A stretch of DNA of 34,718 bases from assembly GCA_947177755.1 (NCBI GenBank), contig CAMWVV010000006.1, positions 1 to 34,718 on the forward strand. Direction: 5' to 3'. The notes beneath the pieces are model-generated. The model was not told the origin of the DNA, ran no database searches, and saw nothing but the letters and a program-made list of their open reading frames with translations. Below, piece by piece: positions 1 to 34,718 of this stretch. Numbering within the stretch: the stretch's first letter is position 1; every line of letters starts with the position of its first letter. Source of the stretch: an uncultured Ruminococcus sp. Lineage in GTDB: Bacteria; Bacillota; Clostridia; Oscillospirales; Ruminococcaceae. Position numbers and translations under genes: made by a program.

Positions 1-31
1 ATATAATAATTCAGGAAAGCAGTGATATAAG

Positions 32-2374
32 TTGACTCTTAAAGAGCTTAAAACAGGAAAATATGCCATTATAACGTCTGTCGGCGGTGAAGGTGCATTA
101 AGACAGCATTTTCTTGATATGGGAGTTATTCCAGGAACAGAAGTCACCGTCGTAAAATACGCACCTATGGGTGACCCTATGGAGTTATGTATTCACGGCT
201 ATGAGCTTACTTTGAGACTTGCCGATGCAGACCGTATTGAAGTACAGCCGATTGAAGAAAAGAAAAACGTTCCCGAAAATAATGTAAAATCCCGTAAACC
301 CGAACACCCCGGATTCGGCGAAGGCGGAAAGTTTCACCCGAAAGGAAGTGGTAATCCCCTGCCCGACGGTACAGAGCTTAAATTTGCTCTTGTCGGAAAT
401 CAGAACTGCGGAAAAACCACCCTTTTCAATCGTCTTACAGGCTCAAACCAGCACGTCGGAAATTTTCCGGGGGTTACGGTTGACCGCAAGGACGGTTCTA
501 TAAAAAATCACAGCAACACCAAAGTAACCGATTTGCCCGGTATATATTCAATGTCACCTTACAGCAGGGAAGAAGTAGTTTCACGTAATTTTGTACTGGA
601 AGAAAAACCGCACGCCATTATAAATATAGTCGATGCTACAAATATTGAAAGAAATCTTTACCTTACAATGCAGCTGCTTGAAATGAATATCCCGATGGTT
701 GTCGCTCTCAATATGATGGACGAATTGACTTCAAACGGCGGAAGTATTGATGTAAATGAAATGGAGCTTATGCTTGGCGTGCCTGTTGTACCGATTTCTG
801 CGGCAAAAAATGAGGGTATTGAAGAACTTACAGAACACGCTTTACACGTTGCACATTATCAGGAACGTCCGCAAAGACAGGATTTCTGCAGTGAAAATGA
901 CAACGGCGGTGCGGTTCACCGATGTCTGCACGGCATAAGTCATCTGATTCAGGACCATGCGGAAAATGCAGGTCTGCCGTTAAGATTTTCGGCAGGAAAA
1001 GTTGCCGAAGGCGATGAGCTGATTATTTCCAAACTTATACTTGAACAGAACGAGAAAGAAATGGTTGAACATATTGTATCACAAATGGAAAAGGAGCGTG
1101 GTCTTGACAGAAGTGCGGCAATAGCAGACATGAGATTTTCCTATATACATAAAGTCTGTCAGAACTCCGTCCGCAAGCCGAAAGAAAGTAAGGAGCATAT
1201 AAGAAGTCAGAAGATAGACAAGTTACTTACGGGAAAATATACCGCCATACCGTCATTCATATGCATTATGGCTCTCGTTTTCTGGCTTACTTTCAATGTA
1301 ATCGGTGCATGGCTTCAGGGACTGCTTGAAAACGGTGTAGAAGCCCTTACAAATCTTACGGACAAAGCACTGACTTCCGCAGGAGTAAACGAAACAATTC
1401 ACAGTCTTATCATAGACGGAATTTTTGCAGGTGTGGGAAGTGTTCTGAGTTTCCTGCCGATTATTGTAACACTGTTTCTTTTCCTGTCACTCCTTGAGGA
1501 CAGCGGTTATATCGCAAGAGTTGCATTTTTTATGGATAAGCTCCTGAGAAAAATAGGACTTTCGGGAAGAAGTATAGTTCCACTGTTAATCGGTTTCGGC
1601 TGTACTGTTCCTGCTGTTATGGCAACAAGAACAATGCCGAGCGAACGTGACAGAAAAATGACAATTCTGCTTACGCCGTTCATGAGCTGTACCGCAAAAC
1701 TTCCTATATACGCATTTTTTGTAAACGCTTTTTTCAAAAACCACGGCGGTCTGATTATGGTCGCACTTTATCTTTTCGGAATTATTACGGGAATCCTTAT
1801 CGCCTTTCTTTACAAGGGAACACTTTTCAGAGGTGAGGCTGTACCGTTTGTAATGGAACTCCCTAATTACCGTCTGCCTGCTCCGAAAAACGTCGCCCAG
1901 CTTCTCTGGGAAAAAGCAAAGGACTTTCTGCAAAGAGCCTTTTCGGTAATACTTATAGCAACTGTTGTTGTATGGTTTCTGCAAAGTTTCGACACACATT
2001 TCAATATGGTTGATGATTCAAAAGACAGTATACTTGCGGTAATATCGGGGATTCTGTCACCAATTATGAAACCCATCGGTCTTGGGGACTGGAGAATCTG
2101 CACATCTTTAATCAGCGGTTTCATGGCTAAAGAAAGCGTTGTCTCAACACTTGAAATACTGTTTTCCGACGGTATCACAACGGCAATGAGTTCGGCGGCT
2201 GCATCGTCACTTCTGGTATTCTCACTTATCTATACACCATGTGTTGCAGCTATAGCATCAATAAAGCGTGAACTCGGTACAAAGTGGGCATTTGGCGTAG
2301 TAGTGTGGCAGTGTGTTATTGCATGGGCTGCTGCTTTTACAGTGTACATTATCGGCACTGTCATAGGAGGCTGA
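32..2374 (+). CDS. feoB: FeoA-FeoB fusion ferrous iron transporter
   Basis: GTP-gated ferrous iron uptake protein of the cytoplasmic membrane. Residues 1-75 form a FeoA-type SH3-like domain (LKTGKYAII...LDMGVIPGTEV), here fused to the N-terminus instead of being a separate gene. A charged linker follows. The G domain shows G1 GNQNCGKT at 122-129, G3 DLPG at 167-170 and G4 NMMD at 227-230. From about residue 405 there are repeated hydrophobic segments with the FeoB gate motif GCTVPAVMATR near 525, as expected of the membrane permease. At 780 residues it is a normal FeoB length plus a FeoA domain. The start is TTG at 32, preceded by CAGGAAAG at 12-19. The upstream ATGs are lost to stops or lie outside the window, so a promoter cannot be judged. 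A small Cys-rich membrane protein follows 3 nt later, which is the usual Feo operon partner. Identification is confident. Confidence 0.96.
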   Translation: MTLKELKTGKYAIITSVGGEGALRQHFLDMGVIPGTEVTVVKYAPMGDPMELCIHGYELTLRLADADRIEVQPIEEKKNVPENNVKSRKPEHPGFGEGGKFHPKGSGNPLPDGTELKFALVGNQNCGKTTLFNRLTGSNQHVGNFPGVTVDRKDGSIKNHSNTKVTDLPGIYSMSPYSREEVVSRNFVLEEKPHAIINIVDATNIERNLYLTMQLLEMNIPMVVALNMMDELTSNGGSIDVNEMELMLGVPVVPISAAKNEGIEELTEHALHVAHYQERPQRQDFCSENDNGGAVHRCLHGISHLIQDHAENAGLPLRFSAGKVAEGDELIISKLILEQNEKEMVEHIVSQMEKERGLDRSAAIADMRFSYIHKVCQNSVRKPKESKEHIRSQKIDKLLTGKYTAIPSFICIMALVFWLTFNVIGAWLQGLLENGVEALTNLTDKALTSAGVNETIHSLIIDGIFAGVGSVLSFLPIIVTLFLFLSLLEDSGYIARVAFFMDKLLRKIGLSGRSIVPLLIGFGCTVPAVMATRTMPSERDRKMTILLTPFMSCTAKLPIYAFFVNAFFKNHGGLIMVALYLFGIITGILIAFLYKGTLFRGEAVPFVMELPNYRLPAPKNVAQLLWEKAKDFLQRAFSVILIATVVVWFLQSFDTHFNMVDDSKDSILAVISGILSPIMKPIGLGDWRICTSLISGFMAKESVVSTLEILFSDGITTAMSSAAASSLLVFSLIYTPCVAAIASIKRELGTKWAFGVVVWQCVIAWAAAFTVYIIGTVIGG

Positions 2375-2377
2375 AAT

Positions 2378-2512
2378 ATGAACACGGCTGATATTTTTCT
2401 GATAACTGCAATAGCTGTTTCACTGTTTTCTGCAATAAGAACGTGTATAAAAAGTAAAAAAAATAATAAGTGCAACGGCTGTTGTGCTGAATGCAGCAAA
2501 TGTATAAAATAA
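2378..2512 (+). CDS. Small FeoB-associated Cys-rich membrane protein
   Basis: A 44-residue ORF starting 3 nt after the feoB stop; AGGAGG at 2365-2370, inside the end of feoB, serves as its ribosome binding site. It has one N-terminal hydrophobic segment (residues 5-21), then a basic stretch and a Cys-rich tail with CNGCCAEC and SKC spacing. This matches the small FeoB-associated Cys-rich membrane protein family found next to feoB in Firmicutes, whose role in iron uptake is not settled. The Cys cluster could bind iron or an Fe-S centre on the cytoplasmic side (inference). It is too short for most ORF callers, but its position, ribosome binding site and composition support it. Confidence 0.85.
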   Translation: MNTADIFLITAIAVSLFSAIRTCIKSKKNNKCNGCCAECSKCIK

Positions 2513-2515
2513 AAA

Positions 2516-2550
2516 AACGGGTCACCCTGCTTAATGCAAGGTGACCTGTT
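2516..2550. terminator. Bidirectional terminator between feo and the GH9/GH16 gene
   Basis: A 15-bp stem (2516-2530 with 2536-2550, one mismatch and one G-T pair) with loop TTAAT. On the minus strand it is followed by TTTTTTT, making a strong intrinsic terminator for the glycosidase gene ending at 2577. On the plus strand the U-tract is weak (CTACATTATATTT), so it works less well for the feo operon. Confidence 0.8.
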
Positions 2551-2576
2551 CTACATTATATTTGAGAGGACTTCTG

Positions 2577-5500
2577 TTATTTATTGTATGTTACCCACTG
2601 ATAACGTGCTGTAAGAGGTGTTTTGCCGTTGAAAGGATTAAGCCATTCGTCAACAGTTATTCCGGGCCATACATTCATCATGATTTTTCCGGCAGTTGAC
2701 GGAATATCACTTGTTGCTTTATATACTTCCTTGCCGTCAACATACCATGTTATGTGGTCGGGCTGCCAGTCAAAACCATATGTGTGGAATCCCTCTGAAG
2801 CGTCAAAGCCGAGGTCATACATATACTCATGATTTCCGACACCGTTTGTATAATAGTTAAGCTGTACTTTTGTTGTATCCTTGCCGAGAATCTCAATGTC
2901 GATTTCGTCCCAAGGGTTATTGTCTGTTGGTCCTGTATAGGTAAAGAACGAAGATACAACACCGTCATTCTTTATAGCCTGCATTGAAGTTTCATAATAG
3001 CCGTACTGGTAAAAATCCTGAGTTCTGTACTCTGCACCTGAATAATTATATTTTCCTGAATGGTCTTTATCAATGGTGAGATTGAGTACACCGCCGTCAA
3101 AAGAAGTATTCTGCTTATACCAGCCACAGTCGAAACAGCTTCCGTTTGTCCAGCCGTCTGAAGCAAAGAATACAGGTGTTTCACCCTTTCTGAAATCGGC
3201 AACTACTGTTGCTTTGTCGTTCATTGGTGTACCGTAATCTTTAATTCCCGAAACAGACGGTGAATAAGATGTTGCTGTAGTTGTAGTAGTGGTCTTCTCC
3301 GAAACAGATGTAGTTGTTACAGCAGTAGTCGTTGTTGTTGTCACGTCGGGCGTTTCGCTTGAGGAATCGTTTTCCAGACTGTCATAATCGAAATCATCAT
3401 AAAGCGGAAGGTCTTTGGCGGAAAGTGTTTTTGATTCAACATACTGAATTACCAAAGCGTCTTTTATTGTAATGCCATCTCCGTGGTTTGCAACATCAGC
3501 ATTTATTTTACCCTGTGCAGAAAGTTTATATTTGTCGGGGTTCGCTATTGACTGCATTATAAGTACAGCGTCGTTAATACCTACTTCTCCGTCTTCATCT
3601 GCATCGCCCCAAAGAATATTATTGTCATCGTTCTGTGCGGGACTGCTTTCTGTAAGAGTAAGGAGATAAGTAAGAGGTGAGTTCCAGTAAATAGTTATTT
3701 CATTTGTCGAATAGCTTTCGGAATTGTCAACATAGCACTTTGCAGGCGGTAAATCACGACAATATGCCTTTGCCGCACTGTCTTCAAGAGCTGAGTTTAC
3801 ACCGCCTACAAGCATACCTTTCATAGCGGTCTCTTTAGCCATTGACGGTCTGTGGTGGGGATTCTGCGGTGATACTGTTCCGAAACCTGTCACAAAACAT
3901 TCACCAATAGGATTTACACCTAAAAGATAATCAAGCTGACCCTGTGCGTTGTCAAGGTATTTCTGTTCGCCTGTCAGCTGATAAGCAACACCAAGAATAA
4001 TACCAGAATTGGCAACAGTCATATTACTGCCCCAGTTGAATTTTGTCTGTGATACGCCGTAGGCGGAGCTTTCGGAAACTGATACGAATTTATCAGCCTG
4101 TGTTATAATGCTGTTGCAGGCATTTTTATAGATGTCAGATTCCTTGTCTATACCTTCCATTGTGGCAATAGCAATGTTACCATAGTCGCCGACTGTTGCC
4201 CAGTCAAGACCCGTTGCAGATGATACATCTGAAAGATAGCCGTTATCACCTGTTGCACGGTAAAGCTGTAAAGATGCCCAGTAAATTTCATCTCTTGCAT
4301 TCCTGTCTTCATAAGCACCCGTTGTAATATCATCGGGATTTGCAAGATAAAGCTCGTTCGGGTTTGCTTTTGCCCACGCATAAGCCTTTTTGGCAGCTTC
4401 AAGGCAGGTATTCGCAAAGTTTGCGTCAACGTCCTTGTAAACTTCATAGGCAAGAGCCATAGATGCAGCAAAGTCAGCAGTGGAAGTTGTTGTTTCAGGC
4501 ATTACAATAAGCGGTTTTGTTTCCTTTTCGGGCATTACATATCCTGGGAAAGTATCGCAGGTAACCTTATGATAAACACCGCCTGTATTCTTGTTCTGCA
4601 TTTTCAGCATCCATTCAAGTTCATAACGGGCTTCGTCAAGAACGTCAGCAGTACCGTTTCCGCTTTCGGGAATACCTATATTGTCGCTGTACATTTCAGG
4701 ATTTGCCTTATAAGCATAGAGCAGGTCAGCAACTGCCTTTGCAGCAGGAACTACATAACGACCATAGTCGCCAGCATCATGCCAACCGCCGCTTACGTCA
4801 ATCTTCTGGTCTGTATGATAGATAGTTGCGATTGTATCATGACATGAAGCATGACCGAAAGTCTCATCTTTTACTTCAGTTCCGCAACGCTGTAAATACA
4901 GCATTCTTATACTGTCGTCAAGCAGATTGTTGTAAACTTTGTCAGAGATTTCAAAAACATATGAGTCATCAAGTCCGCCGTATGAGATGTAATATCTTCC
5001 TGGAGTTTTAACCTCTGAAAAATCAGCTTTATAGTTTGTTTCATTAGCCAGATTATTATTGATTGCCTCTGAAACAACACCATGATACACTACTTCATTT
5101 GTATCAGCATTTATAACTGAAAATTCATTTGTATTTACAGTATCAGCGTTTTTGATTACAGCAAATTTCTTTGAATCAGGTCTATAGCCCACCTGATTAG
5201 TAACTATCTGCGGTTCATAAGGACGTGACGCACTGTAGTCAACATTGCTGTCGTCAATGAGTTCAAGTGAAACATTGTCAAGGTAAATTGTATGTTCAGG
5301 AAGTTCACCGTCTTGTTTCTGTAATCCGCAGTTGAAACAGAATTTTGTCATGATGTCTGTTTCCTCTTCCATTGTAAACTCATAATCAATAGTCTGAGGC
5401 TCTGTTGTAACATCAATACCTTTCCAAGTATAAGCCTGATATGTGCCGCCGTTCTGCTGAATCATGGACTCAACATAGCGTGGAATGGTAGCTGAAATGT

Positions 5501-5804
5501 CAAATTTAAGACGATATACACCGTTCTGATAAAGCGGAACTATATCATAGAACATCTGTACAGCATAATTGAGCGTACCCTGCTTTGTAACATTAAGTGC
5601 AAGCCTGCCGTTATCTGTAGTAAGAGTACAAGCACCGCCACTCTCCTTATATGTACCCCAGCCGAAAGTACCGCTTTCAAAAGTTGAATTTTCAATTATA
5701 TTTGACGCTGCAATTGCAGGTACAGATATAACAGGAAGTGCCGATGCCATGACACTGCACATTGCAAAAACTGCTGCACAGCGTTTCAATATATTTTTTT
5801 TCAT
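2577..5804 (-). CDS. Secreted cellulosomal enzyme: CBM4/9 - GH9 - dockerin - GH16
   Basis: A 1075-residue bifunctional plant-polysaccharide hydrolase, secreted and built for cellulosome assembly. Visible order: signal peptide (1-33, MKKN...IPAIAA-like), a CBM4/9-like beta-sandwich (about 35-185), an Ig-like CelD_N domain (about 197-288), and a GH9 catalytic domain (about 290-720). The GH9 domain has DAGDYG at 343-348 (catalytic Asp pair), NPHHRPS at 648-654, and acid Glu702 in NEITIYW. A type I-like dockerin with two calcium-loop/helix repeats (734-759 and 768-792) follows, then a Thr/Ser linker (820-850). Last is a GH16 domain (about 858-1075) with catalytic EIDIE at 967-971, typical of beta-1,3-1,4-glucanases (lichenases). 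Expected substrates are cellulose or xyloglucan for GH9 and mixed-linkage glucan for GH16. A dockerin between two catalytic modules recalls R. flavefaciens XynD (GH11-CBM22-Doc-GH16). Ribosome binding site GAGAGGAG lies about 9 nt upstream of the ATG. The gene appears monocistronic. Confidence 0.95.
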   Translation of the reverse strand: MKKNILKRCAAVFAMCSVMASALPVISVPAIAASNIIENSTFESGTFGWGTYKESGGACTLTTDNGRLALNVTKQGTLNYAVQMFYDIVPLYQNGVYRLKFDISATIPRYVESMIQQNGGTYQAYTWKGIDVTTEPQTIDYEFTMEEETDIMTKFCFNCGLQKQDGELPEHTIYLDNVSLELIDDSNVDYSASRPYEPQIVTNQVGYRPDSKKFAVIKNADTVNTNEFSVINADTNEVVYHGVVSEAINNNLANETNYKADFSEVKTPGRYYISYGGLDDSYVFEISDKVYNNLLDDSIRMLYLQRCGTEVKDETFGHASCHDTIATIYHTDQKIDVSGGWHDAGDYGRYVVPAAKAVADLLYAYKANPEMYSDNIGIPESGNGTADVLDEARYELEWMLKMQNKNTGGVYHKVTCDTFPGYVMPEKETKPLIVMPETTTSTADFAASMALAYEVYKDVDANFANTCLEAAKKAYAWAKANPNELYLANPDDITTGAYEDRNARDEIYWASLQLYRATGDNGYLSDVSSATGLDWATVGDYGNIAIATMEGIDKESDIYKNACNSIITQADKFVSVSESSAYGVSQTKFNWGSNMTVANSGIILGVAYQLTGEQKYLDNAQGQLDYLLGVNPIGECFVTGFGTVSPQNPHHRPSMAKETAMKGMLVGGVNSALEDSAAKAYCRDLPPAKCYVDNSESYSTNEITIYWNSPLTYLLTLTESSPAQNDDNNILWGDADEDGEVGINDAVLIMQSIANPDKYKLSAQGKINADVANHGDGITIKDALVIQYVESKTLSAKDLPLYDDFDYDSLENDSSSETPDVTTTTTTAVTTTSVSEKTTTTTTATSYSPSVSGIKDYGTPMNDKATVVADFRKGETPVFFASDGWTNGSCFDCGWYKQNTSFDGGVLNLTIDKDHSGKYNYSGAEYRTQDFYQYGYYETSMQAIKNDGVVSSFFTYTGPTDNNPWDEIDIEILGKDTTKVQLNYYTNGVGNHEYMYDLGFDASEGFHTYGFDWQPDHITWYVDGKEVYKATSDIPSTAGKIMMNVWPGITVDEWLNPFNGKTPLTARYQWVTYNK

Positions 5805-5850
5805 TTAATAAACTCCTCTCAAATTTTTAATAACGTTTATCATTATCCCA

Positions 5851-5879
5851 ATTATAATACATTTCTGCACATAAATATA
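5851..5879 (-). promoter_or_regulatory. Promoter of the GH9/GH16 gene with a weak -35
   Basis: On the minus strand a perfect -10 TATAAT (5851-5856) lies about 46 nt upstream of the start codon. The hexamer 17 nt further upstream is TATATT, a poor -35. Such a promoter would suit dependence on an activator, and the AraC-type gene next door is the obvious candidate (inference). Confidence 0.6.
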
Positions 5880-5915
5880 TAAATTTGATGATAAAAATAG
5901 TAAAATCATGACATA

Positions 5916-6653
5916 TTAAAAATCAAGTACCTTATATTGTTTCTTATACTGCTTGGGAGTAAGACCCATTTGTTTTCTGAAAATCTTTATAAAATGACTC
6001 TGTGAACTGAAACCGAGCAGATTACTTATTTCAAGGTCGCTGTATTCCGTGAAAAGCAGAAGTGAAGAAGCTTCTTCAATCTTTAATTTATTTACGTATT
6101 CGCTGAATGCAACACCCGTTTCCTGCTTGAAAAGTCTGGAAAGATATGCAGGACTTATTTTCAGATATTCCGCCGCTTCGTCAATAAGAATACGGCTGTG
6201 TGCATGACTTATTATATAATCAACCGCACGCACTATCTGTTTTGAATATACCTTTTCAAACTTTATCTTTCTCATTCGTGTGGTATATCCCTCAATCATT
6301 TCGGAATGAACCGCACGCACTTCTTCCTCTGTTCTGCATTTGTCTGTCCTCATTATATAAAAATCACTCAGACTGTAAGATTCTTCAGGAGACATTCCGC
6401 CGTTTATGCAGTAACGTGCTATCAAGGCAGCAAGCACAACCATATGATATTTTAAATTCCTTAGCGAATCTTCACTTAATATTCCGCACCCTTCACTGAA
6501 AAGCGGTTTCATGAACATACGCACAAGTTCCATATTCCCCAAACATATACTTTTATAAAAAGCAAGTTCACGGTCAAATGAAGTGTGTCTGAAATCCTCT
6601 TCATGCTGTTCAAATAAATGTTCCGCAAGAATTTTTTCAGTATTTTCACCCAT
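5916..6653 (-). CDS. AraC-family transcriptional regulator
   Basis: A 245-residue protein with a C-terminal AraC/XylS DNA-binding domain at about 140-242. The first helix-turn-helix is in LIDEAAEYLKISPAYLSRLF and the second ends with the family signature around GFSSQSHFIKIFRKQMGLTPKQYKK. The N-terminal 135 residues are helical and match no sugar-binding cupin that I can recognise. The gene lies 111 nt upstream of the cellulosomal GH9/GH16 gene on the same strand, with a separate promoter for each. That makes it a likely local regulator of that enzyme in response to plant sugars, though neither ligand nor target is shown. Start ATG is preceded by GAAAGAGGGG. Confidence 0.9.
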   Translation of the reverse strand: MGENTEKILAEHLFEQHEEDFRHTSFDRELAFYKSICLGNMELVRMFMKPLFSEGCGILSEDSLRNLKYHMVVLAALIARYCINGGMSPEESYSLSDFYIMRTDKCRTEEEVRAVHSEMIEGYTTRMRKIKFEKVYSKQIVRAVDYIISHAHSRILIDEAAEYLKISPAYLSRLFKQETGVAFSEYVNKLKIEEASSLLLFTEYSDLEISNLLGFSSQSHFIKIFRKQMGLTPKQYKKQYKVLDF

Positions 6654-6677
6654 AAAAACACCCCTCTTTCAGAAATA

Positions 6678-6707
6678 ATTATAACACATATCAGGTCAAA
6701 ACGTCAA
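6678..6707 (-). promoter_or_regulatory. Promoter of the araC-type gene
   Basis: Minus strand TTGACG (6702-6707), 18-nt spacer, TATAAT (6678-6683), about 25 nt upstream of the start codon. It lies back to back with the promoter of the divergent hypothetical gene at 6733-6761. Confidence 0.7.
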
Positions 6708-6732
6708 TGTAAAATATATTTTATTCATATAC

Positions 6733-6761
6733 TTGAAAAAACATTTTAAATATGTTATAAT
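6733..6761 (+). promoter_or_regulatory. Promoter of the hypothetical gene cluster
   Basis: TTGAAA (6733-6738), 17-nt spacer, TATAAT (6756-6761). A second TATAAT sits at 6766-6771. The motif overlaps a TTG that would extend the downstream ORF, so the ATG at 6796 is the better start. Confidence 0.8.
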
Positions 6762-6795
6762 TCTGTATAATACATTTAAAAAGGAGAAGTCTGCC

Positions 6796-7344
6796 ATGAG
6801 AAAGTTTGCAATATATAAGTCGGAAACAGGATATTATTATTATGAATATTTTGACAGTATTGAACAGCTGAACGGTACGCATCTTGAAAATATAGTGACT
6901 GCGGACAAACTTCCTATTGTAGCCGACGACAAGGGCGGTTATTTCTGCTTTAAAGAAAATGACTACAAATTTGTCGAACTCATTGAAACGGACAAGGACT
7001 GTCCACTTCCCCTTGAAAAAATGTTCTTCAAAAATGACGAAAATTTCAAGCTGGGCTGGATTTCTCCCGACGGCGACACTTATTCATGTGAATATACGGG
7101 TCATACAAAATCCGCCCGTATGATTGCACAGAAATTTTTTCCTGATACAAAGTTTCCTGAGCGTACTCTAGGAAAACACGGCTGGTTAAAGGTCATTGAC
7201 TCGTGGAACGGCACAGAACGTGAACACGGACAGTTTGTCTATTCCCTTAACGGCAGGCTTACCAACCGTCAGATTAATAAGCTTTTCGACTTGGGACTTT
7301 ATGACAATCCCGAAGTAAAGGAGTTGCTTGATAATTATGATTAA
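6796..7344 (+). CDS. Hypothetical protein, first gene of a small cluster
   Basis: A 182-residue protein I do not recognise. I chose ATG 6796 because AAGGAGAAG (6781-6789) sits just upstream and the longer TTG start would lie inside the promoter. It is soluble, Tyr/Phe-rich and acidic, with no signal peptide or membrane segment. The middle contains a stretch around TGHTKSARMIAQKFFPDTKF followed by LGKHGWLKVIDSW, and the end has a helix (NRQINKLFDLGLYDNPEVKEL). The next gene overlaps its last 8 nt, so the two are translationally linked. No function is assigned. Confidence 0.8.
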   Translation: MRKFAIYKSETGYYYYEYFDSIEQLNGTHLENIVTADKLPIVADDKGGYFCFKENDYKFVELIETDKDCPLPLEKMFFKNDENFKLGWISPDGDTYSCEYTGHTKSARMIAQKFFPDTKFPERTLGKHGWLKVIDSWNGTEREHGQFVYSLNGRLTNRQINKLFDLGLYDNPEVKELLDNYD

Positions 7345-7371
7345 AGATTTGACTGATATTTTCAGAAAAGG
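7337..7371 (+). repeat. 35-bp exact repeat, copy 1 (gene duplication)
   Basis: The first 35 nt of the intact gene are identical to positions 7815-7849 of the broken paralogue. Further high identity appears near their 3' ends, around the LLDGRISFDS codons (7697-7725 and 8305-8334). This points to a recent tandem duplication. Confidence 0.9.
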
Positions 7372-7801
7372 CATTATTAACTCAGCAGGTTACAATCCGG
7401 AAATAATTGAGCATCAACTTGAAAATCTTACGAATATATGCCTCTGGTATGATGATTGGCACTTTAGCTGGTATTATATATACATCAAAGACGAAAAAGG
7501 AATGACAGAAAATTGCGGTTTTTTGTCAACACATTTTCCTGTTGCACTTCTTATGAAAAACTGCCCCGATAATGTGCGTAATCTTCTGAAAAACAATAAT
7601 ATTTTTACCGGCAATTTCAGTCGGAGATGTTCATGTGATGAGGAAATTCTCAAACAGTACGCTTCGGAAGAATTAAACATTGTTGATGACCGTAAACTTC
7701 TTGACGGCAGAATATCTTTTGATTCCAAGGAGTTTGAAATAATCTGCTCCTACTATTATACAGACCCTTATGATTTTGACTTCTATATTTTACTTGATTA
7801 A
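7337..7801 (+). CDS. Hypothetical protein, intact paralogue of the following broken gene
   Basis: A 154-residue protein of unknown function. I chose ATG 7337 because the paralogue at 7815 begins with the same residues (MIKDLTDIFRKGI). It is acidic and aromatic-rich, with no membrane segment. Recognisable blocks shared with the paralogue are the N-terminus, FPVALLMKNCPDN, SRRCSCDEEILKQYA, DDRKLLDGRISFDS and a Tyr/Asp-rich C-terminus (PYDFDFY). It overlaps the preceding gene by 8 nt. Clusters of small, duplicated acidic proteins like this can be immunity proteins, but no toxin gene is visible here, so that is only a possibility. Confidence 0.8.
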   Translation: MIKDLTDIFRKGIINSAGYNPEIIEHQLENLTNICLWYDDWHFSWYYIYIKDEKGMTENCGFLSTHFPVALLMKNCPDNVRNLLKNNNIFTGNFSRRCSCDEEILKQYASEELNIVDDRKLLDGRISFDSKEFEIICSYYYTDPYDFDFYILLD

Positions 7802-7814
7802 AGAGGTGATAACT

Positions 7815-7849
7815 ATGATTAAAGATTTGACTGATATTTTCAGAAAAGG
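7815..7849 (+). repeat. 35-bp exact repeat, copy 2 (gene duplication)
   Basis: Identical to 7337-7371. The two direct repeats, 478 bp apart, could recombine and delete one gene copy. Confidence 0.9.
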
Positions 7850-8407
7850 TATTTTAAATTCAGCAGACTACAACCCAAAGTCTATTAAGAATAAACTTGA
7901 AACTCTGCCTGATATATGGTGCAGATTCGATGACGATTCTCTTTGGAACTGGTATTGGATTAGCAAAGGTAAAGATTACCCAGTTATAGAAGAACCTCAT
8001 GTTTTTTTTCATCACCATTTCCTGCTTGCTTGTTAGAATACTGTCCCGACGATATCCGTAAACAGCTCGAAGAAAACGGAATACTGATTAAAAATGAAGA
8101 ATACGGAGTTATAGAAAATTATGGGGTCTTATCAAAAGAATTTCCAGTTGCCTTGTTAATGGAAAACTGTCCCAACAATATTCGTCAACTGCTTGAAGAA
8201 AATGACATACTTATTGACGATTTCAGCCGGAAATGCTCCTGTGATGAAGAAATTCTTAAACAGTACGCACCGCAGTCAAGTTTACGCATTATCGACGACA
8301 GAAAGCTTCTTGACGGCAGAATATCTTTTGATTCGCAGGAGTTTATAACAATCTGTTCTTTTCACTATATGTCACCTTATGATTTCGATTTCTATGATAT
8401 TATATGA
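7815..8407 (+). pseudogene. Frameshifted paralogue of the preceding hypothetical gene, with an internal tandem duplication
   Basis: The reading frame opens at ATG 7815 (ribosome binding site AAAGAGGTGAT) and ends at a TAG at 8034-8036. A second frame, offset by -1, continues the homology to TGA 8405-8407. The join falls in a run of eight T (8002-8009). Moving back one base there changes VFFHHHFLLAC-stop to VFFSSPFPACLLEYCPDD, which aligns with the FLSTHFPVALLMKNCPDN block of the upstream paralogue. The downstream part also holds a tandem duplication of about 40 residues: EYCPDDIRKQLEENGILI is followed by MENCPNNIRQLLEENDILI. The product is either dead through loss of one T, phase-variable, or made by -1 slippage on T TTT TTT. 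With the shift it would be about 197 residues. Confidence 0.8.
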
Positions 8408-8478
8408 CCATATTGTAAAATATGCGTACAGCTTTTTGTGCATTCAGCATAAAAAAATAATGTATTTTAAAAAATCTA

Positions 8479-8507
8479 TTGACATTCTGCAAAAAACAGT
8501 GTAAAAT
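8479..8507 (+). promoter_or_regulatory. Promoter of the DivIVA-like/hydrogenase-sensor operon
   Basis: TTGACA (8479-8484), 17-nt spacer, TAAAAT (8502-8507), about 87 nt upstream of the start codon. The remaining 8408-8593 sequence is AT-rich and holds only a weak CATATT/AATATG hairpin (8409-8424); I see no clear terminator for the preceding cluster. Confidence 0.8.
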
Positions 8508-8593
8508 ATATTTAATATATAAACGGCTCGGTAATTATTAAAGCACGTTTAAAGTCTTTTCTATTTATGAAAAGAATACAGGAGGATTTTCCA

Positions 8594-9781
8594 ATGGCTG
8601 AAACCAGATTTTTAAAAACAGTGACTTTCGGCGGATATGACAAGGAAGATGTTGAAAAACATCTTTCAGCACTGTATTCCCGAATTTCCGAACTTGAAAG
8701 CGAACTGAAAGAAACAAAACTTTTCCTTGAAAAATACAAGACAGGAACAGAAACGGAAAAAATATATGAATCTGCCCTTGAAGAAGAAAGAAAACGACTT
8801 GCCGAATGTCAGGCGGAAAAAAGGTCAGCGGATGAAAAAATTCAGATGCTGACAGCTGACAACGAAGAGAAAGAAAAAGAAATAACAAATCTGAAATATT
8901 CCGTCGCCGAACTTGAGCAGACTCTTTCAGATGCGGATATTAAACTTTCGTCAATGTCCGAAAAAGACGATGCCGCTGTTTTCGGTGCGGTTTTTGCGAC
9001 CGCTAAAAAATCGGCTTCAACAATAATTGATGAGGCTAAAAAGAAAGCCGCTGAAATTATATATGAAGCCGAAACCTACGCCGCCGAAATGACGGCAGAA
9101 GTAAATAATGAGTCTAAACAGCTTAAACACGCCTCCGTCAATATGAAAGCTCTGATTCTTGAAGACGTAATCCGACTAAGTGAAAAAATGTCTGAAATGA
9201 AAGACATTTTTGAAAAGTCTGAAAAAATACTTTCAGATACTCGGAACACTATTGAAAAGGACGGTGTGCCTGTTTTCTGTATTCCAGAAAAGTTCACACC
9301 CGACCTCCCCGAAAAACCCGTTTACGAAAAAACAGACTATTCATATAACAAGGAAACTGCCGAAAAAGTGCATGATGAATATGACGAATATGCTAACGTT
9401 CCCGATTTTGACGAACTCGAAGAAGTCGATATTTTCGGTGATGACGACGACGATTTTGACCTTTCGGGTCTTGCACGTCCCACTCAGAATACCGCTTCAA
9501 ACAAAGGCGGTATAAACCTTGACGCACTCACCAGACAGGCAGAAGAATTTGTTGCCATGAGCAAAAAGCCGAAAAAAGAAAGTATCGGTCTTGACGAACT
9601 CGCAAAACAGGCAGCTGCACTTGATGATGTTACGCAAAAGAAAAACAACAAAAGTATTGATTTGGAAGAACTTGCACGGCAGGCAACAGCTCTTGATGAC
9701 GTTCCTGCCAAAAAGAAAAACAGCGGAAGTATTGATTTAGAAGAACTCGCACGACAAGCCGCCGCTCTTGATGACAACTGA
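8594..9781 (+). CDS. DivIVA-like coiled-coil protein with C-terminal tandem repeats
   Basis: A 395-residue cytoplasmic protein. The start ATG 8594 has CAGGAGGA at 8579-8586; an in-frame ATG at 8567 lacks such a site. The first 30 residues (FLKTVTFGGYDKEDVEKHLSALYSR) look like the membrane-targeting head of DivIVA/GpsB-type proteins. Long charged coiled coils follow at about 28-125 and 140-220, the second rich in Ala/Lys/Glu. An acidic segment (266-290, with DDDDD) leads to four repeats of a short helix of the type IDLEELARQAAALDD at 307-318, 331-346, 355-370 and 380-394, separated by Lys/Asn linkers. It is followed 32 nt later by a sensory-type [FeFe]-hydrogenase homologue. The pairing suggests a scaffold or polar-localisation role for that sensor (inference). 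Its function is otherwise unknown. Confidence 0.85.
   Translation: MAETRFLKTVTFGGYDKEDVEKHLSALYSRISELESELKETKLFLEKYKTGTETEKIYESALEEERKRLAECQAEKRSADEKIQMLTADNEEKEKEITNLKYSVAELEQTLSDADIKLSSMSEKDDAAVFGAVFATAKKSASTIIDEAKKKAAEIIYEAETYAAEMTAEVNNESKQLKHASVNMKALILEDVIRLSEKMSEMKDIFEKSEKILSDTRNTIEKDGVPVFCIPEKFTPDLPEKPVYEKTDYSYNKETAEKVHDEYDEYANVPDFDELEEVDIFGDDDDDFDLSGLARPTQNTASNKGGINLDALTRQAEEFVAMSKKPKKESIGLDELAKQAAALDDVTQKKNNKSIDLEELARQATALDDVPAKKKNSGSIDLEELARQAAALDDN
9512..9775 (+). repeat. Coding tandem repeats (LARQAAALDD type)
   Basis: Four copies of a roughly 45-75 nt unit encoding (I)DL(D/E)ELA(R/K)QAAALDD with variable Lys/Asn-rich spacers. The last two copies are the most alike, and a degenerate fifth copy (FDLSGLARP) precedes them. 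The similarity is clear at protein level and partial at DNA level, so unit number could vary between strains. Confidence 0.85.
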
Positions 9782-9813
9782 AACACAGTATAATTTTAAG
9801 GAGTTTTTTGTAT

Positions 9814-11496
9814 ATGAATGAAATAATTATAGTAAAACCTGAAAAATGCGTGGGCTGTAATGCCTGTGTGAGAAACTGTCCTGCTCCCGAAGCAAATATA
9901 ACAAAAATGCTTGACGACGGCAGATTTGTTACAACGGTTGACCCGAGCAGATGTATTACGTGCGGTGAATGTGTAAGAACCTGCAATCACGGTGCGAGAG
10001 ACTATATAGATGATACAGAAGCCTGTATGTCAAGAATTTCAAAGAACAAAATGATTATTCTTGCAGCACCCGCAATAAAGTCAGTATTTCCGACACAGTG
10101 GAAAGGTATACTTGACTGGTTCAGAAATAAAGGCTGTATAATTTATGACGTTTCTTTTGGTGCGGATATATGTACATGGGCTCACCTGCGTACCATTGAA
10201 TCGGGAAAGGCAGAAACCAATCTTATCACACAGCCGTGTGCGGCAATTGTAAAGTACATAGAAATATATCAGCCAAGACTTTTAAGAAATCTGTCACCAA
10301 TTCACAGCCCTATTGCCTGTGCGGTAACTTATATAAAAAAATATATGAACAGAAACAATCATATAGCCGTCCTTTCTCCGTGTATCGCAAAGAAAACGGA
10401 ATTTACCGAAACGGGTCTTGTTGACTATAACGTGACTTTCAGTAAGCTTAAAGAATATTTTGAAAGAAACGATATAAAAATACCTTCAAATTCAATTCAT
10501 GACTTTGAATATCCGTTTGATGACCAGCAGGGACAGGTAGGTGCGGTTTATCCACGTCCTGGCGGACTGCGTGATAATCTTTGGCTTCATAATCCCGATA
10601 TTAATATTACAACGTCCGAAGGCGTTCACAAGGTTTATCCTGAACTTGATATGTATGCAAGTATGCCCGAGTACAAACACCCCGAAGTGTTTGATGTTCT
10701 TTCATGTGAATTTGGCTGTAATGTAGGTCCTGCGTCGGGTACTTCACAGACCGTTTTTGACGTAATGGCTACCATGAGGGAAGTCGAGAAAGAGGCTAAA
10801 AAGCGACGTAAAACAGGTATTTTCCGTGGCGGTGAAGACAGACTGTTCAGAAAATTCGACGAGGAACTCAGAATCTCAGACTTTATAAGAAGTTACAAAC
10901 CTACAACCCCCTCCCCAATTCCTACGGAAAAACAGCTTGATGCGGTTTATGAAATGATGGGCAAGCATACGGAAGCCGACCGCAATTATAACTGTCATGC
11001 GTGTGGATACCGTTCATGTCGTGATATGGCTATAGCTATATGCAGAGGTCTCAATACTCCCGACAACTGTATTGTACACGCAAAATCAGTACTTCTTGCA
11101 CGCCACAGCGAACTTGCAACCCAGCATGAAAAACTTGCTGAAATCACCAATGAATGTCTTGAACTCTCCGACAAGCTGAAACGTGACATAAAAAAGATTA
11201 CCGACAACATGAACGCCATCGGCGAATCCACAACAAAAACAAGTCAGAAGGCAGGACAGGTAAACAGTCTGCTTAACAATATCGTCACTTTCTGCAACAG
11301 TAATGAAAGTATGGACGCAGACAGTGTAAAACAGATGGTAAATATTCTTGAAATGACTATCAGGGCATTCAGTGTACTTGACGACAACGTGAACACCACA
11401 AACACAAGTACAGAAATTATAAATAGCTCTATTTCCGAAATTACCCAGCTCATCGACGAAATAAATATCACTCTCCACAAAACCGAAAAGAAATAA
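9814..11496 (+). CDS. Sensory-type [FeFe]-hydrogenase homologue with C-terminal coiled coil
   Basis: A 560-residue Fe-S protein. Two 4Fe-4S ferredoxin motifs stand at C12/C15/C18/C22 and C47/C50/C53/C57. The H-cluster domain follows with all four ligand cysteines apparently present: C142 in TQPCAAIVKYIE (L1), C190 in SPCIAKKTEF (L2), and C298 and C302 in SCEFGCNVGP (L3). The usual proton-relay Cys of TSCCP is replaced by Pro, as expected for regulatory rather than catalytic enzymes. A further Cys cluster, CHACGYRSC at 394-402 with C410/C419, resembles the FeS domain seen in such sensors. The last 130 residues form a chemoreceptor-like coiled coil with no PAS or kinase domain. It may sense H2 or redox state and signal through the adjacent DivIVA-like protein (inference). 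Start ATG 9814 fits AAGGAG at 9798-9803. Confidence 0.85.
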   Translation: MNEIIIVKPEKCVGCNACVRNCPAPEANITKMLDDGRFVTTVDPSRCITCGECVRTCNHGARDYIDDTEACMSRISKNKMIILAAPAIKSVFPTQWKGILDWFRNKGCIIYDVSFGADICTWAHLRTIESGKAETNLITQPCAAIVKYIEIYQPRLLRNLSPIHSPIACAVTYIKKYMNRNNHIAVLSPCIAKKTEFTETGLVDYNVTFSKLKEYFERNDIKIPSNSIHDFEYPFDDQQGQVGAVYPRPGGLRDNLWLHNPDINITTSEGVHKVYPELDMYASMPEYKHPEVFDVLSCEFGCNVGPASGTSQTVFDVMATMREVEKEAKKRRKTGIFRGGEDRLFRKFDEELRISDFIRSYKPTTPSPIPTEKQLDAVYEMMGKHTEADRNYNCHACGYRSCRDMAIAICRGLNTPDNCIVHAKSVLLARHSELATQHEKLAEITNECLELSDKLKRDIKKITDNMNAIGESTTKTSQKAGQVNSLLNNIVTFCNSNESMDADSVKQMVNILEMTIRAFSVLDDNVNTTNTSTEIINSSISEITQLIDEINITLHKTEKK

Positions 11497-11501
11497 AAAA
11501 T

Positions 11502-11528
11502 GCGGACATTCGTGTCCGCTTTTTCTTT
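11502..11528 (+). terminator. Terminator after the hydrogenase-sensor gene
   Basis: Perfect 7-bp stem GCGGACA/TGTCCGC with loop TTCG, then a T-rich tract (TTTTTCTTT). It ends the two-gene operon and slightly overlaps the next promoter. Confidence 0.92.
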
Positions 11529-11554
11529 ACATGAGGAAAATTTTGTGGTATAAT
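11526..11554 (+). promoter_or_regulatory. ddh promoter
   Basis: TTTACA (11526-11531), 17-nt spacer, TATAAT (11549-11554), about 35 nt upstream of the ddh start codon. The -35 lies within the T-tract of the preceding terminator. Confidence 0.85.
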
Positions 11555-11588
11555 ATAAATATACAAAATATTATGGGAGGTAAATCCA

Positions 11589-12578
11589 ATGAGCAAAATT
11601 AAAATAGGAATTGCAGGCTATGGCAACCTCGGAAAAGGTGTCGAACTCGCAATCAGACAAAATGACGACATGGAACTTGCGGGAATCTTCACACGCCGTG
11701 ACCCAGCATCAATTAAACCGCTTACGGACGGTGCGAAAGTTTACAGACTTGATGAAGCTGAAAAGTATCAGAATGAAGTTGATGTTATGATTATCTGCGG
11801 AGGAAGTGCAACAGACCTTCCCGAACAGACTCCCGCTCTTGCAAAACTTTTTAACGTTATCGACAGTTTTGACACCCATGCAAGAATCCCCGAGCATTTC
11901 ACAAACGTTGACAACGCCGCAAAGGAAAGCGGTCACCTCGCTATGATTTCTCTCGGCTGGGACCCTGGTCTTTTCTCACTCAACAGACTTTATGCCGAGT
12001 CGATTCTTCCGAACGGTAAAACATACACTTTCTGGGGTAAGGGCGTAAGTCAGGGACATTCCGACGCTATAAGACGTGTTGAGGGCGTAAAGAGAGGAAT
12101 CCAGTACACCGTGCCTGTTGAGGAGGCTATGGACGCAGTACGCTCGGGAAGTCAGCCCGAACTTTCCACACGTCAGAAACACAAAAGGGAATGCTGGGTT
12201 GTTGCAGAGGACGGTGCAGACCTCGCAAAAATTGAAGAAACTATCAGGAACATGAAAAATTATTTTGACGAATACGACACCACTGTTAACTTTATCAGTG
12301 AAGAAGAATTTAACGCTGTTCACAACAAAATGAATCACGGCGGTTTCGTCATGAGAAGCGGTATGACAGGCGACGGCGAAAAAACTCATCAGATGATTGA
12401 ATATTCACTTAAACTTGAATCAAATCCCGAGTTTACCGCAAGTGTACTGATATGCTACGCAAGAGCGTTAAGCCGTCTGAAAGCCGAGGGAGCGACAGGC
12501 TGTAAGACTGCATTTGACATTGCACCGTCGTATCTTTCAAAACTCAGTCCCGAAGAACTCCGCGCAACAATGCTGTAA
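11589..12578 (+). CDS. ddh: meso-Diaminopimelate dehydrogenase
   Basis: NADPH-dependent enzyme that makes meso-diaminopimelate from L-tetrahydrodipicolinate and ammonia in one step, feeding lysine and peptidoglycan synthesis. The N-terminal Rossmann motif GIAGYGNLGKG is at 7-17, and the family blocks SFDTHARIPEH, SLGWDPGLFSLNR and GKGVSQGHSDAIRR are all visible. At 329 residues it has the usual length. It is monocistronic, with its own promoter and a terminator after it. GGGAGG at 11575-11580 sets the start. dapF and dapL, which belong to the alternative aminotransferase route, lie about 9 kb away in the same window, so this genome seems to have both routes. Confidence 0.96.
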   Translation: MSKIKIGIAGYGNLGKGVELAIRQNDDMELAGIFTRRDPASIKPLTDGAKVYRLDEAEKYQNEVDVMIICGGSATDLPEQTPALAKLFNVIDSFDTHARIPEHFTNVDNAAKESGHLAMISLGWDPGLFSLNRLYAESILPNGKTYTFWGKGVSQGHSDAIRRVEGVKRGIQYTVPVEEAMDAVRSGSQPELSTRQKHKRECWVVAEDGADLAKIEETIRNMKNYFDEYDTTVNFISEEEFNAVHNKMNHGGFVMRSGMTGDGEKTHQMIEYSLKLESNPEFTASVLICYARALSRLKAEGATGCKTAFDIAPSYLSKLSPEELRATML

Positions 12579-12583
12579 AATAA

Positions 12584-12610
12584 AAAAGTCCGAATTTTAT
12601 TCGGACTTTT
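12584..12610. terminator. Bidirectional terminator between ddh and the pfl operon
   Basis: 12-bp stem AAAAGTCCGAAT/ATTCGGACTTTT with loop TTT, with A- and T-rich flanks on both sides. It serves ddh (plus) and the convergent pyruvate formate-lyase operon (minus). Confidence 0.9.
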
Positions 12611-12618
12611 CTTATTGA

Positions 12619-12861
12619 TTAAAGTGAAGCGTGGAATGTTCTTGAAATAACATCGTCCTGCTGTTCCTTAGTGAGCTTTACAAAGTTTACGGCATAACCG
12701 GAAACTCTTACTGTAAGCTGAGGATACTTTTCAGGATGTGCCTGAGCATCAAGAAGTGTTTCTCTTGTAAATACGTTTACGTTAAGGTGATGACCACCTT
12801 TTTCAACATAACCGTCGAGGAGTTCAACAAGGTTGTTAACCTGTGTAGCATTGCTTTCCAT
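12619..12861 (-). CDS. Separate glycyl-radical subunit of pyruvate formate-lyase (GrcA-like)
   Basis: An 80-residue protein consisting of just the C-terminal glycyl-radical domain of pyruvate formate-lyase. It contains [17 protein letters not shown] (14-30), the [17 protein letters not shown] block with radical Gly55, and the closing [13 protein letters not shown]. In E. coli PflB this region is part of the 760-residue enzyme and carries Gly734. Here it is a separate gene, the last of three, with a very strong ribosome binding site (AAAGGAGG about 9 nt upstream of the ATG). It resembles E. coli GrcA/YfiD and phage T4 Y06I, spare domains that rescue cleaved PFL. Here, however, the main subunit has no such domain of its own, so this subunit should be required for activity (inference). 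Confidence 0.93.
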
Positions 12862-12892
12862 TTTAATAATCCTCCTTTAAAAAATTTATATA

Positions 12893-12924
12893 GACAGGAA
12901 ACGGCACAAAAACCGTTTCCCGTC
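12893..12924 (-). ncRNA. Intercistronic RNA hairpin in the pfl operon
   Basis: 12-bp inverted repeat (12893-12904 with 12913-12924, one G-T pair in RNA) and an 8-nt loop, between the 72-residue ORF and the glycyl-radical subunit gene. On the transcribed minus strand it is followed by CTATATAAATTTTTTAAAGGAGG, so the T-run comes about 10 nt late for a classic terminator. It could be an attenuator, a processing site or an mRNA-stabilising element that sets the ratio of core to radical subunit. Confidence 0.7.
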
Positions 12925-12930
12925 AATAGC

Positions 12931-13149
12931 TTAATCTTCTTCGTCGGGGTCAACTGATGTTTCGGTAGGCTGCATACAAGCACCTTTTGCACCGCAGTCA
13001 GTACTGTTTACCGTATCAATTTTCATACCCCCGCCGTCTTTATCGGTAGCGATATTCACATGACCGCTTCCCTGAGCCATAAGCTGGTCAATAAGGTCAG
13101 CAAGCTCTTCGGGACTGTCACTTTTGCCGAGCATATCCGGAGTTACCAT
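12931..13149 (-). CDS. Small pfl-operon protein resembling the PFL linker region
   Basis: A 72-residue ORF starting 3 nt after the stop of the PFL core and in the same reading frame (TAA TAT ATG). AAGGGTGA at the end of the core gene can act as ribosome binding site. Residues 2-33 (TPDMLGK..., ELADLIDQLMAQGSGHVNI) resemble the stretch that in intact PFL joins the core to the radical domain (IPDALGK..., LLDGYF..GG.HLNVNV), but the radical-Gly block is absent. The rest is Gly/Asp-rich with C52 and C58 (CGAKGAC) and an acidic tail. It may be a degenerate duplicate or an accessory subunit of the split enzyme. I do not know a named family for it. Confidence 0.75.
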   Translation of the reverse strand: MVTPDMLGKSDSPEELADLIDQLMAQGSGHVNIATDKDGGGMKIDTVNSTDCGAKGACMQPTETSVDPDEED

Positions 13150-13152
13150 ATA

Positions 13153-15210
13153 TTATTCACCCTTAAGAGCGTCAATATCAATATCACCTGCGAAAACTTC
13201 CATATCCTTGCCGAGAGCATCGGGGATAATGGAGAATGTATTTGAGATACCGTCCTGAGCGTGTCTGAAAGGAATCTTTGCAACAGAAGAAAGTGAAGCT
13301 GCCGCACCGTGAGTATCTCTGCCGTGCATCGGGTTTGCTCCCGGAGCAAGCGGAACGCCTTCCTTACGTCCGTCAGGTGTGTTGCCTGTCTTTTTACCGT
13401 AAACAACGTTTGAAGTTATTGTGAGGATAGACATTGTAGGAACACCGTCACGGTATGTATGATGTTTTCTAATCATATCCATAAATGTACGTACAACCAT
13501 AACAGCGAGGTCATCAACCCTGTCGTCGTTGTTGCCGTATTTCGGGAAATCTCCCTCAATTTCATAATCAACTACAACGCCGTTTTCGTCACGTATACAC
13601 TTAACCTTAGCGTACTTGATAGCTGAAAGTGAGTCTGCAACAACGGAAAGACCTGCGATACCTGTAGCGAAATAACGCTTTACATCTCTGTCGTGGAGAG
13701 CCATCTGGATTCTCTCATAGCTGTACTTGTCGTGCATATAGTGAATAATGTTAAGAGTATTTACATAAAGACCTGCAAGCCATTCCATCATGTTCTTATA
13801 CTTTTCCCATACATCATCATAGTCAAGGTAATCGCCCTCAACAGGTCTGTACTTAGGACCTACCTGCACTTTCATTCTTTCGTCAACACCGCCATTTATA
13901 GCATAAAGGAGGCACTTGGCGAGGTTTGCTCTTGCACCGAAGAACTGCATTTCCTTACCTACTCTCATTGAAGATACACAGCAGGCAATAGCATAGTCGT
14001 CACCGTGAGTAACTCTCATCATGTCGTCATTCTCGTACTGGATTGAAGAAGTCTTGATAGACATCTTAGCACAGTATTCCTTAAACTTTCTCGGGAGCTT
14101 CTGTGACCAGAGGACAGTCATATTCGGCTCGGGAGCAGTTCCGAGGTTTTCAAGAGTATGGAGATAACGGAAGCTGTTCTTTGTTACAAAGTGGTGACCG
14201 TTAACATCAACACCGCCGATTGACTCAGTAACCCATGTCGGGTCGCCAGAGAAGAGTGAATTATATTCGGGAGTTCTTGCAAATTTAACAATACGGAGCT
14301 TCATGATGAAGTGGTCGATGATTTCCTGTGCCTCCTCTTCAGTAATAACACCGTTGTCAAGGTCACGCTGAATATAAACATCAAGGAAAGTTGAAGTACG
14401 TCCGAGTGACATAGCAGCACCGTTCTGCTCCTTAACAGCAGCGAGGTAACCGAAATAGAGCCACTGAACTGCTTCCTTAGCGTTCTTTGCAGGCTTGGAA
14501 ATGTCAAAACCGTAAATTTCACCGAGTTTCTTGAGTTCGCCCAAAGCACGAACCTGCTCGGCAAGTTCTTCACGAAGTCTGATATTCTTTGAAGTCATTC
14601 TTATAAGAGAAGTTTCAATCTGATGTTTCTTGTCGGCAATAAGATTGTCGATACCATAGAGGGCAACTCTTCTGTAGTCGCCGATAATACGACCTCTGCC
14701 GTAAGCGTCGGGAAGACCTGTAATGATAGCCGACTTACGAGCCATACGCATTTCAGGTGTGTAAGCGTCAAAAACGCCCTGATTGTGAGTTTTGCGGTAC
14801 TCTGTAAAAATCTTTACAACTTCGTCGTCAACCTTATAGCCGTTCTGTTCGCAGGCATTCATTGCCATTCTGATACCGCCGAAAGGCTGGAGTGAACGCT
14901 TGAAAGGCTTATCAGTCTGAACACCGACGATTTTTTCAAGGTCTTTATTGAGATAACCAGCATCGTGGGAAGTGATAGTGGAAACAATCTTTGTGTCCAT
15001 ATCAAGAACACCGCCGGCTTCACGTTCCTGCTTGGTGAGTTCCATAACCTGCTCCCAGAGCTTTGTAGTAGCTTCTGTAGGGCCTGCAAGGAAGCTTTCG
15101 TCACCGTCATAGGGAGTGTAATTCTTCTTGATGAAGTCGCTGACATTAATGCCGAGACTCCATCTGCCGGGAGTAAAACCTTCCCATTCTTTTGCAAATT
15201 CCATAGTCAT
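13153..15210 (-). CDS. pflB: Pyruvate formate-lyase core subunit lacking the glycyl-radical domain
   Basis: Catalytic body of pyruvate formate-lyase, which converts pyruvate and CoA to acetyl-CoA and formate without oxygen. The active-site cysteine pair is C410-C411 in [12 protein letters not shown]. Other family blocks present are [39 protein letters not shown] and [10 protein letters not shown]. At 685 residues it stops right after [10 protein letters not shown] plus a short acidic tail ([13 protein letters not shown]). The last 75 or so residues of ordinary PFLs, including the radical Gly, are therefore missing and are encoded separately at 12619-12861. No pflA activase gene is nearby. The operon has a consensus promoter with a perfect palindrome just upstream. 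Ribosome binding site AAAAGGAG is about 11 nt before the ATG; an internal ATG two codons later is an alternative. Confidence 0.95.
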
Positions 15211-15249
15211 TTATTTATAACTCCTTTTAAGAATATTTTATCCACCCCT

Positions 15250-15278
15250 ATATTAACACAACATATCTGAAATGTCAA
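15250..15278 (-). promoter_or_regulatory. pfl operon promoter
   Basis: Minus strand TTGACA (15273-15278), 17-nt spacer, TAATAT (15250-15255), about 40 nt before the start codon. A near-consensus, probably strong promoter. Confidence 0.88.
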
Positions 15279-15284
15279 TGATAA

Positions 15285-15302
15285 TGTTAACCGTGGTTAA
15301 CA
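15285..15302. promoter_or_regulatory. Palindromic operator upstream of the pfl promoter
   Basis: TGTTAACCGTGGTTAACA: perfect 8-bp inverted repeat around a central GT, placed 6 nt upstream of the -35. It resembles redox-responsive Rex sites (TTGTTAA-N4-TTAACAA) and CRP/FNR-type sites, but the TTAA half-sites are 6 bp apart rather than the 4 of Rex, so the regulator is left open. A redox or oxygen regulator would suit a PFL operon (inference). The rest of 15303-15451 is AT-rich with nothing else I can assign. Confidence 0.7.
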
Positions 15303-15451
15303 AAAACCCGACGTTTCACTTAAAAATTATAATTAACTATTTTTTTACGTTCTTCGCAATACAGCCAAAAACAGATTTTATGAGTTCACAATTTGTATAT
15401 TTTTGCAGATAAACTTGTTAAATTCAGCCAAAAAGCCAGTCAATATTTTGT

Positions 15452-16384
15452 TTATAACGGAGATTCTGTACAAGGGTATATTTTGTTGAAAAGCCCGATG
15501 ATTTCATGTTTTTCCGCAAGACCTCCAGAGAATGCCGTAGCACTTCCTGAAGCAGTTCCGAGCATAAGGGCAGTACGATAATTGCCCGTCATCTCAAGCC
15601 CAGCAAGAAAACCTGCAAGCATGGAATCCCCTGCCCCGACCGAATTTTTAACTTCACCCTTTGGTGCTGAAACTTCATATTTCTCACCGCTTTCGGTGAG
15701 AAGAACCGCACCCTTTTCCGCAAGTGAAACAAGAACAGTTTTCGCACCGATTTTCTGCAGTTCGGAAGCACCTTTAAAAGCTTCCTCACGGGTTGAAATT
15801 TCCCTGCCGAGTATTTCTCCGAGTTCAAAATTATTCGGTTTAATCAGAAAAGGTTTCAGCGGAAGAAGTTCCGCAAGAGGTTTTCCCGAAGAATCGGCAA
15901 CTATGCGTATGTTTTTATAAGAAAGACGTTTCATTATATCTGCATAAATATCAGACGGAACAGATGCAGGTATACTTCCGGCAAGCACGAGAATATCACC
16001 ATCATTCAGTTCGCTTTCAGTTTTTTTTATAAAGTCTTTAAGAACATCGTCGGCTATTTTCGGTCCTTTTCCGTTTATTTCGGTTTCGCTCCCACCGCAC
16101 CGCAGTTTTACGTTTACTCTTGTAAGCTGATTTTCAAGCCACGTCATAGAATACGGACATTCCATACCATCAAGCAGACTGCAAAGAAGTTTACCCGTTT
16201 CTCCTCCGCAGAATCCAAGTGCTTTTGTCTTTATTCCCAGACGGCTAAGAATCACTGATATATTTATCCCTTTTCCGCCTGCTGTAAGGTGCTGGCTGTC
16301 CGCACGGTTTACAGCGTTTTCACGATAATCGGAAACCTCCATTGCACAGTCAACGGCAGGATTAAGCGTAACAGTTAAAATCAC
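15452..16384 (-). CDS. PfkB-family hexose-phosphate kinase (1-phosphofructokinase-like)
   Basis: A 310-residue sugar kinase of the 1-phosphofructokinase/tagatose-6-phosphate kinase branch of PfkB. It opens with MILTVTLNPAVD, has the sugar-binding GGKGIN at 36-41 and KPNNFEL in the middle, and carries the ATP/anion-hole signature NSVGAGDSMLAGF with the catalytic Asp near residue 250. I chose GTG 16384 because AGGAAG lies 8 nt upstream and it gives the canonical N-terminus; ATG 16390 is the alternative but sits too close to that site. No fructose PTS or regulator gene adjoins it, so the substrate (fructose-1-phosphate or tagatose-6-phosphate) cannot be fixed. It has its own promoter, divergent from the permease gene. 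Confidence 0.88.
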   Translation of the reverse strand: MILTVTLNPAVDCAMEVSDYRENAVNRADSQHLTAGGKGINISVILSRLGIKTKALGFCGGETGKLLCSLLDGMECPYSMTWLENQLTRVNVKLRCGGSETEINGKGPKIADDVLKDFIKKTESELNDGDILVLAGSIPASVPSDIYADIMKRLSYKNIRIVADSSGKPLAELLPLKPFLIKPNNFELGEILGREISTREEAFKGASELQKIGAKTVLVSLAEKGAVLLTESGEKYEVSAPKGEVKNSVGAGDSMLAGFLAGLEMTGNYRTALMLGTASGSATAFSGGLAEKHEIIGLFNKIYPCTESPL

Positions 16385-16415
16385 ATACATCACTTCCTGA
16401 TAAATATTTTTTATT

Positions 16416-16444
16416 ATTATACCATAATGTGCAAATCGGGTCAA
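16416..16444 (-). promoter_or_regulatory. Promoter of the PfkB-type kinase gene
   Basis: Minus strand TTGACC (16439-16444), 17-nt spacer, TATAAT (16416-16421), 31 nt upstream of the GTG start. Confidence 0.85.
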
Positions 16445-16490
16445 GGGTTCAAAGAATTTCATAATTAACCGAAAATTAACATTTAACCCC

Positions 16491-16519
16491 GTGACATTAC
16501 CGCATACTTATATTATAAT
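16491..16519 (+). promoter_or_regulatory. Promoter of the AI-2E family permease gene
   Basis: GTGACA (16491-16496), 17-nt spacer, TATAAT (16514-16519), 35 nt before the ATG. It is divergent from the kinase promoter. Confidence 0.8.
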
Positions 16520-16554
16520 AAGAATATCATTATTTTCGGCAAGGAGTAATTTAT

Positions 16555-17706
16555 ATGAAGAAAAAAGACATCAGACGATACTGTTTTATTGCCGTACTTA
16601 TTTTTGTGGTATGCATTGCAGTCAGGAACTTTTCAGTAATATCAGGACTTATCAAAAAGGCTTTCAGTGTTTCCGTACCTCTTCTTACAGGCTGTATAAT
16701 TGCCTACATCTTCAATATTATCATGACATTCTATGAAAAACACTATTTCCCTAAAAGAAATTCTGACTTTATAAAAAGTTCACGCCGTCCCGTCTGCACT
16801 ATACTTTCATTTGCAAGTGCGGGAATAATCATAGTACTTATTTCAAATATCATCTATCCCGAACTCGTAAAGGCAGTAAAACTTATTTACGACGAAATAC
16901 CGCCGTTTTTCTCGGAAGTACAGAAGTTCGCAAAGACAACGCTGAAAGAATATCCCGAAATACAGGAGTTCATTGACAGCTTTGAACCCGATGTCATGAG
17001 TATCACCGAAAAGATAAGCAGTGGTGCTTATGATATATTTGACTCCGTAATCTCTCTTATAGGCTCGACCGTATCGCTGATAGCAGATACTGTAATAGCC
17101 ATTATTTTCGCACTGTATCTTCTTCTCAGAAAAGACAAGCTGAAAATGGATATTATACGTTTTCAGAAAGCTTATCTCGGTGACAAGACAAACAGACACA
17201 TCAATCATCTTTTTGAAACCGCTCACGAAACTTTCAGAAATTTCTTTGTCGGACAGTTTACCGAAGGTATAATTATAGGTCTGCTGTGTTTTATCGGAAT
17301 GCTTGTTCTGCGTCTTCCCTATTCCGCCATGACTTCAACGATTGTCGGCGTAACTTCACTCATTCCCATTGTAGGCGGACTTTTCGGTGCTGTAATAAGT
17401 GCATTTATAATCTTTACCGTAAATCCGATGCAGGCACTTATTTTTATCATTTTCCTCGTTATCCTGCAACAGATTGAGGGAAACCTTATCTACCCGAAAG
17501 TTGTCGGCTCGTCGGTAGGTCTGCCAGGTATATGGGTAATTGCCGCTGTGACTGTCGGCGGAGGACTTTTCAAAATACTTGGTATGCTCCTCGGTGTTCC
17601 TGTTGTCGCAACCGCATATAAACTTATCTTTGAGATTCTCGAAAAACGTGAACGTTTGCAGTCTGTAACCGAAGAAGAAACAGACGAAGAAGATGAGGAG
17701 GAATAA
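16555..17706 (+). CDS. AI-2E family membrane transporter
   Basis: A 383-residue integral membrane protein of the AI-2E/UPF0118 transporter family. Hydrophobic segments occur near the N-terminus (10-24, 38-57, 83-100). A soluble central region (about 105-165) is followed by several more membrane spans, including the conserved block SLIPIVGGLFGA and the ILQQIEGNLIYPKVVG signature. The C-terminus is a short acidic tail (EEETDEEDEEE). Family members have been linked to autoinducer export, Na+/H+ exchange and other solutes, so the substrate is unknown. Start ATG is preceded by AAGGAG. The GA-rich codons of its tail also supply the ribosome binding site for the HsdS gene 4 nt downstream. Confidence 0.92.
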   Translation: MKKKDIRRYCFIAVLIFVVCIAVRNFSVISGLIKKAFSVSVPLLTGCIIAYIFNIIMTFYEKHYFPKRNSDFIKSSRRPVCTILSFASAGIIIVLISNIIYPELVKAVKLIYDEIPPFFSEVQKFAKTTLKEYPEIQEFIDSFEPDVMSITEKISSGAYDIFDSVISLIGSTVSLIADTVIAIIFALYLLLRKDKLKMDIIRFQKAYLGDKTNRHINHLFETAHETFRNFFVGQFTEGIIIGLLCFIGMLVLRLPYSAMTSTIVGVTSLIPIVGGLFGAVISAFIIFTVNPMQALIFIIFLVILQQIEGNLIYPKVVGSSVGLPGIWVIAAVTVGGGLFKILGMLLGVPVVATAYKLIFEILEKRERLQSVTEEETDEEDEEE

Positions 17707-17710
17707 CAAC

Positions 17711-19003
17711 ATGATGAAAATGAAAGACAGCGGTATTGAGTGGATAGGGAAAATACCTCAAGAATATCAAGTTTCAAAAATAAAATACATTTCAGATATC
17801 TTTGGTAGAATAGGATTTAGAGGTTATACCGAAAAGGATTTAGTTGATTATAAGGAAGATGGTGCAATTACACTGAGCCCCTCAAACTTTCATGATATGA
17901 AAATGGACTATACAAAATGTTCATATCTTTCTTGGAAAAAATATGAAGAAAGCCCAGAAATTAAAATATATAATGGTGATGTATTGTTCGTAAAAACAGG
18001 TTCAACTTTTGGTAAAGCTGTATATGTTACAGATTTACCAAAAGAAGCAACAATAAATCCTCAGTTAGTTGTATTTAAGAACATAAAAATAAATAGTAAA
18101 CTGTTTTCATATATATTACAAACAAGAATTATAGAAATTCAATCTGAATTGGCAGTACTTGGTTCTGTAATTCCCACAATGTCACAAGAAAAAATATATA
18201 ACTTTATTATTTCTTTTCCTCCAATTGAAGAACAACAAGCAATATCCGCCTATCTTGACGAAAAATGCACCGAAATAGACTCTCTCATATCAGAGCTGAA
18301 AAAGCAGACAGAAATTCTTGAGGAATATAAGAGGTCTGTGATTATCGAAACAGTCACAAAAGGTCTGAATCCTAACGCTCAAATGAAAGACAGCGGAATT
18401 GAGTGGATAGGTAACATTCCGGAAAACTGGAGGATTCACCCTGTTTATTGCTATTTTTCAGAACGAAAAAATAAAAATTCCTTAGGGCTTGAAAACAATC
18501 TGCTTTCTTTAAGCTATGGGAAAATTGTCAGAAAAAATATTAACTCAAATGAAGGTTTATTGCCAGAAAGTTTCAATACATATAACATCATTGAAAAAGA
18601 TGATATTATTATCCGCCCGACTGATTTGCAGAACGATAAAAAAAGTCTGAGAACAGCTATAGCAAAAGAACATGGTATTATTACATCTGCTTACATTGCT
18701 ATGATGGCAATTAAACCCATAAATTCTCACTATTTTTATTATCTTCTGCACTCATATGATGTTATGAAAGTATTTTACAATATTGGAAATGGTGTAAGAC
18801 AGGGACTGAATTTTTCAGAATTTTCCCGACTGATTGTTTTTGAGCCGACAATAGAAGAACAAAATGAAATAGTTTCATATCTTGATAAAAAGTGTTCTGA
18901 AATTGATTCAATTATTTCCGAAAAAAAACGACAGGTAAAAGCCATAGAAGAATATAAAAAATCATTTATTTATGAGTATGTGACGGGTAAGAAACAACTG
19001 TGA
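17711..19003 (+). CDS. hsdS: Orphan type I restriction-modification specificity subunit (HsdS)
   Basis: A 430-residue DNA-recognition subunit of type I R-M systems with the typical two-fold plan: target recognition domain 1 (about 15-170), conserved helical region (PPIEEQQAISAYLDEKCTEI...), target recognition domain 2 (about 230-375), and a second conserved helix (PTIEEQNEIVSYLDKKCSEI...). Both halves begin with MKDSGIEWIG. No hsdM or hsdR lies in the window; its neighbours are a permease and a GGDEF protein. It must therefore act with a methylase elsewhere, serve as a donor cassette for TRD shuffling, or be a remnant. The TRDs are more AT-rich than the flanking genes, which fits horizontal acquisition. 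Start ATG 17711 follows GAGGAGGAA (17695-17703). Confidence 0.93.
   Translation: MMKMKDSGIEWIGKIPQEYQVSKIKYISDIFGRIGFRGYTEKDLVDYKEDGAITLSPSNFHDMKMDYTKCSYLSWKKYEESPEIKIYNGDVLFVKTGSTFGKAVYVTDLPKEATINPQLVVFKNIKINSKLFSYILQTRIIEIQSELAVLGSVIPTMSQEKIYNFIISFPPIEEQQAISAYLDEKCTEIDSLISELKKQTEILEEYKRSVIIETVTKGLNPNAQMKDSGIEWIGNIPENWRIHPVYCYFSERKNKNSLGLENNLLSLSYGKIVRKNINSNEGLLPESFNTYNIIEKDDIIIRPTDLQNDKKSLRTAIAKEHGIITSAYIAMMAIKPINSHYFYYLLHSYDVMKVFYNIGNGVRQGLNFSEFSRLIVFEPTIEEQNEIVSYLDKKCSEIDSIISEKKRQVKAIEEYKKSFIYEYVTGKKQL
17720..17748 (+). repeat. 29-bp direct repeat in hsdS, copy 1
   Basis: Encodes MKDSGIEWIG at the start of TRD1; 28 of 29 bases match the copy at 18383-18411. Such repeats let TRDs swap by recombination with other hsdS genes. 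Confidence 0.9.
18383..18411 (+). repeat. 29-bp direct repeat in hsdS, copy 2
   Basis: Encodes MKDSGIEWIG at the start of TRD2; one mismatch to 17720-17748. Confidence 0.9.
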
Positions 19004-19015
19004 AAGGATATGAAT

Positions 19016-20803
19016 ATGAACAGTTTAAACGGCTTTCTGAATGAAGAAATGTACAACGTCGGGAAAGTGATTATAGACAAAAGTTTTCATATGCAGAGAG
19101 CGGACGAGGCTTTTTTCAGCTATTTCGGAAACGATGTTATTTATTCCATAAAGAGAACCATAGACGAAAACGATTTTGAACGGATTTCGGAGTGTCTTGA
19201 AACGGCAGAAAACGGCGTGCCTGCAAAAACCGTGATACGTATGAAAGGGATAAATAATCAACTGCGCTGGATTCTTGCTTCCGTGAGAATGATTGCGGAC
19301 GGTGAAGAACCGCTTTACAGCATAGTTTTCAGCGATGTCTTTTCACTTGAATCACTTGCATACAGCCGTGAAAAGAAGATTTCCGAATACCGCCACATTC
19401 TAAGTCTTATAAACGACCTCGCTTTTGAGTATGGCTTTGAAACCAAGAAAATAAGAATATATATGTCCGACTGCTACCGTGAAATAGTCCTTATCAACGA
19501 AGAACTTGAAAAATGGCGTGCCGAATCGGTTAATTCGGGCTATATTCCCTCACGTTATACTGAAACTTTCAATAATCTCTGCAACGACATTAAAAACGGC
19601 GTTTACCGTTTTGATTATGAATTTGAATCTTCACTGCTCACTTTCGGGAAATCAAGGGAACTGTGTCTTTTCAGAGGCATAACACGTCATGACGACCCCG
19701 ATATAAAAAAAGTAAGCGGAATAATTTCGGTTGTGGGTTCGGGACATAAGGCAAAGGAAATAAACCCTGCCGTTGAGGCAAACAGAGACTCACTCTCAGG
19801 AGTGCTTAACAAGCGTGCGGTGACTTCCTATGCAATGGAAATACTGTCTGAAAAACCGTCACGGAATATTAATTTAGTTCTGCTTGATATAGACAATTTC
19901 AGCGAAATTTTAAGCAGTTACGGACATCTTTTCGGTGACGAGGTAATTTTTACCGTAGCAGGAATAATAAAGAATGAAATAGGCAAAAGAGGTATTGCAG
20001 GAAGAATCACGGGGGAAGGATTTCTTATAGTCCTCGAAGATACCCGTGACGAAACCGATTTGCGTGGCATTCTGAGGGCGATAAGGACAAAGACGGAATG
20101 GGCTTTTGCAGACCGTTCCGAAAACCTCAAAATTACCTGTTCAATGGGCGTTTCAACTTATCCCGTTGACAGTTCCGATTATGACGAGCTTTTCATGCAG
20201 GCGGACAAGGCTCTTTATATTGCACAGCAGAAAGGTCAGAACCGTTATGTAATATACGATGTGAACAAGCACGGAACGGTCGAAAAGGATATTGAAAACA
20301 AAATAGCTTTTCTCAGCGACAAAAAGCAGAGTACACGGAATCTTGCATTTATAGGACAGCTTGCCGAAAGTCTTGTATTCGGACGTATTCCCGATATTTC
20401 CGTTTTACTTGAACAGATACGCCTGCAATTTGAAATTGACGACATATGTATTTTTGCAGGAAACGATATGCACCTCATTCTGAGCTGTGGCAACTCGTCT
20501 TCAAAAAATGCTTCTTACCTCTTTGAAAACCGCTATACCGAACGTTTTTCGGGTGACGGTATCTTCATTATAGATAACGTAAACGAACTGGAGGGACGTG
20601 ACGACAACGCTTTTTTACAGCTTACGGAGCAGAATATAGGCGGTGCGGTGCAGTATCTCATGACGGAAAACAGTATGATTAAAGGTATGATTTCTTTCTG
20701 CTATATAGGACGGTTTAAGAAATGGTCGGTTACCGACCAGAACTATCTGGCAATTATCGGTCGTACCGTTACCGCAATTCTCAAAAAACAGGCTTATATA
20801 TAA
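19016..20803 (+). CDS. Degenerate GGDEF protein with C-terminal GAF-like domain
   Basis: A 595-residue cytoplasmic signalling protein. The N-terminal 110 residues look PAS-like and a second sensor-like segment runs to about 245. A diguanylate-cyclase fold spans about 258-415: DSLSGVLNKRA opens it, DIDNF is at 291-295, and the domain ends with ADKALYIAQQKGQNRY. The signature GGDEF is TGEGF at 332-336, so the first Gly and the catalytic acidic positions are altered and no RxxD inhibitory site precedes it. It is probably not an active c-di-GMP synthase and may be a GTP or nucleotide sensor. Residues about 440-595 resemble a GAF domain. Start ATG 19016 (not 19010) gives correct spacing from AAAGGA. 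It begins 12 nt after hsdS and may be co-transcribed with it. Confidence 0.85.
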   Translation: MNSLNGFLNEEMYNVGKVIIDKSFHMQRADEAFFSYFGNDVIYSIKRTIDENDFERISECLETAENGVPAKTVIRMKGINNQLRWILASVRMIADGEEPLYSIVFSDVFSLESLAYSREKKISEYRHILSLINDLAFEYGFETKKIRIYMSDCYREIVLINEELEKWRAESVNSGYIPSRYTETFNNLCNDIKNGVYRFDYEFESSLLTFGKSRELCLFRGITRHDDPDIKKVSGIISVVGSGHKAKEINPAVEANRDSLSGVLNKRAVTSYAMEILSEKPSRNINLVLLDIDNFSEILSSYGHLFGDEVIFTVAGIIKNEIGKRGIAGRITGEGFLIVLEDTRDETDLRGILRAIRTKTEWAFADRSENLKITCSMGVSTYPVDSSDYDELFMQADKALYIAQQKGQNRYVIYDVNKHGTVEKDIENKIAFLSDKKQSTRNLAFIGQLAESLVFGRIPDISVLLEQIRLQFEIDDICIFAGNDMHLILSCGNSSSKNASYLFENRYTERFSGDGIFIIDNVNELEGRDDNAFLQLTEQNIGGAVQYLMTENSMIKGMISFCYIGRFKKWSVTDQNYLAIIGRTVTAILKKQAYI

Positions 20804-21115
20804 GGTTCATTCAAACTATTCATTCATAAAACAAGGCTATTTATAGCCAAAAAACAGCTTTTTTTATAAAAGTGATGATGGGTTTGAAGCTATTTTATAA
20901 ACTCCTAAAAAAAAATATATAATATATATATAATATAAAAAAATAAAAAAGGTTTATAAAAACGGTTCATATCATACATACCGTTCATCGCTTACAAAAA
21001 TAATATTTTAAAACCCCTTGATTTTTTTCACTTATTGATATATAATATATCTGAATGAAAAAGTTAGCAGTTTTTTCGTTCACTCCCGATGAGTCACAAA
21101 ATGGGAGAAATAAAT
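20804..21115 (+). other. AT-rich intergenic region between the GGDEF gene and dapF
   Basis: About 310 bases without a gene. It contains a short hairpin (GGCTA/TAGCC, 20835-20848), followed after a few bases by CAGC and seven T, which could be a weak terminator. It also holds a run of A/T with TATAAT-like hexamers (20905-20945), a loose inverted repeat AACGG...CCGTT (20971-20995), and the dapF promoter at 21018-21046. I see no ORF or RNA gene. Confidence 0.6.
21018..21046 (+). promoter_or_regulatory. dapF-dapL promoter
   Basis: TTGATT (21018-21023), 17-nt spacer, TATAAT (21041-21046), 70 nt upstream of the dapF start. Confidence 0.8.
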
Positions 21116-21994
21116 ATGAAATTTTCTAAAATGCACGGTATAGGCAATGACTACATATATGTTAACTGCTTTGAAGAAACGGTTGACGAACCCGAAAAAG
21201 TTTCCGTTATCGTAAGCGACAGACACAAGGGTATAGGCTCGGACGGTCTTGTCCTTATTATGCCGTCCGACAAGGCTGATTTCCGTATGAGGATTTTTAA
21301 TGCCGACGGTTCGGAAGCTATGATGTGCGGTAATGCCACAAGATGTATCGGTAAGTACGTTTATGATATGGGTCTTACCGACAAAACCGACATCACTCTT
21401 GAAACAAATTCAGGTATAAAATATCTCAGGCTTTTTCTCAGAGATAATAAGGTGTCGCTTGTTCAGGTCGATATGGGAAAGGCAGTTCTGAAACCTGCGG
21501 AAATTCCCGTGAAAAGCAGTCTGGACAGGTTTATAAACCAGCCTGTCGAAATCAACGGAAAAACCTACAATATGACCTGCGTTTCAATGGGCAACCCCCA
21601 CGCCGTTATCTTTACGGACGGTATCGACGGTCTTGACCTTGAAAAAATCGGTCCGTCGTTTGAGAATCACGAAATATTCCCGAACCGTGTCAATACCGAG
21701 TTTGCGGAAGTGATCGACGACCACACACTAAAAATGCGTGTATGGGAAAGAGGAAGCGGTGAAACTTTCGCCTGCGGTACTGGTACTTGTGCAACCGTAG
21801 TTGCAGCAGTCCTCAATGGTATATGCAGACACGACGAGGAAATTTTAGTACATCTCAGGGGTGGTGACCTCCGCATTACCTACAAATCCGACGGCACTGT
21901 TATGATGACAGGCGAAGCGGAATATATATGTGAAGGAACTGTTTCAGACGAATTTATCAACGAAAAAAAGGAGTATGTTATATGCCGAAGCTGA
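21116..21994 (+). CDS. dapF: Diaminopimelate epimerase
   Basis: Cytoplasmic enzyme that converts LL- to meso-diaminopimelate. A 292-residue protein starting with the canonical MKFSKMHGIGNDY; I chose ATG 21116 over the upstream ATG 21089 because GGGAGA (21103-21108) is correctly placed and the family begins here. The two catalytic cysteines are visible: C71 in MCGNATRC and C220 in ACGTGTC. The gene overlaps dapL by 13 nt, coupling the two steps that turn tetrahydrodipicolinate into meso-diaminopimelate. Confidence 0.97.
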   Translation: MKFSKMHGIGNDYIYVNCFEETVDEPEKVSVIVSDRHKGIGSDGLVLIMPSDKADFRMRIFNADGSEAMMCGNATRCIGKYVYDMGLTDKTDITLETNSGIKYLRLFLRDNKVSLVQVDMGKAVLKPAEIPVKSSLDRFINQPVEINGKTYNMTCVSMGNPHAVIFTDGIDGLDLEKIGPSFENHEIFPNRVNTEFAEVIDDHTLKMRVWERGSGETFACGTGTCATVVAAVLNGICRHDEEILVHLRGGDLRITYKSDGTVMMTGEAEYICEGTVSDEFINEKKEYVICRS

Positions 21995-23196
21995 ATGAAA
22001 ATTTTCTCAGACTTGAGAAAAATTACTTATTTATAAATATCGCAAAGAAAATAAACGCTTTCAAAGAGGCAAACCCCGATGCCGATATTATACGCATGGG
22101 TATCGGCGATGTTACTCTTCCGATTGCTCCCGTCGTAATCGAAGCCATGAAAAAAGGCTGCGACGAAATGGGTGTAAAAGAAACTTTCAAGGGCTATGAA
22201 GACAGCGGTGCAGGTTACGACTTTCTGAAAAAAGCCGTTTCGGACTATTACAGAAGTTTCGGTGCGGACGTTTCACCCGAAGAAATCAGAATAAATGACG
22301 GTGCTAAAAGTGACTGCGGAAATATAGTTGACATTTTCGGTGACGACAACGTTATTCTTGTAACAGACCCTGCATATCCAGTATACGTCGATTCAAATCT
22401 CATGAGCGGACGTAAGATTATCTATGCGGATTCCAACGAGGAAAACGGTTTTGCGGCTATGCCTGACTATAACGTCCATGCGGATATTATCTATCTCTGT
22501 TCACCGAACAATCCGACAGGCTCGGTCTATACAAAAGAACAGCTTGAAACATGGGTTGACTATGTAAAGAAAAACAATGCCGTGATTATTTACGATTCCG
22601 CTTATGAAGCATTTATCACAGACCCTGACATTCCGAGAAGTATTTTCTGTGTTGACGGTGCGAAAGAAGTCGCAATAGAAATGTGTTCCCTCTCAAAGAC
22701 GGCAGGTTTCACGGGTATGAGGTGCGGTTATACGGTTATTCCCGACGCTCTTAAAGTAACCGCATCGGACGGCTCGGAAGTTTCCGTTTCTCAGCTCTGG
22801 GGACGCAGGCAGGGCAGTAAGTTCAACGGTGTTTCCTATCCTGTACAGTGTGCGGCGGCGGCTGTCTTCACGGAAGAGGGTATGAAGCAGATTCACGAAA
22901 ATATCGCCTACTATCAGGAAAATGCAAGAATCATTTCCGATACAATGACAAAACTCGGCGTTAAATTCACAGGCGGAATAAATTCGCCGTATATATGGTT
23001 TAAATGTCCCGATAATATGGGAAGCTGGGAGTTTTTTGACCTCATGCTTGAAAAAATCGCAGTAGTAGGCACTCCCGGTGCGGGATTCGGCAAAAACGGT
23101 GAAGGCTGGTTCAGACTTACGGCTTTCGGTGACAGACAGAAAACCATTGAGGCTATGAAACGTTTTGAAAAGCTGGTAAGTTCATTAAAAAAATAA
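21982..23196 (+). CDS. dapL: LL-diaminopimelate aminotransferase
   Basis: PLP-dependent aminotransferase that makes LL-diaminopimelate directly from tetrahydrodipicolinate and glutamate, bypassing the succinylase or acetylase steps. A 404-residue fold type I protein; the PLP lysine is K239 in CSLSKTAGFTGMRCGY, and the cofactor blocks YLCSPNNPTG and VIIYDSAYEAF are present. The N-terminus (LNENFLRLEKNYLFINIAKK) is typical of DapL. Ribosome binding site AAAAAGGAG lies inside the end of dapF. The product is the substrate of the overlapping dapF, giving a complete aminotransferase branch. Confidence 0.96.
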   Translation: MPKLNENFLRLEKNYLFINIAKKINAFKEANPDADIIRMGIGDVTLPIAPVVIEAMKKGCDEMGVKETFKGYEDSGAGYDFLKKAVSDYYRSFGADVSPEEIRINDGAKSDCGNIVDIFGDDNVILVTDPAYPVYVDSNLMSGRKIIYADSNEENGFAAMPDYNVHADIIYLCSPNNPTGSVYTKEQLETWVDYVKKNNAVIIYDSAYEAFITDPDIPRSIFCVDGAKEVAIEMCSLSKTAGFTGMRCGYTVIPDALKVTASDGSEVSVSQLWGRRQGSKFNGVSYPVQCAAAAVFTEEGMKQIHENIAYYQENARIISDTMTKLGVKFTGGINSPYIWFKCPDNMGSWEFFDLMLEKIAVVGTPGAGFGKNGEGWFRLTAFGDRQKTIEAMKRFEKLVSSLKK

Positions 23197-23215
23197 AGTA
23201 AACGGAGATTTAATT

Positions 23216-24136
23216 ATGTCGGAAAGAATAGGACTTGTTCTCAGCGGAGGCGGTGCAAAAGGTGCTTACGAAATAGGAGTGTACAAAGCTCTTTCAGCAA
23301 TAGGAGCAACAAGATTTATAGATGTCATCGCAGGAACTTCCGTCGGTGCTTTGAATGCCGTTCTTCTCGAAAGCAGAGGGGCGGAATACTCTGAAAATGT
23401 CTGGCATAATCTCAAACTTTCCGATATGCTTAATCTTGACGTAAAAAGAATTGCAAAAAATCCGCTTCTTGTTGACTACAACAGTCCCGATTACGTCGGA
23501 ATAAAACCCGACAATGTTTTTGACAGCATAGTTTTAAAAAGTATGGGGCTTATCTCCTTTATGAAAAAAGAAAATCCTCTCACCGATTTTCTGAAACACG
23601 GTCTGCCTGTAAATCAGGATAAAATATCAGAAATTATTGACAAAAACGTTGATTTCAACAATATATACCGAAAAATTTATGTTACGTGCAGTGACAGTTA
23701 CGGCGATATAAAATATTTTCACTTAAATCACTACAGAAATGAACTTAAAAAGAAAATTATTCTCGCTTCTTCTGCACTTCCCGTAATCTACACCGGAGTT
23801 GCAGGAGGTATAGAAATAAATGGAGAGTATTATTCGGACGGCGGAATAAAAAATGAAAGCAATACGCCTGTACCTTTTATATATGACAACGGCTGTCGTT
23901 CAATTATTGCCGTCCACCTGAAATATGATGCTGACATTACAAATCAATACCGCATGAAAGACGCAGATATTATAAATATTATTCCCTCAAGAGACCTCGG
24001 CGATTTTGTAAGCGGTACTCTTAATCTGAATCCGCTGAAAGTAAAGTCTGATATTGAACTGGGCTATAATGACACGATAAATAAAACACGTGAAATTTAT
24101 GCCATGATTAACAAAGTAAAATTAAAATCAATATAA
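23216..24136 (+). CDS. Patatin-like phospholipase
   Basis: A 306-residue serine lipase of the patatin/RssA family with no signal peptide, so probably cytoplasmic. It shows the oxyanion loop GGGAKGAYE (11-19), nucleophile Ser42 in GTSVG (40-44) and catalytic Asp208 in SDGG, giving a complete Ser-Asp dyad. It starts 19 nt after dapL, with GGAG upstream, and ends at a strong terminator, so it is likely the last gene of the dapF-dapL transcript. A link to lysine synthesis is not evident. Substrate specificity cannot be read from the sequence. Confidence 0.92.
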   Translation: MSERIGLVLSGGGAKGAYEIGVYKALSAIGATRFIDVIAGTSVGALNAVLLESRGAEYSENVWHNLKLSDMLNLDVKRIAKNPLLVDYNSPDYVGIKPDNVFDSIVLKSMGLISFMKKENPLTDFLKHGLPVNQDKISEIIDKNVDFNNIYRKIYVTCSDSYGDIKYFHLNHYRNELKKKIILASSALPVIYTGVAGGIEINGEYYSDGGIKNESNTPVPFIYDNGCRSIIAVHLKYDADITNQYRMKDADIINIIPSRDLGDFVSGTLNLNPLKVKSDIELGYNDTINKTREIYAMINKVKLKSI

Positions 24137-24142
24137 AAAATA

Positions 24143-24170
24143 ACGGACAGCTTAAAACTGTCCGTTTTTT
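24143..24170. terminator. Bidirectional terminator between patatin gene and MoxR-vWA operon
   Basis: 8-bp perfect stem ACGGACAG/CTGTCCGT (24143-24150 with 24158-24165), then TTTTT on the plus strand and an A/T-rich tract on the minus strand. It ends both the dap operon and the convergent six-gene minus-strand operon. Confidence 0.92.
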
Positions 24171-24172
24171 AT

Positions 24173-24835
24173 TCAGGGGAAAAGCAATAGTTTTTTTATT
24201 TCACTGAAAATATCGTCTACCGTACGCATTGTATCATTTTCTATACATTCGACAATATTCCAGCCGAATTTATACGCACAGTAGTCGGCAGACACCTTTG
24301 AACGCCTCAGATATTCCATATCACGTTCATGAATGTCCTTTTTTGATTCATCGCTGTTATAACGGGCAGTCATGAGTTTCTGACTTATTTCAAGGTCAGA
24401 ACGCAGATAAATAACGCTGTCGGGTTCAGGAATACCCATATATTTATACTCAAACTCAAAAAGCCAGTCAAGAAAACCGTCCCATTCTTCCCTTTTAAGC
24501 TTTGAACACTGATGCACGGCGTTTGAAGTTGTATAACGGTCGGCGATAACAATTCCGCCATTTTCGTAAAAATCCTGCCATTCGGTTTTAAAGCTTGCGA
24601 AACGGTCAACCGCATAAAAGCTTGACGAAGCGTAAGGATTTACGGAGTCTGCTTTTTTTCCGAAATCCCCCCTGAGATACATTTTTACAAGTGAGGACGA
24701 CGGACTGTCGTAATTCGGAAAACATACCATTTTTACCGATTTGCCGACACTTTCACAGTACTCCTTTAATTTTACTGTCTGAGTATGTTTACCGCTTCCG
24801 TCAAGTCCCTCTATTACAAATAGCTTTCCTTTCAT
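24173..24835 (-). CDS. Thymidylate kinase-like protein
   Basis: A 220-residue P-loop nucleoside-monophosphate kinase of the thymidylate kinase family, expected to phosphorylate dTMP to dTDP. The P-loop is GLDGSGKHT at 10-18, with His where most members have Ser before the Thr. FPNYDSPSS and the DRY motif of ADRYTTSNA are also typical. I chose ATG 24835 because AAGGGGGT precedes it; a longer ATG start at 24853 would run into the preceding gene. It starts 10 nt after the DUF5682 gene and is the last gene of the MoxR-vWA operon. A tmk gene normally sits with DNA-replication genes, so its place here is worth noting. It may be the housekeeping enzyme or a paralogue. Confidence 0.88.
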   Translation of the reverse strand: MKGKLFVIEGLDGSGKHTQTVKLKEYCESVGKSVKMVCFPNYDSPSSSLVKMYLRGDFGKKADSVNPYASSSFYAVDRFASFKTEWQDFYENGGIVIADRYTTSNAVHQCSKLKREEWDGFLDWLFEFEYKYMGIPEPDSVIYLRSDLEISQKLMTARYNSDESKKDIHERDMEYLRRSKVSADYCAYKFGWNIVECIENDTMRTVDDIFSEIKKLLLFP

Positions 24836-24845
24836 AAGTACCCCC

Positions 24846-27230
24846 TTATACACCGATTATTTTACATATTTCCCTGTCAAGCTCCTCACCGAAAACAAAC
24901 AGATTTTCGTCAACTGCCCGAGTATCGAGAATGTCTTTTTTCGCAACGCTGTGAAGTTCCGCCACAGATTTTGCGGTGTCCTGTATTTCGGACGGAGTGA
25001 AGTAACTAAACGCCAGTTTCATTGACGGCAGAATTTCAAGAAAATCATTATATTCCATTTCCGTTATGAGTTTGTCGGTCATTTGCAGAAAAGAATCGTC
25101 AGACAGAATAATATCACGTGCGGTACAGAAAAGCCCCTTGAGAAATTCCGCACCCTTTTTCTGTATTTCCGCAGTTCCCGTAAGATAGCCACGCATGGCA
25201 TTTTCTGCATCTGTTCTATGTGACGGTTCAACAGCGTAAAGCAGACCCGACACCGCTCCGTAGACTGACGGTTCTTTGTCGGCTGACTGCGCCATTGTAA
25301 TAAGAGCCTGCTCCAAAACAGGAAGTTCAGACGTAAGAATATTACCCGTAATACCATACATAATCTTAATAACCGAAATCAGTTCTTCTGCACGTTCTGA
25401 AGCAACGTTTGCCATTGACGGCAGTGAAATTATAAGTTTTTCAAAACACTGTCTTATATAATCAAGTGCGGAAACGTCCGTAAAACCGTAAAGTGACTGT
25501 AAACTGTAAAGCATTTCAAAATATCGCAGACCGTTGCCGACCGAAAAGAAATCGCCGTCTGCCGTAAGAATTTCGTCTATAAGGTCAAGTTCAGTTTTTT
25601 TAAGGGTAATTCCCATAAGAAAACAGTCAACCGCAACCTGTGCCGCTGATTCACACCGCATTTCGCCGTGAAGTTTTTTCACTGCCATTGTACTGCACGC
25701 TTCCTCAATAGTGAAACCGTCTGTTGTGTGGTCGATAAGAGATGCGTCAACATTCGGACTTCTTCTGTAACGCCACTCCTCACGCACACGGCTTCTTCCC
25801 TTGTTATTATGCAGGTCAGGACCTTTTTTCATTCTTGCAAAATCCGTTTCAAGAAATTCCATTCTGTGCAGAAAACGGCTTAATTCCATACCTTTCTGAG
25901 TAGTGAATAGCGGTACTTCAATATCATTCGGCATAACATCCTTTATTTTAAGACGGAATTTTTTACTCTGTTCTTCAAAGTCCGTTATAAGAGGCGGTAC
26001 ATGGGTTTTGTCGCCTATAAATCCAACATCTTTACCTGTTGCAAGCCGTCTGAGAATATCAAGAGGCAGTGACGACGAAACCGTTTTTTCACCCTTTATA
26101 AACGTACTTGTCACGCCGTCGTAAAGTTCGTACATTCCACACTCCCTTGAACCTCTCAGCGATGCAAGACCATCCATGAGAGTTTTAGCGGAAGTAACGT
26201 CAGCAATTGAAACGGGAATATCTTTCTTGTTTGTCTGTTTTGCCGTCTTTACAAGGAGGTCAAGAGTTAAATTATTATAGACGTTTTCGGGCGAATCACT
26301 TTCAAGGAGTCTGTTTGTTACCATATCATAAAAATACGGAAAACTCATTCCCGAAGCATAACCGTGAAGTGCGTCTGCCGATTCGTAAGAATACGCCATA
26401 GGATAACAGCCGTGCAGATTTTCGGGAATTTTACGAAGTCGGGGCGGTTTTATCTTTCCGCCCGAAATCAGATTGTAAATTCCCATACTGTGAAAACCAC
26501 CCGTAACCACAAGAACTTTTTCATATTTCTCCATAGCCTCTGTGATTCTCTGTGCCATATGACTTTCACGGGCAAGTGTACCGTCTGCTTTCATTTCCTC
26601 TTCAGAAGTTTCAAGACGTGTTATTATACAGTAAGTGTGAAGCTGCTTTACAAACTTTTCGGGAGTAAGAAAAATTCCCGAAATCTCAAAGTATTTTTCC
26701 CAGAACTCGTCAAAACTACGGACGTTTGTTTCCTCACAGATTTTTTCATAGAATTTACTTTGTGTAAGATGTGAATCGTCCGCATAGCTGTGCTTTTCAG
26801 TATTTTTACGCAGACCTTTCTTTTCTGCCGTATTAATCAGTATATCACAGTACGGCAGGTCAATGAACTCCGCAGGAATACCAAGCATTTTCGCCTGCTT
26901 CATTGCGTTGTACTCAGGTGACGAATACAGAAAAGGATAATAACATTTATAATCCTCTGCGTTCTCGCTGACAAGTTTTTTAGTGTCCTTGTAATAATAG
27001 TATACAGCCGACGGAAGTTTTGTGTTGTCGTCCGTAAGCACAGGAATAAGACCGTTTGCGTTTTCAGGACCTTCAATAAGAATTATGTCGGGTCTGTATT
27101 CGTTTATTGTCCTTACAAGCTGGTACGAACACACGGGACTATGATGACGCACGGGAAAAAGCAGAAGTTTTTCCGAGAGGTCAAAAGGAATCATTTCAGC
27201 AATTTCGCTGTTTCTGTGTACTTTTTCCAT
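24846..27230 (-). CDS. DUF5682-family protein of the MoxR-vWA operon
   Basis: A 794-residue protein matching what I know as DUF5682 (E. coli YehM type). The N-terminal domain has LLFPVRHHSPVCSYQL (22-38) and IILIEGPENANG (49-60). With the later VLVVTGGFHSMGIY block these recall the TraB/ChaN/EreA-like fold, in which His and Glu residues bind metal; that resemblance is tentative. The C-terminal half is mostly helical with no motif I can name. It overlaps the MoxR gene by 40 nt, indicating translational coupling. Together with the MoxR, vWA, SWIM and DUF4132 proteins it forms a conserved but uncharacterised set. Ribosome binding site is GGTGG about 4-8 nt before the ATG. Confidence 0.85.
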   Translation of the reverse strand: MEKVHRNSEIAEMIPFDLSEKLLLFPVRHHSPVCSYQLVRTINEYRPDIILIEGPENANGLIPVLTDDNTKLPSAVYYYYKDTKKLVSENAEDYKCYYPFLYSSPEYNAMKQAKMLGIPAEFIDLPYCDILINTAEKKGLRKNTEKHSYADDSHLTQSKFYEKICEETNVRSFDEFWEKYFEISGIFLTPEKFVKQLHTYCIITRLETSEEEMKADGTLARESHMAQRITEAMEKYEKVLVVTGGFHSMGIYNLISGGKIKPPRLRKIPENLHGCYPMAYSYESADALHGYASGMSFPYFYDMVTNRLLESDSPENVYNNLTLDLLVKTAKQTNKKDIPVSIADVTSAKTLMDGLASLRGSRECGMYELYDGVTSTFIKGEKTVSSSLPLDILRRLATGKDVGFIGDKTHVPPLITDFEEQSKKFRLKIKDVMPNDIEVPLFTTQKGMELSRFLHRMEFLETDFARMKKGPDLHNNKGRSRVREEWRYRRSPNVDASLIDHTTDGFTIEEACSTMAVKKLHGEMRCESAAQVAVDCFLMGITLKKTELDLIDEILTADGDFFSVGNGLRYFEMLYSLQSLYGFTDVSALDYIRQCFEKLIISLPSMANVASERAEELISVIKIMYGITGNILTSELPVLEQALITMAQSADKEPSVYGAVSGLLYAVEPSHRTDAENAMRGYLTGTAEIQKKGAEFLKGLFCTARDIILSDDSFLQMTDKLITEMEYNDFLEILPSMKLAFSYFTPSEIQDTAKSVAELHSVAKKDILDTRAVDENLFVFGEELDREICKIIGV

Positions 27231-28294
27231 AATCCACCAACTTTACCTTTTTCCTTTGCAACAGTGCGGAAATAGCTTTTAAGCTTTTCAAGGTCGTCCT
27301 TATTTTCCTTACAAACCGCACCTAAAAGATTTTCAGTCATAACATTAAGGTCAACCTGTCCGTCACCGTAGTACCATGCATGGCTTATAGTCTGATAGTA
27401 AACGGAAACGGCTTCTGCTGTACTCATAACGGCGGACGGTTTGTCAATGCGTGTGCCTTTATCCGTCATACCCTCACGGAGTTCATGATAGGTAACCGCA
27501 AGAAGTTCAGCCGCATCAACGTCAACAGGCATATCAATGTGACCTGCTTCCGCAAGATTCTGTGCCTCACGGATAATAATCTGCTTTTCAAGCCTTACGT
27601 CCTTTACAGGTTCAACCGTCTCAAAATTAAAACGTCGCTTCAAAGCTCCCGACATCTCATTAACGCCTTTGTCACGGGTATTCGCCGTACCTATTATATT
27701 AAAACCAGGGCGGGCAAAAACAAAACCGTCGTCAGCGAGTTCAGGAATATTAAGAATCTGGTCACTCATTATTGAAATAAGACTGTCCTGAATTTCGGCA
27801 GGTGTACGTGTTATTTCCTCAAAACGTGCAAAAATCCCCTTTTCCATTCCGACAAGAAGCGGCGACGGTACAAGTGCCTCACGGCACGGACCTTTTGAAA
27901 GCAGAAGTGCATAATTCCAGCTGTACTTAATCATATCTTCTGTAGTTCCTGCTGTTCCCTGCACTGTGTTTGTGCTTACTCCGCAACAGGCGGCGGAAAG
28001 AAGTTCAGAAAGCATGGTTTTAGCCGTACCCGGTTCGCCGACAAGCATAAGCCCACGGTTTCCTGCAAGCGTTATTATACATCTTTCAACAAGAGCGTCG
28101 TTGCCGTAGAACTTTCTTGCAATTTCAACGTTTCCGTCGTCTGTTTTTACCTTTCCGCCGAGAATGAACGTTCTGACGGCTTTCGGGGAAAGCTTCCAGT
28201 TTTCAGGACGCTTTCCGTTGTCGTACTTTGCGAGTAATTCAAGTTCGTCTGCATAACGAACTTCAACAGGCGGTTTAATTAAATTCTTTTCCAT
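27191..28294 (-). CDS. MoxR-type AAA+ ATPase
   Basis: A 367-residue AAA+ ATPase of the MoxR group (E. coli YehL type). Walker A is GEPGTAKT at 86-93. Walker B is IFARFEEI (154-161), with Glu in place of the usual Asp before the catalytic Glu. Sensor 1 is TANTRD (203-208) and an arginine-finger region KRRFNFE follows at 219-225. MoxR ATPases usually act with a von Willebrand A protein as a chaperone that remodels partner proteins; the vWA gene is first in this operon. Start ATG 28294 is preceded by GAAAGGAAA; an ATG 13 codons upstream overlaps DUF4132 and has no such site. Confidence 0.94.
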   Translation of the reverse strand: MEKNLIKPPVEVRYADELELLAKYDNGKRPENWKLSPKAVRTFILGGKVKTDDGNVEIARKFYGNDALVERCIITLAGNRGLMLVGEPGTAKTMLSELLSAACCGVSTNTVQGTAGTTEDMIKYSWNYALLLSKGPCREALVPSPLLVGMEKGIFARFEEITRTPAEIQDSLISIMSDQILNIPELADDGFVFARPGFNIIGTANTRDKGVNEMSGALKRRFNFETVEPVKDVRLEKQIIIREAQNLAEAGHIDMPVDVDAAELLAVTYHELREGMTDKGTRIDKPSAVMSTAEAVSVYYQTISHAWYYGDGQVDLNVMTENLLGAVCKENKDDLEKLKSYFRTVAKEKGKVGGLWKKYTETAKLLK

Positions 28295-28310
28295 ATATTT
28301 TTTCCTTTCA

Positions 28311-31300
28311 TTATTGTTCGTCAGTTCCTGCAACTGAAGCCAACTGCATAACTATCTCACTGAAATAGCGTGGGTTTACATCTTTGATTTTAAGCTTTTT
28401 GTTAGTTCCGCTACTATAGAAAAACAGCGTTTCGAGAGTCATCATTTCATTCTGCATAAAATCAATACACATTCCGCTGAACTCTATTTCTGTTCTGTAT
28501 CCTTCGGAAACAGTAATTTCATCATCGTGTACAAACTCCATAAAATAGCCTGCGTCCTGCGGACAACCAGTTTCCCAGCCCATTTTTGTAAGCTTGCCCC
28601 TCAGCGTATAATCACTTACTTCCTTGCCCTCAAAACGTGATACACCCTCCTGATTGAGTTCGGATTCATCAGGTTTATAACAAAGTCTGTCGAGTTGATT
28701 GAACGGCTGAATTATTTCGTAATCGGAAAGCTGTTCTGCCCATGACGCACGCTGTTCGTCTGTAAGTTCAATCGGGTGGACAAGTCCGATTTCCGCATTT
28801 TCGGGGATTTCAAATTCATCTTCATCAATATTTGTGAAACTTCCGTCGTCCATATATCTGAAACTTTCCTTAAGCTGTCCGCACTCGTAAACGCCCCATA
28901 TCAGACCGACTGCAAAACAGTGCATAACGGGATTCTTCACAAACAGATTATTCCATGCATCAGCCGTCCACTTTCTGTCACACATAAGAACGTATTCAAG
29001 ACGGTTTTTCTGACTTTCAATAACTGCCTTAATCTGCTTTTTCATAACCTTGAAATCGTTGTAGGACTTTTCGGCAAGTTCCTTGTCGTCATTAACACCA
29101 GGTTTTGACATATTTTTTACCTTTTTGTCGCCGTTGTAAATTTCCAGTTCAAGCGACGGCGTAAGGTATACTTTAAACTGTCTTTTTCCGTAGTCGAAAA
29201 CACGGCACATATTCTCATCAAAATTCATATCGGGTACTATTCTGTCACCGAGTTCTTCCTTAGTGATTCCGAGTTCTTTGGCTGCTATATCAAGAGCATA
29301 ATTTGCGGCATTTCGTACCTGTCTGTGTTTGAATTTACGTGCCATATTGTCAACGTTCATAAGAGCTTCTGAACTGCCGTTCACCGCCATTGCATAAACA
29401 GCTTCAGACGCAATCGCACCTCTTGAATGTTCCGTCCACTCTTTTATATAGTGCATAAGATTATTTATCATATCGTGACCGCCGTGAACCCCGCAGAACC
29501 ACAACACCCATTTTGTCTTTGCAGCTGCACCCTTTTCAAGCCAGCGACCGAAAACATCAAGTGTAAAGTCACCCAGTTCGTCTGGATTGATTTTTTCTGC
29601 AATGTCAAGAGCGGTCGGGTTTACGGTAACGGAAGTCATTTCCGAATAAATTATAAGCAGAGCCTTAAGGTAATCTTCCGGAACTTCACCGCCGTCTTTA
29701 AAGTGTACGGTTTTATATGGCTGTTCAAAGAGCCATGCCACTTTTTTTGATTTTGCACCCCTTACAAGTCCAGAAACAATGTCAACGTTTTCTGAACTTT
29801 TTCCGGAAGTTTCTGAACCGTAATTCACGTCAAGAAGTCCTGCAATTCGTACCTTGATTTTTTCGGACTTTTCCTTTTCAAAAGCCTTTTCAAGTTCAGC
29901 ACGGTAATTTTCGGGATTCTGCTTTTCTATCACCGATACGGCAATTTCACGCATACCTACCTTTTTGGACTGCAATAATTCCACTATATCATCATGCCAG
30001 TCATGAGCGGAAATTATCCCTGTCAGTGCATTTTTTACCAGTTTGCTTGTATCGCCGACAAGTGCGAGAATCTGTGATTTATACTTGTCTGCATCTGCTA
30101 TGCCGAGACCTGATACATATATCCATCTCGCATTTACACTCATGTCTTTAACGTCAATGTCTGAGAACATATCAGCGTTTTCAGCAAGGGCATTTGCAGA
30201 ATTAAACATAACTTCGTCTTTTCCGCTCCACAAGCCGTCAATATAGTTTCCGAACGAATCAAGAATAGTTTTTGCAGGTACTTTCTGTTCCGAAAGAATA
30301 TTTATAAACTGTTTTTCGTTTCCTTTGAGTTCAAAATCAGTGTAATGCCGAAAAGTCCAATGATAAGTTTCCTTGCAGACAGAACACAAAGTAATGACAC
30401 GTTTCATAAAATCGTCAAAACCATATGTTTTGGTGTAATGGCTTTCTTCACCGTTATATCCTCTCATTACGTCATCTTTGATAAGCGGAAGAATATCATT
30501 TATATCGCAGTTTCCCATAAGATAACTACGGACTTCGTTCTTACACTGAAAATGATTGCTTACATTCTTTGAAAGACGTATCTGTGCTTTTTCTTTCAGG
30601 GAATTTTCCTTAGCGATATACTTCGGATTTGCCTTACACAGAATATTTTCCATTTCCTTTGCCTTAGAAACGTCAGAACGCAATTCCATAGACTTCACAT
30701 ACTCGTCAGTATACTTTACGGCAAGTTTTCCGAGATGACTGACAACAGAAGCTTTATTCATATGCTTGTCCACAAGATATGCTATATACACATAGTCCAC
30801 GCAGTCGGGAATTTCAGCAATCATGTCAAGCACACTCTCAGGATTAGGCATATAACTAATAGCGTGTTCCGCAACCTGAATTTCCTTGCATTTCTTTACA
30901 GCTTCAGTAAAATATGTACGGCACTTATCCGAAAAATAAGCTCCCTCCCCTGTCGCAAACACAAGCTGAATATATAAAGCAGGTTTTTTGTCTATAAGTC
31001 CGTGAACGTATTCAAGTGCCTTTTCGACAATCGGGTCAGTTTCAGTCTTTGAAATAAGCTTTGCTATTATTCCTTTCTTTTCAGGTACAGGACTTTGATT
31101 CAAAGCATATGCACAGAGCCGTGCAATTGTAACGGGGTCATCGTCTGCGAAATCAACAGCGTCAATGCAGACCTGAGGGGATTTAATCTTAAAATCGCAA
31201 CTTACAAACCACTTTCCTGACATCTGTTGCACATATATCGCAAACACACAGGCTTCCGCCTTTTCCCCGAATCTTGAGGAAAAAATTTTAACGAGTTTGT

Positions 31301-31643
31301 TTTCCTGTTTTGTAAACTCATAATGTCCTACAGCGCACGTAATAAATACATATGAATACGAACCATAAATAGCCTGTGAAAGCAGTATATAGCGTTCAAA
31401 AAGCTCATCACTTCTCGTGGCGATGATTTCACGTTTTATAGCCCTTTCGAGCTTGTCACGCACTCCCCAGCCATCATTTATAAGAGTGTGCTTGGATATT
31501 CTGTCAAGCAAAGCATTGTTTCTGTCGTTTGATGTGTCGAGATACTCAACACCGATTTCGATAGTTTCCTTATCTATACCGTAAGCACTCATAGCTTCGG
31601 CAAGTTTCGGAAAACCGCTTACATTTCCGTTTGAATAAAGCAT
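28311..31643 (-). CDS. DUF4132-domain giant protein (MolR/YehI-like)
   Basis: An 1110-residue cytoplasmic protein. The middle (about 550-800) is a series of short amphipathic helices resembling HEAT repeats. The C-terminal region (about 860-1070) carries the DUF4132 pattern, including DRKWTADAWNNLFVKNPVMH, IWGVYE, VHPIELTDEQRASWAEQL and QPFNQLDR. E. coli YehI/MolR is of this type and also lies with MoxR, vWA and SWIM genes. No enzymatic motif is visible, and a role as scaffold or effector is only a guess. It begins 1 nt after the SWIM gene; GGAAG at the end of that gene is the ribosome binding site. Confidence 0.88.
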   Translation of the reverse strand: MLYSNGNVSGFPKLAEAMSAYGIDKETIEIGVEYLDTSNDRNNALLDRISKHTLINDGWGVRDKLERAIKREIIATRSDELFERYILLSQAIYGSYSYVFITCAVGHYEFTKQENKLVKIFSSRFGEKAEACVFAIYVQQMSGKWFVSCDFKIKSPQVCIDAVDFADDDPVTIARLCAYALNQSPVPEKKGIIAKLISKTETDPIVEKALEYVHGLIDKKPALYIQLVFATGEGAYFSDKCRTYFTEAVKKCKEIQVAEHAISYMPNPESVLDMIAEIPDCVDYVYIAYLVDKHMNKASVVSHLGKLAVKYTDEYVKSMELRSDVSKAKEMENILCKANPKYIAKENSLKEKAQIRLSKNVSNHFQCKNEVRSYLMGNCDINDILPLIKDDVMRGYNGEESHYTKTYGFDDFMKRVITLCSVCKETYHWTFRHYTDFELKGNEKQFINILSEQKVPAKTILDSFGNYIDGLWSGKDEVMFNSANALAENADMFSDIDVKDMSVNARWIYVSGLGIADADKYKSQILALVGDTSKLVKNALTGIISAHDWHDDIVELLQSKKVGMREIAVSVIEKQNPENYRAELEKAFEKEKSEKIKVRIAGLLDVNYGSETSGKSSENVDIVSGLVRGAKSKKVAWLFEQPYKTVHFKDGGEVPEDYLKALLIIYSEMTSVTVNPTALDIAEKINPDELGDFTLDVFGRWLEKGAAAKTKWVLWFCGVHGGHDMINNLMHYIKEWTEHSRGAIASEAVYAMAVNGSSEALMNVDNMARKFKHRQVRNAANYALDIAAKELGITKEELGDRIVPDMNFDENMCRVFDYGKRQFKVYLTPSLELEIYNGDKKVKNMSKPGVNDDKELAEKSYNDFKVMKKQIKAVIESQKNRLEYVLMCDRKWTADAWNNLFVKNPVMHCFAVGLIWGVYECGQLKESFRYMDDGSFTNIDEDEFEIPENAEIGLVHPIELTDEQRASWAEQLSDYEIIQPFNQLDRLCYKPDESELNQEGVSRFEGKEVSDYTLRGKLTKMGWETGCPQDAGYFMEFVHDDEITVSEGYRTEIEFSGMCIDFMQNEMMTLETLFFYSSGTNKKLKIKDVNPRYFSEIVMQLASVAGTDEQ

Positions 31644-31644
31644 T

Positions 31645-33402
31645 TTATTTACTTCCTTTCATATTATATAATGATGTGATTATTTCAAGACGTTTCCGTC
31701 CCTGATTCAGATATTCATTTATCTGATGTATTTTAAAAAGAACTTCCGAACAGTCGCCGTCAATGCTGTGGCGATATGATGACGCACACTGCATGAACTC
31801 TCCTATAAGCCTGCTCAGACCCTTTAAACCATAGTTGAACGCAAGATTTTCAAGCCTGTGGTCGTTCTTAATATCCGCCTGTAGTCCTCCACGCACAATA
31901 ACGCATATCATGTCATTTACTTCTGAAAAAAGATTAATAATCCTCTCCGCATAAACCGCCGAAACATCAGTATTTTCGTACTTTTCGGGAAGTTCGTAAA
32001 CTTCGGGAACAGGCGGTTTTATAAAGTCATATATCTCTATCGGGAAAAGGGTAAGTTCGCCGTCGGATATATACGCAGACGCAAGAAAGACATAATTTTT
32101 CTTCGGCTTTTTAATCATTCTTTCGCCTATGCTTTCAAGAAGCTTTATAAAATCTTTTGTCTCTGCACGGTACTTTGCACGCACGGAAATTCTGTTCCCT
32201 TGTACGTCCTCCAGTATAATTACATACTGCTGACTGTATTTGTCAAAAGTACTTTCAATGCACTTTTTCGGCTGTACGAAACATAGCTTTTCAAGTTCGT
32301 TTTCGGGATTTTTTTCAGAAATCTCTATTGCAAGCTTTCTGAAATCGGTATAAATCATGTCACGGATTTTGTCGCAATCCAGAACGGCTTTACAGGTTGA
32401 AATAATCTGTGTTTCCTGCGAGGACGACAATTTTCCCCCGCTTACTTTAGCGTTGGCAAGTTTCATTTCAGAGTGCATCATACTTTTCATTGAATTTGCC
32501 ATACCCCACGGAAAAGTAACCCCTCTGAAATGTTTCTGAGTATCATTATAGAAAACGGGTCTCAAATCCGACAGCGACAAAAAACGCTGTTCCGCATAAA
32601 CGTCCATATTCAGAAAATAATAAATTTCGCCCTCATATTCACCTCCTCTGATACTTCGCTGACCTATCGGCATAATATCAATGTTTCCTTTATATTCGGT
32701 GTAAGTCTGACGGAAAGTGCCGAGCTGTTCGGGTTCAATGCAGTCTGATTTAAGAAGTTCAAGAACCTCAATACAGTTACATAATTTATAAATAAAACTA
32801 TCCATACTGAATGACGCACGCCTTGCTATACAGTCGGACAGACGGCTTCCCGCTTCCCTTAATGCACGCTCCGCATCTGCCATTTTCAAAGCATGACAAC
32901 GCACAGCAGACGCTTCAAGCATATCGGGCAGATTTTCAGGTATACGCACAAGACCGTATTTCAGAATACTGCCGAGGGTTTCAAGGCACTGATTCACACA
33001 GTTGTGTATTTTAGCAATGTCACGCTCCGAAATCTGTTCTTTCTTTTTTTCCTCTTTTACTTCTGCAACGGTTTCAGTCTTTTCAACGGGAGTTTCAGGC
33101 TTTACAGGTTCGGGAACTTCTGCCGTAACATCGAGTGAAACATTATTCCGCAGAATCAGAACAGCTCCGATAATATGACGGCATATCCCTCTTGCAACAC
33201 AAGTACATTTACTTTCCGCAAGCGGTACTGATATTGTACACGTTTCACCGCCTGTACGGACTACAGCAGAATTTTCACTAAGTTCAAAATCCGCATCTGC
33301 ACCATCGGTATCCTTACACGCACGCTTGTATATTCCTTTGTTTGAAAGTCCGACAAGAAAATTTTCGTCTGCAAAAGCAAGAGCCTTTTTTAATTCGTCC
33401 AA
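31645..33402 (-). CDS. SWIM zinc-finger protein of the MoxR-vWA operon
   Basis: A 585-residue protein with an N-terminal SWIM zinc finger: C66-x-C68-x5-C74-x-H76 (KCTCVARGICRH), a fold that binds zinc and DNA or protein. A Pro/Glu/Lys-rich linker follows (97-125). The remaining 460 residues are helical then beta-rich and match no domain I know beyond the YehQ-type family. The start is TTG 33402 with GAGGTGA about 8 nt upstream; no nearby in-frame ATG fits as well. It follows the vWA gene by 15 nt and precedes DUF4132 by 1 nt, so all are expected on one mRNA. Confidence 0.9.
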   Translation of the reverse strand: MDELKKALAFADENFLVGLSNKGIYKRACKDTDGADADFELSENSAVVRTGGETCTISVPLAESKCTCVARGICRHIIGAVLILRNNVSLDVTAEVPEPVKPETPVEKTETVAEVKEEKKKEQISERDIAKIHNCVNQCLETLGSILKYGLVRIPENLPDMLEASAVRCHALKMADAERALREAGSRLSDCIARRASFSMDSFIYKLCNCIEVLELLKSDCIEPEQLGTFRQTYTEYKGNIDIMPIGQRSIRGGEYEGEIYYFLNMDVYAEQRFLSLSDLRPVFYNDTQKHFRGVTFPWGMANSMKSMMHSEMKLANAKVSGGKLSSSQETQIISTCKAVLDCDKIRDMIYTDFRKLAIEISEKNPENELEKLCFVQPKKCIESTFDKYSQQYVIILEDVQGNRISVRAKYRAETKDFIKLLESIGERMIKKPKKNYVFLASAYISDGELTLFPIEIYDFIKPPVPEVYELPEKYENTDVSAVYAERIINLFSEVNDMICVIVRGGLQADIKNDHRLENLAFNYGLKGLSRLIGEFMQCASSYRHSIDGDCSEVLFKIHQINEYLNQGRKRLEIITSLYNMKGSK

Positions 33403-33417
33403 AAAAATTCACCTCTT

Positions 33418-34563
33418 TCATGAAAAAATTTTACCTATGTAATCTCCGAGCTGTTCGGGAGTCAACGCACCGACAAATGCCCCCATATTTGCGAGTATCT
33501 GTCCCAGATTTCTGTCATATGACGGACGTGCCTCTTCGTCGAGTGCGGTAAGAAAACTAAGCTTTGCACCGCTTTCAATAATATTCTTGCTTATATTAAG
33601 CAGACGGCTTCTTTCCGCACCTTCATACAAGTCAGTAACCACTATAACGCACGTATGCGACGGCGTGCCTATAAGGCTTTCACAGTAACCCAACGCACTG
33701 CCTATGTCAGTACCACCGCCAAGCTGTACACTCATGAGAACTTGTGCAGGGTCGTCAGCTTCACTTGAAAGGTCAACAATGCTCGTATCAAAAATAACAA
33801 GCTTTACTTCCGCAAACGGCAGATTTGAAATAATCTGTGCCATAACTGCACTGTATATAATCGACCCCGTCATTGAACCGCTTTCGTCTATGGCAATAAT
33901 AACACGTTTATTGTTATAACGTCTTACACGACTGCTGAAATATATATCTTTAAGGACAATCTGCTGACGCTCCGTATCGTAATTTTTGAGATTACGGCGG
34001 ATAGTCTTTTTTATGTCAAGATTTCGGGCAGAGTGTACGGGACTTGATGAGTTTCTGTCTATTCTTCCAAGAACCGAACGGCGTATATCGTTCTCAAGTT
34101 TTTTTCTTATATCGTCGGCAACCTGCTTTGCAATTCTTTTAGCTGTTTCAAGAACTTCGCCTTTCATAAGGTGTTTAAGCTGTAGAACGCTTTTCAGTAA
34201 ATTCATATCGGGTTTAAGCTGTTCAAGGACTTTTTTGTCCGTAAGCAGTTCTGTCATTTCAAATTCCTCAAGAGCGTGCTTTTCAAGAACTTCGGCAGTC
34301 TGATTCGGGAAAAGTTCACGTACTTTTGTAATCCATTCGGCAGCCGTCAGGACTGTTTCGTCAAGACTGCCTGACCTTTCGTCTGAACGCACGTCGTCGC
34401 CCTGTGAACGACTGTAAAGATAGTCAAGTAACTGCTCCATATCCTGAAATTGCAGTATATCACGGCTTTCACCGCTAAACTGTAATTGTTTGTCGGAAAG
34501 ACCTCCGAGAACGAGCCTCCAGCGGTTTACGGCAGTATTTGAATAATTATCGGGAGTATTCAT
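33418..34563 (-). CDS. vWA-domain protein (CoxE/YehP-like) of the MoxR-vWA operon
   Basis: A 381-residue protein, first gene of the operon. The C-terminal von Willebrand A domain (about 218-381) has a complete metal-ion-dependent adhesion site: DESGSM at 226-231, Thr285 in GGGTD (282-286) and Asp311 in VVTD. The N-terminal 200 residues are helical and charged (LLKSVLQLKHLMKGEVLETAKRIAK), typical of the helical part of CoxE/YehP-type proteins that contacts the MoxR ring. Start ATG is preceded by AAAGGAG about 13 nt upstream. A promoter at 34630-34658 drives the operon. Confident as a vWA protein; its cellular role is unknown. Confidence 0.94.
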   Translation of the reverse strand: MNTPDNYSNTAVNRWRLVLGGLSDKQLQFSGESRDILQFQDMEQLLDYLYSRSQGDDVRSDERSGSLDETVLTAAEWITKVRELFPNQTAEVLEKHALEEFEMTELLTDKKVLEQLKPDMNLLKSVLQLKHLMKGEVLETAKRIAKQVADDIRKKLENDIRRSVLGRIDRNSSSPVHSARNLDIKKTIRRNLKNYDTERQQIVLKDIYFSSRVRRYNNKRVIIAIDESGSMTGSIIYSAVMAQIISNLPFAEVKLVIFDTSIVDLSSEADDPAQVLMSVQLGGGTDIGSALGYCESLIGTPSHTCVIVVTDLYEGAERSRLLNISKNIIESGAKLSFLTALDEEARPSYDRNLGQILANMGAFVGALTPEQLGDYIGKIFS

Positions 34564-34629
34564 TTAATAAAAAATTCTCCTTTCGGTGTATTGTAAATTC
34601 ATAAAAACTGAACATTTATTCTATTTTTT

Positions 34630-34658
34630 ATTATACCATATTCTTACAGACAATTCAA
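34630..34658 (-). promoter_or_regulatory. Promoter of the six-gene MoxR-vWA operon
   Basis: Minus strand TTGAAT (34653-34658), 17-nt spacer, TATAAT (34630-34635) preceded by a TGG, about 67 nt upstream of the vWA start. No further internal promoter is obvious in the 10-kb operon. Confidence 0.8.
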
Positions 34659-34676
34659 TATATTTATAAAAAAAAT

Positions 34677-34709
34677 AAAACTGCCGTTTACAAAAACGAC
34701 AGTTTTTTT
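34677..34709. terminator. Bidirectional terminator at the right edge
   Basis: Imperfect stem AAAACTG-C-CGTTT / AAACG-A-CAGTTTT with loop of a few bases, T-tracts on both strands. It separates the MoxR-vWA operon from whatever lies to the right. Confidence 0.85.
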
Positions 34710-34718
34710 ATTTACTTA

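Follow-up and report, generated by a model that had tools for sequence, protein, structure and literature searches.

Pyruvate formate-lyase (PFL) has a central place in the fermentation carried out by gut anaerobes. In the stretch of Ruminococcus DNA analysed here (34,718 nucleotides, referred to below as the window), the enzyme is encoded as a core and a separate glycyl radical subunit, and a 72-residue open reading frame (ORF) lies between the two. The preliminary description of this locus had offered three explanations for the ORF: a relic of the event that split the PFL gene, a docking adaptor for the radical subunit, or an extension of the core produced by stop-codon readthrough. We asked which of these, if any, accounts for it.

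The split PFL locus and the status of the ORF

All three parts lie on the minus strand, in the order PFL core (15210-13153), ORF (13149-12931) and GrcA3-type radical subunit (12861-12619). The core, of 685 residues, matches TIGR01255 over positions 1-665 with 1131.6 bits. Its Cys410-Cys411 pair (13978-13983) is the invariant equivalent of the PFL active-site pair C418/C419, whose role in E. coli is described in PMC12338860. The core ends in a 17-residue C-terminal extension (13156-13206) that is free of cysteine here and holds a Cys pair in most cores lacking the ORF; F673 and G675 of this extension are conserved in split PFLs but not in intact PFLs. The radical subunit, of 80 residues and with an RVSGYA loop, scores 165 bits against NF038360 (cut-off 158 bits), and direct reading of the sequence places its Shine-Dalgarno, AAAGGAGG, at 12871-12878. 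Since no second NF038360 match was found in the source genome at E<=1e-12, the split PFL is apparently the only PFL of its kind there. The PFL activase is encoded away from this locus (G000:C32).

The ORF encodes MVTPDMLGKSDSPEELADLIDQLMAQGSGHVNIATDKDGGGMKIDTVNSTDCGAKGACMQPTETSVDPDEED. As originally described, it follows the core in the same frame and one codon apart, the core's stop codon TAA being followed by TAT and then by the ORF's ATG; the radical block is indeed absent, with no RVSGYA loop and with two Cys and an acidic end instead. A Shine-Dalgarno-like sequence for the ORF, AAGGGTG (13158-13164), lies within the last codons of the core. Searches of Pfam and NCBIfam with the ORF returned nothing relevant, and the window's own ORF gave no NF038360 match, so that it lies under the cut-off of that family.

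Homologues of the ORF occupy the same position, between core and GrcA3, in nearly all of 80 related Ruminococcus loci with sufficient sequence, the exceptions being L061 and L062 (contig ends too early). Over close-clade pairs, the median dN/dS was 0.129 for the ORF versus 0.047 for GrcA3, which points to purifying selection and not to neutral evolution. Among the 69 homologues that start with ATG, 68 begin at -14 to +3 nucleotides from the core stop and 64 have a Shine-Dalgarno-like sequence upstream. The in-frame TAA-TAT-ATG junction proved to be a local feature, as the ORF lies in frame 0, 1 or 2 relative to the core at 10, 30 and 38 of 78 loci, respectively. Together these data indicate that the ORF is a real gene, conserved and held under purifying selection.

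Two of the three earlier explanations fare poorly against these results. Readthrough was suggested by the arrangement in the window, where the ORF is in the core's frame and a single codon away. However, because the frame relative to the core is variable, readthrough is not the mechanism; the homologues' own Shine-Dalgarno-like sequences, their starts near the core stop and their presence at other loci in some genomes also argue against it. It is refuted as a general mechanism, and we consider it extremely improbable. A functionless relic of the PFL-splitting event is refuted as well: although the ORF's location coincides with the split and its sequence is like a portion of the radical domain, its dN/dS is low, its Cys pair is conserved throughout the family, and the gene is kept at unrelated loci (L094, L114, L149 and L150).

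The two halves of the ORF protein

The ORF family has the consensus ELADLIDxLMxxGSGHVNI...GLKVxTVxSTDxCGxKGACCQPTExxxDxDE. In the window, residues 13-34 (13048-13113, minus strand) comprise a helix and a strand, PEELADLIDQLMAQGSGHVNIA, which are homologous to the start of GrcA, that is, to the N-terminal helix of GrcA3 and the PFL C-terminal domain and to a strand matching PFL beta-10. Aligning the first half with the start of GrcA3 by hhalign (A1 versus A2) gave 28 columns at E 8.5e-5, and 8 of 38 family members matched NF038360 on their own (E<=0.01). Positions ~4-33 of the A1 and A3 profiles yielded secondary matches in many genomes, mainly to GrcA3 or to open frames of ~750 residues (intact-PFL C-termini); the one checked in G060 was the same PFL that NF038360 finds. 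In E. coli PFL the corresponding region is beta-10, which is duplicated in YfiD (PMC8683613).

In the preliminary description, the first 33 residues had been seen as a mimic of the linker of intact PFL (TPDMLGK). A likeness of this kind is present in one clade, where P[DN]xLG occurs near the start (16 of 94 unique homologues), but it is not family-wide, and an origin from that linker finds no support outside this clade. The conserved relationship is instead with the first ~30 residues of GrcA and PFL beta-10.

Modelling of the ORF family alone with AlphaFold2 (pLDDT 61.9, pTM 0.35) was usable for secondary structure only. It placed a helix at residues 13-25 and strands at 30-35 and 42-47 with a pLDDT of ~70, and the C-terminal end was of low confidence. 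A PDB fold search with this model returned nothing below E 1, and a profile search of PDB sequences with the ORF family gave no relevant match. When core and ORF were modelled from alignment A7 as one continuous chain, with Gly in place of the stop, the pLDDT was 47.6 and no docking geometry was obtained. The mixed alignments A4-A6 were left out of the analysis because MAFFT had misplaced the short proteins.

The second half carries the cysteines. In the window these lie in residues 52-58 (CGAKGAC, 12976-12996), followed by the C-terminal end, residues 63-72 (ETSVDPDEED, 12934-12963), which is acidic in most homologues. The RVSGYA loop is absent from the homologues in A1 and A3, and all 94 unique homologues have two Cys within a span of 8 residues. 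One tail Cys, the second of the pair in the window, is invariant in these alignments, and where the upstream Cys is missing, the homologue has adjacent Cys residues (CC) instead. Position and spacing otherwise vary freely; just two Cys are present in 31 of the 94, and three to four in some. ORFs of distant genomes have tails like those of the cores that carry the Cys pair themselves (described below), for example ACQTPTLHEGLDRDE (L115). Mimicry of the core's ACC active-site loop by the ORF was also considered and was rejected because the second Cys of 'ACC' is not conserved.

Cis and trans forms of the tail

Within the bacterial family, 41 of 299 genomes contain the ORF, and all 41 have a free-standing GrcA3, which is found in 55 of the 299. 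No full-length ORF match was obtained in those of the 299 genomes that have intact PFL only; a further match in G296, over 28 positions at E 0.01, was judged to be noise. Outside the family, the ORF stands beside GrcA3 in G382 (another family, same order) and in G836 (same class). In the sampled genomes, then, the ORF is restricted to split PFL.

The distribution of cysteines in the C-terminal tails of the cores depends on whether the ORF is adjacent. None of the 97 cores with an adjacent ORF has a tail Cys, with 0 in 1956 tail residues where about 21 were expected (P 9e-10). Among the 34 cores that have no ORF next to them, 28 have at least two tail Cys, one (L119) has a single one and five have none. 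In such cis tails, of which DCSNGACMSPTLFEGLDTDKE (L117), CENGACFSPTLFEGLDRD (L106) and GCESGGCLSPTLFEGLD (L133) are examples, the Cys pair lies in a short C-terminal stretch, often as (A)CxxPT. Positions 48-69 of the A3 profile match the cis tail at the expected place in G107, G466 and G318, with E values (0.65, 0.025 and 0.29) that are weak taken alone. The exclusion between cis and trans forms has a Fisher P of 3e-24, calculated without correction for phylogeny, a value that overstates the evidence because the loci are not independent.

A better argument comes from repeated switches between the forms and from a test of prediction. For all five cores that lack both tail Cys and an adjacent ORF (L094, L114, L149, L150 and L151), the gene was present elsewhere in the genome. 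Two of these cases (G112 and G192) were already known: the ORF homologue lies directly behind a dCMP deaminase gene (L094:2598-2798, minus strand; L114:2986-3186, plus strand), and the core and GrcA3 are on another contig that has no ORF beside them. The other three copies, in R. flavefaciens MA2007, G290 and G179, were found by a genome search that tested the cis/trans prediction. The copy in R. flavefaciens MA2007 is in a second split-PFL locus, the copy in G290 was detected at E 5.6e-7, and that in G179 scored weakly (E 0.0185) yet is full-length with CAAGVC. Conversely, no full-length trans copy was found at E<=1 in the cis-tail genomes that were checked. For L119, a distant split core, the genome search did not detect the trans gene. 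R. flavefaciens MA2007 (G959) thus has two split-PFL loci (L061 and L151), one without the ORF and one with it.

In the core tree, cis and trans forms are interleaved, and well-supported branches force at least four changes for the cis state. Cis tails found within the trans clade (L105 GCCE, L111 GCCE, L108/L109 CPSC) look newly gained because their motifs differ. As far as the sequences tell, the two forms are mutually exclusive, and every examined split-PFL relative but one supplies the Cys pair, whether on a protein of its own or as part of the core's C-terminus. We read the 72-residue ORF as the trans-encoded form of a dithiol tail that other split cores carry in cis. This repeated exchange of a cis tail for a trans subunit amounts to a clean evolutionary natural experiment.

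A separate case is L137 (G123), an undivided 796-residue PFL with the insert ALGK-DSDIFIGCDNC...NLCALLDGY. The core tree places it within the split clade, on a long branch, and core, Cys pair and GrcA seem to have been joined again in it.

Candidate role of the tail

We hold it to be on balance probable that this is a three-part split PFL in which the ORF protein joins a GrcA-like docking half to a redox-capable Cys tail acting as a putative reductant on the active site of the core. The ORF protein would be the small subunit of the enzyme. Its first half, as a partial copy of the GrcA N-terminus (helix and beta-10-like strand), would tether it to the core, and its second half would be an acidic, flexible tail whose Cys pair is capable of redox chemistry. 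This tail could reach into the gap that the exchangeable radical subunit leaves open and act as a reductant there, in a manner similar to that of the C-terminal tail in ribonucleotide reductase (RNR). In doing so it would keep or restore Cys410/Cys411 of the core after oxygen damage, with the Cys-free GrcA3 being swapped as a spare part.

Because GrcA3 has no Cys in any of 70 unique sequences and C410/C411 is invariant, the partner of the tail is most likely the core active site, the radical or an external reductant; a disulfide between tail and GrcA3 was rejected on the former ground. The tail's target is probably Cys410/Cys411 and possibly the glycyl radical. According to works cited in PMC8683613, both Gly734 and Cys419 take part in the inactivation of PFL by O2, and in the RNR subunit NrdA a tail Cys pair reduces an active-site disulfide (PMC11143221). 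Given the RNR parallel and the part of Cys419 in oxygen damage, the reductant or repair role is favoured, with radical quenching as its main rival.

The C-terminus of E. coli NrdA reads ...DDGCESGACKI, and the nearest tail motifs are those of the cis tails L133 (GCESGGC) and L106 (CENGAC). With class I RNR alpha, the split PFLs share a flexible acidic C-terminal extension with a close Cys pair on a radical enzyme that has an active-site Cys pair, a likeness strongest in cis tails such as L133. The RNR-type feature was seen across the ORF family, in the proximity of the Cys in 94 of 94 homologues and in the low-confidence end of the model. In RNR, such a tail passes electrons on to an active-site disulfide and is itself re-reduced by thioredoxin or glutaredoxin. 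In contrast to RNR, the split-PFL tail can occupy a separate protein, and PFL needs no per-turnover reductant. The likeness to NrdA is a short motif and may be convergent. Moreover, the parallel explains the form of the tail better than the need for it, because no active-site disulfide is known to arise in each catalytic cycle of PFL. More tentatively, split PFLs in general might use an RNR-style electron shuttle, in which the active-site Cys pair is re-reduced by a mobile dithiol tail that belongs either to the core or to a separate docking protein; after exposure to O2, both the radical (by a new GrcA3) and the active site (by the tail) could then be repaired without remaking the core. We regard this wider scheme as a possibility short of probable.

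Dithiols are good hydrogen donors, and the tail might instead be a built-in quencher: by passing a hydrogen atom to GrcA3's glycyl radical, it would bring the enzyme into a safe state, stable to oxygen, ahead of dissociation or cleavage of the radical subunit. Such chemistry would suit the Cys pair, which is tied to the split architecture where the radical subunit may dissociate, and the ORF shares that subunit's docking strand. A dithiol beside the radical would, however, waste activation during normal turnover, and no literature on a tethered quencher of this kind was found in a search of limited coverage; we consider this reading rather unlikely. Docking, the remaining proposal of the preliminary description, survives in part. 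If the ORF mainly substituted for PFL residues 696-733, which are the YfiD recognition element and promote YfiD binding to cleaved PFL (PMC8683613), its Cys would be structural. The homology of its N-terminal half to the docking helix and beta-10 strand of the radical domain agrees with this, but the conserved payload is the two-Cys tail, borne by the core itself in split PFLs that lack the ORF. Since those cis-tail cores keep the Cys pair with no second copy of the helix/beta-10 segment, the pair and not the strand is the shared part, and a mainly docking role is unlikely. Still less probable is a metal-binding subunit with a role comparable to that played in other glycyl radical enzymes by small iron-sulfur subunits. 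Small Cys-containing accessory subunits are known in HPAD, BSS and MASS (PMC12358834), and some homologues have three to four Cys, but 31 of the 94 have only the pair, its position and spacing change freely, and neither a family or structure match nor a conserved set of cluster-ligand Cys was found.

Like GrcA/YfiD (NF038360), the putative dithiol-tail subunit has a homologous N-terminal helix and GxxH(L/V)N(V/I) strand and a partner PFL core without a radical domain of its own; it differs in lacking the glycyl radical loop and the C-terminal helix, in having the Cys pair and acidic end in their place, and in falling under any family cut-off. It represents the same structural segment as PFL 696-733, and core plus ORF resembles a cleaved PFL beside its spare-part protein (PMC8683613), except that the ORF is encoded separately and has a Cys tail at its end. 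Other small Cys-bearing accessory proteins of glycyl radical enzymes, with genes next to that of the large subunit, are HPAD gamma, BSS beta/gamma and MASS beta/gamma/delta (PMC12358834); they hold 4Fe-4S or one Fe, whereas members of the ORF family may have no more than two Cys and show no similarity to them that could be detected. The ORF family is absent from the protein libraries searched. As an accessory subunit of a glycyl radical enzyme it is of a known kind, but its design is unrelated and its dithiol tail is exchangeable between cis and trans; a literature search of limited coverage found no description of split PFL or GrcA3. A naturally modular PFL whose radical subunit can be replaced and whose thiol tail is obligatory would amount to a built-in design for oxygen-damage repair. 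It would assign a function to a protein family that has not been described, and would allow tests of how the active-site cysteines of glycyl radical enzymes are restored or protected.

Three further ORFs of the window were seen in passing. On the minus strand, 2577-5804 encodes 1075 residues that, judged by eye, would comprise a domain of glycoside hydrolase family 9, a dockerin-like stretch in the interior and a domain resembling family 16. On the plus strand, a 404-residue ORF (8567-9781) ends in tandem near-identical repeats (IDLEELARQAAALDD), and a 562-residue ORF (9808-11496) has ferredoxin-like Cys motifs and by eye resembles an iron hydrogenase large-subunit-type protein.
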